Shown here in pieces: positions 1 to 64,000 of a DNA stretch of 64,000 nt. The notes beneath the pieces were generated by a model. That model was not told the DNA's origin. It did not search any database and worked only from the letters and a program-made list of their open reading frames with translations. This DNA is from Salinivibrio sp. ES.052 (GTDB lineage Bacteria > Pseudomonadota > Gammaproteobacteria > Enterobacterales > Vibrionaceae). Position 1 is the first letter of the stretch, and every line of letters begins with the position of its first letter. The position numbers were made by a program, and so were the translations under genes. The stretch spans positions 776,251-840,250 of the forward strand of contig NZ_FSRI01000001.1 in assembly GCF_900141775.1 (NCBI RefSeq), read 5' to 3'.

Positions 1-1143
1 GTGATCGTCGAGCCGAATTTGAACTGTTTCAAGGCAAAACCGATAGGCGTTTTCCAGTAAGTTACCTAGTAACTCCATCAAATCACTCCGATGAATGGGC
101 AAGGATGCATTCTCATTAAACATTCGCACAACCGTGACAGGCTTATCCCGATAAGCTTTATCTAACATGCCTGTCAGGCTATCGATCGGTGCGGTCAGTG
201 GGCTATCTTCACGTTTCAGTCCACATTGCCCCACCAATGCGCGTTTGAGCTGGTATTGCACCATGTCATCCATTTGGCTGACCTGCTCTAAAATCCGCTT
301 ATTCAGCTGCTCGCGCGACAGATGATTATCATCGAGTAGGGCATTGGTGGCGGATAAACGCGTTTTTAAGCTGTGCGCCAAATCATCCATGGCGTGGCGA
401 TAACGGGATTTTTGCTTTTCTCGTTGAGTGATCATCCGGTTAAGCGCCTGAGTCACATCTTGCAGCTCGTCAGGGTAATCATTGTCTAGCGTTTGTCGGC
501 GTGACTCAGTAATCGCAATCAGTTCTTTCGCTAACCGGCGCAATGGCAAAAAGCTCCAATGACAGGCGGCCACCACCAATGCTGAAGCAGAAAAAAATAG
601 CAAGCTGATATAAAACCAGGTCTCTGCTTCTAAATCGGCTAACTGTTGTTTTTGTTTGTCCACGTTGCGCAGTACAAATAAGCGATTATCGCTGTTGTCA
701 GGCTGCTTATCGGAAGACAGGCGTTGAGCAACCACATTAAAACCGGCAATAGAAAGGTATTGCGGTTTTTTGGTCAGATCAGGCAACAGGGAGCAAATAT
801 CATCAATATCAAAGGCACGAACATCTCGCGACGTCCAAAGCGTATGTTTATCTTTAGTACAAAGAATAGACATATAGTCGCTGCTAGAGGGATCCAACGA
901 TTGGATCCACGCCGTGAGCTCGTCAGCTTGGATCAGTCCGTCTTTACTCAATTGTGCCATGACCATCGGAACCTGTGAGGCCAGATCCCGAGAGTAGGAC
1001 GCCATTGAGTTTTGCTGATACAACTTATTAATCAACGCCGCGAGCGCAATCGAGAAAAGAAGAATAATGCCAATGGAGGTAGCGAGTACGCGCGTACGGA
1101 GCCGTGGCCGACAACGGCACAAGGTGATATGACTTAACTTCAT
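1..1143 (-). CDS. phoQ: PhoQ-like sensor histidine kinase (C-terminus outside window)
   Basis: This is an inner-membrane histidine kinase that would phosphorylate the adjacent PhoP; the E. coli family member senses low Mg2+, acid and cationic peptides. The reading frame runs from ATG at 1143 and is still open at base 1, so 381 residues are visible and the C-terminal ATPase core is cut off. Membrane segments lie at about residues 19-38 and 170-192 and bracket a periplasmic loop rich in Asp/Ser. A HAMP-like stretch follows, then the dimerisation helix with the phospho-acceptor H257 in HSLKTRL. It starts 3 nt after the phoP stop, so the two genes are an operon. The call rests on the PhoP partner and the H-box; the sensing ligand is inferred. 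Confidence 0.88.
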   Translation of the reverse strand, partial: MKLSHITLCRCRPRLRTRVLATSIGIILLFSIALAALINKLYQQNSMASYSRDLASQVPMVMAQLSKDGLIQADELTAWIQSLDPSSSDYMSILCTKDKHTLWTSRDVRAFDIDDICSLLPDLTKKPQYLSIAGFNVVAQRLSSDKQPDNSDNRLFVLRNVDKQKQQLADLEAETWFYISLLFFSASALVVAACHWSFLPLRRLAKELIAITESRRQTLDNDYPDELQDVTQALNRMITQREKQKSRYRHAMDDLAHSLKTRLSATNALLDDNHLSREQLNKRILEQVSQMDDMVQYQLKRALVGQCGLKREDSPLTAPIDSLTGMLDKAYRDKPVTVVRMFNENASLPIHRSDLMELLGNLLENAYRFCLETVQIRLDDH

Positions 1144-1146
1144 GGT

Positions 1147-1821
1147 TTACTCAGCTTGAATGTCGAAAAGGTACCCTTGACCTCGCACGGTCGATATCGG
1201 GTTGTCATGGCCGGATTGGATCAGCTTTTTACGCAGACGACTGATCATCACCTCAATGGTGTTAGGGTCGCCATCTTGGTCATGATACAGCACATCGAGC
1301 AAGCGTTGCTTAGAGATCACTTCGCGACTGTGACGAATCAGGTACTCAAACAAATCGTACTCAAAGGCGGTGAGCTCCAGTGCTTGCCCGTTGACGGTGA
1401 CCGATTTCGCCAACAAATCTAACTCGATATCGCCAGCGGTGATAGTGGGCTTCACAAAACCAGCACTGCGACGCACCAATGCGTTTAATCGCGCCACCAG
1501 TTCCGGTTTTTGAAACGGCTTTACTAAATAATCATCCGCGCCGGCATCTAAGCCCGTGACCTTATCTTGCCAGTTGGCGCGCGCGGTAAGCACCAAAATC
1601 GGCAGGCGCAGCCCTTTGGCGCGAATATCACGGATCAGGCTAATCCCATCTTGATCGGGTAAACCGAGATCAACAATAGCAATATCATTGGGGTATTGGT
1701 CAGCGTAATAAAGCCCTTCGCTGGCGGTGCTGGCACAGCGAACATGGTGGCCGAGTTCACTGAGTTCGGTGTTCAGGTGATGACTTAAAATCGAGTCATC
1801 TTCAATAATGAGTACCTGCAT
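1147..1821 (-). CDS. phoP: PhoP-like response regulator
   Basis: This is a 224-residue OmpR/PhoP-class transcription factor. The receiver domain (1-115) has the acidic pair E7/D8/D9, the phospho-acceptor D51 in IVDLGLPD, T79 and K101 in VKPF. The winged-helix DNA-binding domain (about 125-222) ends with the family-typical TVRGQGYLF. The segments IVDLGLPD, LPILVLTAR and TVRGQGYLF match E. coli PhoP as I remember it. It is the first gene of a phoP-phoQ pair and lies downstream of ybjL behind a hairpin terminator, so a promoter is expected in 1822-1922, although no boxes were identified with confidence. In vibrios a related regulator controls lipid A modification; that role here is inference. 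Confidence 0.92.
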   Translation of the reverse strand: MQVLIIEDDSILSHHLNTELSELGHHVRCASTASEGLYYADQYPNDIAIVDLGLPDQDGISLIRDIRAKGLRLPILVLTARANWQDKVTGLDAGADDYLVKPFQKPELVARLNALVRRSAGFVKPTITAGDIELDLLAKSVTVNGQALELTAFEYDLFEYLIRHSREVISKQRLLDVLYHDQDGDPNTIEVMISRLRKKLIQSGHDNPISTVRGQGYLFDIQAE

Positions 1822-1838
1822 AAAAGCCCCTGTAAAAC

Positions 1839-1864
1839 AAAAAAGCGCCCGAGATGGACGCCTT
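1839..1864 (-). terminator. Rho-independent terminator after ybjL
   Basis: Read on the minus strand, a stem AAAG-CGTCC / GGGCG-CTTT with one bulged G and a 5-nt loop is followed by a run of T. It separates ybjL from phoP. Confidence 0.6.
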
Positions 1865-1922
1865 TATTATAGGTTTGATTAACTGAATTTTGGCTGACTC
1901 AGCGCTCGTCTCTCGCGTGACG

Positions 1923-3602
1923 TTACACCAAAATAATCATCAAGGTGCCAGCCAAGGTCAAAATAACGTTGGCAATCGCGTAAGTGCCGGCATAGCCCAG
2001 AGCGGGAATAGTACTGCGGGCATGCTCATTGATCATATCCATCGCCGGCGCACAGGTTCTTGCCCCGATGATCGCGCCAAACAAGAGCGCGCGGTTCATC
2101 TTCAGCAAATACGCACCAATCAAATAGGCGACAATCACCGGAATAACACTGATCACAATGCTGGCCAAGATCACCGAAAAACCCATGTCCGCGATGTAAT
2201 CAAACAGCCGACTACCGGCACTCAGTCCAATGCCAGCCATAAAGGTCATGAGGCCGAGATCTTTCACCATATTCAGCGCCCCTTGGGGAACATAGCCGAA
2301 AGTGGGGTGGTTGGCACGTAAAAAGCCGAGGCTGATCCCCGCCAACAGCAAGCCAGCGGCATTACCCAGGCCAAAGGTCACTTGACCGAAGGTGAGGGTG
2401 ATCATCCCCAAGCCCAGCCCCAAAATAAAGAAGCAGCAAAAGGCGAGCAAATCCGACATCTGGCTATGAATCGAAATAAAGCCGATGCGGTCGGCCAAGC
2501 CTTTTACGCGGCTTTTCTCACCACTGATTTGCAGCACATCGCCTTTGTTGAGGATAATCCCTTGGTCCATCGGCATCTCAACCTGAGCGCGCACCACTCG
2601 GTTTAAAAAGCAGCCGTATTCCGACAAGTTTAAATCCGACAGCTTTTTCTGCGCCACGCTGTCGTTTTTTACCACGATTTCTTCCTCGACAATGCGCAAG
2701 TCGAGCAGATCGCGGTCAAACACTTCTTTACCGTTACGGAAGCTCGGGTCCAGCCGCGCATGGCTGTCGGGATAACCCACCAAGGCAATCTCGTCGCCTT
2801 GCTGCAAAATGGCATCCCCATCAGGGTTAGCCAAAATACCGTTACGGCGAATACGCTCGATATAACAGCCGGTTTGGCGATAAATACCTAGCTCACGCAG
2901 GTTGCGGCCATCAATCCAATCGATCAATTCAGGCCCCACCCGATAGGCGCGAATAATGGGTAAATAGACCTTACGCTGTGATTCACTGCCCAAGCCGCGC
3001 TCAATCGCAATCTGTTGGGCGGAGTGCTCAAGGTTATGGCGCTGCAACTTCGGCATCAATTTCGCCAGCACAATCAAGCTCACCAGGCCGGTGAGGTAAG
3101 CCATGGCATAGCCGACACTGAGGTTATCAATCATCATCCCCAGCTGTTCGCCTTCCGCGCCGGTTAAGCCGGAGTTAAGCGCATCTTTAGCGCCGACCAA
3201 TACCGGGGTGGCAGTGAGCGCACCGGCCATCATGCCGGTGGCAATGCTGATATCCAACCCCAAATAGTTTTGGAAGAACAGGGTTAAGCCAATGGCACTG
3301 AGTAACACCGCCAAGGCAAGCAATAGGTATGATTTTCCGTCACGGAAAAAGACGCCAAAAAAGTTCGGCCCCGCCTCAATTCCCACGCAGTAGATAAACA
3401 GCATAAAGCCGATGCTGAGGGTTTCGGGCGAGAAGGTGAACCCCGCGTTGCCAAAAATGATTGCGGTAAACAACACGCCGATGGATCCGCCGAGTTGCAC
3501 ACTACCAATTTTGATCTTTCCGACTGCGAGGCCGAGGGCGAGAACCACAAAAAGGAGTAAAATATCGTTTTGGAGCAGGAGGTTATTGACGTCTATATTC
3601 AC
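1923..3602 (-). CDS. ybjL: YbjL-type putative transporter (AspT/YidE/YbjL family)
   Basis: This is a 559-residue inner-membrane protein, close to the 561 residues of E. coli YbjL. Two blocks of hydrophobic helices (about 10-185 and 385-559) flank a cytoplasmic middle region (about 200-370) that carries two RCK_C/TrkA-C-like domains. Long segments such as [20 protein letters not shown] and [12 protein letters not shown] are typical of the family. Relatives include the aspartate:alanine exchanger AspT, but the substrate of YbjL is not established. It is transcribed toward phoP and stops before a hairpin terminator. In E. coli, ybjL lies close to grxA; here grxA is about 12 kb away, which marks an insertion of accessory DNA upstream of this gene. 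Confidence 0.93.
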
Positions 3603-3921
3603 AGCACAAATATCCAGCAGCGTGCGGAGGAGATTAAAGTGGTGAAAATTATACCAACCTTAATCACACTTTGTTGTACAAATTTGGTGAAATAAAGATT
3701 AATTTTGCGTAAAAAAACACCAGTTGCACGTTTTTTGGAAGCATCCACAAAAAATGGCAGCCCCGACTGGCTTTTTAGACCCAACCAACACGCCCGCAAG
3801 ATCTCGGCCAAATCCTCGAAGCAATCTCACAGAATTAGCGCTAGCTAACATTTTGGACATTAGGGAATGAAAACGTTATCACGCCTCTGTTAGGCTAATC
3901 CTTACTACAAAAAGGGAAATG

Positions 3922-3985
3922 GCCTATCGGGTGCCCAAAACCGGCGGGCGGTAGCGTGGGGGGCAGTGAATCCGCCATGATAGGC
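3922..3985. repeat. Inverted repeat enclosing a GC-rich core
   Basis: GCCTATC at 3922-3928 pairs perfectly with GATAGGC at 3979-3985, and inside it GGCGG (about 3947-3951) can pair with CCGCC (3972-3976). The local base composition is unlike the AT-rich DNA on either side. It could be a structured RNA, a recombination site remnant or a protein-binding site. No known riboswitch pattern was recognised. Confidence 0.4.
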
Positions 3986-4030
3986 AGCATGCACACTTTC
4001 GTAGAGAAGGAAACTATTTGATTGGTTGAA

Positions 4031-4063
4031 AATTTTCATATCAAATATTTAAGTATGAAAATT
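4031..4063. repeat. Perfect 10-bp inverted repeat upstream of the first accessory gene
   Basis: AATTTTCATA at 4031-4040 and TATGAAAATT at 4054-4063 are exact reverse complements separated by 13 nt. They sit about 70-100 nt before the preferred start at 4131, so an operator or a 5' transcript hairpin is possible. The second arm overlaps an ATG (4055) that opens an 18-codon frame ending at 4111. Confidence 0.45.
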
Positions 4064-4130
4064 ATTTTTGCCGGTTATAACAAACCGAGTGTTCCTACTA
4101 ATACATTGTGATCCAGTAAATGAGGGAGTT

Positions 4131-5414
4131 ATGCAAACAATCAGATCAAATCTGACTCGATTAAAAAGACTAGCCGAGAAAAATCTCCCAGAAGGAGATG
4201 ATATATTTGGTTACTCCGGTATTAGTAAGTCTCTTATTATTGACTTCATTGACCATTCTTATGAATTAAGCTACGAGTTAGTCGATTTAGAACCACATTT
4301 TGAAATAACCGTATTAAAGCGGAAAGTTTCTAAATTAATAAGTGTTTGCAAGGACTATTTAAACGATGATGCAAAGGGTTTTTTGAAAGAAAAGAAATTT
4401 GATGCCTTTATTGATAGCCTGACTGAAATTAGAGATCAAGTGAGATTTACCTATATCGTTGTAGTTGACAAATCACTTCGAAAAGAAGCCGCTGCGGCAG
4501 AAATAAAAGAAAACTATGAGAGACTGAAGAAATCATATGAGGAGTTCGAAGATAGATTTAGAACGGTTGATCAATCCTTGCAAAGTGTAACTGAAAATCA
4601 AGAAAAAATTGAAGAAGTTAAGAACGAGCTTTTAGTTCTATTGGAAACCTCTAGAGGGAACTCAGATGATATATCCTCGTTTAGAGTAGAATGTGAGTCA
4701 AATAGCGAGTCAATTGAAAAGCACGAAGACGAAGCTAGATCGAAAAAGGAATTTTTAATTGAATCGTCCGAAAAGCTAAATAATCTAATAACAAAGTCTC
4801 AAGACTTGAAATCTGAATCTGACTCTATGTTGGGTACGATAAATTCCCTTTCGGAAGAGCTTAAAGAGCAGATCCAGTTGAATTCAGAAAAGCAAAAAGA
4901 GATACAGGATACACTAGGAAATGCTAATAGAGTTGGAATGGCAGGTTCCTTTAAGACTAGAAAAGAAGAGTTGAATAAACCTATTTTAATGTGGGGAGTG
5001 ATATTCGCCCTAGCGATAGTGTTGATATTTAGTGTGGCTGTTTACTTTATTACTCCAGCATTAAAATCAGATGGAGATATTGCTTATTGGAGTATTTTCA
5101 CTAAGTTGTTATTAGCTACTCCTTTTGTTTGGTTGGCTTGGATGAGTGCGAAACAATACGGTTATCTCTCTCGTATTAGAGAAGATTACGCTTACAAATA
5201 CGCATCTGCTATGGCTTTTGAGGGATATAAGAAGCATGCTATAGAAGTAGAAGATGGATTACTTCATGAGCTTCTATCAATTTCCATCGCAAACCTCTCT
5301 CAAAATCCAATTAGACTTTTTCAGTCAAAAGACAATCATGCGAGCCCTATTAACGAATTGGTAAAAGAAGTTTTTGGAAGGGTATCTAAAAGTAATAGTG
5401 ATAAGAATAGGTAG
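4131..5414 (+). CDS. Coiled-coil protein with two C-terminal membrane segments, function unknown
   Basis: I do not recognise this family with certainty. The start at ATG 4131 is chosen because GAGGGAG lies 2 nt upstream; an upstream TTG at 4068 has no good ribosome site. The 427-residue product has a helical N-terminal part (1-110), a long Glu/Lys/Ser-rich coiled coil (about 110-280), hydrophobic segments at about 285-308 and 320-340, and a conserved-looking cytoplasmic tail with YLSRIREDYAYKYA and QNPIRLF. This suggests a membrane-anchored protein with a large cytoplasmic rod. The gene is AT-rich compared with the core genes and lies beside cassette-type DNA, so horizontal acquisition is likely. 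A role in phage or plasmid defence is possible but not shown. Confidence 0.75.
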   Translation: MQTIRSNLTRLKRLAEKNLPEGDDIFGYSGISKSLIIDFIDHSYELSYELVDLEPHFEITVLKRKVSKLISVCKDYLNDDAKGFLKEKKFDAFIDSLTEIRDQVRFTYIVVVDKSLRKEAAAAEIKENYERLKKSYEEFEDRFRTVDQSLQSVTENQEKIEEVKNELLVLLETSRGNSDDISSFRVECESNSESIEKHEDEARSKKEFLIESSEKLNNLITKSQDLKSESDSMLGTINSLSEELKEQIQLNSEKQKEIQDTLGNANRVGMAGSFKTRKEELNKPILMWGVIFALAIVLIFSVAVYFITPALKSDGDIAYWSIFTKLLLATPFVWLAWMSAKQYGYLSRIREDYAYKYASAMAFEGYKKHAIEVEDGLLHELLSISIANLSQNPIRLFQSKDNHASPINELVKEVFGRVSKSNSDKNR

Positions 5415-5656
5415 AAAGTCTACTAATCCACTCTACTTGCGCTTCATTTTAGTGGCTAGAGTATGAGAAATAAGCCGTTTTTTGTGAATTTTAGGGCACT
5501 GCTTTGACAGTGTTTGTAGTAGGATTTGGTCATCTGCATCGTTTGCATCACTATTGAATCTGTCTGTGTCGGGTGTGTTTTTGGAGAAATTCATTAGATC
5601 AGAGGGAGCGATGTGCATCTACCTCATTGTTTCAAAAAAGATTTATGAGGGGGTTC

Positions 5657-5676
5657 GCTAGAGCGCGGAGTTAGCT
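5657..5676 (+). other. Right half of an integron attC-like site
   Basis: The segment AGAGCGCGGAGTTA (5660-5673) matches the right arm of the complete attC at 6242-6255 at 13 of 14 positions. It ends in a G|TTAGC crossover-type site (G5670, TT5671-5672). No matching left arm with an AAC box was found in 5415-5656, so the site that should close the upstream cassette is incomplete or too diverged to see. Confidence 0.6.
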
Positions 5677-5696
5677 TACATAATGAGGTCCAGAGT

Positions 5697-5888
5697 ATGA
5701 AGTTTTTGATTGATTATGAATGTAGAAATGGAAATGGTGTTTCGAATGAACAATTTGAGATCGAGTTGGATCATGAGCCTAATATGATGGACTCCGATTT
5801 AATTCTTGAGGCACTGAAAGATTCTACGAAATATCACCAAGAGGGTATTGGTGGTGTAAGTATTACTTCAATATCCTTGATTTTGTAA
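5697..5888 (+). CDS. Small cassette-borne hypothetical protein (63 aa)
   Basis: I do not recognise this 63-residue acidic protein. It starts 26 nt after the cassette edge, with GAGG at 5685-5688 as a likely ribosome site, and has no signal peptide or membrane segment. The sequence alternates acidic and aliphatic residues and ends in a hydrophobic VSITSISLIL tail, which suggests a small alpha/beta fold. It is the first gene of the 5671-6252 cassette and is followed 40 nt later by a second small gene. Cassette position and AT-rich codons indicate transfer. No function is proposed. Confidence 0.6.
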   Translation: MKFLIDYECRNGNGVSNEQFEIELDHEPNMMDSDLILEALKDSTKYHQEGIGGVSITSISLIL

Positions 5889-5928
5889 CAAGCTCTGTAT
5901 CTAAAATGTCTACTGATGGAATATTATT

Positions 5929-6192
5929 ATGATTTGCAATAAACCACATAGGTATAACCAAGATTTTGAATTACTGCCAGATGACCAGAGCAAATTTAAT
6001 GGACGTCATAAGTGCGTTGGTTGCGCTTATGAGCGAGGATTTGAATTAGGACTCGCTAGAGCGCAAACATTGAGCATAGATTACTCAACGTTACCTGACA
6101 GTCAAGCCGGAGCAGGAAGGCATAAAAGTGTGCAGGCCGCTTTTGCTGACGGGTATCGCCAAGGAATTTTAGCTTCGTACGATGTAAGCTAA
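5929..6192 (+). CDS. Small cassette-borne protein with an internal duplication (87 aa)
   Basis: The product is made of two copies of one module. Residues about 15-43 contain LPDDQ....GRHK..G.A...G...G and residues about 55-81 contain LPDSQ....GRHK.VQ.A...G...G. The first copy has a CxxC pair (CVGC) that the second lacks, so metal binding would involve only one half. I know of no function for this arrangement. The stop codon TAA (6190-6192) lies inside the R'' box of the attC, a hallmark of cassette genes. There is no signal peptide or membrane segment. The ATG at 5929 follows a GATGGA sequence that may serve as ribosome site. Confidence 0.65.
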   Translation: MICNKPHRYNQDFELLPDDQSKFNGRHKCVGCAYERGFELGLARAQTLSIDYSTLPDSQAGAGRHKSVQAAFADGYRQGILASYDVS

Positions 6193-6258
6193 CAAAGCGC
6201 TGCTGGCGGACAATTTTTCCGCTGCACACCAAAATTGCCGCAGAGCGCGGCGTTACAT
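6184..6258 (+). other. Complete attC-type recombination site
   Basis: This is an imperfect palindrome with the layout of an integron attC. The left arm has an AAC box (6191-6193), GCGCT (6197-6201), GCGG (6206-6209) and CAATTTT (6211-6217). The right arm has AAAATTG (6231-6237), CCGC (6238-6241), AGCGC (6244-6248) and the crossover G|TT at 6252/6253. Each left block pairs with its right partner, and unpaired bases between the blocks are as expected for the folded single strand recognised by IntI. The site closes the 582-bp cassette. Confidence 0.75.
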
Positions 6259-6315
6259 GCTCTAAGTGCTTCACGCTTGTTGCCTCATATTGAATAAAAA
6301 GGAATAAGATCTTAC

Positions 6316-9300
6316 ATGATGGACAGAAATTACAATCGAGGGTCAGAGTGGCGAAAATGGGATCTTCATATTCATACTCCAGCTTCTTTCCATTGGGAGG
6401 GCCCACAATTTACCTCTAACGCAGATTCACCTGAGAACACCCAGATAGTTGATGAAATGATTCATGCATTAAATGCTGCCGAGCCAGCGGTGTTCGCCAT
6501 CATGGATTATTGGACGTTTGATGGGTGGTTCGCATTAAAACGCCGTTTAGCTCAACCAGAAGCCCCAAGACTAGAAAAGACAGTTTTCCCTGGTATTGAG
6601 TTACGGTTGGTTGCTCCTATGGAAGGACGGCTTAATGCTCATGTTTTGTTCTCAGATAAAATTGATGATCAGGAGCTAAGGGATTTTCGTGCTGCGTTGC
6701 ATGTTGCGTTAATCAATAGACCACTTTCCGATTTCTCACTGAAATCTCTTGCTCGCACTGTAGGAGAGGACTTTTTACGTACCAGAGGCTTCGATAAAAA
6801 TGAAGTAGATCAGAGTGATGAGGTTGCGTTAAAAGCAGGTTCAACTGTCGCGGAAATAACATGCGAGAGCTACAAACAGGCGCTTCGCAGTGTGCCTAAC
6901 GGACTGGCTCTTGGCTTTATGCCATTTAATACCAACGATGGAATAGCCGCTGTAGAATGGCAGGAACACTACGCTTATGTGCTCGAGTTGTTCGACACAT
7001 CACCAATTTTTGAAACGAGGACCCCTGCTCTGTGGGCTGCTTTTGCTGGGATTGAGACTGAGGAAAACAAGAATTGGATAAGTAACTTTCAATACGCATT
7101 GGGAAATATACCTAGGCTTGCCGTATCGGGGAGCGACGCACATAGGTTCACTGGTGAGCTAGGGAAATGCAACCGTCGCGGTTACGGTGACTACCCTTCA
7201 GATAAAACCACGTGGATCAAAGCCAATCCAACATTTGAGGGGTTAAAGCAAGCCATTAAAGAGCCAGCTAAACGCTCATTTATCGGGTCAACGCCTCCGA
7301 AGTGTTTATTGGTTAAAAATAACCGAAGCCAATTTATTGATAAACTGGAGGTTATAAAGAACAGTGATTCGCCGACTACTGACCCATGGCTTGATGGAAC
7401 AGAACTGGCCCTAAATTACGACATGGTTGCCATTATCGGGAATAAAGGGAGTGGTAAAAGTGCGCTCGCAGATATTACCGCACTACTTGGAAACTCAAAG
7501 CAAAGCCATCACTTTTCTTTCTTAAAAGAAAATCGTTTTAGAGGAAAAACCGGCGAGCCTGCCAAAAATTTCAAGGCAAAGATTACTTGGGTTGATGAGC
7601 AAGAGCTAGAAAAAAGTCTCAACGAAAATCCTGCTACTGAAAATGTCGAGCTCGTTAAATATATCCCTCAGGGCCATTTTGAAGAGCTCTGTAACTCCCA
7701 TGTTTCGGGCAAATCAAGCGCTTTTGAAAATGAATTGAGGTCTGTGATTTTCTCTCATGCCGATGAGTCAATTCGTTTAGGTGCTTATGATTTCGATCAA
7801 CTTATTGAGCAACAAGAAAGCTCATTAAGAAGCAATTTAGAAAGCCTACGTAGCGAATTACATAAGATTAACTGGCAGATAGAGTCAGTTGATAACCAGA
7901 TGACCGACGAGGTGCGTAAAGGTATAGAAGAGCAGCTAAATCAAAAGAAAAGGTTGCTTGAAGAACATTTAAAGAATCGACCTCCTGAAGTTCCTGAGCC
8001 AACAGATAAGCTTTCCCCTGAACAGCAAAAAGCAGCAGAAAATTTGGCTTCTATTTCTACAGAGCTTGAAGATATAAAAAATAAGCGAAAAGAATATCAA
8101 GAAGAAGTTGCCAATCTTGCTGCCAAACGAAAGGCATGTAAAAGCATCAAAGAAGGACTTGAGGTTGTTGAACGAGCGGTTAAGCAGTTTAGTTCAGAGT
8201 TTGATATCGACCTTGAGCTGTTAGGTTTAGAGGTTAGCAATCTCATTAAATTCCAAGTCGATAAACATTCAATATCTGACATCGAAAAGTCGACATCTGC
8301 TCGCGATGTTGAGTTAAAAGCCGGCATCCAAAAACTAGAAGCTGATGAAAAGGCACTTGAAAACAAGAGAGCGTCTTTAAATGCTCAATTAAATGCTCCT
8401 CAACAATCACACCAGAAATATTTGGATCAACTAAAACTTTGGGAAGAAAGAAAATTTGAATTAGAGGGCAGTAAAGAGGCACCTGATTCTCTTGAAGGTC
8501 TCAAGAATAGAAAGGAACAATTAGAGGAGCTTCCTATACGAAGAGATAGGCTGAAAGATGAAAGAATATTGCTAGCAGGAAGAGTTTATGACATCTTGGA
8601 AGAACAAAGAAAGAAACGCGAAGCTCTATTTGAACCTGTTCAGTCACTCATTCAAAATAATTCTCTGATACGTGATGAGTATAAATTACAGTTTAGTGCG
8701 GAGCTGAGCACAACTATTGATCAGGTATCAACGAAGCTATTCTCCTTTATAAAGCAAGCATCTGGTGAGTTTAGGGGAGAGTCGGAGAGTTTGTCTGTGA
8801 TAAAGGATTTAATTGATAGGCATAACTTTGACGATAAAGAATCAGTGCTTTCGTTTGTATCTGAGTTAAATAATAAACTTGAAGCAGCATCAAAAAATGA
8901 AGCTGGAATTGCATCAATCTTACGCAAAGATCGAGATGCACATGAGGTATATAATTTTATTTTTAGCTTGGAATACCTTGAACCAAGATACACTTTGACG
9001 TTTCAGGATGCTCAAATTGAGCAGCTTTCCCCGGGTCAGCGAGGAGCATTGCTTCTTATATTCTATTTGCTTGTAGATAAAGGCAATAACCCAATAATTC
9101 TAGATCAGCCGGAAGAGAATCTAGACAATGAAACAGTTGTTAGCTTGCTTGTTCCAGTGTTAACAGAGGCAAAACAAAAGCGGCAGATAATCATGGTAAC
9201 ACATAACCCAAACCTTGCGGTTGTATGTGATGCTGAGCAAATAATTCACTGTGAATTTGATCGGAGAAATGGACACAGGATCACATATACCCCGGGGGCG

Positions 9301-9390
9301 ATTGAATGCAGTGTAATGAAAAATAGAGTTGTTGATGTGCTAGAAGGAACGATGCCTGCATTTGATAACAGAAGGGTTAAGTATCACTAA
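6316..9390 (+). CDS. TrlF-type PHP-domain / ABC-ATPase protein
   Basis: This 1024-residue protein joins an N-terminal PHP (metal phosphoesterase-like) domain to a split SMC/RecN-like ABC ATPase. PHP motifs are DLHIHTP (16-22) and SGSDAH near residue 275. The Walker A GNKGSGKS is at 375-382, a long coiled coil spans about 480-820, the ABC signature LSPGQ is at 904-908, the Walker B IILDQPEEN at 927-935, and the switch histidine is H963 in VTHN. The order agrees with what databases call the TrlF family of AAA-like ATPases; many PHP-ATPase fusions of this sort lie in mobile or defence regions. It begins 63 nt after a cassette crossover site, and an R''-type box follows the stop. A nuclease or DNA-damage sensor role is inference. 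Confidence 0.8.
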   Translation: MMDRNYNRGSEWRKWDLHIHTPASFHWEGPQFTSNADSPENTQIVDEMIHALNAAEPAVFAIMDYWTFDGWFALKRRLAQPEAPRLEKTVFPGIELRLVAPMEGRLNAHVLFSDKIDDQELRDFRAALHVALINRPLSDFSLKSLARTVGEDFLRTRGFDKNEVDQSDEVALKAGSTVAEITCESYKQALRSVPNGLALGFMPFNTNDGIAAVEWQEHYAYVLELFDTSPIFETRTPALWAAFAGIETEENKNWISNFQYALGNIPRLAVSGSDAHRFTGELGKCNRRGYGDYPSDKTTWIKANPTFEGLKQAIKEPAKRSFIGSTPPKCLLVKNNRSQFIDKLEVIKNSDSPTTDPWLDGTELALNYDMVAIIGNKGSGKSALADITALLGNSKQSHHFSFLKENRFRGKTGEPAKNFKAKITWVDEQELEKSLNENPATENVELVKYIPQGHFEELCNSHVSGKSSAFENELRSVIFSHADESIRLGAYDFDQLIEQQESSLRSNLESLRSELHKINWQIESVDNQMTDEVRKGIEEQLNQKKRLLEEHLKNRPPEVPEPTDKLSPEQQKAAENLASISTELEDIKNKRKEYQEEVANLAAKRKACKSIKEGLEVVERAVKQFSSEFDIDLELLGLEVSNLIKFQVDKHSISDIEKSTSARDVELKAGIQKLEADEKALENKRASLNAQLNAPQQSHQKYLDQLKLWEERKFELEGSKEAPDSLEGLKNRKEQLEELPIRRDRLKDERILLAGRVYDILEEQRKKREALFEPVQSLIQNNSLIRDEYKLQFSAELSTTIDQVSTKLFSFIKQASGEFRGESESLSVIKDLIDRHNFDDKESVLSFVSELNNKLEAASKNEAGIASILRKDRDAHEVYNFIFSLEYLEPRYTLTFQDAQIEQLSPGQRGALLLIFYLLVDKGNNPIILDQPEENLDNETVVSLLVPVLTEAKQKRQIIMVTHNPNLAVVCDAEQIIHCEFDRRNGHRITYTPGAIECSVMKNRVVDVLEGTMPAFDNRRVKYH

Positions 9391-9394
9391 CGAG

Positions 9395-9401
9395 ATGTAA
9401 C
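9395..9401 (+). other. R''-type box, possible remnant of an attC left end
   Basis: ATGTAAC, 5 nt after the stop of the large ATPase gene, is the exact reverse complement of GTTACAT at 6252-6258, the crossover box where that gene's cassette would begin. A full attC would need a palindrome and a GTT box next, but the following bases (CAACAAATTATTGG) show none. If real, this is a truncated attC. Confidence 0.4.
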
Positions 9402-9424
9402 AACAAATTATTGGAGAGTGAATC

Positions 9425-9759
9425 TTGAAATATTTAGTTTATAATACTGATGGTAGAGCCCATGGAAAGATTTATAAATCCATCAGAGAAGGCGCATTTT
9501 TTGATCTTGATAAATCTCAACATGGCTGGGAGTGTTTTTCTAGAATAAAAAAGGAGATGTCTTTTTTGTTATTAACGGAAACCGACGTATAGCGGTTGGA
9601 TATGAAGTAATCCATATTGAGGAAACGGTTGTACTAGGTGACCACCCTAAAACTGGAGACAAGGTAATTGGCACTATTGGCGGTGATACTCGCGTGTTAT
9701 TTGGCCGGCCGATAAAACGAGTAGATAAAGAATATTCCCTATTTGTTAAAAAAAAATAA
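9425..9759 (+). pseudogene. Frameshifted small gene (about 111 codons if repaired)
   Basis: A frame opening at TTG 9425 (ribosome site GGAGAG at 9413-9418) reads 55 codons to TAG at 9590-9592. From about 9550 the next frame reads on without a stop to TAA at 9757-9759 (DVFFVINGNRR... ...KRVDKEYSLFVKKK). Adding one A to the six-A run at 9548-9553 joins both parts into a single protein containing SRIKKGDVFFV. So the gene is either broken by a one-base deletion, rescued by slippage, or misread in a homopolymer. The joined product has no recognised family, no signal peptide and a small beta-rich look. It follows the large cassette gene directly and shares its AT-rich composition. Confidence 0.65.
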
Positions 9760-9921
9760 TATTGAAAGCTCTAAGTTAAACCCAGGAACGGGAAAGATGC
9801 GCCAAGGATTCAACTGTGCAGAGTTTTTTGACCGGGTTTATATTTGGAGGATTTTTCAGGATTGATGTCAAATTTTAGTTGAGTTTATCTTTAAAGCATC
9901 CAATTCAAACAAGGACGCGTT

Positions 9922-10374
9922 TTGAACACCATTAGAAAAGCTAACCCAAACGACGCACAGGCTATTTTTGATTTAAAAAGCCGTGCTATTTTAGCTAAGT
10001 GTTCGGCACACTATACGGAAGAACAGCTTTCACTTTGGGCGCACGGTAGCGTGTCTGAGCGTTTTATTGACGACGTGGTTGATACGTTTTATGTCTCTGA
10101 AATAGACGGGCAGGTAATCGGTAGCGGTAAGCTCAACACACAAACAGATGTAGTCGATGCCATCTTTGTTGAGCCAGATTACAGTGGCAGGGGCGCGGCG
10201 AAAAAGATGCTTCAGTTTTTAGAGCACCTAGCGAAAGAGCAGGACTTGCGATTGCTAACGCTCAATGCAGCGCCTTTTTATCGCGCATGCGGCTTCGTGG
10301 GCGATGAGGTATCAACGTATCACTCCCCAAAAGGGATCCGTTTGGATTGCGTGCCGATGGAAAAACCACTGTAA
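9922..10374 (+). CDS. GNAT-family N-acetyltransferase
   Basis: This is a 150-residue single-domain acetyltransferase that would use acetyl-CoA. The core shows the usual order: N-terminal alpha-beta segment, VDAIFVEPDYSGRGAAKKML (about 84-103) with the Arg-Gly-x-Gly/Ala-type acetyl-CoA loop, and a C-terminal FYRACGF typical of the family. The start is TTG at 9922 with AAGGA 6 nt upstream; no ATG fits better. The substrate cannot be predicted. It is the first gene after the AT-rich cassette block, and base composition returns toward that of the core here. A LysE-type gene follows after 27 nt in the same direction, so the two may be co-transcribed. Confidence 0.85.
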   Translation: MNTIRKANPNDAQAIFDLKSRAILAKCSAHYTEEQLSLWAHGSVSERFIDDVVDTFYVSEIDGQVIGSGKLNTQTDVVDAIFVEPDYSGRGAAKKMLQFLEHLAKEQDLRLLTLNAAPFYRACGFVGDEVSTYHSPKGIRLDCVPMEKPL

Positions 10375-10401
10375 ACACAACATCGATAATAAGGAGCAAG
10401 G

Positions 10402-11043
10402 ATGACTGATGTTTTATCACTCGTTTCAATAGGGTTCGCATTTTTTGTTGTTGCGGTCTCCCCGGGGCCGGCGAACATCTCCAATGCAACCATCGCCATG
10501 AGTAAGGGGCGAAAAGTTAGCCTTGTTTACGGCGCAGGGTTATCCATTGGGCTGCTGTTTTGGGGCATTGTCGCCGCCAGTGGCTTGGGTGTGGTGCTAC
10601 AAGGGTCGGTATATTTACTCATGCTGTTAAAAATCGTGGGTGGCGTTTATCTTCTATGGCTGGCTTACCTTTCTTTTAAATCATCCTTTAACGCCGCCGC
10701 GACGGTCTCTACAAACGATAGCCAAGAAGTGGGATACCGAAAGTGGTTTGTTCGTGGCGTGGTTTTAAATTCCTCTAACCCTAAAACCGTGGTGGCATGG
10801 ATGGCGGCTTTATCGGTTGGGATGGGTTCAAGCAGCGATGGGCTATTTCTTGTCGCTGCGGTGCTGACTTGTATGCTGGTCGGCTTTTTGGTGAATGGGA
10901 TGTACTCCCTGTTGTTTTCAATCAACGGCGTGATGAACGTCTACCAAAAAGTGGCGCATTGGGTTGAGCGGGTAGTGGCTGGGATCTTTGCGCTGGCAGG
11001 ATTAGGATTGCTGCGCTCCGCCTTTAGCCGCAATCCTGCGTGA
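10402..11043 (+). CDS. LysE/RhtB-family amino-acid exporter
   Basis: This 213-residue integral membrane protein has about six hydrophobic helices and the family signature SPGPANISNATIAMSKGRK (about 20-38). Members of the LysE/RhtB superfamily export amino acids or their derivatives using the proton gradient. A break with polar sequence (about 95-112) separates helices 3 and 4, and NPKTVVAWMAAL is a second conserved site. The ATG at 10402 has AAGGAG 5-10 nt upstream. It follows the GNAT gene closely; co-location of an acetyltransferase and an exporter could mean modification plus export of one compound, but that is speculative. The transported substrate is unknown. Confidence 0.88.
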   Translation: MTDVLSLVSIGFAFFVVAVSPGPANISNATIAMSKGRKVSLVYGAGLSIGLLFWGIVAASGLGVVLQGSVYLLMLLKIVGGVYLLWLAYLSFKSSFNAAATVSTNDSQEVGYRKWFVRGVVLNSSNPKTVVAWMAALSVGMGSSSDGLFLVAAVLTCMLVGFLVNGMYSLLFSINGVMNVYQKVAHWVERVVAGIFALAGLGLLRSAFSRNPA

Positions 11044-11164
11044 AGGCGTGACACACAAGGCGCTAGAGTAACGTGTTATTGCTAGGTGCGCGGGACTCAG
11101 CCCTTTGATAAAGAAAATTGTCGCGCTATTACTGACGTAATCATGAGTATCGGAACCTCAATAA

Positions 11165-11653
11165 ATGACACTCAGAGCCTTCACTCAATCGGACTATGAG
11201 CGATTGATAAACTGGATCGACTCAGACGAATTAAACTACCAATGGGGTGGCCCAACCTTCGATTTTCCGTTAAACGCGCACCAGCTTAGCCAGCATTGTG
11301 CACAACCCGACGTGTGGCCTTTTATGTTTTCTGTCTCGGGGGAGAGCGCGGGATACGCAGAGTTGGTCAAAACCAGTGAGGATCACTTTCGCATTTGTCG
11401 TGTTTTTATCGCTAAGCCGTTTCGCGGTCAAGGCATCGCCAATCAAATGCTCTGCCAGCTTATTCAATTGGCCACGTCAGAATATCGTGCTGACGCGTTA
11501 TCGCTCGCAGTGTTTGAGCACAACACCGCGGCTAAACGGTGCTATGAGTCATTGGGGTTTGTGGTCACTTCTCGAGAAAGCGGTATGCGTTCATTTCGCG
11601 GTGAGTCATGGGTATTGCTACGTATGGAAAAGTCGCTCTTATCATCCGATTAA
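11165..11653 (+). CDS. GNAT-family N-acetyltransferase (second)
   Basis: This 162-residue protein resembles the RimJ/RimL branch of GNAT acetyltransferases. Visible features are the N-terminal TLRAFTQSDYERL, the acetyl-CoA loop FRGQGIANQML (about 83-93), VFEHNTAAKRCYESLGF (about 118-134) and a C-terminal strand. Such proteins acetylate amino groups of proteins or small molecules; the target is not evident. It lies alone, 121 nt after the exporter gene and 60 nt before the arylamine N-acetyltransferase, with a weak ribosome site before ATG 11165. It is not closely similar to the GNAT at 9922, so it is not a recent duplicate. Confidence 0.85.
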   Translation: MTLRAFTQSDYERLINWIDSDELNYQWGGPTFDFPLNAHQLSQHCAQPDVWPFMFSVSGESAGYAELVKTSEDHFRICRVFIAKPFRGQGIANQMLCQLIQLATSEYRADALSLAVFEHNTAAKRCYESLGFVVTSRESGMRSFRGESWVLLRMEKSLLSSD

Positions 11654-11713
11654 CGCTTTACCTCAACCTAACTTGAGGTGTTAATCTGGTGCCATTCACA
11701 TAAGGAGTCGACG

Positions 11714-12529
11714 ATGACATCAGCACCCATGATTGAACAGTATTTACACCGCCTCGCGTTGAGTGAGGCGAAGGGCGTGGCACTGGTCACTGAGCTCATT
11801 GAAAAGCACTTGGCGCGGTATGCGTTCTCTAGCCTTAATGCCTTGGCAGGGCAGTCGCTTTCTTTACAGACCGATGCATTGTTTGAACGGTTGGTGGTGA
11901 ACCAACAAGGCGGCTATTGCTTTGAGCACAATAAAATTGCCTACCTTGCCCTGAAACATTTGGGGTTTGATGTGCGCAGTGTGCTGGCGCGAGTGATGCT
12001 TAATGGTAAACCTACCAATCCTCGTACTCACCGTATGAATGTGCTTGAGCTCGATGGCGAGACCTATCTAGTGGACGTTGGTTTTGGCAATAAAACCCCG
12101 CGCGGGTTACTCAATATCAACCAGAGCACCTGCACTATTGGGCACGATACCTATCAAATCACGCGCAATGGCGATGTGGTGACGGTGGTATTACACGAGC
12201 CCGATCAACCGCCATTAACACTGTACGAGGTTGAGCTTTATGACGTAGTAGAAGCCGACTTTGAAGTGGCGCATTTCTATTCTCATCAACACCCCGATGC
12301 GGTTTTCGTCAATAACCTCGTGGTGTCATTGATCACCGCTTCACACTGCTATTTGATTCGTAATCAGCAGTTTTTGGTCTGGGATGCGGCAGGGCAACTT
12401 GTCACCGATAAAAACATCGATAGCGTCGAGGCATTAACCCAGTTGGTTCACGAGGTGTTTTTATTGCAACCGCCCAAAGCGGTGTTGGAAACCGCGTTTG
12501 CACAGGTGGCGGCCAACGCGGCGGCGTAA
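11714..12529 (+). CDS. nat: Arylamine N-acetyltransferase
   Basis: This 271-residue cytosolic enzyme transfers acetyl groups from acetyl-CoA to arylamines and arylhydrazines. The full Cys-His-Asp triad is present: C69 in GGYCFEHN, H106 in RTHRMN and D121 in LVDVGFGN, at nearly the classic spacing of the family. The N-terminal helical bundle and the following beta barrel are of usual length. The start at ATG 11714 is preceded by AAGGAG with good spacing; a longer frame beginning at 11678 lacks one. A bidirectional hairpin terminator follows at 12560. It is the third acetyltransferase within 2.6 kb. Confidence 0.93.
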   Translation: MTSAPMIEQYLHRLALSEAKGVALVTELIEKHLARYAFSSLNALAGQSLSLQTDALFERLVVNQQGGYCFEHNKIAYLALKHLGFDVRSVLARVMLNGKPTNPRTHRMNVLELDGETYLVDVGFGNKTPRGLLNINQSTCTIGHDTYQITRNGDVVTVVLHEPDQPPLTLYEVELYDVVEADFEVAHFYSHQHPDAVFVNNLVVSLITASHCYLIRNQQFLVWDAAGQLVTDKNIDSVEALTQLVHEVFLLQPPKAVLETAFAQVAANAAA

Positions 12530-12559
12530 AAAACGATACGCAACTTTGTGTATTAAGCC

Positions 12560-12584
12560 AAAAGCCAGCACATTGCTGGCTTTT
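12560..12584. terminator. Bidirectional Rho-independent terminator
   Basis: An 11-bp stem AAAAGCCAGCA / TGCTGGCTTTT with a 3-nt loop carries A and T tracts on either side. It serves the acetyltransferase gene (plus) and the convergent TauE-type gene (minus). Confidence 0.85.
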
Positions 12585-12612
12585 TGGTTTGTGAATCGTT
12601 ATCGGTTTGGCG

Positions 12613-13422
12613 TTAACCCTGCAAAACATGCATGAGCATTTTGATACTGAGCAAGAGGGATAGCACGCCTAGCGTCTTTTTCAGTTTATCGGCGGGCAAA
12701 CGTGCAGCACAGGCTACACCCAGTGGTGCCGAGAAGTAACTGGCGAGCGAGAACAGCACCACCGAGGGAAGGTAAATATAGCCAAATGTGAGTTGCTCCG
12801 GTGTAGTGTTTTCCCAGCCGTTGAGCAAATACCCCAAGGTGCCCGTGATGGCGAGTGGAAACCCAATCGCTGCCGAGGTGCCAACCGCGTTTTTTACTGC
12901 TAAGTTTTGGCCGATTAAATACGGGACGATCATGCCGGCGCCGCTGACTGAGACGAGGGCAGAAATGGTGCCAATCAGTGTGCCAACCGCGACATTACCT
13001 GCCGGTCTGTGAGGCGTTAAGTTGGCTTGTGGGCGTTTGGGTTGGAACATTTTGTAAGCCACATAAAGCATAAACAGACTAAAAAAGAGAGCGAGTGCCA
13101 CACCGTTGACGGCCGCGGCTATGGTGGTGGCGATAAAGGTGCCGGCCATCACACCGATCGCCATGTTAGTGGCAAGTGATGTATGGACATGGCCTTTGGC
13201 ATAATGGGCACGCATACTACTGAAGGTGGTGAACACCATCGCGGCCATTGAGCTCCCGAGCGCCATATGGACGACGTGTTGGTCGCCAATCCCTTGCGCG
13301 GCAAACAATAAGGTAAAGGCTGGCACTGTTAACCCACCTCCTCCCACACCCACTAAACCGGCAATAAAGCCAACGCCGACCCCTAATAACGCGTAATAAA
13401 TGGCGAATGTTACGTCGATCAT
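12613..13422 (-). CDS. TauE/SafE-family membrane permease
   Basis: This 269-residue inner-membrane protein has about eight hydrophobic helices and two half-repeats, each with the Gly-rich motif of the family: LVGVGGGGLTVPAF (about 24-37) and SVSGAGMIVPYL (about 158-169). TauE/SafE proteins are thought to export sulfite, sulfoacetate or other organosulfur or carbon compounds; the substrate here is unknown. It is divergent from an AraC-type gene with 114 bp between the starts, a layout typical of a regulator and its target. It converges on the arylamine acetyltransferase gene at a shared terminator. Confidence 0.88.
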   Translation of the reverse strand: MIDVTFAIYYALLGVGVGFIAGLVGVGGGGLTVPAFTLLFAAQGIGDQHVVHMALGSSMAAMVFTTFSSMRAHYAKGHVHTSLATNMAIGVMAGTFIATTIAAAVNGVALALFFSLFMLYVAYKMFQPKRPQANLTPHRPAGNVAVGTLIGTISALVSVSGAGMIVPYLIGQNLAVKNAVGTSAAIGFPLAITGTLGYLLNGWENTTPEQLTFGYIYLPSVVLFSLASYFSAPLGVACAARLPADKLKKTLGVLSLLLSIKMLMHVLQG

Positions 13423-13536
13423 CGACCGTTCCTTTTTTTGCTAACCACAAGGCTTCACTGTAGGGTGTTATTGCATTGGCATGTTAATGCGCTTTGGCCT
13501 AATAATAATGAAATATGGCCAAGCAGGGAGAGCGGT

Positions 13537-14337
13537 ATGGGCGTTTGGGAGACAAGTGAGAGAGCGTCAGGCGCGGCGCTGATCACCTGTTCGTGGTCAC
13601 GTGAGGCTGATAATGGTAAAAGAGACACAAAGCGCTATCACTGGCACAGGCACCATAGAGGGCAGCTTTTATGTGTGCAATCGGGGCTGGTGCAGATAAA
13701 AACGGCCGAGGGCACATGGGTGTTGCCGCCGTCACGCGCTGGCTGGATCCCGCCCAACGCGAAACATAGTGTGCTTTTTTGTAATGCGGTGAGCGGCTAT
13801 TCGGTGTTACTTTTGCCTGCCGTATGCCAATCGTTGCCGAATCGCCCCCAAGTGGTCGGGTTGAATCAAATGCTGGAGTCGATGGTGATACGAAGCGCGG
13901 GATGGGATCAAGCGCAGCTCACTGCGGAGAACCGACGCATTGCTGATGTGATCATTGATGAAATCCGCACTGCAGAGGCTGAAGCGCTTTATCTACCGAT
14001 GCCAACCGATCCGCGATTAGTGCGTGTTGCCGAGGCGATTTTACGTCAGCCCGATAGTAAAAATACCGCGGAGCAGTGGGCCGAAGTGGGAGCATTGTCA
14101 GCCCGAACACTGCGACGTTTAATGCCGGCCGAAACCGGCCTGACTTTTGTGCAATGGCGACACCAAGCGCAGTTGAATCACGCATTAGCACTATTGGCGC
14201 AAGGTGAACGGGTGGGCGATGTGGCCTTTGCATTAGGTTACGCGACCCCAAGTAATTTTATCGCCATGTTTAAAAAGGCAATGGGGCATCCCCCGGCCTA
14301 TTATTTTTCTGGCTCACAGCGTAAGGACGTGCGATGA
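13537..14337 (+). CDS. AraC-family regulator with cupin sensor (NimR-like)
   Basis: This is a 266-residue transcription factor. The N-terminal cupin (about 30-110) contains HWHRHHRGQLLCVQSG and the WVLPPSRAGWIPP stretch typical of the NimR/YeaM branch, whose members often control a divergent exporter gene. Two helix-turn-helix units follow at about 175-255 (LSARTLRRLMPAETG and VGDVAFALGYATPSNFIAMF). ATG 13537 is preferred because AGGGAG lies 6 nt upstream; the longer frame from 13438 has no such site. By position it probably regulates the divergent TauE-type permease, and perhaps the hydrolase-like gene that overlaps its stop codon. Confidence 0.88.
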   Translation: MGVWETSERASGAALITCSWSREADNGKRDTKRYHWHRHHRGQLLCVQSGLVQIKTAEGTWVLPPSRAGWIPPNAKHSVLFCNAVSGYSVLLLPAVCQSLPNRPQVVGLNQMLESMVIRSAGWDQAQLTAENRRIADVIIDEIRTAEAEALYLPMPTDPRLVRVAEAILRQPDSKNTAEQWAEVGALSARTLRRLMPAETGLTFVQWRHQAQLNHALALLAQGERVGDVAFALGYATPSNFIAMFKKAMGHPPAYYFSGSQRKDVR

Positions 14338-15356
14338 ATATAAAACGATGGTTTACGGCAATGGTTGGGCTGGCATTGTCCTTCACTGTGAGTGCCAAGG
14401 AGTTTGCAACCAGTGGTTTGGCTTCACAGACGGTGTTTAACCCCGAGCGTGAATCGACGATCGAGGTGGATATTTGGTATCCCACCACATTGGATTCAAC
14501 CCATTTTGAGTTCGGCAAAAACAAAGTATTTGTAGGGACGAAAACCAACCTAAATGCGCCGGTTGCGTCGGGCAAACACCCTGTTGTGCTATTGGCACAT
14601 GGCGGCATGCGTGCAGCGCCCTTCCACGCGGGGTGGGTGGCGTCCGGTTTGGCCAAAGCGGGATTTATCGTGGTGGTGCCGCAGCAAGTTGGGTTTTCGG
14701 CCGCGAATGTTACGTCGGCACCCAGTGAGTTGTGGTTGCGGCCGAGCGATCTATCAATCAGTTTGACGCATCTCATAGATACCGCGCCGTTTAAGCAGGC
14801 TATCGACACTGACCATGTGTATGGGGTTGGGTTTTTCTTAGGCGGCACGTCCATGCTGTCACTGGCAGGGGCGAAGTTTGATCCGGCGCTTTACAAGCAA
14901 TCTTGCACACAGGAAGGGGTGAATATTGATTGCCAATGGCTCCAGAAAAACCAGGTGGATTTGAGCAAGGTGTCTGAGCCCATGCTTGGCCGCTCCAATC
15001 ACGATGATCGAATCAAAGCCATTGTGGCGATTAATCCTGAATTAACCAAAACATTGGATGCACAGAGCCTTGGTGACATCAAGGTGCCCGTGAAAGTAAT
15101 GGATATTCGTGGCCGTCATGCTGCGCTGCCGGAACTGGAGGTGGCCGAATCCATCGCCGCGATTCCGAATATGACGTCAATGACAACGCCGCATACCACT
15201 ATTTTTAGTGCGTTTAGTCGGTGTACGGAAAAAGGTGTGCAGATATTAGCATTGGAAGGGGAAGGCAATCTTTGCCAAACGTCAGCGCAACAACCCCGAG
15301 AAGAGGCGCACAGGCTGATTATGAACGCGATTACCCGCTTTATTGATCACCAATGA
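14334..15356 (+). CDS. Secreted alpha/beta-hydrolase-like protein lacking the nucleophile serine
   Basis: This 340-residue protein has a signal peptide (1-21, ending VSAKE) and the fold signature of the predicted dienelactone hydrolases (COG4188 type): HPVVLLAHGG (about 80-89) for the oxyanion region, the nucleophile elbow near residue 168, KVPVKVMDIRGRH for the acidic residue strand and PHTTIFSAF for the histidine region. The elbow reads G166-F-F-L-G-G where the family has G-x-S-x-G-G; codon 168 is TTC, one base from the serine codon TCC. The enzyme is therefore probably inactive or has another role, unless the base is a sequencing error. Its ATG overlaps the stop of the AraC gene, so the two are translationally linked. 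Confidence 0.85.
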   Translation: MNIKRWFTAMVGLALSFTVSAKEFATSGLASQTVFNPERESTIEVDIWYPTTLDSTHFEFGKNKVFVGTKTNLNAPVASGKHPVVLLAHGGMRAAPFHAGWVASGLAKAGFIVVVPQQVGFSAANVTSAPSELWLRPSDLSISLTHLIDTAPFKQAIDTDHVYGVGFFLGGTSMLSLAGAKFDPALYKQSCTQEGVNIDCQWLQKNQVDLSKVSEPMLGRSNHDDRIKAIVAINPELTKTLDAQSLGDIKVPVKVMDIRGRHAALPELEVAESIAAIPNMTSMTTPHTTIFSAFSRCTEKGVQILALEGEGNLCQTSAQQPREEAHRLIMNAITRFIDHQ

Positions 15357-15403
15357 CGGGCTGACTGGTGCATATGTGCAAGGTCGTCACGAACACAGAA
15401 CAC

Positions 15404-15433
15404 AAAAAAACCAGCCAATGAGCTGGTTTTTTT
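15404..15433. terminator. Bidirectional Rho-independent terminator
   Basis: An AAAAAAACCAGC / GCTGGTTTTTTT stem with a short loop lies between the convergent hydrolase-like gene and grxA. Confidence 0.88.
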
Positions 15434-15451
15434 AATCGGTCACTCGGCAGA

Positions 15452-15718
15452 TTAGTCTTGGAAAAGGCCGAGGTTTTCTTTGGCGTAGGCTTCAAATTCG
15501 GTAAAGCCGCCAACGTGCTCTTGATCAACAAAGATTTGTGGCACGGTTTCAACCGGCTTGCCGACCGTTTTTTCTAGGTCGGCTTTGCTGATACCTTCTG
15601 CGTGAATATCAACGTAGCGATAGTTAAAATCTTCACGGTTTGTTTTCAGTTCTTCAGCCAAATCTTTTGCGCGAACACAGAACGGGCAGCCAGGGCGACC
15701 AAAAATCACGACCAACAT
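15452..15718 (-). CDS. grxA: Glutaredoxin 1
   Basis: This is a small glutathione-dependent disulfide reductase that in E. coli supplies electrons to ribonucleotide reductase and reduces OxyR. The active site CPFC falls at residues 11-14 when the second ATG (15718) is used, as in E. coli GrxA, and the AAAGGAG ribosome site is then correctly spaced; the ATG at 15724 would sit right against it. GKPVETVPQIFVD and VGGFTEF are the glutathione-binding motifs. The product is 88 residues. It is divergent from nfsA, as it is from the ybjC-nfsA operon in E. coli, where OxyR controls grxA; OxyR control here is inferred. Confidence 0.95.
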   Translation of the reverse strand: MLVVIFGRPGCPFCVRAKDLAEELKTNREDFNYRYVDIHAEGISKADLEKTVGKPVETVPQIFVDQEHVGGFTEFEAYAKENLGLFQD

Positions 15719-15964
15719 ATTCATCTCCTTTAGCGTTAATGGCGATACTATGCCTGATGGGCGAGCGTTAGAAAAGACGAATTTCCCTTTTGCACCAATA
15801 GGAAAAACCGATGATAAGGCCTAATGCGTGCCAGGGCAGGTGGCTGTACGTTTGCCGGTTAAACGCGATGGAAGACGTAGGGCCGGGTGATTGCTTCGCT
15901 GTGTATAAAGGTGTAAAACCATCAAGTCCCGCTTTTACGGCTCAACGTCAAATAAGGAAGCACA

Positions 15965-16687
15965 ATGAATCCAACGATTGAGACACTTCTTTCTCACCGC
16001 TCTATTCGCAAATTTACTCAAGATGCCATTTCTCCCGAGCAATTAACCCAGGTTATTGATGCGGCGCGCGCGGTATCCAGCTCAAGCTTCTTACAGTGCA
16101 CCAGCATTATCCGTGTGACGGACAAAGAAAAACGACGCTTATTGGCGGAATACGCGGGCAACCAAGCGTATGTGGCCGATTGTGCGGAGTTTTTAGTGTG
16201 GTGTGCGGACTTCCATCGCCACGAGCAAATCAACCCTAATGCTAAATTAGGTTTTACCGAGCAGACGTTAATTGGGGCGATTGATAGCGCGCTCATGGCG
16301 CAAAATGCGATGGTGGCGGCGGAGTCGATGGGCCTAGGCGGCGTGTATATCGGCGGCTTACGCAATCAGCCGGAAAAGGTGGCCGAGTTGTTGGCGATGC
16401 CGAATCACGTGATGCCTTTGTTTGGTATGTGCTTGGGTGTGCCGGCGCAAGATCCCGAACCCAAGCCTAAATTACCTGCACAGCTTTTGGTGCACGAAAA
16501 CAGCTATCAAGCCATCGATGAGGCGGCGCTAAGCGACTATGACAACCAAGTGCGCGAGTATTATCAAACGCGCACGGGCGGCAATAAAGACATGAGCTGG
16601 AGTGAGCAGATCTCCGCCACGCTAGAAAAAGAAGCGCGCCCGTTTATGAAAGACTTTTTGCACAGTAAAGGCTTTAGTACCCGCTAA
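15965..16687 (+). CDS. nfsA: Oxygen-insensitive NADPH nitroreductase
   Basis: This 240-residue FMN enzyme would reduce nitroaromatics and quinones by two-electron steps. The N-terminal LLSHRSIRKFT (FMN phosphate site), SSSSFLQCTSIIRV (about 38-51), GGVYIGGLRN (about 124-133) and LFGMCLGVPAQDPEPKPKLP (about 151-170) are the conserved blocks of NfsA. Length equals that of the E. coli protein. Its divergent neighbour grxA supports the assignment, because the two are also close in E. coli; the usual ybjC and rimK partners are missing. AAGGAAG precedes the ATG. A hairpin terminator follows. Confidence 0.94.
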   Translation: MNPTIETLLSHRSIRKFTQDAISPEQLTQVIDAARAVSSSSFLQCTSIIRVTDKEKRRLLAEYAGNQAYVADCAEFLVWCADFHRHEQINPNAKLGFTEQTLIGAIDSALMAQNAMVAAESMGLGGVYIGGLRNQPEKVAELLAMPNHVMPLFGMCLGVPAQDPEPKPKLPAQLLVHENSYQAIDEAALSDYDNQVREYYQTRTGGNKDMSWSEQISATLEKEARPFMKDFLHSKGFSTR

Positions 16688-16711
16688 AGTGTTGCGACGT
16701 ATCGCTTGAAT

Positions 16712-16738
16712 AAAAAAGCAGCGTTTTGCTGCTTTTTT
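16712..16738 (+). terminator. Rho-independent terminator after nfsA
   Basis: An AAAAAAGCAGC / GCTGCTTTTTT stem with a 5-nt loop ends in a T tract. Confidence 0.88.
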
Positions 16739-16941
16739 ATTGTTATAAATCCTGTTTTGCCCAATTTTGTTGGCTGTTTTGACTCCCTTGTTTGTGAAAA
16801 CCATGCTAAGCGCTAAAAGTTATTTACATCTAGTCTGTAACCCGTAATATTGCCGCGTTTTTGCGCGTGAGAATCACATTATCAGTGATGTTTGGCGCGC
16901 ATTTTTAATATTTAAATGTTTTTTAAACAAGTAGGGCACTG

Positions 16942-17535
16942 ATGGAAAACAAACTGGCAAATCCTGCCCCTTTAGGGCTGATGGGTTTTGGAATGACCAC
17001 GGTATTATTGAACATTCATAATGCAGGGTTTTTCCCGATTGATAGCATGATTTTGGCGATGGGGCTGTTTTATGGTGGCTTAGCGCAAGTGATTGTCGGC
17101 ATCATGGAATTCAAAAAAGGCAATACGTTTGGAACCACCGCGTTTACCTCTTATGGTTTGTTCTGGTTGACGCTCGTTGGCCTGATTGTGATGCCTAAAA
17201 TGGGGTTAGCTGATGCAAGCCCAGCAGGCTTTATGGGTTGGTATTTGTCTCTGTGGGGCGTGTTTACTGGGTTCATGTTTATTGGTTCATTGCGCTATTG
17301 CCGAGCGAAGCAGTTTGTATTTGGTAGCTTGACCGTTCTCTTTTTCTTACTTGCCGCGCGTGATTTCACCGGTAGCACGGTGATCGGCACCATCGCCGGT
17401 TTTGAAGGCATTGTGTGTGGCTTAAGTGCGATGTATTTTGCGATGGCGCAAGTGTTGAATGAGGAATATGGGCGCACTGTGCTGCCTGTGGGTGAGCTAA
17501 CGCAAAAGCCGGCCATGGCGACCCAAGCGGCTTAA
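16942..17535 (+). CDS. satP: SatP-type acetate/succinate uptake transporter
   Basis: This 197-residue membrane protein belongs to the AceTr (GPR1/FUN34/YaaH) family. The hallmark [18 protein letters not shown] is at residues 7-24, followed by six hydrophobic helices, with the conserved [15 protein letters not shown] (about 43-57) and YGLFWLTL. Members move monocarboxylates such as acetate with protons. It stands alone between nfsA and the convergent serine deaminase gene, with terminators on both sides. The 254-bp upstream gap is AT-rich and likely carries its promoter; no clear CRP site was found. Confidence 0.92.
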
Positions 17536-17612
17536 ATCGCATGCTGTCGTGATTGGCCTGTAATCGAATGGGTCTGTACAAACTGTTTTGATGACGGTGT
17601 AAAGCAGAGCAT

Positions 17613-17647
17613 AAAAAGCCCGGCTACGTAATGTAGCCGGGCTTTTT
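17613..17647. terminator. Bidirectional Rho-independent terminator
   Basis: A 15-bp stem AAAAAGCCCGGCTAC / GTAGCCGGGCTTTTT with a 5-nt loop lies between satP (plus) and the serine deaminase gene (minus). Confidence 0.92.
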
Positions 17648-17676
17648 CATTTAGGTGTGTCCGTTATGGTGCTTGA

Positions 17677-19038
17677 TTAGCACATCACTTTCACCGCGAG
17701 GCCCCCTTGTGAGGTTTCGCGATATTTGGCGTTCATGTCTTTACCGGTTTCCATCATGGTCTCGATGACTTTATCCAACGAAACGCGTGGCTCGGAGGAA
17801 CGTTGTAGCGCCATGCGTGAGGCATTGATCGATTTCACCGCGGCAATGCCGTTGCGTTCAATGCAAGGGACTTGTACTTGCCCAGCGACTGGGTCACAAG
17901 TGAGTCCTAAATTATGCTCCATGGCAATTTCAGCCGCCATACACACCTGGTGCGGGTTGCCGCCCATTAATTCGGCGAGGCCAGCGGCGGCCATGGAGCA
18001 GGCAACGCCCACTTCGCCCTGGCAACCGACTTCGGCGCCAGAGATAGAGGCGTTTTGCTTATACAGGCCACCAATCGCGCCAGAGGCAGCAAAAAATCGG
18101 GTGTAGATTTGCTTATCAACCGGTTCGATAAACTTGTCGTAATACGCGAGCACGGCAGGAATAATGCCACAAGCCCCATTGGTGGGGGCCGTGACCACGC
18201 GGCCACCGGCCGCGTTTTCTTCGTTGACCGCAAAGGCAAACATATTGACCCAATCGACCACTGACATGGGATCAATGTTGTATTTTTCTGTGGTTTTGAG
18301 CTGGTGGTGTAACGCGGCGGCGCGGCGAGGGACGCGCAGCGGGCCAGGTAACACCCCTTCGTTTTCCATCCCGCGGTCCATACAGGCCTGCATGGTTTGC
18401 CAAATGTTTGCGAAATAGGTATCGATTTCTTCTTGGCTGTGCATGCTTCGCATGTTGGCCATTACCAAGCCGCTGATCGAAAAACCGGTTTCTTGGGTGA
18501 GTGCCAGTAGGCCGTCAGCGCTATTAAAGTCGTAAGGGACTTGCACCGCTTGCATAGCAGGCTGACCAAATTCGGCTTCTTCAACAATAAAGCCACCGCC
18601 AATCGAGTAATAGGTTTTACTCAGCACACAGTCATCGCCCTGCCAGGCATGGATTTGCATGCCGTTCTCGTGCAGTGAGAGGTTAGAGGTATGAAAGTTC
18701 ATCCCTCCATCACGTGGAAAGGCGACGGCGTGTTGTTGCTCACCCAATGGCAATTGCTCTGTCTCTTCTACCCGTTTAATAAAGCTGGGAATCGAATCGA
18801 TATCAACGGTTTCTGGGCTGTTGCCTGCTAAGCCCATAATCGTGGCGATGTCGGTGTGGTGGCCTTTACCGGTGAGTGACAATGAGCCGTATACGTCAAC
18901 CGTGACGCGATCGACGTCGGTTAAACGCTGACTGGCGGTTAGCTCATCAACAAAGCACTTGCCTGCTTTCATTGGGCCAACCGTATGAGAACTGGATGGG
19001 CCAACGCCAATCTTAAAAATGTCAAAAACACTGATCAT
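17677..19038 (-). CDS. sdaA: L-serine ammonia-lyase (iron-sulfur type)
   Basis: This 453-residue enzyme deaminates L-serine to pyruvate with a [4Fe-4S] cluster. The beta (ASB-like) domain starts [20 protein letters not shown], and the catalytic alpha domain carries the cluster cysteines in [24 protein letters not shown] and [14 protein letters not shown]. Length matches E. coli SdaA/SdaB. Residue choices such as [12 protein letters not shown]-type and [13 protein letters not shown] lean to SdaA rather than SdaB, although the partner sdaC lies just upstream, as sdaB does in E. coli. A hairpin between the two genes should reduce read-through from sdaC. Confidence 0.94.
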
Positions 19039-19137
19039 GTGTCTACCTCAGTCAATGCCCTAAGGGCAATGGATTTAGTGTTTACGCCATCCGTCCATGG
19101 TATTGACTGTGATGGCAAGCGCACGCTCGCCATAATG

Positions 19138-19163
19138 AAAAGGAGCAGCCTTCACTGCTCCTT
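19138..19163 (-). terminator. Hairpin terminator or attenuator between sdaC and sdaA
   Basis: On the minus strand an AAGGAGCAG / CTGCTCCTT stem with a 6-nt loop is followed by TTC. It lies 99 nt before the sdaA start, so read-through could set the ratio of transporter to deaminase. Confidence 0.7.
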
Positions 19164-19281
19164 GTTAGCCGCAAACATCGATGGATGCGGAGGGCATAGA
19201 GCCCAATGCAGCAGTCCTATAGCGCCTGCTGCGCGCGCTGTGTCCGATTAAGCAAAACGGCTGATTCTGAATCGTTAGTGA

Positions 19282-20565
19282 TTAAGAGATCATGCCGTAC
19301 GTAATCGCTGAAATTGCCACCAGCCCCATAATCAGAACAAAGGCGTTGCTGATTGTACCTGAATATTTCTGCATTGCTGGCACGTTTTTCACGGCATACA
19401 TTGGCATAATAAACAGGATGGTGGCAATGATTGGGCCGCCAAGTGATTCAATCATCCCCAAAATGCTTGGATTTAGGGTGGCGACTAACCAAATGGTCAA
19501 GATCATGAAGACCACGGTGAACACGTCGATTTTTTTGCGATCAACCGGTTTACCCATGCTGCGTAGTGCTTTGGTAGCAATCCCGTTCAGACCTTCACGT
19601 GCGCCCAGGTAGTGACCAAAGAACGAGGACACAATGGCGACAAAGGCGACCAATGGACCCAAGAAGGAAATGAACGGGCTTTCATGCTTGTTGGCCAAGT
19701 AAGAAAGAATTGCGATATTTTCCGCTTTTGCCGTTTCTAAATCCGCTGGCGTCAGTGACAGCACGCAAGAGAACACAAACAGCATCACGAAACCTACCAG
19801 CATGGCGGCTGAGCGCATCAGGATCTGGCCGGACTTGTATTCTGCATCGTCGCCGTGGTCACGGCGCTGTGCCAATGAGAAAGACGAAATGGCCGGGCTG
19901 TGGTTAAACGCAAAGACCAGTACCGGAATAGAAATCCAAAGGGTAATGGCAAAGTCACCTGCGGACGGCACTTGCGATAGGGCAGCGGTGTTCCACTCTG
20001 GGATCAGGTAGATGGACATAAAGACCAAGATCCCAACCAGCGGATAGACCAAACACTGGGTGACACGCAGCATCATTTTTTCGCCCAGAAGCATGACTGA
20101 CATCATACCGAGAATAAGCGCTAACGAGAGGATCGCACGTGGCGGCGACGCCATGCCAAGCTGGTTGACCAAGAAGGAGTCGACGGTGTTGGTGATCCCC
20201 ACGCCGTAGATCAACACAATCGGATAGATTGCAAAGAAGTACAGCAAGGTGATCAGTTTGCCCGCGCCAACACCAAAGTGTTCTTCAACCACTTCGGTAA
20301 TGTCGCTGCCCGCATTTTTAGAAGATAAAACAAAACGAGAGAGCCCGCGGTGGGCAAAGAAGGTCATTGGACCAACAAGCAGGGTCATGACTACGAGTGG
20401 CCAGAAGCCGCTCATGCCTGCGTTGATAGGAAGGAAAAGAATACCCGCGCCAACCGCGGTGCCAAAAAGGGAAAGCGCCCAGGTTGTATCTTGTTTGGTC
20501 CAGCGCGGGCGCGACGTTGCACTGGTACCAGTCGTCGAGGTTGTTTGCATAACAATACTACTCAC
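19282..20565 (-). CDS. sdaC: Serine/proton symporter
   Basis: This 427-residue inner-membrane transporter of the HAAAP family has about eleven hydrophobic helices. The first helix region carries [17 protein letters not shown] (about 34-50), the substrate-binding unwound helix of this family, and the tail has [17 protein letters not shown]. SdaC imports L-serine, and here it would feed the deaminase encoded next. The N-terminal 25 residues are Ser/Thr-rich and probably cytoplasmic. The gene is transcribed together with, or just ahead of, sdaA; its promoter must lie in the 234-bp gap 20566-20799. Confidence 0.93.
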
Positions 20566-20765
20566 ATTGTAGGGAACAGGAATCAGGGAAGGCGAATTCT
20601 GGCGATTTCTACACAGAAAACCAAGAGCTAGATCGCTATATGAAAAGTAGTGCGCCGACTATTGCACTAAAGTGTGACGATTATCAATAACGGAGCAGGG
20701 AATGTTGGTCTAAATGGGCAGCATTGTATGGCTTTTAGTTGAGTAAATATGCATCAATATGCGCC

Positions 20766-20789
20766 AAAAACCCCTCTATGTGAGGGGGT
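20766..20789 (-). terminator. Rho-independent terminator after nudL
   Basis: On the minus strand a CCCCTC / GAGGGG stem with a 5-nt loop is followed by TTTTT. It lies just past the nudL stop. Confidence 0.85.
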
Positions 20790-20799
20790 ATTGGTGGTA

Positions 20800-21540
20800 T
20801 TAGCCGTGAAAGTGAGACAAGGTAAGCTGACTGATCAGTGCTCTTAGTAGTTGTGCCGTTGCCCCCCAAATGAGCCGGTTTTGATGGTAAAATGCGCAAA
20901 CAGGGTGCCATTGTCCGTATATTAAAAACGACTGTTCGCGAATATGCGCGGGGTGACACAAGGTCTTTAGTGGCACTTCAAAGCAGGCCGTCACTTCGTT
21001 GTGATCGAGGCAAGTTTGGTAGTTTGGGTCGACCCAGGCAAGCACCGGGTGAATGTAATAGCCGGTGACAGTGGGCAGTGGACATAACTGACCAATAATG
21101 GCTTCTCGCGTGACCTGGATACCGGTTTCTTCCCACATCTCGCGCGTGGCAGTGGCAATATTATCTTCGTCGGAGGGTTCACGCTTCCCACCAGGAAAGC
21201 TGACTTGACCCGGATGGTGCTTTAGGTGCTCCGCACGTTGTGTCAACACCAGTTGGATCCCGCTTGCGCGTGGCACCAGACCAATCAATACCGCGGCAGG
21301 CTGAAAGTCGGCACCACCCAGGATTCGAGGGGCTAGGCGCACACGATTAAGAATACGACTGTCATGGCGCGCCAAGGGAGTCAGCGAAAATGCACGTATC
21401 ACGTCGGTTGGTGAGAGAGCAGGGGGAGTGCCGTGCATAGTTTGATAGCGCACACTAGGCGCTAGCCATGACGTCGCTTCCGTTCGCAACGCACAGCTAA
21501 TGGGAGGGAAATACGCATTTTCAGGGGCGAATAACGTCAT
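20800..21540 (-). CDS. nudL: Nudix hydrolase, CoA pyrophosphatase type
   Basis: This 246-residue protein carries a Nudix box at about residues 116-138, GGKREPSDE...REMWEETGI, preceded by VLTQRAEHLKHHPGQVSFPG, which is typical of the CoA-diphosphatase (NudL/YeaB) branch that splits CoA to phosphopantetheine and 3',5'-ADP. It lies 32 nt downstream of pabB, as in E. coli. Compared with the roughly 190-residue E. coli protein it has an N-terminal extension of about 45 residues. ATG 21540 is kept because CGGAGA lies at proper distance; the next in-frame ATG (21438) has no ribosome site. Confidence 0.9.
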   Translation of the reverse strand: MTLFAPENAYFPPISCALRTEATSWLAPSVRYQTMHGTPPALSPTDVIRAFSLTPLARHDSRILNRVRLAPRILGGADFQPAAVLIGLVPRASGIQLVLTQRAEHLKHHPGQVSFPGGKREPSDEDNIATATREMWEETGIQVTREAIIGQLCPLPTVTGYYIHPVLAWVDPNYQTCLDHNEVTACFEVPLKTLCHPAHIREQSFLIYGQWHPVCAFYHQNRLIWGATAQLLRALISQLTLSHFHG

Positions 21541-21572
21541 GCTTTCTCCGTCGAATCAGTCAAAGGCACTCC

Positions 21573-22955
21573 CTAGGTTTCATCGTTTGCAAGCACAGGA
21601 AGAATACGGCTCACTTTGTCGAGAGTTTCTTGATACTCCGCGTCTGCCTGGCTATCGGCGACCAATCCACCGCCTGCCCAAACATGCAGCTGGCCTTGAT
21701 GACCAACTAAGGTACGAATAGTAATACTGGAATCCATCCTGCCGCAGCGACTGATATAAGCAAAGCTGCCGCAGTACACGTGACGCCGGTGCGGTTCGAG
21801 CCCTTCAATGATTTCCATTGCACGTACTTTAGGCGCGCCGGTAATGGAGCCGCCTGGAAAGGCCGCACGTAGTAGATCGAGCCCTGTTTTTTCTTTAGGT
21901 AAGGTTCCTATGACGGTGCTCACCATATGGTGGACGGCAGGAAAACTCTCTATCTCAAAAAGTTTAGGCACAGAGACCGAACCTGGCGAGGCAACACGGC
22001 CAATATCATTACGTAGTAAGTCAACAATCATCAAATTTTCGGCACGATCTTTTTCGGCTGATTGTAATGACTGAGCACTGTCAGCATCTTGTTGCGGATC
22101 AGAATGACGTGGGCGCGTACCTTTAATGGGTTTGGTTTCGATATGGCGATCGTGCACCGATAAAAAACGTTCCGGAGAGACGGACAAAACAGCGCTGTCT
22201 TCTAAGCGAATAAAGCCAGAAAAGGGCGCGCCGTTGTGAGTGGCCAGTTTGCGATAGGCTTGCCACTCATCACCGTCATAGTGGGCAGAAAAACGCTGAG
22301 CAAGATTGATTTGATAGCAATCTCCTGCATGCAGATAGGCCTGCACTTGAGAAAATTTTTCCGCATATTGCTCTGCGGTCATGTTGGCATGCCAGCGCTC
22401 TGTTAGCGTGAAGGGAGTGTTGCCTGTTGGCGCAGTCTGTTTCATTAACCATTGCCATCGCTGGTTGCTATTTGGGGCAATCACAACGGCGTGTTGCTGG
22501 TGGTGATCAATCACCACTGCCCAGTCATAGAGACCAACCGCCATATCGGGCACGTCCAGCTCGTCTTTAGCCAGCGTCGGTAAGCTTTCAACACAGCGCC
22601 CTAAGTCATAGCCAAAATATCCTAAGGTGCCGCCGGTAAATGGCCATGGCTCCATCGCGGGGACGACAGGCAATAACTGTGCTTGTAATTGCGCGACCCA
22701 CTGAAAAGGATCGCGACGTTCAGTGGTGGTGTGGCCATCGGGATAACGCGTGGTCACTTGATTGTTGCGTGCGGTCATGGTGGCGATAGGATCGGCGACC
22801 AATATATCGAAACGGCTATCTGGGTGTGTTCGCGTCGCGGAATGAAGCAGCATCGCCCAGGGTTGATGCGCAATACGATCAAACAGGGTGACGGCGAGTT
22901 CAGGCGTATAGTCGATCGGCGTGGTAGTGAGCGTCATGGCGTTTTGTGGCTGCAT
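21573..22955 (-). CDS. pabB: Aminodeoxychorismate synthase component I
   Basis: This chorismate-using enzyme makes 4-amino-4-deoxychorismate for folate, working with the glutaminase PabA, which is not in this window. The N-terminal region has PWAMLLHSA and SRFDILVADP; the catalytic C-terminal half has GDCYQINLAQRF, the active-site KPIKGTRPR, ENLMIVDLLRNDIGRV and PGGSITGAPK. ATG 22955 gives 460 residues; a GTG at 22973 and an ATG nearer 22937 are alternatives and none has a strong ribosome site. It is divergent from the fumarase gene and forms an operon with nudL. Confidence 0.93.
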   Translation of the reverse strand: MQPQNAMTLTTTPIDYTPELAVTLFDRIAHQPWAMLLHSATRTHPDSRFDILVADPIATMTARNNQVTTRYPDGHTTTERRDPFQWVAQLQAQLLPVVPAMEPWPFTGGTLGYFGYDLGRCVESLPTLAKDELDVPDMAVGLYDWAVVIDHHQQHAVVIAPNSNQRWQWLMKQTAPTGNTPFTLTERWHANMTAEQYAEKFSQVQAYLHAGDCYQINLAQRFSAHYDGDEWQAYRKLATHNGAPFSGFIRLEDSAVLSVSPERFLSVHDRHIETKPIKGTRPRHSDPQQDADSAQSLQSAEKDRAENLMIVDLLRNDIGRVASPGSVSVPKLFEIESFPAVHHMVSTVIGTLPKEKTGLDLLRAAFPGGSITGAPKVRAMEIIEGLEPHRRHVYCGSFAYISRCGRMDSSITIRTLVGHQGQLHVWAGGGLVADSQADAEYQETLDKVSRILPVLANDET

Positions 22956-23193
22956 TGTTCTTTTTGTGATCACGGTTGAAGCGCCGTGTGGCGCACGAAT
23001 AGCGCTAAGCGTATCATAGCTAGGCCTTTTCCGGCACGGGCGACGATAAATAACAGTACGATGGTGTTGCTACTATCGGCTTCTATAATCATATTGCGCA
23101 GCGTGGCTGCGTGCCAAACGATAATAACGAGGGAAAGGCTCCCCCAACACTGGATACCCGCTTTGGGTCCTGCACATGACACCAGAGGCAATG

Positions 23194-24711
23194 ATGACCA
23201 CAATTAAACAGCAAGACGTGATCGAAAGTGTTGCAGATGCCCTGCAATATATCTCTTACTACCACCCCCTTGATTTTGTTCAAGCCCTCGAAAAAGCCTA
23301 TCACAAGGAACAAAGCCAGGCGGCGAAAGACGCCATTGCGCAAATACTGATTAACTCGCGCATGTCGGCCGAAGGCCAGCGACCAATTTGCCAAGACACG
23401 GGCATTGTGACCTGCTTTGTGAAAGTGGGCATGGGTGTGCAGTGGGATCGTCATGATATGACGGTACAACAAATGGTCGACGAAGGGGTGCGACGTGCCT
23501 ATACCAACCCAGATAACCCATTACGTGCCTCTGTGGTCGCGGATCCGGCCGGTAAGCGCCAAAATACCCGTGATAACAGCCCCGCGGTGGTCCATATTGA
23601 TATGGTGCCGGGCAATGCAGTGGATATTCAGATTGCCGCCAAAGGTGGTGGCTCTGAAAACAAAACCAAAATGGTAATGCTCAATCCCTCTGATGATGTG
23701 GCGGAGTGGGTAGAAAAAACCTTGCCTGCAATGGGCGCGGGTTGGTGTCCACCGGGCATGCTGGGTATCGGCATTGGCGGCACGGCAGAAAAAGCCGCGG
23801 TGTTAGCCAAAGAGTCCTTGATGGAGCATATCGACATTCAAGCGCTTATCGAGCGTGGACCAGAAAACGCTGATGAAGCGTTACGCTTAGATATTTTTGA
23901 TCGGGTTAACAAACTCGGGATTGGTGCCCAAGGTTTGGGCGGTCTGACAACCGTGGTGGATGTGAAAGTAAAAACGGCACCGACGCATGCGGCGTCTAAG
24001 CCTGTCTGCCTGATCCCGAACTGTGCTGCTACCCGCCATGTTCATTTTACCCTCGATGGTTCGGGGCCCGCCGAGCTTGAACCGCCCAAGTTGGATGAGT
24101 GGCCGAAAGTGACATGGGAAGTGGGTGATAATGCGCGTCGTGTCAACCTGGATACGGTCACCAAAGAAGACGTGCAAAGCTGGCAAACCGGTGAAACGGT
24201 ACTTTTATCAGGCAAGATTCTGACTGGACGCGACGCCGCACACAAACGCTTGCAAGAAATGCTGCGCAATGGCGAAGGCCTGCCAGAAGGCGTCGACTTT
24301 AACGGTCGCTTTATCTATTACGTGGGTCCTGTCGATGCGGTAGGCGATGAAGTGGTTGGCCCTGCAGGCCCTACCACGTCGACCCGTATGGATAAGTTCA
24401 CCGATATGATGTTGGCGGAGACCGGACTAACGGGCATGATCGGCAAGGCTGAACGTGGCCCTGCGGCGGTGGAGTCAATCAAAAACCATAAAGCTGTCTA
24501 CTTAATGGCGGTCGGTGGTGCTGCGTATCTGGTATCAAAAGCGATTAAAAAAGCCCGTGTGGTGGCATTTGAAGATTTGGGAATGGAAGCCATCTATGAG
24601 TTTGAGGTGGAAGATATGCCGGTAACAGTGGCTGTCGATGCAAGAGGACAAAATGCCCATCAGATCGGCCCTGATACTTGGAAAGTGAAAATAGCAGAAA
24701 TGGAAGATTAA
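23194..24711 (+). CDS. fumA: Class I fumarate hydratase
   Basis: This is an iron-sulfur, oxygen-sensitive fumarase of the TCA cycle (fumarate + water to malate). The product is about 505 residues, as common for vibrio-type class I enzymes and shorter than the 548 of E. coli FumA. The N-terminal alpha part has ICQDTGIVTCF and LRASVVADPAGKRQNT; the cluster cysteines lie in CQDTG and LIPNCAATRH, and the C-terminal beta part has GPTTSTRMDKF and AVGGAAYLVSKAI. ATG 23194 is preferred because AGAGG lies 5 nt upstream; ATG 23191 is equally in frame. A bidirectional terminator follows. The gene stands alone. Confidence 0.93.
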   Translation: MTTIKQQDVIESVADALQYISYYHPLDFVQALEKAYHKEQSQAAKDAIAQILINSRMSAEGQRPICQDTGIVTCFVKVGMGVQWDRHDMTVQQMVDEGVRRAYTNPDNPLRASVVADPAGKRQNTRDNSPAVVHIDMVPGNAVDIQIAAKGGGSENKTKMVMLNPSDDVAEWVEKTLPAMGAGWCPPGMLGIGIGGTAEKAAVLAKESLMEHIDIQALIERGPENADEALRLDIFDRVNKLGIGAQGLGGLTTVVDVKVKTAPTHAASKPVCLIPNCAATRHVHFTLDGSGPAELEPPKLDEWPKVTWEVGDNARRVNLDTVTKEDVQSWQTGETVLLSGKILTGRDAAHKRLQEMLRNGEGLPEGVDFNGRFIYYVGPVDAVGDEVVGPAGPTTSTRMDKFTDMMLAETGLTGMIGKAERGPAAVESIKNHKAVYLMAVGGAAYLVSKAIKKARVVAFEDLGMEAIYEFEVEDMPVTVAVDARGQNAHQIGPDTWKVKIAEMED

Positions 24712-24733
24712 TTAATCCTCTGTCTTCTTACCT

Positions 24734-24762
24734 AAAAAATGCGCCGATAGGCGCATTTTTTA
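24734..24762. terminator. Bidirectional Rho-independent terminator
   Basis: An AAAAAATGCGCC / GGCGCATTTTTT stem with a 4-nt loop lies between fumA and the convergent ABC ATPase gene. Confidence 0.9.
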
Positions 24763-24810
24763 TAGTAACCGAGTGGCGGCCTCGGTCAGTGTGCGATAGC
24801 CAATAGTGTT

Positions 24811-26445
24811 TTATGCCACTTCTTCATCGAGATCAAACGAGGCAGCGATAAGATTACGCGTGTACTCGTTTTGTGGATGGTGGAAGATCTCGTCTGGCGT
24901 ACCGGCTTCCATGACCTTTCCATTTTGCATCACCATGACGCGGTCTGAGAGTGCACGCACAACACTTAAGTCGTGGCTGATAAACAGATAGCCAATGTTG
25001 TGGCGTTGCTGGATATCTTTCAACAAATCAATCACGGTGAGCTGCACCGAACGGTCTAACGCAGACGTTGGTTCGTCGAGCAGGATAAATGCAGGGTTGA
25101 GGATCAATGCGCGCGCGATAGCGATACGCTGACGTTGGCCGCCAGAAAATTCGTGCGGATAGCGGTTAATGGCAGAGCTATCGAGGCGCACTTCATACAA
25201 TGCATCTTTTACGCGATCAAGGCGCTCGGATTTACTCAATTCAGGGAAGTGAGTGCGCAAGCCTTCTGCGACAATTTCACCCACCGTCATACGGGGTGAC
25301 AGTGAGCCAAATGGGTCTTGAAACACCATCTGCATATCGCGACACAGGGCTTTGTTCTCACTGTTTTTTATGCCATGAATGTCTTGGCCTCTAAAACAAA
25401 CCCGTCCCTCAGCGACGGGTAAAAGGCGCATAATGGCGCGGCCTAGTGTGGATTTACCTGATCCCGATTCACCAACAATACCCAGCGTCTCGCCTCGGCG
25501 CAGTGATAAACTAATGTCGCTGACTGCTTCGAAGTAACGTTTGTTTCCGCCAAAAAAGTCTGCACCGAGAAAGTACTTTATCGTGACATTGTCGACGCTC
25601 AGTAAGTTCTCAGCTTCATCGTTGACGGCGTCTTTGCGGCCGTGTGGTACCGCGTTGAGCAACATTTTTGTGTAATCTTGTTGTGGGTTGCCAAACAGTA
25701 CCTTGGTATCGTTGGTCTCAACCACTTCCCCTTTACACATCACTACCACACGATCGGCTAGGTGTTTTACGACACCTAAATCATGCGAAATAAACATGAT
25801 CGCCATGCCCATCTTCTGCTGAAGCTCGCCAATCAAATTGAGTACTTCGGCTTGAACAGTGACATCCAGTGCGGTGGTTGGTTCATCGGCAATCAGCAAA
25901 TCGGGTTCATTGACTAATGCCATGGCAATCATAATCCGTTGTAGCTGGCCACCGGAAAACTCATGCGGGTATTTTTCCAATGCACTGGTTGGATTAGGGA
26001 GATGAACCAAATTAAGTAGTTCGATAATCCGTTGTTTTGCTTTTTCTGCTGTCGTACGGTGATGGCACTGAATGGCTTCAGTGAGCTGCTCTCCGACACG
26101 CATATACGGATTCAGTGAGGTCATTGGTTCTTGGAAGATCATGGCAACACGATCGCCGCGCATTTTCTGAATTTGCTTCGTCGACAGCGCGAGGATGTCG
26201 GTGTCGTTAAAGCTGACTTTAGATTCCGGTTTGACGATTGCGTTATTGGGTAATAGCCCCATGACAGCGCTGCTAGAGACTGATTTTCCTGAGCCTGACT
26301 CCCCAACGATAGCCACGGTTTCACCGGGCATGATGTCAAAGCTAACATTCTTAACAGCATCGATCATGCCGTCATTGGTGGTAAATGACACGCTCAGGTT
26401 TTGTACGCTAAGTAGTGGCTTAGAAGCAGATGAAGACATCATCAC
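24811..26445 (-). CDS. Peptide-type ABC transporter ATPase with two fused nucleotide-binding domains
   Basis: This 544-residue cytoplasmic protein has two complete ATPase domains of the oligopeptide/dipeptide (OppD/OppF) type, arranged as in YejF. The first has Walker A GESGSGKS (about 48-55), signature FSGGQ and Walker [13 protein letters not shown]; the second has GESGSGKST (about 330-338), [15 protein letters not shown] and [11 protein letters not shown]. Both end in the family's extra segment near QDYTKMLL and [11 protein letters not shown]. No permease or binding-protein gene is next to it: 646 gene-free bases lie upstream and fumA downstream. It must serve permeases encoded elsewhere, or be a remnant of a larger operon. 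Confidence 0.9.
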
Positions 26446-26607
26446 CTCACTGGTTGATTATTCGACGTCACGAGCTTGTCAATTGGACGAATACACGGAG
26501 ATATCTCTCGTGGTATTGGCGCAGACAAGCACTCGATGATTTGGATTAACGTCTGCCGTTATTGTGAGCAAACGTCAGTCATTCGTGTTGGGTAGATTAT
26601 CGCTAAA

Positions 26608-26642
26608 CGATGGCTTAACAATCTAAGCGATGGTTCAACAAT
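26608..26642. repeat. Tandem 15-bp direct repeat, 20-bp spacing
   Basis: CGATGGCTTAACAAT (26608-26622) and CGATGGTTCAACAAT (26628-26642) match at 13 of 15 positions and start exactly 20 bp apart, about two helical turns. ATGGCTTAA recurs at about 26685. Spacing and position upstream of the ABC ATPase gene (start 26445) suggest a regulator binding site. Confidence 0.45.
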
Positions 26643-27051
26643 ACATGCCCTGATGCGGATATCAGCCAGCTGGTGCGTTTCATCAATGGCTTAATCAAAG
26701 TCACGATGAACGGCTTGCGCCAGTGGAAGAGGTAGGATACGAGTGTCGCGATAACCGAAAGACGCTTAAGGTTACCTCTCCTTGCGAACACAGCTTTTCA
26801 ACATCATCCGGTGTTGAAACCAAGCAGCGTGAATATCCATATATCACCCACACAATATACGATTCGGATATAAAAGCAAATCGTTATTGGGCGCAAGGAT
26901 TATGATGTCAGAGTTTGACCGCGCAGACAAAAACACCCGTGTTGACTCTTTCAACAGTGAAATATATGTCGAGGACACCGTCATTCGATGAAACACACGC
27001 ATGGACGTTGAGTGGGAGCAATCGGGAGTGATGGCTAGGAAGCAACACCCA

Positions 27052-27079
27052 CGCGTGCTACCTAATTTGATAGCACGCG
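27052..27079 (-). terminator. Hairpin after the dihydroorotase gene
   Basis: A perfect 9-bp stem CGCGTGCTA / TAGCACGCG with a 10-nt loop lies 13 nt past the stop codon. There is no T tract, so it is either a weak terminator or an mRNA 3'-end structure. Confidence 0.5.
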
Positions 27080-27091
27080 CGGGGTCGGGGG

Positions 27092-28447
27092 TTAGTGACG
27101 GTCGAAGGTGAGGCGTGTTGAAAAGCGTTCTTCGCTATGTTGGCCGTGCTCGAAAGCGACGTGACCATTGACGATGGTCATATCGATGCTGGAGCCGAAA
27201 GTGTGACCGTCAAACGGTGACCACTGGCATTGATAAAAGAGGTTATCTTTGCCCACGGTTTGCGTCTGATTGAGATCGACCAGCACTAAGTCCGCCCAGT
27301 AACCTTCACGAATAAACCCACGCTCTTGCACTTGGTAACGGACGGCGGGCGCATGGGCCACTTTTTGCACCACCAAAGGCAAATCGAGTATACCGCGGTG
27401 ATAGAACTCTAAAGCGACCTGCAAGGCATGTTGCACCAATGGGAGACCTGCTGGCGCCTTGAAGTAGGTATTTTGCTTTTCTTCAAAGGTATGAGGCGCA
27501 TGGTCGGTCGCAATTACATCAATGACTCCGTCTTTCACGGCTTGGATCAGTGCTTGCTGGTGGTGTGCCTCTTTTATGGCGGGGTTACATTTGATCAGCG
27601 TGCCTTTGCTCGCATAGTCGTCGCGATTAAAAAACAGATGGTGAACACAAGCTTCTGCAGTGATCTGCTTTTGCTGTAAGGCTTCTAGCGTTTTCGCTGG
27701 TTCAAACTGATAGAGTTCATCTTCAGTGGTGAGGTGCAACACATGCAAACGCGTACCATGTTTTTTTGCTAGGTTGACGGCCAGTTGTGAAGACTTTAAG
27801 CACGCTTCTTTCGATCGAATATGGGCGTGTGCATCAATCGGTACGTCTTCGCCATATTTCTCCCGATAGATGTCCTCTAACTCATTGATCATTGGCGTGT
27901 CTTCACAATGAGTCGCAATTAATGTCGGGCAATCGGCAAAAATCGCGTCCAGCGTATCAGGATCATTGACTAACATGTTCCCAGTTGAGGCACCCATAAA
28001 CACTTTTACACCGCAGGCGTTATTAGGGTCTAAGCGACGGATTTCATCAATATTGTCGTTGGTGGCCCCCAGGTAAAATGCATAGTTAGCATGGCTGGAC
28101 TGCGCCGCTCGCTGATACTTTTCCTCGAGGGCGTCTAATGTCGTGGTCGGTGGATTGACATTAGGCATTTCCATGTAGGTGGTGATACCACCGGCAACGG
28201 CCGCTTTAGACTCGGTCGCAATGGTGCCTTTTTTAGGAAAACCGGGTTCACGGAAGTGGACTTGATCATCAATCATTCCCGGCAATAAATGTTTGCCCGT
28301 GGCATCAATGACGCGACTGTCAGCTGCCGCTGGGGCACTAATGTCGGGCGCAATCTGACTAATACGGCCATTTTCTACCAGTACATCAGTCTCAACAATT
28401 TGTCCTTCGTTGACAACTGACGCGTTTTTAAAAAGTAGGGTGGTCAT
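27092..28447 (-). CDS. Dihydroorotase, allantoinase-like class
   Basis: This 451-residue amidohydrolase would interconvert carbamoyl-aspartate and dihydroorotate in pyrimidine synthesis. It belongs to the class I/allantoinase-like family, not to the shorter class II PyrC of E. coli. The first metal motif reads D61-Q-V-H-F-R-E-P-G, with Gln where many relatives have His; I recall the same DDQVHFREPG form in Bacteroidetes enzymes. Further motifs are GVKVFMGAST (lysine to be carboxylated), ATHCED, LHVLHLTT, AEACVHHL and IATDHAPHT. It stands alone, divergent from hinT. A hydantoinase-like activity cannot be excluded. Confidence 0.85.
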   Translation of the reverse strand: MTTLLFKNASVVNEGQIVETDVLVENGRISQIAPDISAPAAADSRVIDATGKHLLPGMIDDQVHFREPGFPKKGTIATESKAAVAGGITTYMEMPNVNPPTTTLDALEEKYQRAAQSSHANYAFYLGATNDNIDEIRRLDPNNACGVKVFMGASTGNMLVNDPDTLDAIFADCPTLIATHCEDTPMINELEDIYREKYGEDVPIDAHAHIRSKEACLKSSQLAVNLAKKHGTRLHVLHLTTEDELYQFEPAKTLEALQQKQITAEACVHHLFFNRDDYASKGTLIKCNPAIKEAHHQQALIQAVKDGVIDVIATDHAPHTFEEKQNTYFKAPAGLPLVQHALQVALEFYHRGILDLPLVVQKVAHAPAVRYQVQERGFIREGYWADLVLVDLNQTQTVGKDNLFYQCQWSPFDGHTFGSSIDMTIVNGHVAFEHGQHSEERFSTRLTFDRH

Positions 28448-28651
28448 GGTGTGATCCTTACATGCTCAAGGCGTTGGCATTATGGTAACGCAATCGATTA
28501 CTTGATTCAGCCCCTGTTTTATCAGGGAAATTGACCGGCGTTTAACAGAACATTCACCGCATTGCGGTAGATTAGCCCAGTAAGTGTATTGCCCTTCATC
28601 CAGGGCTGCCGCATACTTGGCGCGTTAAACAACAATAAAAGGGAGTCAATC

Positions 28652-29002
28652 ATGGCGGAAGAAACAATTTTCAGCAAAATCATTCGCAAAGAAATCCCTG
28701 CGGATGTTCTGTATCAGGATGAGCTCGTCACCGCCTTTCGTGATATTAACCCACGCGCCCCGGTTCATATCCTGGTGGTACCGAATAAATTGATCCCAAC
28801 GACGAATGATGTGGTGGCCGATGATGAGCTGGCACTCGGGCGTATGATCACGGTGGCCAAAAAGCTGGCTGCTGATGAAGGGATCGCCGAAGACGGGTAC
28901 CGGATCATCATGAATTGCAACCAACATGGTGGGCAAGAGGTTTACCATATTCATATGCATCTCGTCGGTGGACGTGCGCTTGGGCCGATGGTGATTGGCT
29001 GA
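28652..29002 (+). CDS. hinT: HIT-family purine nucleotide phosphoramidase
   Basis: This 116-residue histidine-triad protein hydrolyses adenosine 5'-phosphoramidates such as AMP-lysine. The triad HIHMHLVGG sits at about residues 99-107, preceded by [16 protein letters not shown] 28652 has GGGAG 6 nt upstream and gives [11 protein letters not shown], the family N-terminus; the longer frame from 28589 is not needed. It opens the conserved run hinT-ycfL-lpoB-thiK, as in E. coli, with 43 nt before the next gene. Confidence 0.95.
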
Positions 29003-29045
29003 TTCTGTGATTCCGAGTGTTGTCGATGCTGAAAGGGGGTGACTG

Positions 29046-29423
29046 ATGGGTAAGCTGTTGTGTTTACTGGCAGTCTTCGGCGTACTCTCCGGGTGCGCAA
29101 CGAGTCAGCAATCACTGACCATTGCACCTGAACAATCTGTGGTGTTTGCGAACGGCGATCTCGCATTAGCGCTAGAGGTTAAACGGCGGGCATGCCCCAA
29201 AACACAATCGGTTAGGCAAACCTGTCTGACCTTAACCAACAGCAGTGACCATCAACACCGGGTTCGTTATCGTTTCCACTGGTATGATAATCAGGGGCTG
29301 CACGTCGAGGCGCCGCCATCTCAATGGCAAGTCTTGACGTTGCCAGCCAAAGCCTCAGAACGTATCGATATCACCGTGCCAGCGGCTCGAGCAAGCCAGT
29401 ACCGTATGGTGATTCTTGATTAG
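29046..29423 (+). CDS. ycfL: YcfL-like lipoprotein
   Basis: This 125-residue protein has a type II signal peptide with lipobox LSGC (cysteine at residue 17). The mature part has a beta-rich domain (DUF1425 type) with LTNSSDHQHRVRYRFHWYD and LPAKASERIDITVPA, which is the family pattern. Function is not known; it is encoded next to LpoB in many gammaproteobacteria. A strong AAGGGGG ribosome site precedes ATG 29046. It should reach the outer membrane through the Lol system, which is also encoded in this window. Confidence 0.88.
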   Translation: MGKLLCLLAVFGVLSGCATSQQSLTIAPEQSVVFANGDLALALEVKRRACPKTQSVRQTCLTLTNSSDHQHRVRYRFHWYDNQGLHVEAPPSQWQVLTLPAKASERIDITVPAARASQYRMVILD

Positions 29424-29479
29424 CTCCCGTTCACCTCATGGAGAGTGCTCAATCGATGGGACGCTGACGCGGGGATAAA

Positions 29480-30085
29480 ATGAAGGAAAATATGACAGGT
29501 ATGAGCATCACTGCTGCACATCACGGCATCATGACGTTATGCCGAGTACGCTTACCTCAACTTTTAGTCGCGGCAGTATTACTGGCATTAGCAGGATGTG
29601 CGCCACGTCATCAGTCGGTTGAGCCGCTGCCTGAATCAAACAGGCCACCCGCAACATTAGAGACACAGGTGCTGCATGATAATATGGACCATGCAATGCG
29701 TGCGGCGGTTGATTCTTTGCTTGCGAGTGACCCGTTACGTGGATCGCCAGTGACGTTGGTTCAGTCAATTCAAAACGTGAGTGGTACCTATTTTCCAACC
29801 CCGGCTTATTCAGAGCAGTTACAGGCCGGTTTGGTCAGCTCTGGCCGAATAACGCCCGTCCCAGAGGCTAGAATTCAGGCCGTACGGCAGTCTTTGGGGT
29901 TAGGGCAGAACCAAACGCTAGTGGACCCCGCCACCGTTGTGCAATATGGCCGGATGCTGGGGGCGCAGTACCAACTCAGTGGAAAACTTTCTGGAAAGGG
30001 CCCGTATCGTCTGCACTTGCAGTTAATGGACTTACATTCAGGCGTGATCGCATGGCAGGACGCGGAACGGTTTGTCAGTCGCTGA
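29480..30085 (+). CDS. lpoB: Penicillin-binding protein activator LpoB
   Basis: This outer-membrane lipoprotein activates the peptidoglycan synthase PBP1b in E. coli. A long 30-residue lead precedes the hydrophobic stretch and lipobox LAGC (cysteine about residue 40). A Pro-rich linker (PLPESNRPP) is followed by the globular domain with TLVQSIQNVSG, RITPVPEARIQAVRQSLGLG and the C-terminal LQLMDLHSGVIAWQD. Two starts are possible: ATG 29480 (GGGGA upstream) and ATG 29492 (AAGGA upstream), which differ by four residues. The 3' end overlaps thiK by 14 nt. Confidence 0.88.
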   Translation: MKENMTGMSITAAHHGIMTLCRVRLPQLLVAAVLLALAGCAPRHQSVEPLPESNRPPATLETQVLHDNMDHAMRAAVDSLLASDPLRGSPVTLVQSIQNVSGTYFPTPAYSEQLQAGLVSSGRITPVPEARIQAVRQSLGLGQNQTLVDPATVVQYGRMLGAQYQLSGKLSGKGPYRLHLQLMDLHSGVIAWQDAERFVSR

Positions 30086-30947
30086 TTGGTCGTTAGCCCT
30101 TGAGCATCGGCTAGCGGCAGCACTCACTCGTTATTACGGTGAATCGGTAGCGATCACCTTGGTAGAGCCGCTTGCCTCTGGCCTGACGAACCGTTGTTTG
30201 CGCTTAACGGACACACTCGGTGGCCAAACCGTGTGGCGGCCAAATAGCGGTGCGGTTGATGCGTTCGCGATTGATCGCACTCGCGAGGCGCAAGCGCAAT
30301 CGTTAGCCGCCAAGAATGGTTTAGCCCGCCGACCGATTGTTCAACTCCCCGAAGGGTTGCTTGTGCCCTGGGTGCCTGGAGAGCCGCTTTCCGATCTAGA
30401 CGGTGACCATCAATCGATCCTTATTCACCTTTTAGCACGTATACATAATCTGCCTACTGATTTAGAGCGTTCGCCCGTCGAGGCGCAATGTGCCCATTAT
30501 GAGACGCAGTTGTCTGCGAGCGTGAGATCACGATTGAACGCCTTAAAAGGCTGGGTATTACAGCAGCATCCTTCACCAAAGGGAGAGGAAAAAGTTGTAT
30601 GCCACATGGATTTAGGGGCTTACAACGTTGTGATCGCGGAGGACGGAACACCATGTGTGCTGGATTGGGAGTATGCGCGGGTGGCAGATGCCCATCTCGA
30701 TATTGCCTTGTTCTGTCGTGCGAATGGTGAGGTGCCAGACGCCGTGGTCGAGCAATATTGCATGATTCGGCATATCGACAATGTGAGTCATACACTGGCC
30801 CGCGTGAATGCATGGTTGCCTTTTACCGATTATTTGGCGCTATGCTGGTATGAGGTAGGCGCAAAACTCTATGGGCTGCCTGCGTATAAAGAGGCCGCTG
30901 ATGCGCTTTATGAGCAGCTCTCAGCTGAGGGGCAAGCTAAAGCATAA
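30072..30947 (+). CDS. thiK: Thiamine kinase-like phosphotransferase
   Basis: This 291-residue protein of the aminoglycoside phosphotransferase/choline kinase fold should phosphorylate thiamine for salvage. The catalytic loop HMDLGAYN (about 178-185) and the metal-binding DWEYA (about 198-202) are intact, as is the N-terminal LASGLTNRCLRL nucleotide loop. The best start is TTG 30072, inside the lpoB end; no ATG lies near the expected N-terminus, so translation may be coupled. In E. coli, nagZ follows thiK; here the next gene encodes a lipoprotein instead. Confidence 0.85.
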   Translation: MSVADWSLALEHRLAAALTRYYGESVAITLVEPLASGLTNRCLRLTDTLGGQTVWRPNSGAVDAFAIDRTREAQAQSLAAKNGLARRPIVQLPEGLLVPWVPGEPLSDLDGDHQSILIHLLARIHNLPTDLERSPVEAQCAHYETQLSASVRSRLNALKGWVLQQHPSPKGEEKVVCHMDLGAYNVVIAEDGTPCVLDWEYARVADAHLDIALFCRANGEVPDAVVEQYCMIRHIDNVSHTLARVNAWLPFTDYLALCWYEVGAKLYGLPAYKEAADALYEQLSAEGQAKA

Positions 30948-30960
30948 CAAGGAGAGAATG

Positions 30961-31821
30961 ATGGACAAAGAGCGCTGTCGACGTTGTCGAATCGGATGGC
31001 TGGTGGGCTGTCTGTTGCTACTCGTTGGGTGCACGACTGAGTTGGCTTATAATACCTTGCCTTTTTGGAGCCACTATTATCTCGACGATATCATCCACTT
31101 AACACCCACGCAGTCGCGTCATGTAAAAGCGGATCTCGATGCTATCCAACAATGGCACCGGACGCACGAGTTGCCTCGCTTGGCAGAGCAGTTAGGGTTA
31201 TTAGCGGCACAAAGCACCGAGCATCAGACCTGGGATCAATTGCGAGACCACCAAACTGCGTTCAAGGCACGACTACAAGCCACCTTGAATGAAATGGTGC
31301 CAGCCACCACACGCCTACTACAAAGCCTTGATGATCGCCAAGCTGAGCGGTTAACCCAGTTTTTAAAAGAAGAAATTGAAGACGCACAGGCTCGGCGTGA
31401 CGAGGAATCACCGCAATCATGGCTGTCAGACCAAGAAGAAGAGCTTGAAGAGCGTACTGAGCGTTGGGTGGGGCATACACAAGATAGCCAAATGCCTTTT
31501 TATGTAGAGATGGCCGAATATCAACAACGTGCTATGCCGACTTTCATCAAAGTGCGTGAGCAGTTACAAGCGCGTCTATTTGGTTTGATAGAAAACCGTC
31601 AACAGGATGATTTGGATACCCAACTCTATCAATGGGTGGACGATCTGGTCGCTTGGCGTGGTGGTAAAGGGACTCAGACGGATATGGCGATTTATCGATC
31701 TCGCCGGCTAGATTGGCTGCTCAGATTGGATAAAAGTTTGAATGACGATCAGCGTTTGCATTTGATGGAGGAGTTACAGGAGTGGGAATCTCGGTTGCAA
31801 GAGATGGCGGAGCAAAAATAA
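30961..31821 (+). CDS. DUF6279-type lipoprotein
   Basis: This 286-residue lipoprotein has lipobox LVGC (cysteine about residue 24) after a Cys/Arg-rich start. The mature N-terminus TELAYNTLPFWSHYYLDDIIHLTPTQ-type pattern, with a helical, Glu/Gln-rich remainder (WLSDQEEELEERTERW and RSRRLDWLLRLDKSLNDDQR), fits the DUF6279 family. The function is unknown, though the location with lpoB and the Lol-dependent lipid anchor suggest an envelope role. ATG 30961 has AAGGAG 6 nt upstream. The gene sits where nagZ is found in E. coli. Confidence 0.85.
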   Translation: MDKERCRRCRIGWLVGCLLLLVGCTTELAYNTLPFWSHYYLDDIIHLTPTQSRHVKADLDAIQQWHRTHELPRLAEQLGLLAAQSTEHQTWDQLRDHQTAFKARLQATLNEMVPATTRLLQSLDDRQAERLTQFLKEEIEDAQARRDEESPQSWLSDQEEELEERTERWVGHTQDSQMPFYVEMAEYQQRAMPTFIKVREQLQARLFGLIENRQQDDLDTQLYQWVDDLVAWRGGKGTQTDMAIYRSRRLDWLLRLDKSLNDDQRLHLMEELQEWESRLQEMAEQK

Positions 31822-31921
31822 CCCGATCGCCCCTAGGGTGATCTTGCTCATTTTTGCATTCAAGCAGCTATGCTATTGATAGAGGGCGTAACCTTCTCAG
31901 CCGAACTAGCAAGGACAGCTT

Positions 31922-32464
31922 ATGATCATCTATCTGCATGGCTTTGACGCCACCAGCCCAGGCAACCACGAAAAAGTGCTTCAATTACAATTTGTTGATG
32001 ACGACGTTCGTACGATCAACTACAGCACACTTCACCCCAAACATGACATGCAGCACTTACTCAAACAGGTGCAAACGCAGATCGATGCAAGCCGAGATCC
32101 TAATCCGCTCGTATGTGGCGTTGGCCTCGGCGGTTATTGGGCAGAGCGCGTTGGGTTCCTGTGTGGGGTGAAGCAGGTGATCATTAATCCAAACTTACAC
32201 CCTTATGAAAACATGCAGGGGAAAATCGATCGTCCTGAAGAATATGAGGATATTGCGACCAAATGCGTCACGGATTTTCGTCAGCGTAATCAACAACGTG
32301 CGCTCGTTATTCTATCACGTGAGGATGAGGTGCTGGATAGCCAGCGGAGTTATCATTTACTCTCTCCGTTTTATCCGGTTTGTTGGGACGAATCACAAAC
32401 GCATAAATTTAAAAACCTCTCTCCTCACTTGCAAGCGATTGCTCAATTCAAACAGTCCGCTTAA
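31922..32464 (+). CDS. ycfP: YcfP/YqiA-type alpha/beta-hydrolase-fold protein
   Basis: This 180-residue protein is nearly superimposable on E. coli Ycf[19 protein letters not shown] at the N-terminus, [16 protein letters not shown] at the elbow and [10 protein letters not shown] and [11 protein letters not shown] further on. The elbow has Gly where active esterases have Ser (GVGLGG), which is normal for YcfP, so it may not be an esterase. Its role is unknown. It precedes ndh as in E. coli, with 294 bp between them. Confidence 0.93.
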
Positions 32465-32643
32465 TCATTGAGCTCGTAATGAGGCCTTTGTTACGAGCGT
32501 TTGTTGTTATTTTCCTACATTAAATCCTGTCATAAAACGAAGACAAGGGTCGAAGTGGCCGCCATTTTACGGCAAAATAAGCATGCGTGATGACGAACAA
32601 CACAGCAATAAACCACACGCAGTAACACAACTTATGTTGTTAG

Positions 32644-32691
32644 TGACTGACAAAGTTTGTTAATGACTGGCTTTGTTCATGACTGACAAAG
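32644..32691. repeat. Repeated TGACTGACAAAG motif upstream of ndh
   Basis: TGACTGACAAAG occurs at 32644-32655 and 32680-32691, with a partial copy TGACTGG at 32664. CTTTGT/ACAAAG half-sites form inverted repeats (32671-32676 with 32686-32691). The cluster lies 70-115 nt before the ndh start, where a regulator of respiration could bind; the regulator is unknown. Confidence 0.45.
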
Positions 32692-32758
32692 ACCCCATTT
32701 AGCGAGTCGCCATCGTGCGGCTAGCCTTTGTTTTTTTAATTAGGGTAAGGATGTAGAA

Positions 32759-34048
32759 GTGACCAAAATTATCGTTGTCGGTGGAGGCGCTGGGGGTTTA
32801 GAGCTTGCTACCAAGCTGGGTCGAACCTTGGGCCGCAAACGCCGTGCTGAGATCACTTTAGTCGATAAAAACAGTAGCCATCTATGGAAGCCCTTGTTGC
32901 ACGAAGTTGCAACGGGGTCGATGGACGAAGGCGTCGACGCACTAAGTTATCGCGCTCATGCGAAAAATCATGGCTTTGACTTTCAAATGGGTACTCTATG
33001 GGATATCGATCGTGAGCGTAAGGTGATTACCTTGGCGCCTATGTACGATGAAAATAACGATCTATTGATGCCAGAGCGTGAGCTTGAATATGACACCTTG
33101 GTGATGGCGATTGGCTCAACCTCTAACGACTTTAACACCCCAGGGGTCCGTGATAATTGCATCTTCCTGGATAACCCCAAGCAGGCTCACCGTTTTCGTC
33201 GTGAAATGAACAATGAGTTTATGCGATTACACGCGAAACACGGAGAAGGCAGTGTTGATATAGCCATCGTGGGTGCGGGTGCAACCGGCGTTGAGCTGTC
33301 GGCAGAGCTTCATAATGCGATCAAAGAGTTGCGCAACTATGGCTTCCGTGATTTGGATAACTCTAAACTTAATGTCACCTTGGTTGAGGCTGGGGAGCGT
33401 ATTTTGCCGGCACTCCCCCCGCGAATTTCTAGCGCGGCGCATCAAGAGCTATTAAAGCTAGGGGTCACGGTGAAAACCAACACCTTTGTGGTGAAAGCGG
33501 ATGAAGATGGCCTAGAAACCAAATCGGGTGAACGCATTCATGCTGACATCATGGTGTGGGCCGCGGGAATTAAAGCACCTGATTTCCTAAAAGATATTGC
33601 CGGCCTTGAGACAAACCGCATTAATCAATTGGAAGTGAAAAATACACTACAGACGACCCGAGATGATGACATTTTTGTGCTCGGTGATTGTGCGGCGTGC
33701 ACGCAAGAAGACGGCAGTAAAGTACCACCACGCGCACAATCCGCGCATCAAATGGCCAGCCGTTGTTTCAGCAATATCGTTGCCAAAATGCATGGACGTG
33801 AACTAAAGCCGTATGTATTTAAAGATCATGGCTCTTTGGTTTCACTCAGCCGCTTCTCGACCGTGGGTAGCTTGATGGGCAATCTGACCAAAGGATCAAT
33901 GATGATCGAAGGGCGCATTGCACGTATGGTGTACATCTCGTTGTATCGAATGCACCAAATTGCGTTACATGGTTATGTGAAAACCGGCTTGATGATGCTG
34001 GTCGGGCGCATTAACCGTGTTTTACGCCCAAGCTTGAAGCTACACTAG
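32759..34048 (+). CDS. ndh: NADH:quinone oxidoreductase, type II
   Basis: This 429-residue single-subunit, non-proton-pumping NADH dehydrogenase is peripheral to the inner membrane. The FAD site [16 protein letters not shown] is at residues 6-21, the NADH site [15 protein letters not shown] at about 170-184, and the second FAD contact FVLGDCAA at about 305-312; RAQSAHQMA follows, and a basic-hydrophobic C-terminal helix mediates membrane binding. The start is GTG 32759, with TAAGGAT about 7 nt upstream. A hairpin terminator follows. Synteny with ycfP agrees with E. coli. Confidence 0.95.
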
Positions 34049-34069
34049 AGACGATAACACGCCTTCCTC

Positions 34070-34099
34070 GAAACTGGGGCTTGTCCCCGGTTTCTTTGT
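34070..34099 (+). terminator. Rho-independent terminator after ndh
   Basis: GAAACTGGGG (34070-34079) pairs with CCCCGGTTTC (34085-34094), including one T-G pair, around a 5-nt loop and is followed by TTTG. Confidence 0.75.
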
Positions 34100-34303
34100 A
34101 AGGCAGTGCTTATGCGATAATGGTTGCTCAATGGGGCGAAAGTCGTCACAATGGCGCCGCAATCAAGATTATTGATATCACTTCTAGAGCAACCCTCCTG
34201 AACGCCGAGTTTTCCTCATACAACGATATTGATATTCATGCCCCTAAGCGACGGGTAGGGTGTCTACGCGTGGCGACATTTTTTTATTTATTGAGATCAA
34301 TTG

Positions 34304-35692
34304 ATGAGTTTCTCCTCTTTAGGATTATCTGCACCACTACTTAAAGCTGTGCAAGAGCAAGGCTATACCACACCGTCACCGATTCAGGCTAAAGCGATTC
34401 CCGCGGTGATTGAAGGCCAAGATGTGATGGCTGCAGCACAGACGGGGACGGGTAAAACCGCTGGGTTTACGTTACCCATTTTAGAGCGTTTACAAGCGGG
34501 TAAACGCGCGCGTCCTAACCACGTTCGTACCCTGATTTTAACGCCAACGCGTGAGTTAGCAGCACAAGTTCATAAAAACGTTGAACAATACAGTCAATAT
34601 ACGCCACTGACATCTTTGGTGGTGTATGGCGGGGTGAAAATCAACCCGCAAATGATGAAACTGCGTAAAGGGGCTGATGTCCTCGTGGCCACGCCGGGTC
34701 GCCTATTGGATCTGTATAATCAGAATGCAGTGAACTTTTCGCAGCTTGAAGTATTAGTCCTGGATGAAGCCGACCGCATGCTGGATATGGGCTTTATTCG
34801 TGATATCCGTAAGATTTTGGCTGCTTTGCCGGCTAAACGTCAAAATTTATTGTTTTCAGCCACCTTCTCGGATGAGATCCGTCAGCTTGCTAAAGGCATG
34901 GTTAACAACCCGGTAGAAATTTCGGTTAACCCAGCTAACCAAGCGGCGACCAGTGTTGAGCAATGTATTTATCCAGCCGATAAAAAACAAAAAGCGCCGA
35001 TGCTCTTATCACTCATTGCTGACAATAACTGGCAGCAAGTGTTGGTCTTTAGTAAAACCAAGCATGGTGCCAATCGTCTGTCTCGTTATTTAGATGAGTA
35101 CGGCGTCAAAGCTGCTGCGATTCACGGTAACAAGAGCCAGGGCGCGCGCACCAAAGCGTTAGAGCAATTCAAAACCGGTGATGTACGTGTGCTCGTCGCG
35201 ACCGATATTGCCGCGCGTGGCATCGATATTGCGCAGCTACCGCAAGTGGTTAACTTTGATTTGCCTCATGTCGCGGAAGATTATGTCCACCGTATTGGGC
35301 GTACGGGTCGTGCAGGCGCGGTTGGCCATGCAATTTCCTTGGTCTGTGCCGATGAAGCCAAAGATTTGTTTGCGATTGAACGTCTGACCAAGCAAGTCTT
35401 ACCGCGCCTTAGCCTTGAAGGGTTCCCGGTGGCTAATCCACTGCCGGAGTCTAAGTTAGATACGCGACCCCTGAAGCCGAAAAAACCGAAGAAGCACGTT
35501 CAGCATCAAGATGGACAACGCTCAGGTGAGAAAGCGCGTGGGCATAAGCCGATGAGCAAAAATCGCCGCCATACCGATAAACCCAGTGGTGGCAAGCCGG
35601 GCTCTGGCAACACGTCGCGATCGCGCAGCGATGCGAATTCAGACAATAAACCACGTCGCGCTCGCCCATCGGGTACGAAAAGCAGCGCATAA
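34304..35692 (+). CDS. rhlE: DEAD-box RNA helicase RhlE
   Basis: This 462-residue ATP-dependent RNA helicase is probably involved in ribosome assembly or RNA turnover. Motifs occur in order: Q motif TPSPIQ (about 24-29), [40 protein letters not shown] and [10 protein letters not shown]. After the helicase core (to about 375) comes a basic, low-complexity tail rich in Lys, Arg, Ser, Gly and Pro, as usual for RhlE. ATG 34304 gives the family start [10 protein letters not shown] strong terminator separates it from the convergent gene at 35754. Confidence 0.93.
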
Positions 35693-35722
35693 TGCGGTGT
35701 CTGTTTGCTGATGGTTAAATAG

Positions 35723-35750
35723 AAAAAACCGGCTTTTAGCCGGTTTTTTT
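35723..35750. terminator. Bidirectional Rho-independent terminator
   Basis: An AAAAAACCGGC / GCCGGTTTTTTT stem with a 5-nt loop lies between rhlE and the convergent gene at 35754. Confidence 0.9.
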
Positions 35751-35753
35751 GTC

Positions 35754-36083
35754 TTATATCACCTTAGCCAGTTGCGCCAATACCTTATCAATGGCATCAC
35801 CAACCTTCGCCACGTACTCAATGGTTTCTTCTGCCTCATCGATCACTACTTGTGCTTGGCGTGCATGGGCGATAAGGCGATCTAATGCGTGGATATCATG
35901 CTCAAGTTGTTCGCTGTGTGCGGCAATCATGGCCGTATGGTAATCGTAGAGCCGCTCACCCAGCTGTTCCCTTTTCTGTTGTAATGGCACCAACTGTGGC
36001 CCAACAAGCGTTCGGCTTAAAAAGCGATCGAGGCTGTCGTAATTAGCTTTAAGCAGATGATAGCTCGCTTCTTTTGGGCTCAT
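35754..36083 (-). CDS. Helical hypothetical protein (109 aa)
   Basis: I do not recognise this protein. It has 109 residues, almost all predicted helical, with heptad-like Leu/Ala/Gln spacing (QLEHDIHALDRLIAHARQA) and no signal peptide or membrane segment. A good TGGAGGAG ribosome site lies before ATG 36083, inside the end of the upstream lipoprotein gene, only 3 nt away, so the two genes are surely co-transcribed. It may be a cytoplasmic partner of the lipoprotein's pathway or a small helical bundle. The gene stops at a bidirectional terminator. Confidence 0.75.
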   Translation of the reverse strand: MSPKEASYHLLKANYDSLDRFLSRTLVGPQLVPLQQKREQLGERLYDYHTAMIAAHSEQLEHDIHALDRLIAHARQAQVVIDEAEETIEYVAKVGDAIDKVLAQLAKVI

Positions 36084-36086
36084 GGC

Positions 36087-37028
36087 TTACTCCTCCAACG
36101 GTTTTTGAAAGTCTTTGAGCGCATCGAGGTGACGCTTGGTGGTCGCAATGGCACGACGAGCCCCTTGTCGGGAAGCCGTGTTATCGAGCGTGAGCGAGGC
36201 AATGATAGCGTCATGCATTACCACATAATCCGAGAGGGCAAGATCTAGTCGTGCGAAGTGGGCTTCCAGCCCGAGTAGCTTTTGCTTGATGAGATAGCCA
36301 TGATGGTACGCCTTAAGTCGCTGATCATAAGAGGTATGCAGAGTGACACAGCGCGTCTCGTGACTTTGCTGGCAGCGATTTGGATTGTTCAGCAGTTGCA
36401 TACGAATCGATAAGGCTTGATTCAAAGCCACCCGCGTGGCCATTTGCCAATGCGGTAGATCTTGCCGCAGGCGAGCAATGGTTTGTTGTATCACCGGTTG
36501 CCCCGCCTCCATGACTGCACGTAACTGTCGATGGCGAGACGTTTCGGTCAATGCGCGGCCGAGCGCATTGATGCCGGTTGAGACGATTGAGATATCGGCT
36601 TCTTCAATCCCTCCTATATCACGAACAAAAGGGTTATCGGTGAGAGAGGTCAGGGTGTCATGTAATTGCTCAGCCTCCTGGTCGATTCGCGCATTGTGCC
36701 CGTCTGATGCCAGTGCGTAGAGGAGATTGGCGTAGCGAGTCAGATCGGTTAGGGCTTGTTGTTGCCCCGAATGTTCAATGGCCGTGATGGCGAGATCGGA
36801 AGCCGGGATCCCATCGCGTACTGCGCGCGATAGAATGGCGTCGACACGCGCTTGTTCCGCAGAGCGGTAGACAGATGCTAAGGCGTGATGGACGCTGACT
36901 GCCTGCGTCGCATAGTCTTTGACCCGTTGCTTCGATGACAGGGATGTGCATCCTGCCAAGATGATGAAAGCGGCAACCATCATAAGACAACGAAATCTTG
37001 TCAGTGCAGAGGGAAAAGGTGTTTTCAT
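36087..37028 (-). CDS. Uncharacterised helical lipoprotein
   Basis: ATG 37028 gives a 313-residue protein with a lipoprotein signal peptide; the lipobox is LAGC (cysteine about residue 27). A GTG six codons further upstream is possible. The mature part is largely helical, rich in Ala, Leu, Gln and Arg, and contains several paired helices (VHHALASVYRSAEQARVDAI, QPVIQQTIARLRQDL) and two cysteines in NRCQQSHETRC that could form a disulfide in the periplasm. I do not recognise the family. It forms a two-gene unit with the 109-residue protein. Confidence 0.75.
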   Translation of the reverse strand: MKTPFPSALTRFRCLMMVAAFIILAGCTSLSSKQRVKDYATQAVSVHHALASVYRSAEQARVDAILSRAVRDGIPASDLAITAIEHSGQQQALTDLTRYANLLYALASDGHNARIDQEAEQLHDTLTSLTDNPFVRDIGGIEEADISIVSTGINALGRALTETSRHRQLRAVMEAGQPVIQQTIARLRQDLPHWQMATRVALNQALSIRMQLLNNPNRCQQSHETRCVTLHTSYDQRLKAYHHGYLIKQKLLGLEAHFARLDLALSDYVVMHDAIIASLTLDNTASRQGARRAIATTKRHLDALKDFQKPLEE

Positions 37029-37184
37029 GTTAGTGCGATCATCCACAGATCAATAAAACTTAATGAAGTGTGGCTGCTGCGTGGTGATTATAAATGCAAA
37101 GAAAGGCTTTTTATTGAATGTGGCATCAATAGCAACAAGTGGTGAAATTGATTTCTTTATTTATTACATAAAAGTGAGGGGTAT

Positions 37185-37220
37185 AAAAAACGCCTTGTCA
37201 TCGCAGTGGGCGACAAGGCG
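37185..37220 (-). terminator. Rho-independent terminator after csiV
   Basis: On the minus strand CGCCTTGTC pairs with GACAAGGCG around a 12-nt loop and is followed by TTTTTT. Confidence 0.85.
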
Positions 37221-37244
37221 GTTATCAGGCATCCGTTGGTGTGG

Positions 37245-38108
37245 CTAGTTTGCTTTACGTACTTGAATAATCATTCCCATCATGGGGTTATCCAAATAAT
37301 GGGTCTCACCACTGCGCATCCGGCGCTTGTGGGTAAAGCCATAAGGCTGTAAAAAACGCTCAATATGGTACTGTTTCTGTACTTTTTGCAGACCCGCAAC
37401 TTGAACCTCTTCGTTCTGATTAACTGGCGCGTCCGCTGTTTGTAACGGCATGTCAATAATGCCTTCAACGAGGGCTCGACGTTCACTGGGTTGGCGCAAG
37501 ATCATATCGGCTTCGACAAACAAATAGTGTTGAACGTACACGCGCAATGTACCATCCAGTTCAAATAATCCCTGAGTCGCAGAAGAGGGCGCTGATAAGT
37601 TTTCTTCTTCCCAACTTGCCTTTGTTAAACCGTCAGATGTTGTTTTGTCCGGCTGAGGGCGGGCTTTGATAGGGGTCCCGTCGGTATAAAAGCGATCGCT
37701 GAAGTCTTGTCCTGCCGTTACGCGTAATAAGGGCAGCGCTGAACGACCGCTGTCATCTTGGCGCCAAGCGACGTGAACCATGGGAGTAAAACCGGCATGG
37801 TTGGCGAGTTTATTGTAGGCATTATTTAATTGCCATTGGCTCTTTGGTAGCGGCGTTAAGCCAGCACTTTGTAGTGCACGTTGGCGCGTCACCGAGATCG
37901 CGTTTTGTACCTTGAGCGCTTCGGCTTGCGGTGGCCAGTTCTCTTGCACACTGGCAGGATCTTGATTGCGCTTAAAGACGATAAGCTCGACATCATAAAG
38001 CCGTTTGGCCCAAACCGGTTGGCTTAATGAAAGCAGCAATAACACCATAAGTCCTTTAAGGCCTGTGGTTGAGCGCCAATCTTTAGTGGGGCGTTGATGA
38101 TTTCTCAC
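37245..38108 (-). CDS. csiV: CsiV-type cell-shape integrity protein
   Basis: This 287-residue exported protein has a signal peptide (about 15-34, ending QPVWA) and mature start KRLYDVELIVFKR, the mark of the CsiV family. In Vibrio cholerae, CsiV binds peptidoglycan and is needed for LpoA/PBP1a-dependent wall synthesis. C-terminal blocks are LRVYVQHYLFVEADMILRQP and TKRRMRSGETHYLDNP-like sequence. The start is GTG 38108, with GGAG 7 nt upstream. It lies 80 nt downstream of mfd, the arrangement found in vibrios, which supports a Vibrionaceae source. Confidence 0.88.
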   Translation of the reverse strand: MRNHQRPTKDWRSTTGLKGLMVLLLLSLSQPVWAKRLYDVELIVFKRNQDPASVQENWPPQAEALKVQNAISVTRQRALQSAGLTPLPKSQWQLNNAYNKLANHAGFTPMVHVAWRQDDSGRSALPLLRVTAGQDFSDRFYTDGTPIKARPQPDKTTSDGLTKASWEEENLSAPSSATQGLFELDGTLRVYVQHYLFVEADMILRQPSERRALVEGIIDMPLQTADAPVNQNEEVQVAGLQKVQKQYHIERFLQPYGFTHKRRMRSGETHYLDNPMMGMIIQVRKAN

Positions 38109-38188
38109 TGGTTACTCCATTTTTAGTGACAAGCGATGAGGGTGTCGCTTGTCACTTTGGTTTGGCAAAAGCCTGATTTGCAGACGCG

Positions 38189-41100
38189 CTAGGCGACTAA
38201 CTGATGGCTCGAAAATTGAGTCAACAGCTCATCAATAAAGTTCATTCGCTCCCGGCGATCGGTAAGGGATTCCACAAACTTTATTTTAGTTGGTCCATCG
38301 AATTTAAATTTGTCTGGGCGTGATTGTAACAGCCCAACCAAAAATCCGGGATCAATTTGCGCGTTATCATGGAACTCCACCATGCCACCGCGTTCGCTGG
38401 CTTCGATCTTTTTCACCCCTAAACTGGCAGCGCGTATCTTGAGTTGCTGGATATGGAGTAGATTTTTGGCGGCATCCGGGAGCAATCCAAAGCGATCGAT
38501 GAGCTCCACTTGGAGTTCATTAATATCATTGTTGGATTTCGCGCTGGCGATACGTTTGTACATCGACAAGCGCATATTAATGTCCGGAATATAGTCATCG
38601 GGCAAGAGCGCAGGGAGACGTAGCTCAATATCGGTTTGCTCGTTGAGCAGGGCATCGAGGCTTGGCTCTTTGCCTTCTTTTAAAGCTTCAACGGCTTGCT
38701 CTAGCATATCCATATAAAGGGTAAAGCCAATGGATTGGATTTGACCGCTCTGCTCATCTCCCAGCAATTCCCCGGCACCACGTATTTCTAAATCTTGGGT
38801 CGCGAGGGTAAAACCGGCCCCCAAATCTTCGAGTGATGCAATTGCTTCGAGTCGTTTAACCGCATCCTTCGTCATGCGTTTTGGGTGTGGCGTCAGTAAA
38901 TAGGCATAGGCTTGGTGGTGCGAACGGCCAACACGGCCACGCAATTGGTGGAGCTGCGCCAAGCCAAAGTGATCGGCGCGATCAATGATAATGGTGTTGG
39001 CCGAAGGGATATCAATGCCGGTTTCGATAATGGTGGTACACACCAGTACATTGTACTTTTGGTGATAGAAATCACTCATGATCTTTTCCAGCTCACGCTC
39101 TCGCATTTGACCATGTGCAACGGATACCCGTGCCTCGGGGATCATGTCGCTGATGTCGTTAGCCGTTTTCTCTATCGTATCAATGTCATTGTGCAAAAAG
39201 TACACTTGCCCACCGCGCATGATTTCGCGCAGCAGCGACTCTTTGATCAGGTTGTCTTCGCGTTCGCGGACAAACGTCTTCACCGCTAAGCGACGTGAAG
39301 GCGGCGTGGCAATAATCGACAGATCACGCATCCCGCTCATCGCCATGTTGAGTGTCCGTGGGATGGGGGTGGCGGTGAGCGTGAGAATATCAACATTGGC
39401 ACGCATGGCTTTGATTTTCTCTTTTTGACGAACGCCAAAACGGTGTTCCTCATCCACGATGAGTAAGCCGAGATCCCGTAAGGAGACATCCGACTGCAAC
39501 AGCTTGTGGGTTCCAATCAAGATATCGACTTTACCTTCAGCACAATCGGCCAAGATGGCCTTTTGCTCTTTCGCAGATTTAAAGCGCGACAGTACTTCCA
39601 CGCGCACAGGTAGGTTAGCGAAGCGATCTCTAAAGTTTTCAAAATGCTGCTGAGCGAGCAAGGTGGTCGGGACTAAAACGGCGACTTGCTTGCTATTATT
39701 GACGGCAAGGAATGCCGCTCGCATGGCCACTTCTGTTTTGCCAAAGCCCACATCACCGCAGACCAAGCGATCCATGGCGATAGGACGGCACATGTCTGAA
39801 AGCACGGCATTGATAGCTTGTGACTGGTCCGTTGTTTCTTCAAACGGGAACGTGGCCCGGAACGATTGATAGGCCTCTTTATCGTGTTTGAAGGCAAAGC
39901 CGGGCTTGGTTTCTCGTTTGGCATAAACATCAAGAAGCTCGGCGGCCACATCACGGACTTTTTCTGCTGCACGACGGCGGGCTTTTTCCCACGCTTCACC
40001 GCCCAGTTTATGTAATGGCGTAGACTCTTCCGCTCCACCCGAATAGCGGCTGATTAAATGGAGTGCACCAACTGGGACATACAATTTGGCTCCCTGTCGG
40101 TACTCGAGAGTCATGTACTCGGTTTTTAGGCCACCGGCTTCGAGTGTTTGCAACCCTTGATAACGTCCAATCCCATGTTCTAAATGCACCACTGGTTGGC
40201 CTGGCTTGAGCTCTGCCAAGCTGCGGATCACCGCATCATTACTGACGGTTTGTTTGCGTTTATCCCGGCGGCGTTGTTGTACCGCGCGTTCACCAAACAT
40301 GTCGCTTTCGCAAATGAGTGCAAATTGGCGCTGGTTATCGATGAAACCTTGATCCACGGGCCCAATGATTAAGCTAAAGCGGCCGGATTGTGATAGTGCT
40401 TCGGGTAAACTGCTGGCCACCATAGGGCGGATTTTCGCTTGCGCAAGCAGATCAAGCAGCGCCTCACGACGACCTTCTGATTCGACCGAGAAAACCAGAT
40501 TGCCGCTAAATGATTCGCTAAATTGGCGCAATGCGGCCAGCGGCTCTTTGGCCTGATGATTCACGGTTAGTGATGGCAGTGGCGAGATATCAAGGTTCTC
40601 TCTCCCTACCTTTTCAGTGACGCTGTCACTTTCAAGCTTTAAGCGTGGGTAGTTTTTGAGTGTGGCGAACAGTGTGTCTTTGCTCAGCCATAGCGCATCT
40701 GGAGGAAGCAGTGGACGAAGAGGATCGACGCGGCGCTGGTCATAGCGAGTGGCAACATCTGCTTGAAAGTGGCTGACAGCCGCATCAATATCGCCAACCG
40801 ATAACACCAGTGTGTTGTCGGGCAAATAGTCGAACAAGGTTTCTGTTTGCTCAAAAAACAGTGGTAACCAATATTCAATGCCAGCGGGCCACGTTTTTTT
40901 ACTGACTTGTTGGTAAATGGATTCAGGCTCTCGCCGTGCTTCAAAGTGTTCACGGAAACGGCCGCGAAAGTACTCGACGGCGGCATCGTCAGTGGGAAAC
41001 TCATGGGCTGGCAGTAATTGGATCTGCGTGAGTTCACCGGTTGAGCGCTGGTTTTCAGGGTCAAATTGGCGAATGGTATCGACTTCATCGTCAAAAAAAT

Positions 41101-41653
41101 CAATGCGATAAGGCTCGTCGCTTCCCATTGGGAACAAATCAAGAATTGAGCCGCGGCTAGCAAATTCACCGTGCTCCATGACTTGATCAACATGGCGATA
41201 CCCAGCATCAGTGAGCTGATCGCGCAGCTTTTCAAGCGAGAGGATATCGCCTTTTTTCACCATTAATGCATGTTGGTGCAAAAATTGTCTGGGCGTCACC
41301 CGTTGCAGTGCGGTGCTTGCTGGTGCGATTAAAACTCCAGTTTGCTGATGCGGCAATTGATACAGGCAGGATAGGCGCGCCGATATAATATCCTGATGTG
41401 GGGAAAAGCTGTCGTAAGGCAAGGTCTCCCAATCAGGGAACAGATCGCAATGGCCTTGGGTAAATTGACGGATCGCCGGCTGCAATCGGACGGCCGTTTG
41501 GTTATCAGGCACCAATAGAAAAACCGGGCCGGTGTGCTGCTGGACAAGGGTGGCAATGGCGAGCGGTAAGGCTGCCCCTGATAGATTACCGAGTTGTTTA
41601 ACGTCGCCTGGCCCCGTTGGCAGGGTGAATGCGTAAAGAGGTTGTTGGGTCAT
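38189..41653 (-). CDS. mfd: Transcription-repair coupling factor
   Basis: This 1154-residue DNA translocase removes stalled RNA polymerase at lesions and recruits UvrA. Order of parts: N-terminal UvrB-like module (to about 350), polymerase-interacting domain with VVHLEHGIGRYQGL (about 490), helicase motor with Walker A GDVGFGKTEVAMRAA (about 640), DEEHRFG, TATPIPRTLNMA, TTIIETGIDIPSANT and QLRGRVGRS, and a C-terminal domain (from about 1000). Length is like that of E. coli (1148). The frame is intact. Its start lies 4 nt past the PilZ-like gene, so both are one transcript. Confidence 0.96.
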   Translation of the reverse strand: MTQQPLYAFTLPTGPGDVKQLGNLSGAALPLAIATLVQQHTGPVFLLVPDNQTAVRLQPAIRQFTQGHCDLFPDWETLPYDSFSPHQDIISARLSCLYQLPHQQTGVLIAPASTALQRVTPRQFLHQHALMVKKGDILSLEKLRDQLTDAGYRHVDQVMEHGEFASRGSILDLFPMGSDEPYRIDFFDDEVDTIRQFDPENQRSTGELTQIQLLPAHEFPTDDAAVEYFRGRFREHFEARREPESIYQQVSKKTWPAGIEYWLPLFFEQTETLFDYLPDNTLVLSVGDIDAAVSHFQADVATRYDQRRVDPLRPLLPPDALWLSKDTLFATLKNYPRLKLESDSVTEKVGRENLDISPLPSLTVNHQAKEPLAALRQFSESFSGNLVFSVESEGRREALLDLLAQAKIRPMVASSLPEALSQSGRFSLIIGPVDQGFIDNQRQFALICESDMFGERAVQQRRRDKRKQTVSNDAVIRSLAELKPGQPVVHLEHGIGRYQGLQTLEAGGLKTEYMTLEYRQGAKLYVPVGALHLISRYSGGAEESTPLHKLGGEAWEKARRRAAEKVRDVAAELLDVYAKRETKPGFAFKHDKEAYQSFRATFPFEETTDQSQAINAVLSDMCRPIAMDRLVCGDVGFGKTEVAMRAAFLAVNNSKQVAVLVPTTLLAQQHFENFRDRFANLPVRVEVLSRFKSAKEQKAILADCAEGKVDILIGTHKLLQSDVSLRDLGLLIVDEEHRFGVRQKEKIKAMRANVDILTLTATPIPRTLNMAMSGMRDLSIIATPPSRRLAVKTFVREREDNLIKESLLREIMRGGQVYFLHNDIDTIEKTANDISDMIPEARVSVAHGQMRERELEKIMSDFYHQKYNVLVCTTIIETGIDIPSANTIIIDRADHFGLAQLHQLRGRVGRSHHQAYAYLLTPHPKRMTKDAVKRLEAIASLEDLGAGFTLATQDLEIRGAGELLGDEQSGQIQSIGFTLYMDMLEQAVEALKEGKEPSLDALLNEQTDIELRLPALLPDDYIPDINMRLSMYKRIASAKSNNDINELQVELIDRFGLLPDAAKNLLHIQQLKIRAASLGVKKIEASERGGMVEFHDNAQIDPGFLVGLLQSRPDKFKFDGPTKIKFVESLTDRRERMNFIDELLTQFSSHQLVA

Positions 41654-41657
41654 GAGT

Positions 41658-42251
41658 TTAACTGCTTGATTGTTTTCGGTTTTGTGCGCGTTTTTTTAGG
41701 AGTTTTTGCTGATGATGTAAGGCGGCACGAATGAGCGTATCTCGATCTTCTTCCAGTAACCGTGTGTACTGGATTTGGATCAAATGTTTTGGCTGATTTT
41801 TATCGCTGTCAGCATGCGGCTCACATCCGGTAACCACGCCATAGCAGTAGATTGCTGTGGGTGGATAATCGAGAAAGATCTTCACACGGGCGTGAGCCCC
41901 GATTTCTAGTGGTGGTTGGCTAAGATATGAAAAGCTACTGGCCCCAAAAGCATGAGTAATAAAGCGATGAGAGGGATGATCTTCATGACTTAGCATGTAG
42001 CCCATCATCAGAGTGATTTTTTCGTTTTGTGCTTGTAAAACGCGGAACAATGCTGAGGCGTTATCTGGTTCGACAGCATGTAAGTCTTTTTCTACATCGG
42101 CGTCGAGCTGGCCGCATTGGCTGGCTAAGCGAAATGGCGCAGGGATCTCTGCCATAAATCCATCCGCGTCCGGCTGCGGTTGATTATCTGCGAGTGGCTC
42201 AACATTAATACGAATTGCCGCTCGCACAGAAAAATATTCGTCTTGGCTCAT
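41658..42251 (-). CDS. PilZ-like domain protein
   Basis: This 197-residue cytoplasmic protein is encoded directly ahead of mfd. The N-terminus has YFSVRAAIRINVEPL, which resembles the first half of a PilZ c-di-GMP site, but the second half (D/N-x-S-x-x-G) is not evident, so it may be a non-binding or xPilZ-like form. The C-terminal part has beta strands (ARVKIFLDYPPTAIYCYGVV) followed by a basic tail. The first in-frame codon, GTG 42254, is followed at once by ATG 42251, which I prefer. The assignment rests on memory of vibrio mfd neighbours and weak motif evidence. Confidence 0.6.
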   Translation of the reverse strand: MSQDEYFSVRAAIRINVEPLADNQPQPDADGFMAEIPAPFRLASQCGQLDADVEKDLHAVEPDNASALFRVLQAQNEKITLMMGYMLSHEDHPSHRFITHAFGASSFSYLSQPPLEIGAHARVKIFLDYPPTAIYCYGVVTGCEPHADSDKNQPKHLIQIQYTRLLEEDRDTLIRAALHHQQKLLKKRAQNRKQSSS

Positions 42252-42446
42252 CACTGTGCCTTACATTGCAGTTGTATTAATGATTATCACGCACCCGTCG
42301 CGAGAGGTAAAGGTTATAGACACTTTCTTCATCGGGCGGGACTTGTGTCTTGGTTGTCATCTCGGGTTAAATGCAGCGGTTAACTTGGCGAGCATCTATT
42401 GGACAGGTATGCTTGCAGCGAATCAAAACAATCAGCTAGGTGCGCT

Positions 42447-43634
42447 ATGTATCAACCTTTGTCGGTGTTTATTGGCCTGCGTTATCTACGTGGCCGATCA
42501 GCCGATCGCTTTGGGCGTTTTGTCTCGTCAATGTCCACCGCGGGGATCGCGATTGGCGTGTTGGCGCTGATCACTGTGTCGTCCGTGATGAATGGCTTTG
42601 AAGCTCAACTCAAAGGCCGAATATTAGGGGTGTTACCCCATGTTATTATCGCTAATGGCCAGTCAGAGCCGTCTCAGGCATCGATAGCGCAATGGCCACA
42701 TGTTATGGATACGGCACCGATACAAACCACTGACGCGGTGATTCAGAGCCGAACAGGTTTGAGTGCTGGCTTGCTTGAGGGCATTGATCCAGAGGCGAAT
42801 GAGCCATTGGCCTCGCACCTATTACAAGGCGATATATCGGCGCTGCGCAGCGGGGATTACAAGCTGATGATTGGCCGCAGTATGGCGTCTGAACTGCAGT
42901 TACGTATGGGTGACTCAGTCCGAGTCATGGTGACGAGCGCCAGTCGTTTTACGCCCATTGGCCGGATCCCCGCGCAGCGATTATTTACTGTTGCCGGAAT
43001 TTTTCATACTGGTACGGACGTCGATAGCCAGTTAATGCTTGCCAATATTGACGATGTGGCAAGGCTGAGTGGTATCGCACCGGCTCAAGCTAACGACTTA
43101 CGTCTGTTTCTCGATGACCCCTTTGCCATCACCCAGCTGAAACAGAAGGCGGATCTTGCGACTTGGACAGACTGGCGCCGTTGGCGTGGCGAACTCTTTC
43201 AAGCGGTAAAAATGGAAAAAAACATGATGAGTTTGATGCTAAGCCTGATCATTATTGTGGCGGCGTTTAACATTATTTCTGCGCTTATTATGGTGGTGAT
43301 GGAGAAGCAATCAGAAGTGGCCATTCTAAAAACCCTAGGCATGCAGGATCGAGACATTGTTGCTGTCTTTGTTGCTCAAGGCAGTTTAAGTGGGGTGTTG
43401 GGCGCAGCGGTGGGTGGTTTGCTCGGTGTGCTCTGTTCTTTTTATATCAATGAAATTATGGCTGTTTTTGGTGTAAATTTGTTGGGTGACGGCTTGGCAT
43501 TACCCGTGGTGGTTAATCCTTTTCATGTGGCCATGGTTTTAAGCTTAGCTGTATTGCTAAGTGTTTTGGCGACCTTATTTCCTGCGTTTAAAGCGGCATC
43601 TGTTCACCCTGCTGAGGCACTGCGTTATGAGTAA
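42447..43634 (+). CDS. lolC: Lipoprotein-releasing ABC permease LolC
   Basis: This 395-residue inner-membrane subunit of LolCDE releases outer-membrane lipoproteins to the carrier LolA. It has the MacB-like layout: one N-terminal helix (about 25-45), a large periplasmic domain, then three helices near the C-terminus. [36 protein letters not shown] and [15 protein letters not shown] are the conserved blocks. The ATG at 42447 starts [14 protein letters not shown], the family N-terminus; a longer frame from 42399 is not supported. It overlaps lolD by 8 nt. Confidence 0.94.
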
Positions 43635-44316
43635 ATCTTTGTTGTCCTGTCACCGTGTCAGTAAAACCTATCAAGAAGGCGGGCTGTCGACGTGTGTGTT
43701 AAACCAGGTGTCACTGACCATTGCGCCGGGTGAGCTAGTGGCGATTGTGGGCTCATCCGGCTCGGGCAAGAGCACCTTATTACATACGCTTGGGACGCTT
43801 GATGCGCCGAGCGAAGGGGATGTGTGGATCGAGGATGAGTTGGTGAGTGCAATGTCAGCGACCCAGCAAGCTACTCTGCGAAATCAAACGTTGGGGTTTG
43901 TTTATCAATTCCATCACCTACTCGCGGATTTCACGGCACTGGAAAATGTCATGATGCCTCTGCTCATCAACAAAGTCAGTCATAAAGAGGCATCTGCGCA
44001 AGCCACTGCGATGTTAACAGCGGTGGGGGTTGGGCATCGACTTAGCCATCGTCCTTCTGAATTATCCGGAGGGGAGCGTCAGCGTGTGGCGTTTGCACGT
44101 GCGCTGGTGAATGAGCCGAAGCTAGTATTAGCCGATGAGCCAACGGGTAACTTAGACCATGCGACGGCGTTGGAAATCTATGACTTGATGCGAGAGCTAA
44201 ACGCGAAGCATGACATTGCCTTTTTAGTGGTCACGCATGATAGCGAATTGGCGGCAAAGCTCGATCGCCAAGTCATGATGCAAGATGGCAACCTGGTTGT
44301 TCAGGAGGCATCATGA
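43627..44316 (+). CDS. lolD: Lipoprotein-releasing ABC ATPase LolD
   Basis: This 229-residue ATPase powers LolCDE. Walker [10 protein letters not shown] is at about residues 43-51, the Q-loop in [10 protein letters not shown], signature [15 protein letters not shown], Walker [12 protein letters not shown], and switch VVTHD. The start ATG 43627 lies inside the end of lolC; an upstream in-frame start (43561) would only add shadow sequence of lolC. It overlaps lolE by 4 nt (ATGA), giving a translationally coupled lolCDE operon. Confidence 0.96.
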
Positions 44317-45551
44317 GGCCCTTATCTTTGGCGATAGGGCGTCGTTTTAGTCGGGCTCGGCAACGAAATCGCTTAGTGTCGTTTATTTCTCTCTCGTCGG
44401 TGATAGGCATTGCGGTGGGGGTCATGGTGATCATTGTTGGTTTATCGGCCATGAACGGGTTTGAACGTGAACTTAATCAACGTGTACTGTCAGTTGTGCC
44501 TCATGCGCAAGTGTTTGGGGTTAATGGCCCTATTGATAACTGGCAGCAAGTACAAAGACAAAGTGAGCAGCATCCACAGGTGGAGGCGGCGGCGCCTTAC
44601 GTTGAACTCACCGTACTGATGGAGCATGGTAGTGCCTTAAAACCCGCACAAATTCGCGCGGTGGATCCGATGTCCGAACAAGCCGTCAGTCGTATTGGTG
44701 AATATATCGATGGGGGGTGGGAAAGTTTGCAACCCGGTCAATCCAGCCTCGTGCTTGGCCAAGGTATCGCATCACAACTAGGAGTCAGTCAGGGAGACTG
44801 GCTCACGGTGATGGTGCCGGCGACAGATAGCAGTCTGCACCTACGTGCTCCTAAACGAGTGAGAATGCAAGTCGCTGGACTATTGCGTCTGGGGGGGCAG
44901 ATCGATCATTCACTGGCATTGATGCGGCTTCAGGATGCACAAGCCATTATGGATATGGGGGCGTCGGTCACCGGTGTGTCTCTCAAGGTCTCGCCCGTTT
45001 TACAAGCTCGACACATTGTGCGTGAGGTGGGTCAAACCTTGTCGGCGTATGTATATTTAAAAGATTGGACCAGTGAATTTGGCTATCTCTATCGTGACAT
45101 ACAGTTAGTGAGAGCCATTATGTACCTCGTGATGGTATTAGTGATTGGTGTCGCTTGCTTTAACGTGGTGTCAACGTTAATGATGTCGGTGAAAGATAGG
45201 GCTGCGGATATTGCTATATTGCGCACAATGGGTGCGGATGACCGACTGATCCGGCGTATATTTATTTGGTACGGTTTGTTTTCCGGTGCGCTTGGCAGCT
45301 TAATCGGCAGTGCCTTGGGGGTGGGGATTGCGAGTCATCTCACCGCGATGTTGTCTCACGTTGAGCAGTGGATAGGGCATCGTTTTTTGTCAGGAGACGT
45401 GTATTTTATTAACTTTTTACCCAGTGAGTTACACCTGTCCGATGTGTGTCTGGTGAGTGCGACTGCGATTCTGCTTAGTTTATTGGCGGCGTGGTATCCA
45501 GCTCGTCGCGCTTGTCAGTTACAGCCGGCTGCTGTGCTCAGTGCTAAATAA
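44313..45551 (+). CDS. lolE: Lipoprotein-releasing ABC permease LolE
   Basis: This 412-residue second permease of LolCDE is homologous to LolC, with the same helix pattern: N-terminal helix near [19 protein letters not shown], a periplasmic domain (about 50-270) and three C-terminal helices. The cytoplasmic loop has [20 protein letters not shown], which contacts LolD. Its ATG overlaps the lolD stop. A strong hairpin ends the operon at 45596. Its products serve the lipoproteins LpoB, YcfL and others encoded in this window. Confidence 0.95.
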
Positions 45552-45595
45552 TCGTGTTTAGTTGATAGTCACGAGATTGTGCATATCACTGAACG

Positions 45596-45626
45596 AAAAA
45601 GAGCCCGTTTGAAACGGGCTCTTTTT
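45596..45626. terminator. Bidirectional Rho-independent terminator
   Basis: A long perfect stem, AAAAAGAGCCCGTTT with GAAACGGGCTCTTTTT, stands between lolE and the convergent DUF2062 gene. Confidence 0.93.
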
Positions 45627-45750
45627 GATCTGTCTCGCCGAGACGAGGCTAGCGTTCATCACTTCTTGTCTAGCATGTATTCTGGCTCGCACTGTCGCAA
45701 ATCGGTACTTGTACGGAGATAAAAAGGTTGATTAGTCTACGTGCAGATGA

Positions 45751-46308
45751 TTATGAGGGCTTGTTCGGTTTGGGAAGCACTTCTTTGATTTTCTTGGGCA
45801 AGCGCAGCTTGCGTTTCTGCCAGCTTCTCACCACGGAATAGCGCCACAAGCCCCGGACGGTGAAATAACCGAAGACCGCTAAGATTAGCCCACTGGTCAC
45901 ACACCCCAACAAAAAAGGTGGGCCAATATGGCTCATTTGTTCTGCAAGATAATGCCACGATAACTCGAAGTGAAACGGGTAAGGCGTGGTGTTCATCATC
46001 CAGGTGCCAAGTTTATAGGCAAGGTAGAAGAGGACGGGCATGGTTATCGGGTTACTGACCCAAACCAAGGCCACGGCTAAGGGTAAGTTCACGCCAAACA
46101 GAATAGCGAGGCCGGCGGCCATGATCATTTGGCTAGGTAGCGGCACAAACGCCATAAACAGCCCTACCGCAAACGCGCCAGATGCAGAGCGCCGATTAAG
46201 GCACCACAAGTTGGGATCATGCAACAGGCTACCAAACACGCGCAGCGCCTTGTTGTCGCGCAATGCCTCACGTTTTGGCATATAGCGTTGAAAAAACTTC
46301 TTGGGCAT
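45751..46308 (-). CDS. DUF2062 membrane protein
   Basis: This 185-residue inner-membrane protein has a basic N-terminus and three to four hydrophobic helices. The DUF2062 core is visible as RSASGAFAVGLFMAFVPLPS (about 41-60), AVALVWVSNPITMPVLFYLA (about 79-98) and a C-terminal helix near 135-155, followed by a very basic cytoplasmic tail (QKRKLRLPKKIKEVLPKP). The function of the family is unknown. It is divergent from comEC, with start codons 30 nt apart, so the promoters must overlap the coding ends. Confidence 0.88.
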   Translation of the reverse strand: MPKKFFQRYMPKREALRDNKALRVFGSLLHDPNLWCLNRRSASGAFAVGLFMAFVPLPSQMIMAAGLAILFGVNLPLAVALVWVSNPITMPVLFYLAYKLGTWMMNTTPYPFHFELSWHYLAEQMSHIGPPFLLGCVTSGLILAVFGYFTVRGLWRYSVVRSWQKRKLRLPKKIKEVLPKPNKPS

Positions 46309-46337
46309 ACCTGCTTACATTACCTGGAAATTATGCG

Positions 46338-48638
46338 ATGAAGCTGACCTTTACGCTAACAGCGGCTCTCACTTTGCTATCGCTACCTTGGTGGCCGAGT
46401 TTACCGCCGCTTTGGGTCTGCATCATTACATGCATTATGTTCTGTTTCGGATGTAAAACACGCTGGTGGTGGCTTGCTGGGAGCGCGCTAGGGCTCACTT
46501 GGGCTGTATTATCCGCAAACCTGTATCAAGCAGACGTGATCCACATCATTTCAAACCAAAAGGATACTACAATCACAGGGACTGTGGGCACCCTTTTTAC
46601 TGCGAATTCGGGCGCGCAAGCGATTATTTTTGATGTGGATAAAATTAATCAAGTCAAATTGCCGTCTTTTCGCTCAGCACGGATCCGCGTGTATTGGCAA
46701 TCTGCGCCATATCCGAAGCAAGGTGAGCGCTGGCGACTCGCGGTGCGTCTTAAACCCCCGTACGGGCGTCTAAATGAGGCAGGCTTTGATGCAGAAGCAT
46801 ACTATGTCGCTCAGCGCATGCATGCTAAAGCCAGTCTAAAAAGTGCAACACAATTAACGACAGACATCACATGGCGTCAGCGGCTACTCGATACGCTGAC
46901 ACCCGTATTATCGCCATTAACATTTGGCCCTCATCTTTTGGCTTTGAGTCTAGGCGTTCGTGATTGGCTAACCACAGCCCACTGGGACACGTTGACACAC
47001 AGTGGCTTGGCCCATCTTATGGCGATTTCTGGGTTACATATTGGTTTAGCTTATGGTGTGGGCTGGCAATTGGGTCGATGGGCGCGTGTTTGGTTACCAC
47101 AAAAGCGCCTGTTTATGTGGTTGCCATTATATGTGGCGATGGGCATCGCGATACTTTATGCCGCACTCGCTGGGTTTGCACTACCTACTCAGAGGGCACT
47201 GATTGCGTTGGTGCTGGTTTCTGTCGCGAAGCGCCTTGGTGCCAGGATCTCACCCTTCAATCTTTTGCAATTGACGTTGCTATTGGTGTTGCTCCGGGAT
47301 CCATTGGCTGGCTTTTCGATCAGTTTTTGGCTTTCTTTTGCGGCCGTCGGGGCATTGTGTGTCGCGCATTATAGCTTTTCCCGCTCGGCCCCGTCGGCTC
47401 GCTCATTTGGGCGGCAATGGCTTTGGCCATTTTGGCAGTTGTTTATTATTCAAATGGTTCTATTGGTCGGCATGTTACCGCTGCAACTAGCGTTGTTTTC
47501 AGGGATCAGTGCAGCTGCGACACCGATTAACCTTATTGCCGTGCCTTGGGTAGGTATGGTAACGGTCCCTTTGGTCTTTTTCTCGATCATACTTTCCATT
47601 GGGCCGTTTGGTCGCGCCGCACAATGGAGCTGGGAGTGGGCCAATACCAGCCTTAGGCCTGTGATGGCGCTTGCCGATTATGCGACTGAGAGTTGGCTAA
47701 CCGTTCCCGTGACATCCTCAGCATGGGCGGTAACTGCTGTTGTGCTCGTGGTGGGTCTTTCCGGCTGGCGATGGCATCGATCAGGACGTGTATTAATGGT
47801 CTTACTCGTAGCATTGGTTGCTTGGCGTGAGCCCAAGCGGCCTGACTGGCAAGTGGATGTGTTGGATGTCGGTCATGGCTTGGCCGTGCTAATTAGCAGA
47901 AACGATCGTGCAATACTTTATGACACGGGTAATCGTTGGCAGGTAGGCGGTATTGCTCAAGCCGTGATTGCTCCCATATTGGCATATCGTCAGATTGAAC
48001 ACCTTGATGGCTTAATCTTGAGTCATGGTGACAGTGACCATGATGGGGGCGCGGACTTTATTTCAACCACCTATTCACCACATTGGCGACGAGCGAGTGA
48101 ACGACGCTCCGGTTACCAAGCTTGTGTGGCAGGGCAGAACTGGAGGTGGCAAGGGTTACATTTTTCAACGCTATGGCCGCTTGAACAAGCCAGCCGGGCT
48201 GATAACAATGATTCGTGCGTGGTACGTATTTCTGACGGTGAGCGCAGCGTATTACTCACGGGAGACATTGAGAAAAAGGGGGAGTTGGCGCTGTTGGCGT
48301 CGTTGGCAGATAAGGAAGCATTGGCCAGTGATATCATGTTGGTACCGCATCATGGCAGTACGTCATCGTCATCTCGCCCTTTTATTCGAGCGGTGAATCC
48401 GGATTGGGTTGTCGCATCGACAGGGCTGCTCAATCCTTGGCGATTACCTTCACCACAGGTACGCACCACGTACCAAAACGCCGGTATGATCTGGTTGGAT
48501 ACGGCAGCCAATGGCCAAGTGCGTTGGCAGCGTGTCAATACGGGGTGGCAGTTGATACGCTGGCGCCAAGATCGTCGTGATTATTGGTACCGCCAGATGT
48601 TTAAACGACGGCCAGTAAATTTGGACGCAGACCGGTAA
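46338..48638 (+). CDS. comEC: ComEC/Rec2 DNA-uptake channel
   Basis: This 766-residue inner-membrane protein moves single-stranded DNA into the cytoplasm during natural transformation. It has an N-terminal OB-like periplasmic domain (to about 200), a Competence domain with many helices ([20 protein letters not shown] at about 236-255), and a C-terminal metallo-beta-lactamase-like domain with [37 protein letters not shown] and LVPHHGS. The ATG at 46338 starts [11 protein letters not shown]. It precedes msbA as in E. coli. The intact metal motif suggests a working nuclease-like domain. Competence itself depends on genes not seen here. Confidence 0.94.
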
Positions 48639-48681
48639 AAGAGTAGAATGCCGGTCTGTTTTACACATCAAAACGATTTTA

Positions 48682-50436
48682 ATGAGCGAATATCAAGATA
48701 AAACGACCTGGCAGACGTTCAAGCAACTTTGGCCCTATATTGCCAATTACAAGTTAGGGTTAATTGTTGCCATTGTTGCATTGGTGATGAATGCCGCCAG
48801 TGACACCCTGATGCTCTCCATGCTAAAGCCTCTGCTTGATCAAGGGTTTACTTATGATGATGTAGGGGGCGATTTCCTAAAGTGGATGCCAGTCTATCTC
48901 GTGGTTTTGATGGTGGTGCGCGGTATCTCGAGCTTTGTCTCCGCTTATTGCTTATCTTGGGTTTCGGGGAATGTGGTCATGACCATGCGCCGCCGCATGT
49001 TTAACCACTTTATGAAAATGCCGGTGAGTTTTTTCGACCAAGAATCTTCAGGGGCACTGTTATCAAGGATTACCTACGACTCTGAGCAAGTCGCTTCGGC
49101 GACCAGTAGTGCGTTAGTGAGTTTGGTGAGAGAAGGCGCGTCGATCCTCGGTTTGATGGCACTCATGTTTTGGTCTAGCTGGCAACTCTCCGCCATTTTA
49201 TTGGTGATTGCCCCCGTTGTCGCTATCTCTATTCGCATTGTCTCCAAGCGTTTTCGTCGTATTTCCTCAAATATGCAAGATGCAATGGGTTCGGTGACTA
49301 GCTCAGCTGAGCAAATGCTGAAAGGGCACAAAGTCGTATTGAGTTACGGGGGTCAAGACGTAGAGAAAAAACGTTTTGAGAAGGTCAGTAATCGTATGCG
49401 TCAGCAAACCATGAAGTTAGTGTCGGCTCAAGCGATTGCTAACCCTGTGATCCAGTTGATTGCATCGATGGCGTTAGTGGTTGTCTTGATTTTAGCAAAC
49501 ACTGATGCGATTCGATCAGAGTTGACGGCAGGGACCTTTGCCGTGGTTTTCGGTGCCATGTTTGGTTTGATGCGTCCTTTAAAGTCATTAACCAATGTAA
49601 CCTCACAGTTCCAACGAGGGATGGCTGCCTGCCACAGCCTGTTTAATCTGATGGAATTAGAGACAGAAAAAGATACGGGTACCCATGAGGCTGAGCAGAT
49701 TAATGGCGATATTCATGTCGAGGATGTGGTTTTTACCTACCCATCGCGTGAAGCGCCAGCGCTGCGTCATGTCAGCTTTGACTTGCCGGCTGGAAAAACA
49801 CTGGCATTGGTTGGGCGATCAGGCTCGGGTAAGAGTACCATCGCAAATATATTGACCCGTTTTTACGAACTCGACAGTGGTTCAATTACCCTCGATGGTG
49901 TTCCGATTGAACAGTATACGCTGGGTAATCTGCGCCAGCATGTCGCCGTGGTATCACAAAACGTACACCTGTTTAACGACACGGTGGCGAACAATATTGC
50001 CTATGCAGCAGTCGATAAGTACAGCCGTGAGCAAATTGAACATGCGGCGAAGCTGGCATATGCTGATGACTTTATCCATGAGTTGGATGACGGTTATGAC
50101 ACCATGATTGGTGAAAATGGTGTGAGCCTATCGGGAGGACAACGTCAGCGTTTAGCGATTGCACGAGCCTTGCTGAGAAATGCGCCTGTACTAATCCTCG
50201 ATGAGGCCACTTCCGCCCTCGATACAGAATCAGAGCGTGCTATCCAAGCCGCATTAGATGAACTACAAAAAGATCGCACGGTCCTTGTAATCGCACACCG
50301 TTTATCAACCATTGAAGAAGCTGACCAAATTTTGGTGGTGGACGAGGGTGAAATTGTTGAACGCGGCAGTCACCAAGCACTGCTTGAGCACAACGGCGCG
50401 TATGCCCAATTACATCGTATTCAATTTGGTGACTAA
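48682..50436 (+). CDS. msbA: Lipid A export ABC transporter MsbA
   Basis: This 584-residue half-transporter works as a homodimer to flip lipid A-core across the inner membrane. Six helices span about 20-325, with the coupling region [20 protein letters not shown] (about 108-127). The nucleotide-binding domain has Walker [10 protein letters not shown] (about 376-384), signature [16 protein letters not shown], Walker [13 protein letters not shown] and switch IAHRLS. It starts 43 nt after comEC and is followed by lpxK after 3 nt, the standard coupling of lipid A completion to export. Confidence 0.96.
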
Positions 50437-50439
50437 ACG

Positions 50440-51432
50440 ATGGTAGATCAGCTTTGGTTTGGCCATCAACGTCCTCTTTGGGCACCACTTTTAAAGCCAC
50501 TCAGTGCCTTATTTGGGATCATTGCGCGTTATCGCCGACGCCAGTATTTGAATGGTCAGACACCTTGTTATCGTGCTCCCGTTCCCGTTGTTGTGGTCGG
50601 AAATATCATGGTAGGGGGAAACGGCAAAACTCCCTTTGTCATTTGGCTGGTGGAGCAGCTTAAAGCCCAGGGTTACCGTCCTGGTGTGGTCTCTCGAGGC
50701 TATGGCGGAAAGTCAGAGGAATACCCACTGTTGCTTACCCAAACCACATCACCACGGATTGCCGGTGATGAACCTGTATTGATTACACGACGAACAAACG
50801 TCCCTGTCTGTGTGGATCCTCATCGTAGCAACGCGGTCAAACGCTTACTGCAAGAAGGCATCGACATTGTCGTGACTGATGATGGTATGCAGCATTATCG
50901 TTTGGATCGCGATCTTGAAATTGTGATCATTGATGGCCAGCGTCGATTCGGTAATGGTCACTACCTACCTCTAGGCCCGTTACGAGAGTCGGTCGATCGC
51001 CTGAATAGTGTCGATATGCTGGTGAATAATGGGGGGCCGACTGAAGGCGAGGAGTGGCCCATGCATTTGGTCCCGGGACAGGCGACAAACCTTCGTACGG
51101 GACAGACGTGTCCCGCCTCCATGTTACCGGCGGTCGTTGCTGTCGCGGGGATTGGACATCCGCCACGATTTTTTGCCACCTTGCAGCAAATGGGCGTGAC
51201 GCCGGTACACAGTCAAGGCGTGAATGATCATCAGACCCTCAGCGCCGATGAGCTGGACAGGCTAGCCAAGAAGGGGCAACATTTACTGATGACAGAAAAA
51301 GACGCGGTAAAATACCAAGGGATCGCACAAGATAACTGGTGGTATTTGCCCGTAGAAGCGCGTTTACCTGAGGCTGCAGCCCGGGCCGTGCTAGCCAAAA
51401 TCGAACGTTTGACAACAAACGCGAATAAATAA
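50440..51432 (+). CDS. lpxK: Tetraacyldisaccharide 4'-kinase
   Basis: This 330-residue membrane-associated kinase adds the 4'-phosphate to the lipid A precursor (lipid IVA formation). The P-loop VVGNIMVGGNGKTP (about 50-63) and the following SRGYGGK and GDEPVLI stretches are typical, as is VTDDGMQHYRLDRD (about 145-158) with the catalytic Asp pair. The C-terminal lobe ends MTEKDAVKY. It lies between msbA and ycaR in a tightly packed operon. Confidence 0.95.
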   Translation: MVDQLWFGHQRPLWAPLLKPLSALFGIIARYRRRQYLNGQTPCYRAPVPVVVVGNIMVGGNGKTPFVIWLVEQLKAQGYRPGVVSRGYGGKSEEYPLLLTQTTSPRIAGDEPVLITRRTNVPVCVDPHRSNAVKRLLQEGIDIVVTDDGMQHYRLDRDLEIVIIDGQRRFGNGHYLPLGPLRESVDRLNSVDMLVNNGGPTEGEEWPMHLVPGQATNLRTGQTCPASMLPAVVAVAGIGHPPRFFATLQQMGVTPVHSQGVNDHQTLSADELDRLAKKGQHLLMTEKDAVKYQGIAQDNWWYLPVEARLPEAAARAVLAKIERLTTNANK

Positions 51433-51444
51433 GAAAGGAACGCT

Positions 51445-51627
51445 ATGGATCACCGCTTGCTTGAAATTGTGGCCTGCCCCTCATGCCAGGGCAAATTGTA
51501 CTACAACCGAGATAACAACGAATTGATTTGCAAATTTGATCGGGTTGCTTATCCCCTAGTAGATGGTATTCCGGTATTACTCGAATCTGAAGCACGAGAG
51601 ATATCGTTGGACGAGGTTAAGGGATGA
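51445..51627 (+). CDS. ycaR: YcaR/Trm112-like small protein
   Basis: This 60-residue protein starts [20 protein letters not shown] with one CxxC pair; the rest ([20 protein letters not shown]) matches the UPF0434/Trm112-like family. It is a conserved passenger of the lpxK-kdsB operon and its function is not known. A clear AAGGAA lies upstream of the ATG. The stop overlaps the kdsB start by 4 nt (ATGA), so both are translated together. Confidence 0.93.
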
Positions 51628-52388
51628 GCCCATTTTATGTGGTGATCCCTGCACGGTTTGGTTCGAGCCGGCTACCGGGGAAACCACTGGCAGATATCGC
51701 GGGCAAACCCATGATTCAACATGTGTACGAGCGCGCTCAAGCGGCAGGGGCCAGTCAGGTTATTGTTGCCACTGATGATAAACGGATTGAAACGGCTGTT
51801 CGCGATTTTGGGGGCAACGTCTGCTTAACGCGTGCTGATCATGAGTCTGGCACAGAGCGACTGGCCGAGGTGGTGGAGCAATATGGTTTCGCGGATGACG
51901 ATATTATTGTCAACGTACAAGGAGATGAACCCCTTATCCCCGCGTCTGTCATCGGCCAAGTAGCCGATAACCTAAGCCAGCACGCGGATGCGCCAATGGC
52001 GACATTGGCCGTTGCGATCGATAACAGAGAACAAGTCTTTAACCCAAACGTGGTCAAAGTCGTGACCGACCAGCAAGGGTTTGCGTTGTATTTTAGTCGC
52101 GCCACCATCCCTTGGGATCGTGCGCACTTCGAGGCCGATACTCCAGAGATCCCGCAAGCCTTATTACGCCATATCGGTATTTATGGCTACCGAGCAGGAT
52201 TCATCAGTCGTTACATCCATTGGACCCCGAGTCCGCTGGAGAAGATAGAGTCGCTCGAGCAGTTACGTGTATTGTGGCATGGTGAAAAAATCCATGTTGC
52301 TGTTGCCGCAGAAACCCCACCGCATGGGGTGGATACACAAGCTGACTTAGAGGCCGTGCGCCATCACTTAAGCGCTAATGAGAGCTGA
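51624..52388 (+). CDS. kdsB: CMP-Kdo synthetase
   Basis: This 254-residue cytidylyltransferase activates Kdo with CTP for the inner LPS core. The nucleotide motif [15 protein letters not shown] (about 7-21) is intact, followed by [32 protein letters not shown] (about 95-107), and [12 protein letters not shown] (about 185-196). Length is near that of E. coli KdsB (248). It ends the comEC-msbA-lpxK-ycaR-kdsB run. A hairpin terminator and then an insertion sequence follow. Confidence 0.95.
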
Positions 52389-52389
52389 T

Positions 52390-52422
52390 AAAAAAGCCGC
52401 GACACGATCGCGGCTTTTTTGT
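52390..52422 (+). terminator. Rho-independent terminator after kdsB
   Basis: An AAAAAAGCCGCGA / TCGCGGCTTTTTT stem with a short loop lies 8-10 bp before the left end of the insertion sequence and remained intact after its arrival. Confidence 0.92.
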
Positions 52423-52470
52423 GGGCAGGTGTCCCGTCCTGAAATACGTTGACATAAAGAGGACTTCTTT

Positions 52471-52866
52471 ATGACAACATCAAGTAATTCAAGCCGTAAG
52501 CGCACGCAACGTGATTACACCTTAGCCTTTAAATTAGGCGTTGTAGAGCGTGTTGAAAAAGGCGAAATGACGTACAAACAAGCTCAAGCCCGTTTTGGCA
52601 TTCAGGGCCGCTCAACGGTACTCGTCTGGCTCAGAAAACATGGTAGACTCGATTGGTCGAAGCCATTTCAGCATCCCCTTATGCCACATTCAAAAGAAAC
52701 CCCATCCGAAACTATCAAGCGCCTTGAGCGTGAGTTAGCCGAAGAGAAACTGCGTAACCAAATCCTCAATGGTATGGTCGATATCATGGACAATGAGTAC
52801 GGAGCCGGCCTCAGAAAAAAGTACTTATCCGGTACATCTGGCAAGCCAAAGCCAAAAGTAAAATAA
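52471..52866 (+). CDS. IS3-family transposase OrfA
   Basis: This 131-residue helix-turn-helix protein binds the ends of the element and regulates transposition. The HTH is at about residues 18-55 (TLAFKLGVVERVEKGEMTYK and FGIQGRSTVLVWLRKHG), followed by a leucine-zipper-like helix ETIKRLERELAEEKLRNQIL (about 78-97). ATG 52471 is preceded by GAGG. Near its 3' end the ribosome can slip at A6G (52815-52821) into the OrfB frame, which would make the full transposase. Confidence 0.92.
   Translation: MTTSSNSSRKRTQRDYTLAFKLGVVERVEKGEMTYKQAQARFGIQGRSTVLVWLRKHGRLDWSKPFQHPLMPHSKETPSETIKRLERELAEEKLRNQILNGMVDIMDNEYGAGLRKKYLSGTSGKPKPKVK
52815..52821 (+). promoter_or_regulatory. Slippery heptamer for -1 frameshifting (AAAAAAG)
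   Basis: In the OrfA frame the bases read A-AAA-AAG, the classic -1 slippery site of IS3 elements. A shift here joins 117 OrfA codons to 292 codons of the overlapping frame to make a 409-residue OrfAB. Confidence 0.8.
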
Positions 52867-53699
52867 AGTTAGCGGCGGCATGTCGTGCCACAGGCATTTC
52901 TCGGCAAGGTGTCTATCAAGCCGTTGCTCGAATGGAAAGCCGAAGAGCTGAACTATCAATCATCAGAGACTGGGTCCAATACTGGCGTAAGTATATGCCG
53001 AGGTTAGGGGCGCGTAAGCTCTACGCGTTGGTAAAGCCCAAGCTAGTTGAACACGAAATTAAGCTAGGGCGAGACGGGTTTTTTAGCTATCTGAGAAGCG
53101 AAGGCTTACTGGTTAAACCCAAGAAAAGCTACACAAAAACTACGTGTAGTAAGCACTGGATGAAGAAGCATCCTAACCTGCTAAAAGAAGACGGACTGCA
53201 TGATGCTGCGCATATACTGGTCAGCGACATCACTTATGTTGAATCAGACCAAGGTGTGCACTATCTGTCACTGGTGACCGATGCCAACTCACGCAAGATA
53301 GTGGGTCATCACGTTAGCGAAGATATGAAAGTCGACAATGTAGTGAAAGCGCTGAAAATGGCCGTCAAAGATAAGCGCTATATCGGCAATGCGGTACATC
53401 ACTCAGACCGAGGTTCGCAATACTGCTCAGCCGTTTATCAGAGTGCGCTACAGGAGAGTCAAATCCAGCCGTCGATGACGGATGGTTATGATTGCTACCA
53501 AAACGCGTTAGCGGAAAGAGTCAATGGCATACTGAAGCATGAGTTTTTACTGTACCGGTGTAAGACACTGACAGAGCTTAAAATATTGGTAAAAGAATCG
53601 ATAGCGATATACAACGAAATGAGACCGCACCTAAGTTTAAGTATGGCAACCCCCAATCAGGTGCATAATAAAAAAGGCCAGCTACTGGAGCTGGCCTAA
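52821..53699 (+). CDS. IS3-family transposase OrfB (DDE integrase part, expressed by frameshift)
   Basis: This is the catalytic part of the transposase. The frame is open well before the first ATG (52932): upstream it reads KSKIKLAAACRATGISRQGV, so expression by frameshifting from OrfA at 52815-52821 is more likely than separate initiation. The rve/DDE core has the first Asp in LVSDITYVESD, the second in HHSDRGSQYCS and the Glu in NALAERVNGILKHEF, with the usual 35-residue spacing class. All catalytic residues and the frame are intact. Confidence 0.9.
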   Translation, partial: VLIRYIWQAKAKSKIKLAAACRATGISRQGVYQAVARMESRRAELSIIRDWVQYWRKYMPRLGARKLYALVKPKLVEHEIKLGRDGFFSYLRSEGLLVKPKKSYTKTTCSKHWMKKHPNLLKEDGLHDAAHILVSDITYVESDQGVHYLSLVTDANSRKIVGHHVSEDMKVDNVVKALKMAVKDKRYIGNAVHHSDRGSQYCSAVYQSALQESQIQPSMTDGYDCYQNALAERVNGILKHEFLLYRCKTLTELKILVKESIAIYNEMRPHLSLSMATPNQVHNKKGQLLELA

Positions 53700-53732
53700 A
53701 AACTGTCAACCTATATTAGGACGGGACAAGGT

Positions 53733-54506
53733 TTAGTTTGAGGGTTGAGCGATAATGTCACGTAATCGCTGCCACGCTTGGCCAAGGCGTTCGTGCCAAT
53801 ACCGTTCAAATTGTTCAAGATATTGCGCTCGTGGACTGTATTTTATCCAGGGCTGCTTAATGCTTTTTTGTGCCATAAAGTTAGTGGGTGCAGGCGTAGG
53901 ATTAAGACCTGCGCTTTGAAACTCATAGATAGCGCGGTCCATATGCGCGGCCGAGGTGACGAGGACCAAATTACTGCTCCCCACCACTGAAGCGGCTTGA
54001 TAGGCTTCTTCCCACGTATCTTTCGCGGTTTCGAGTAACAGAATACTGTTTTTATTGACCCCTAGCGCCATCGCGACGCGTGCCAGCATGCGAGCATGGC
54101 TAACCTCATAGCCGTGATCATAGCCCGATAATATCAGTTTTGAAGTGGGATACATTCTATGAATGCGGATCCCTTCTGTAAGACGCATCAGTGCTGCACG
54201 AGACAGCTCCGAGGTCGGTGGCAGTGCGTCATCAACCACATGACTGTTGCCCAATACCATCACAAAGTCGACCGGTTTCTCTGTGGGGAGAAACGCGGCG
54301 TACTGACGCTCTAATGGGCGAAGTAACCCAGAGGCGACGGGTTGAAACGAAGTGAGAAAAATCCCAGCAAACGCAACGAAGATAACCAAAGATGCCAGCC
54401 TTTTACGCTGGGAGAACCAAAGCAGGCATAGCCCGAAAAGACCCAACAGTAACAGCGCGGGCAAGGGCATTATCAAGGTTGAGATCAGTTTTTTTAATTC
54501 AAACAT
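53733..54506 (-). CDS. elyC: ElyC/SanA-type DUF218 envelope protein
   Basis: This 257-residue inner-membrane protein has two N-terminal helices (about 9-30 and 35-56) followed by a periplasmic DUF218 domain: VDFVMVLGNSHVVDD, SKLILSGYDHGYEVSHA, ETAKDTWEEAYQAA and LVTSAAHMDRAIYEF. E. coli ElyC affects peptidoglycan assembly and the lipid carrier at low temperature. It stands divergent from cmoM, as in the enteric cluster kdsB-ycbJ-elyC-cmoM-mukFEB. The insertion sequence ends 4 nt past its stop codon and may have replaced or displaced its native terminator. Confidence 0.9.
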   Translation of the reverse strand: MFELKKLISTLIMPLPALLLLGLFGLCLLWFSQRKRLASLVIFVAFAGIFLTSFQPVASGLLRPLERQYAAFLPTEKPVDFVMVLGNSHVVDDALPPTSELSRAALMRLTEGIRIHRMYPTSKLILSGYDHGYEVSHARMLARVAMALGVNKNSILLLETAKDTWEEAYQAASVVGSSNLVLVTSAAHMDRAIYEFQSAGLNPTPAPTNFMAQKSIKQPWIKYSPRAQYLEQFERYWHERLGQAWQRLRDIIAQPSN

Positions 54507-54603
54507 GCAATGTCGCCCGAAATATAGTCAAACGAGGTATAAATCATGCCATAAACCTTTATTAACGTAAGGCTTGTGACAGAATATACCTTCATACCAC
54601 TCA

Positions 54604-55431
54604 ATGATAACGAATGCCATTGTGACTGAGGATAAAAATTTCGACGACATTGCCCACAAATTTGTTAAAAACATTTATGGATCGGGCAAAGGCGAAATCC
54701 GCCAAGCCGTAGTTTGGCATGACATTGAGCAGATCCTGCAATGCTTTCCGCCTGAGCAGACGCTGCATATTTTGGATGCCGGAGGCGGGGTTGCCCCCCT
54801 GTCTCGGCACCTCGCGGCACGTGGTCACAGGGTCACTTTATGTGATCTTTCTTCGCAAATGCTTGACTTAGCCCGCCAGGAGATTGAACAACAGGGCTTA
54901 CTTGCGCAGTATCAGCTGGTTCATTCGTCGGTGCAGACGATTGGCGACCATTTGAGCTATCCGCCGGATGTGATTTTATTTCATGCGGTACTGGAGTGGA
55001 CCGCGGAGCCGGAGCAGGTGTTGAAAGACTTGCTTAAGCAACTACGCCCGGGGGGGATCGCATCAGTCATGTTTTATAACCAGACCGGCTTGCTGTTTAA
55101 AAACCTCGTCTGTGGCAATTTGACCCATGTTGAAGAGGGAATGCCGCATCGTAAACGGTTTAAACTTCAACCACCGAAAGGCTTGGAGCCAGACAGTGTG
55201 TATCAATGGATGCAAGCTAGTGGTATCACACTCAAAGGTAAAACAGGGGTGCGCACGTTTCATGATTACATGCGCGATACCAACATTGGTGATTTTACCT
55301 TTGAGCAGGTTATGACGCTGGAGCAGCAACTTTGCCGTCAAGAGCCATTTGTGTCTCTAGGTCGGTATATCCATGTCTGGGGACAACATAGTGCCCCCAG
55401 CAATCAAAATGAAAACAAGGACAACGGATGA
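54604..55431 (+). CDS. cmoM: tRNA 5-carboxymethoxyuridine methyltransferase CmoM
   Basis: This 275-residue SAM-dependent enzyme methylates cmo5U34 of tRNA to the methyl ester. Near-identical family blocks are [20 protein letters not shown] (about 12-31), SAM loop [45 protein letters not shown] and [15 protein letters not shown]. The ATG at 54604 lacks a clear ribosome site; an in-frame GTG at 54622 that starts closer to the conserved block is an alternative. It overlaps mukF by 4 nt and opens the mukFEB operon, as in E. coli. Confidence 0.93.
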
Positions 55432-56792
55432 GTGATCAGGCTCAGTCTTCTCTGTATGGGGAAGACGACGCTCAGACCATACCCGAACTGGTCAGTTGGA
55501 TTAAACAAAGTGACTTAGGGCTTCAATTACCGCCTGAACGCTTGGCATTCTTGCTGGCCATGGCGGTGATGAGTCAAGAGCGATTAGAAGACGAACTGAG
55601 TGAGCATGAATTAGTTGATGTTTTTCGACTGGTCAGTGAGCAGTTCGTCAGCGATGAAGACGGCCGTTTAGGTAACGTCGGTTTTCGTGCCAACAATGCA
55701 ATCAATGAAATGGTGCAAGCGCGTTTATTAAGCCGCTTTACCAGTGAAATGACCGAGGGTGATAGTATTTATCGCCTGACGCCTCTCGCGTTGGGCATTG
55801 CCGATTATTATGCTCGCCACCGTGAATACTCAACATTGAAACTGTCAGTGCAGCTATCAATGGTTGCCGATGAGATAGCCAAAGCGCGCCGCGCGGCAGA
55901 AGAAGACGGCGATGCGGCCTTCTGGCGGCAAAATGTGTTTGGTGTGTTGAAGTATTCGGTGGCAGAGATCTTTGACCGTATTGATCTTAACCAGCGTGTG
56001 ATGGATGAGCAGCAACAGCACGTAAAAGAAGACATTGCGGCGTTGCTGACTCAAGACTGGCAAGCCGCGATCGCCAATTGCGAGCATTTGTTGAATGAAA
56101 CCTCGAACACCCTGCAGGAGCTGCAAGAAACGCTCCAGGCCGCCGGCGATGAACTACAAAGTCAGTTACTTCAGATCCAAGAGGTGGTCCGTCACCGAGA
56201 AGAACTCGATTTTGTCGATGCCATGGTATACAGCTTGCAAATGAAGCTTGACCGTATCGTGAATTGGGGACAACAAGCGATAGATTTGTGGATTGGTTAC
56301 GATCGTCATGTGCACAAATTTATTCGTACCGCGATTGATATGGATAAAAACCGTGCGTTCAGTCAGCGCTTGCGGCAATCGGTATCGGATTACTTTGAAT
56401 CGCCGTGGTTCTTAACGTACGCGGATGCAGAGCGGTTACGTGACACCCGAGATGAAGCCTTGGTGCTACGTGACGACGAAGTCACCGGCGATATGCCTGA
56501 AGAAGTGACATTTGAGCAATTGACCGTGGTTGACGATTCGCTATCACAGGCGGTTTCAAACATGCTCAACCGTCATCGAGAAACCGGACAAGCGATCGAC
56601 CTAGGTCGTATCCTAAAAGATTATCTAGCCGAGCATCCTCAAGCTCGCCATTTTGATCTCGCGCGCTTAGTGATCAATCAAGCGGTTCGGATGGGCTATT
56701 CCCAATCTGATCTCAACGCGATTCAGCCTGATTGGCAGACGATTAACGACTTCGGAGCGAAGGTACAAGCCAATGTCATCGATAAATATTGA
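55428..56792 (+). CDS. mukF: Condensin kleisin subunit MukF
   Basis: This 454-residue kleisin of the MukBEF chromosome-organising complex has an N-terminal winged helix ([20 protein letters not shown] region), a long helical middle with coiled coil (about 180-260) and a C-terminal winged helix with [19 protein letters not shown]. It dimerises and bridges MukB heads with MukE. The gene starts within cmoM and runs 20 nt into mukE. Length is slightly over the 440 of E. coli. Confidence 0.95.
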
Positions 56793-57504
56793 ACAGCCAA
56801 TGCCAGAAGAGTTAGCCCAAGCCATTGCTAACCCTCTATTTCCGGCGTTGGATAGTGCACTGCGAGCTGGCCGCCATATTGCCAGCGACGATTTGGATAA
56901 CCACGCCTTGCTGATTGAATTTGAGCAAGCGTTAAATATTTTTTATCAGCGCTACAATGCAGAACTGGTTCGGGCACCCGAAGGGTTTTTCTACCTGCGC
57001 CCTCGCTCAACCAGTTTAATTCGCCGTAGCGTCTTGTCCGAGCTGGATATGCTGGTGGGTAAAGTACTGTGCTTTTTGTACTTGAGCCCTGAGCGTCTGG
57101 CTCAAGAAGGCATTTTTACCACGCAAGAGTTATTTGATGAATTGATGGTCTTGGCCGATGAGAAGGCGTTGATGAAGCTGGTTACTCATCGTGCCACCGG
57201 CTCTGATCTTGATCGTGAAAAACTGTTCGACAAGGTCAAAACGTCATTACGTCGTTTGCGCCGTTTAGGCATGATTTTACCTATTGGTGAGGGCGGTAAG
57301 TTTCGTGTCAGTGAAGCCACATTCCGCTTTGGCGCTGATGTGCGCACCGGGGATGATCCACAAGATGCGCAGCTGCGCTTAATCCGTGATGGAGAAGCGG
57401 TGGTACACAGCCAAGAGCACATTCAATCGAGTTTGCTTGATGATGATTTTGATGAAGATGCTGACGCGTCAGCGGTACAACATTTTGAGGAGCCGACAGC
57501 ATGA
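56773..57504 (+). CDS. mukE: Condensin subunit MukE
   Basis: This 243-residue winged-helix protein binds the MukF linker. Conserved parts are [20 protein letters not shown] (about 33-52), [34 protein letters not shown] and [10 protein letters not shown]. The C-terminal 30 residues are very acidic ([14 protein letters not shown]), as in other MukE proteins. It overlaps mukF by 20 nt and mukB by 4 nt, giving tight translational coupling of the three subunits. Confidence 0.95.
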
Positions 57505-60500
57505 GCCAGCGCGGAAAGTATCAATCACTCACCATGGTGAACTGGAACGGCTTTTTTGCGCGAACCTTTGATATTGATTCACTGGTCACCACCTTGTCGG
57601 GTGGCAATGGTGCCGGTAAATCCACCACCATGGCGGCATTTATTACCTCGCTGATCCCCGATCAGACCTTGCTACATTTCCGTAATACCACTGAAGCCGG
57701 TAGCTCAAGTGCCTCACGTGATAAAGGTTTGCACGGTAAATTGCAGCCGGGAGCCTGTTATGCCGCGTTAGACGTGGTTAACTCACGTCAGCAACGCGTG
57801 TTATTTGGTGTTCGTCTACAACAAGTGGCGGGGCGAGATAAGAAAGTCGATATCAAGCCGTTTATCCTACAAGGCTTGCCGTCTTCGGTGACACCGACCG
57901 ATGTATTAGTTGAAACATTAAACAACGGCCAAGCGCGGGTACGCCAGCTTAACGAGGTCAAAGAGGCGGCAAGCGCGTATGAAACTGCCCATTTTAAAGC
58001 GTTTAACTCGGTCACGGATTATCACGCGCAAATGTTTGAATTTGGCGTGCTACCGAAAAAACTGCGTACTCAACAAGATCGCGGCAAATTCTATCGCCTG
58101 ATTGAAGCGTCCTTGTATGGTGGTATTTCCAGTGCCATTACCAAGTCACTCCGCGAGTACTTGTTGCCACAAAACGGCGGGGTTAAAAAAGCCTTCCAAG
58201 ATATGGAAGTGGCGCTGAAAGAAAATCGCATGACGCTTGAGGCGATTAAGCTCACTCAGCGTGATCGGGACCTGTTTAAGCATCTGATCACCGAAGCGAC
58301 GCATTATGTGGCCTCCGATTACATGCGTCACGCCAATGAGCGTCGTAGCAAACTTGAGCAGGCACTGTCGCTGCGCGCGGAGCTTAACGCCGCACAGCAG
58401 ACGTTGCAGCAAAAGCAGCAGCATGCGGAAACGATGCGCGCAGAATTAACCGAGCTGGAAGCCGGGCAAGACCATCTCGAGCAAGATCATCAAGCGGCGG
58501 CCGATCATCTGCAGTTGGTGCAGTCGGCGATGCGTCAGCAAGAAAAAATTCAGCGCTATGAAGAAGATTTGCTCGAATTGTCTGAGCGACTCGAAGAGCA
58601 AATCATGGTGGTGGAAGAAGCTACGGAACAGCTCACCGACGCCGAATTGCGCGCGGCACAAAGTGAAGAAGAAGTGGATAGCCTGAAAACCCAGCTGGCT
58701 GATTACCAACAAGCGCTGAACACCCAGCAAACGCGTTCGTTGCAGTATCAACAAGCGGTTAATGCACTAGAAACTGCGCGGCGCCTCACGAAGGATGACT
58801 CCCTTACCGCCGAAGAAGCCACGACCTGTTTACACACATTAAAAACGAAAGAGTCGATGCAAACCGATTGTGTCCTTTCACTAAAACATAAACGTGATCT
58901 CGCTTCTGCCACGGCCAATCAATTTGAACAAGGCTTAAGCTTACTGCACCGTATTGACCCGTCGGTGAAGCGTGCAGAAGCAGGTTTAAAAGCGAAGTAC
59001 TGGGTTCAGCAAGCCCGGGAGCGTCGTTATCTTGCTGACAGCCTGAGCCAGCGTCAGTATGAACAACGTGAATTGACACAACGTGTTGAACAGCACCAAA
59101 AGGCCAGCCAACTGGTTGCAGACTATCGGGCCCTAACCGATGAGCACCTGACAGAGATTGACGCGGTCGAACAAGCCGTTGTCTTACAACAAGAAAGAAA
59201 AGAGGCCCTACAGCAGGACAAAGAGATTCAGGCTGAACGATTGCGAGAGCTGACTAGAACGGAGGAAGCTACAGAGGCGGAGATCCGAGGCCTTGAGGCC
59301 AAGGCACCAAGCTGGTTTGCTGCTAATGAAGCGTTAACCAAACTGGAAAGCCAAACCGAAAAAACCTTGGCGGACAGTCAAGCGGTGATGGCTGCTATGC
59401 ATGCCACGCATGAATCGGTGCGTCAGCAAACCCACCACCAAGAGCAGCTCGCCCGTCAAAAAGCCGAGATAGAGCACGCGATTGAACAGCTGGCGCAACC
59501 AGGCGGCAGTGATGATGCGCAATTACAAGGATTGGCAGAGACGCTCGGTGGTACGTTGCTTTCTGAAATTTATGACGATATCACCTTGGGCGATGCCCCG
59601 TACTTTAGCGCACTGTATGGACCAGCGCGTCATGCGATCGTGGTCCCTGATCTGAAAGGTGTGAAAGACAAACTGACTGATCTTGAGGCGTGCCCGGATG
59701 ACTTGTACATCATCGAGGGAGAGGCAGATGCCTTTGATGACAGTGTGTTTGATGCGCAAGAGCTATCTGGTGCGGTGTGTGTCCACCTCAATGATCGCCA
59801 GATGCGCTATTCGCGCTTTCCTGCCACGCCACTGTTTGGCCGGGCAGCCCGTGAACATCGCCTTGAACAGCTGCGTGAGCAACGCGATGCATTGGTGGAG
59901 GAGCATGCCAAAGCCTCGTTTGATGTGCAAAAGTGGCAGCGTTTGTCACACGCGTTTAGTCAGTTTATTGCTGAACACCTTACTACCGCGTTTGAGCCGG
60001 ATCCTGAACAGGCCATTAAAGCCTGCCGCGATAAACGTACCCAAACTCAGCGTGCCGTGACCGAAGCGAAACAGGCGCTAGCACAGCACGAGTCAGCGAT
60101 GTCCCGTTGCCAGCAGGCGATACAGCTTTTGGATAAGCTTCGCTACTGTGCCGACGCTCTTGTCGACACAGACCTGGATGCTCGATTACAAGCTGCCAAT
60201 GCGCACTTGGACGCGGCGAAACAGGCTCAGATATTTATCCAGCAGCATGGCGAGACCTTGGCTGCACTGGAAAGCAGCCTGGCGACATTAGAAAGCGATC
60301 CTGAGCAATTTGATAAGTTGGAACGGGCGTATCAAGATGCCGATGAAGCCTTACAAGCGATTAAGCAACAGCTGTTCGCCGTTGCCGATTTAGCGGAACG
60401 TCGTCCTCACTTTGCCTACCAAGATGCGGCAGAGATGCTTACACAAAGTAGTGAGCTTAATGAGCAACTAAAGGCGAAACTGAAACAGGCTGAGCAAGTT

Positions 60501-61952
60501 CGCCAGCGTGAGCGTGACGCGTTGAAACAAGTACAGGGGCAAAATAGCCAGTACCAGCAGCTGCTCGCGTCGCTAAAAAGTGCGCATCAGTCTAAGCAAG
60601 AGACGTTGAACGAGTTTAAGCGTGAGCTTAGTGAGTTAGGTGTGCAAGCGGATGAAGAAGCCTTGTTGCGCGCACAACACCGTCGTGATGCCTTGTATGA
60701 GCAAATGCATCAAGCCCGACAGCGGCATAGTGAGCTGTCACGGGGGATCACTTCGCTAGAGATGGAAATCAAATCGCTGACCAAAGATTTGCGTAAATCA
60801 CTTAAAGAGTACAAAGCACTCCGCCAGTTTGTGGTTAATGCCAAAGCAGGGTGGTGCACCGTATTGCGGATTGCGCGTGATAATGGGGTAGAAAAGCAGC
60901 TACACCGCCGTGAAATGGCGTATATGTCAGCGGATGAGCTGCGTTCTTTGTCGGATAAATCCTTAGGAGCGTTGCGCCTTGCCGTTGCTGACAATGAAAC
61001 CTTGCGCGATGCCCTGCGTGCCTCCGAAGACATCAGCCGACCAGAGCGAAAAGTCTTGTTCTATGTGGTGGTCTATCAACATCTGCGCGAGCGGATCCGC
61101 CATGACATTATTCGCACCGATGATCCGGTTGAAGCGATTGAGGAAATGGAAGTCGAGCTGGCGCGCCTTACTGAAGAGCTCACGCAGCGTGAACAACGTC
61201 TGGCGATCAGCTCCGAGTCGGTAGCGAACATTATTCGTAAGACGATTCAGCGTGAACAAAATCGGATCCGTATGCTCAACCAAGGGCTGCAAAGTGTCGG
61301 GTTTGGTCAGGTTAAAGGTGTGCGTCTCAATGTCTCGATTCGTGACACGCATGCGCAGTTACTGATGGGCTTGGCTGAACATGCTGACCAGCACCAAGAT
61401 TTATTCGGAAATCCAAACCTGACGTTCTCGGAAGCGATGGCGAAGCTATTCCAACGCCTCAATCCGCATATCGATATGGGGCAGCGTTCACCACAGACCT
61501 TGGGTGAAGAGTTGTTGGATTATCGCAACTTCCTGGAATTAGGCATTGAGGTTAACCGTGGCACGGACGGCTGGCTAAAAGCAGAGTCTGGCGCTTTGTC
61601 GACCGGTGAAGCTATTGGTACTGGCCAGGCGATTTTGCTGATGGTAATCCAAAGTTGGGAAGAAGAATCACGTCGACTCCGTGGCAAAGACGTCATCCCT
61701 TGTCGTTTATTGTTCCTGGACGAGGCGGCCCGTTTGGATGCTAAATCGATTTCGACCTTGTTTGAATTGTGTCATCGTCTGGATATGCAGCTACTGATCG
61801 CTGCGCCGGAAAATATCAGCCCAGAACAAGGGACGACGTATAAACTGGTGCGCAAGATCTTTAATGATCGCGAACACGTTCATGTGGTCGGTTTACGTGG
61901 TTTTGGTGACGAAAAGCGTCGTGAGTTAGCTAGCGAGCCGGTGATGGAATAA
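57501..61952 (+). CDS. mukB: Chromosome condensin ATPase MukB
   Basis: This 1483-residue SMC-like ATPase entraps and compacts DNA. The N-terminal head has the P-loop [20 protein letters not shown] (about 33-52); two long coiled coils (about 280-650 and 860-1110) flank a hinge near 660-790 ([19 protein letters not shown]); the C-terminal head has [11 protein letters not shown]-type signature and [14 protein letters not shown] Walker B. Length matches E. coli MukB (1486). MukB presence limits the source to the gammaproteobacterial orders with MatP/SeqA/Dam-type chromosome organisation. A hairpin follows the stop. Confidence 0.97.
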
Positions 61953-61968
61953 TCGCGAAGCGAAAAGA

Positions 61969-61999
61969 AAGGGGTCACCTTTAGGCTGACCCCTTAGTG
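61969..61999. terminator. Hairpin terminator between mukB and the chemotaxis receptor gene
   Basis: AAGGGGTCA (61969-61977) pairs with TGACCCCTT (61987-61995) around a 9-nt loop. It probably serves both convergent genes, though the T tracts are weak. Confidence 0.7.
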
Positions 62000-62001
62000 T
62001 T

Positions 62002-64000
62002 TTAGTCGGTTTTAAAGTGACTGATCCGTTCTTCTAGCGTACTGGCGTGCTCACGCAAATGATTAACGGTTTTTTCTGTGTTACGTGTACGCTCTGAGAC
62101 ATTGTCAGCCGATTGCGCCATTGCGTTGACATTTTGACTGATCTCATCGGTCACTTGTGTTTGCTGATTGGCCGCGGTGGCGATTTGCATATTCATTTCG
62201 TTGATTTGCTCAATCATGGTTTTAATTTGACCCAGCTTGTCGTTGTTTTCGTGGCAGTGCTCGACGCTTTGTGTCACCGCGTCATTCGCTTGGGTCATCC
62301 CATCGGCAGCGTCGCGGGTTTCTTGTTGTAAGGCGTCGACCTTGGCGCGAATTTCTTCAGTGGACGACTGGGTTCGCGTGGCTAGGGAGCGCACTTCGTC
62401 GGCGACCACGGCAAACCCCCTTCCTTGTTCACCCGCTCGTGCTGCTTCAATGGCTGCATTGAGCGCCAACAAGTTGGTCTGTTCGGCAATTTCTTGGATC
62501 ACATCCAACACCGACCCAATCGACTCGCTCTCGTTAGAGAGTTTTTCCATTGAGCCAGTGGCTTTATCCATGTGATCTTTCAACGTTTGCATTTGTTGTA
62601 CTAAGGCTTCGCCTTTTTGACTGCCTTCATTGGCGGTTTGGGTAATCGTGTCGGACGCTTCGGAGGCGTTGCTGGCATGCTCTGATACTTCGCTGATGGA
62701 GGCGGCCATTTGCGTGGCGGCGGTTGCGACCTGATTCGAGCTCTTGGCCTGATCGTCTACCTGATCACGCACTACAACGACATCTTCACTGATATCGTTA
62801 GCCGATGACAACAGCGTTTTTGAGGCACCATGCGTTTTTTGAATCACTTCGCGGAAGCTTTCGAACATGCCATTAAGGCTGTCAGCGAGCGTCGAAAGCT
62901 CATCTTTACTGGTGTGGTGTAAAGCGATCGTCAAATCTTTGCTGTCTGCTACCTGTTGGATGTTGGTTGCCAGTTTCAAAATGGGCGCCCCGATGCTTTT
63001 ACCCAACCAATACGCCGCCAGCGCGGCAGCAGTGCCAAGCACCAGTGCTGTCAATGTAGTCACGATACCGATGTCGGTGCGCAACTTGGTCATGGCAGAG
63101 AAAACTTCGTTGGTATCTTGTTGACTGATCACTGCCCATGTCACCCCGTAGACGTTAATGGGCGAGTAGGAAACGAGCACCTCGGTATTACGATAGCTCG
63201 TTTGCGTGATAAACCCTTGCTCTCCACGTAGTGCTCTTTTCACCGCGGGGTTATTAAGGGGTTGATTACCCGCGGCAGAGTCTTGGTAATCAATACGGTG
63301 GATGGTGTCGGCATTGAGCCCTTGGCTTTCTAGCGCATTGAGGTAGGCCGCTTTATCGTCACTCAATAGGCGTGGCTGAGTACGTAGTCGGTTATCGGGG
63401 CCAACCAATAAGATTTCACCGCTTTTCCCCATTCCAGACTCTGCCCACTGGCCATTATTACTGATCAGTTCACTGATACGGTCGATGGGCATTTGAAATA
63501 CCAATGCCCCAATTTGTTGGTCGTTTTTATAAACCGGGCTGGCGATAAACGAGGCCGGACTGTCATATGACGGAAAGTAAGGCCGAAAATCCACGAAGCC
63601 AAGCTCTCCTTGTGGCGCATTTCTCACCGCTTTATAGGCATCAGCCAATCCGCTGGTTGAATATGGGCCGGTGAGCAGGTTGGTCGCGTAATCCAGCTCT
63701 TTATAGACGCTGTAAACAATGTTGCCCTGATTATCGACCAGGAAAATATCGTAATAGCCGAAGGTTTTTAAATAATGCTGAAAGTTGGGGTGAAATACAC
63801 TGTGGATCTCACTGTAGACGCTACTGTCGTTAGCTTTCGCTAAGGCGTCTTTGTTACCTAAAGGGTGGGGGTTGTCGCTGATATAGGCTTGCTGTAACCG
63901 TTTAGCCACAGCAGGTAACTGATTATACTTCTCCATCACGTCGGTCGACGAATCATTAATATCCTGATAGGTCGCACCAAACTGATCGCGGTAATAGCGT
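62002..64000 (-). CDS. Methyl-accepting chemotaxis protein (N-terminus outside window)
   Basis: The frame is open at base 64000, so the true start and the first membrane segment lie outside; 666 codons including the stop are visible. The periplasmic sensor has a dCache-like character ([58 protein letters not shown]), ending in a membrane helix near [24 protein letters not shown] follows ([18 protein letters not shown]), then the long signalling hairpin with tip [20 protein letters not shown] and [15 protein letters not shown]. No CheR pentapeptide is at the C-terminus (SHFKTD). The ligand cannot be predicted; the NPHPLG motif is common in vibrio receptors. Confidence 0.93.

Follow-up and report, generated by a model that had tools for sequence, protein, structure and literature searches.

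The sedentary chromosomal integrons of Vibrio have one attI site beside the integrase gene intI and, behind it, a long array of cassettes. According to the accessible text of one large survey, integrase-less clusters of attC sites (CALINs) are about as frequent as integrons and were proposed to be degraded integrons; the same source states that the detection of attI by IntegronFinder 2 is confined to class 1 (PMC9024848). In Xanthomonas, CALINs are described at seven conserved loci and contrasted with insertion at attG sites (PMC12444791), and in V. cholerae an attIA site placed on a plasmid is described as being used by IntIA (PMC8191803). The accessible text of PMC7923331 contains no mention of Salinivibrio, and our search of titles and abstract openings in the open-licence literature found no report of dispersed attI sites or of Salinivibrio integrons. 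Here we analyse a locus of Salinivibrio within a window of 64 kb (the whole stretch of DNA that was analysed). We regard it as quite probable that it is the decayed outpost of a distributed integron, in which solo attI sites away from intI are served in trans by one integrase. The features of the cassette region, in window coordinates, are:

4109 to 5670, + strand: putative first cassette with a broken attC, placed between the attI and the half attC
5447 to 5661, - strand: remnant of an IS4-type element that retains one end and the beginning of the transposase gene; identity to the five further copies found in the genus is 81-90%
5662 to 5676, + strand: right half of the first cassette's attC, adjoining the IS end, with G|TT at 5670|5671 and the right arm as in the full attC
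5671 to 6252, + strand: second cassette, 582 bp, with ORFs at 5697-5888 (63 aa) and 5929-6192 (87 aa)
6184 to 6258, + strand: complete attC site (model R1 over 6187-6258, 81 bits, E 1.3e-20)
6253 to 9390, + strand: stretch with a TrlF-family ATPase gene at 6316-9390, directly after the attC (NCBIfam NF045780, 684 bits, cut-off 350)

An earlier note, made from the letters alone, had seen in the second cassette an integron cassette with cassette-type ends and no integrase nearby, and this was borne out. The two G|TT sites delimit the unit as described: the attC right arms AGAGCGCGGAGTTA (5660-5673) and AGAGCGCGGCGTTA (6242-6255) are equal at 13 of 14 positions, and the 5' edge GTTAGCTTAC (5670-5679) is the exact ten-base reverse complement of the R'' box GTAAGCTAAC (6184-6193), so that the circle carries a complete attC. 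The folded-palindrome layout that had been read from the sequence (GCGCT/AGCGC, GCGG/CCGC, CAATTTT/AAAATTG) is complete according to R1, a covariance model made from 20 attC sites of other loci, the window's site being outside the training set, and using the RNAalifold structure. The site thus combines the conserved fold with the terminal G|TT of an integron gene cassette, lies far above background, and has no second match in the whole 64 kb window even at E 10. Several training sites were recruited by BLAST similarity to the window attC (88-93% identical), so that the site is matched as a near relative of genuine attCs and not as a distant one. In the training alignment, 86 cells changed on both sides of a pair against 30 in shuffles (none of 500 shuffles reached as high), and covariation dropped from 0.48 to 0.06-0.14 when the structure was slid, in a test that is favoured by related sequences and by a structure derived from their own consensus. 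The folding of the single-stranded site, which the earlier note had put forward as a check, is unremarkable (z of -1.4 for the bottom strand and -2.0 for the top strand of 6180-6258, relative to shuffles); energy by itself is weak evidence here, and it is the covariance model that is decisive. The attC and its cassette are real. The search for other copies of the 582 bp unit came back empty: among 61 genomes there was none, and outside the window only attC-sized matches and one of 186 bp (70%) to the second ORF were found. Proteins 40-64% identical to the 87 aa one are encoded in 11 plasmid records from nine genera. An Rfam scan of the window gave nothing at gathering score, and no tRNA genes were found in it.

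The left edge of the cassette needs some revision. Its G|TT at 5670/5671 stands, and the AG at 5660-5661, which had been counted in the right arm, is the end of an IS remnant, the attC beginning at 5662. This remnant of 215 bases abuts AGCGCGGA|G|TTAGC, an attC right half cut at G|TT, so the left G|TT is the leftover of a preceding cassette's attC and not a lone target site. The gene of this first cassette lies at about 4131-5414 (the ORF, 4068-5414, starts with TTG, and the ATG at 4131 was picked by eye) and encodes a coiled-coil/membrane protein with a weak match to LmuB (PADLOC, E 1.2e-5) and no Pfam family. A long copy of the insertion sequence, at locus L079, encodes a 410 aa transposase with a DDE_Tnp_1 domain; from ends of this kind and from the Pfam domain, we take the element to be IS4-type. 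Two other readings of the repeat at 5447-5661 were rejected, i.e., a giant attC loop, given the transposase in L079, and an IS1111-type element, given that this transposase is IS4-type. In four of the six copies (L078, L079, L080 and the one in the window) the element abuts an attC-like right core, the long copy (about 1300-2632 of L079) seems to lie inside an attC, and the element may target attC sites. On the other side of the second cassette, R1 found no further attC after the TrlF gene in the 64 kb window, this gene being no more than a candidate cassette. Its product is also similar, more weakly, to the anti-phage protein Ppl, which its C-terminal part resembles. The gene may serve in defence and have arrived with the array; a defence role for the cargo is a guess.

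Upstream of the first cassette, next to ybjL and 1.6 kb from the second cassette, the window holds two further features:

3823 to 4024, + strand: left part of a solo-attI module (start set by pattern; alignable to same-locus relatives to about 3960)
4025 to 4111, + strand: decayed attI (R2, 25.3 bits, E 1e-6; R3, 19.3 bits, E 8.8e-5)

R2 is an attI model from 20 sites, 13 of them at loci without intI, and R3 was made from seven intI-linked sites only; neither has another match in the 64 kb window. The site is weak, with 25 bits in R2 and 19 in R3 against 50-95 and 32-115 for the other 50 sites described below, and a per-genome E of 0.005 (R3) against at most 3.5e-7. The equivalent of G|TT at 4108|4109 reads G|TG, leaving no intact G|TT, and this copy of the module is shorter than others, whose homology reaches about 400-445 bp before G|TT. 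A motif at 3974-4005, once considered a lone intergenic repeat, is part of the module. The identity of the site becomes clear in the eight Salinivibrio genomes (G000-G007, G000 being that of the window). In seven of them the ybjL locus carries an attI followed by differing sequences; the remaining one, G003, falls outside the ybjL alignment, with only short matches elsewhere. Across the six relatives the block is conserved, with small differences, up to ...CTAATACAATG|TTA and divergent beyond, the window having a degraded version, and the same block is found upstream of intI in Salinivibrio. All six have attC downstream of this attI, two of these being weak (25 and 29 bits). The earlier note had left the choice between a CALIN and a lone cassette captured at a non-integron site. 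The latter is disfavoured, because seven of the eight genomes have an integrase-less attI platform at this position, and the former fits the remains but does not explain them. By the default of IntegronFinder 2, a CALIN has two attC: the window has one complete and one half attC and falls short of this, and the orthologous ybjL locus of G006, with three, qualifies. As to a complete integron, the decayed attI does head the array, and no functional intI was found beside it.

Sites of this type are dispersed throughout the genus. R3 identified at least 51 attI sites in the eight genomes (at least 8, 8, 8, 7, 7, 6, 4 and 3 per genome), and the same 51 top the R2 list. At E 0.01, R3 gave nothing beyond them among the candidates scored, and three additional weak R2 matches (E 0.01-0.05) had no support from R3. 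Since 150 of about 450-1150 first-look candidates were scored per genome, the counts of attI and attC are lower bounds. Two of the eight sites of G000, at C3:6466-6567 and, near the end of C6, at C6:2035114-2035215, are identical, as are the 2.5 kb compared after them (100%); this is probably an assembly overlap, in which case the two are one site, or a real duplication. Together with plasmid pM138.1 and the TGB10 replicon from PLSDB, this makes 53 loci, of which stretches of up to 2.5 kb on the left and 4 kb on the right (less at contig ends) were fetched. Within these stretches, intI-like sequence occurs at eight loci and attC downstream on the same strand at 43, and all 85 attC matches are downstream and co-oriented (three belong to L203, a copy of L171). 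At the other ten loci no attC was seen, six of them having at least 4 kb of room. The genus-wide picture is similar: among the 96 attC matches listed, 76 follow an attI within 20 kb (52 a solo one, 24 an intI-linked one) and none is on its wrong side or strand. The other 20 have no attI within 20 kb and all come from G003, G005, G006 and G007, whose assemblies consist of some 40 to 270 contigs; in G000, G001, G002 and G004, an attI accounts for every attC match.

The left flanks of the 53 sites fall into groups of 12, 8, 7, 7, 7, 4 and 3 plus five singletons, and all intI-linked sites but one (seven of eight) belong to the largest group. Homology between the modules of ybjL and of groups 1, 4, 5 and 6, which lie at unrelated loci, extends to about 400-445 bp upstream of G|TT; intI loci and group 2 modules share only the last ~276-289 bp, and a few others as little as ~150 bp. 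The left part of the module is also found at places without an attI match, as follows:

G003:C114, G003:C172, G002:C2:487464, G004:C14, G006:C89 and G000 C5:492536-493627 (group 1 flank): module left part without attI match

In a plasmid collection, all five records matching an attI module are from Salinivibrio. The 74 kb plasmid pM138.1 of S. costicola carries a solo module (L204:6478-6576) that is preceded by metal transporter and ParD genes and followed by one annotated as an ADP-ribosyltransferase-domain protein; no attC was found at this module. A consensus scan of one better-kept module (L162) for a promoter (Pc) found none.

What follows G|TT is far less widely shared than what precedes it. 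Among 94 pairs of solo sites with the same flank, none has 100 bp in common within the 300 bp that follow G|TT, and the left side is aligned over at least 250 bp in 71; by the same measures, 21 intI-linked pairs all share the left side and never the right. Flank groups were split by hand for this comparison, L181 and L184 being assigned to group 5, and it leaves out L185, L199 and L200 (flank not resolved), L203 (the copy of L171) and the singletons L106 and L190; for one small group, "same flank" is safer than "orthologous", because L160 and L163 lie in the same genome. Some cassettes recur. In G001, the intI array on contig C1 and a solo attI on C2, the other large contig, have an identical 855 bp cassette in common, which at the solo attI stands first (the match spans 859 bp with 0 mismatches, because the next core opens with the same four bases), and a 520 bp cassette of the array recurs, at 98.5% over 525 bp, on another solo platform of this genome. 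G007 has, as the first cassette at one of its solo attIs, the third one of this intI array (434 bp, 98.8%), with a clean G|TT at the left end only, as the attC of the G001 copy is cut just before G|TT by other sequence. A start immediately behind G|TT is what insertion by IntI would be expected to leave. In this genus, the attI similarity, the recurrence of the module, the one-way arrays and the sharing of cassettes, at cassette ends, between the intI array and solo platforms of relatives are, like the attC of the window, directly established.

The genomes differ in the state of their integrase gene. G001 and G002 each have a native intI of full length, and G006 has a full-length but different one (45.6% identical). 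In G000, where the earlier note had advised looking for the gene, a remnant is indeed present 0.5 Mb from the window locus; nothing in this genome is above the family cut-off. The remnant's middle part, corresponding to residues 92 to 245 of the G001 protein, is missing, as it is from a second copy in G002 and one copy in G004, and the window array cannot now move unless an integrase arrives. This deletion, from about residue 92 to 245, is alike in L165 (G000), L154 (G002) and L157 (G004), which suggests one old loss. The other G004 copy and the genes of G003, G005 and G007 were found only in pieces, some near contig ends, so part of this fragmentation may be due to assembly. In the array of the G000 remnant (L003), two repeat copies of ~250 bp were seen by eye, at 580-840 and 2105-2350, the second following the start of a transposase gene that is presumably IS110-like.

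From these data we infer the action of the integrase in trans, the order of decay and the way in which the module spread. The process would have involved 1) a short module ending in attI, without integrase gene, placed at several chromosomal positions and on a plasmid; 2) one integrase, encoded elsewhere in the genome, inserting circular cassettes in trans at these solo attIs (attI x attC); 3) the growth of a short array at each outpost, the one at ybjL in G000 gathering two cassettes, 4109-5670 and 5671-6252; 4) the destruction of half of the first attC by the IS4-type element; and 5) the decay of the attI and the loss of the middle of the intI gene 0.5 Mb away, after which the array would be fixed. 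Extended to the genus, the reading is that the intI-less module spread to six recurrent flank groups and a plasmid, all filled in trans by one integrase, such that integrase-less arrays would be built as outposts and would not only be wrecks, with the same design possible in another genus of Vibrionaceae and in a distant gammaproteobacterial MAG. We hold this broader reading to be likely, with somewhat less assurance than the one for the window.

A more conventional explanation would be an ordinary CALIN produced by decay in place: a complete integron at ybjL would have lost its integrase, the attI and the cassettes being left behind. The intI of G000 has itself decayed, by internal deletion, and for some solo modules the homology to one another extends no further than that to intI loci. 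Yet no intI similarity was found at the ybjL locus of seven genomes, in the stretches fetched, and the left part common to the modules of ybjL and of groups 1, 4, 5 and 6, at unrelated positions, is absent from intI loci and therefore points to the spread of an intI-less form. We thus find decay in place unlikely. Homologous recombination anchored in the conserved modules or flanks could also produce arrays that differ from genome to genome, independently of any integrase acting at solo attIs. In BLAST pieces, the modules are about 65-94% identical to one another, and several longer downstream pieces are common within and between groups, some of them probably insertion sequences. Recombination of this kind accounts poorly for common cassettes that start exactly after G|TT, two of three ending at the next G|TT, among neighbours that differ, or for a cassette that is identical on two contigs of a single genome, and we judge it quite improbable. 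The least credible option, which we consider very improbable, is that an IntI put the cassette into a chance attG-type site of the chromosome near ybjL. IntI1 is described as using attG sites in genomes (PMC12901181, PMC12444791), but an attG is neither attI nor attC, and the site 1.6 kb upstream is an attI homologue, the only one in 64 kb, with attC following attI at the same locus in the six other genomes. A distributed integron, with the window as one of its decayed outposts, remains the explanation that we favour.

Similar sites exist outside Salinivibrio. In genus g7 of Vibrionaceae there are seven attI-core matches in G013 and four in G022, one of the latter beside intI (L252), and dispersal is therefore not peculiar to Salinivibrio. 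As a control, the same-family genome G034, the single one tested in this way, has a single copy of its own attI; the same attI query gave no match in 15 of the 17 other genomes, not even at their own intI loci. Two of the g7 matches away from intI keep G|TT; in G013, L251 is flanked on both sides by attC of the array in which it lies, and L253 has one weak attC, upstream only. The gammaproteobacterial MAG RIFCSPLOWO2_02_FULL_57_10 (L148:448-1923) contains the Salinivibrio attI core without a mismatch. Two co-oriented attC matches follow it (50 and 18 bits), and a third, of 25 bits, lies upstream; the 8 kb fetched of this MAG contained no similarity to the G001 integrase.

If the distributed integron is confirmed, CALINs gain another, testable origin, with one integrase and many entry points, and cassettes would be spread over more than one replicon and many expression contexts. 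Searches for attI, which current software omits outside class 1, would then be needed to understand CALINs. Compared with known systems, that of Salinivibrio resembles the sedentary chromosomal integrons of Vibrio in the family of bacteria, in a similar attC type and in an integrase of the same family, and differs from them in having at least 3-8 attIs per genome and short arrays. It resembles CALINs in having attC cassettes without an adjoining intI, whereas a recognisable attI module, recurring at many loci, heads its clusters. The CALINs of Xanthomonas are likewise at several fixed chromosomal loci, common to the species and apart from intI; the accessible text reports no attI there (PMC12444791), and in Salinivibrio it is the attI that explains the fixed positions. 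Insertions at attG, as described in the sources cited above, similarly place cassettes away from the integron, at sites that, unlike those of Salinivibrio, are not attI homologues. The delta-attI-type cassettes of mobile integrons also have attI sequence away from its usual place, but these are described as attI fragments that replace attC in class 1 and 2 arrays (PMC12901181), whereas the Salinivibrio module heads separate arrays. The parts are thus known, and their combination, one integrase with many attI outposts, is, as far as our literature searches reach, a new arrangement of the integron.
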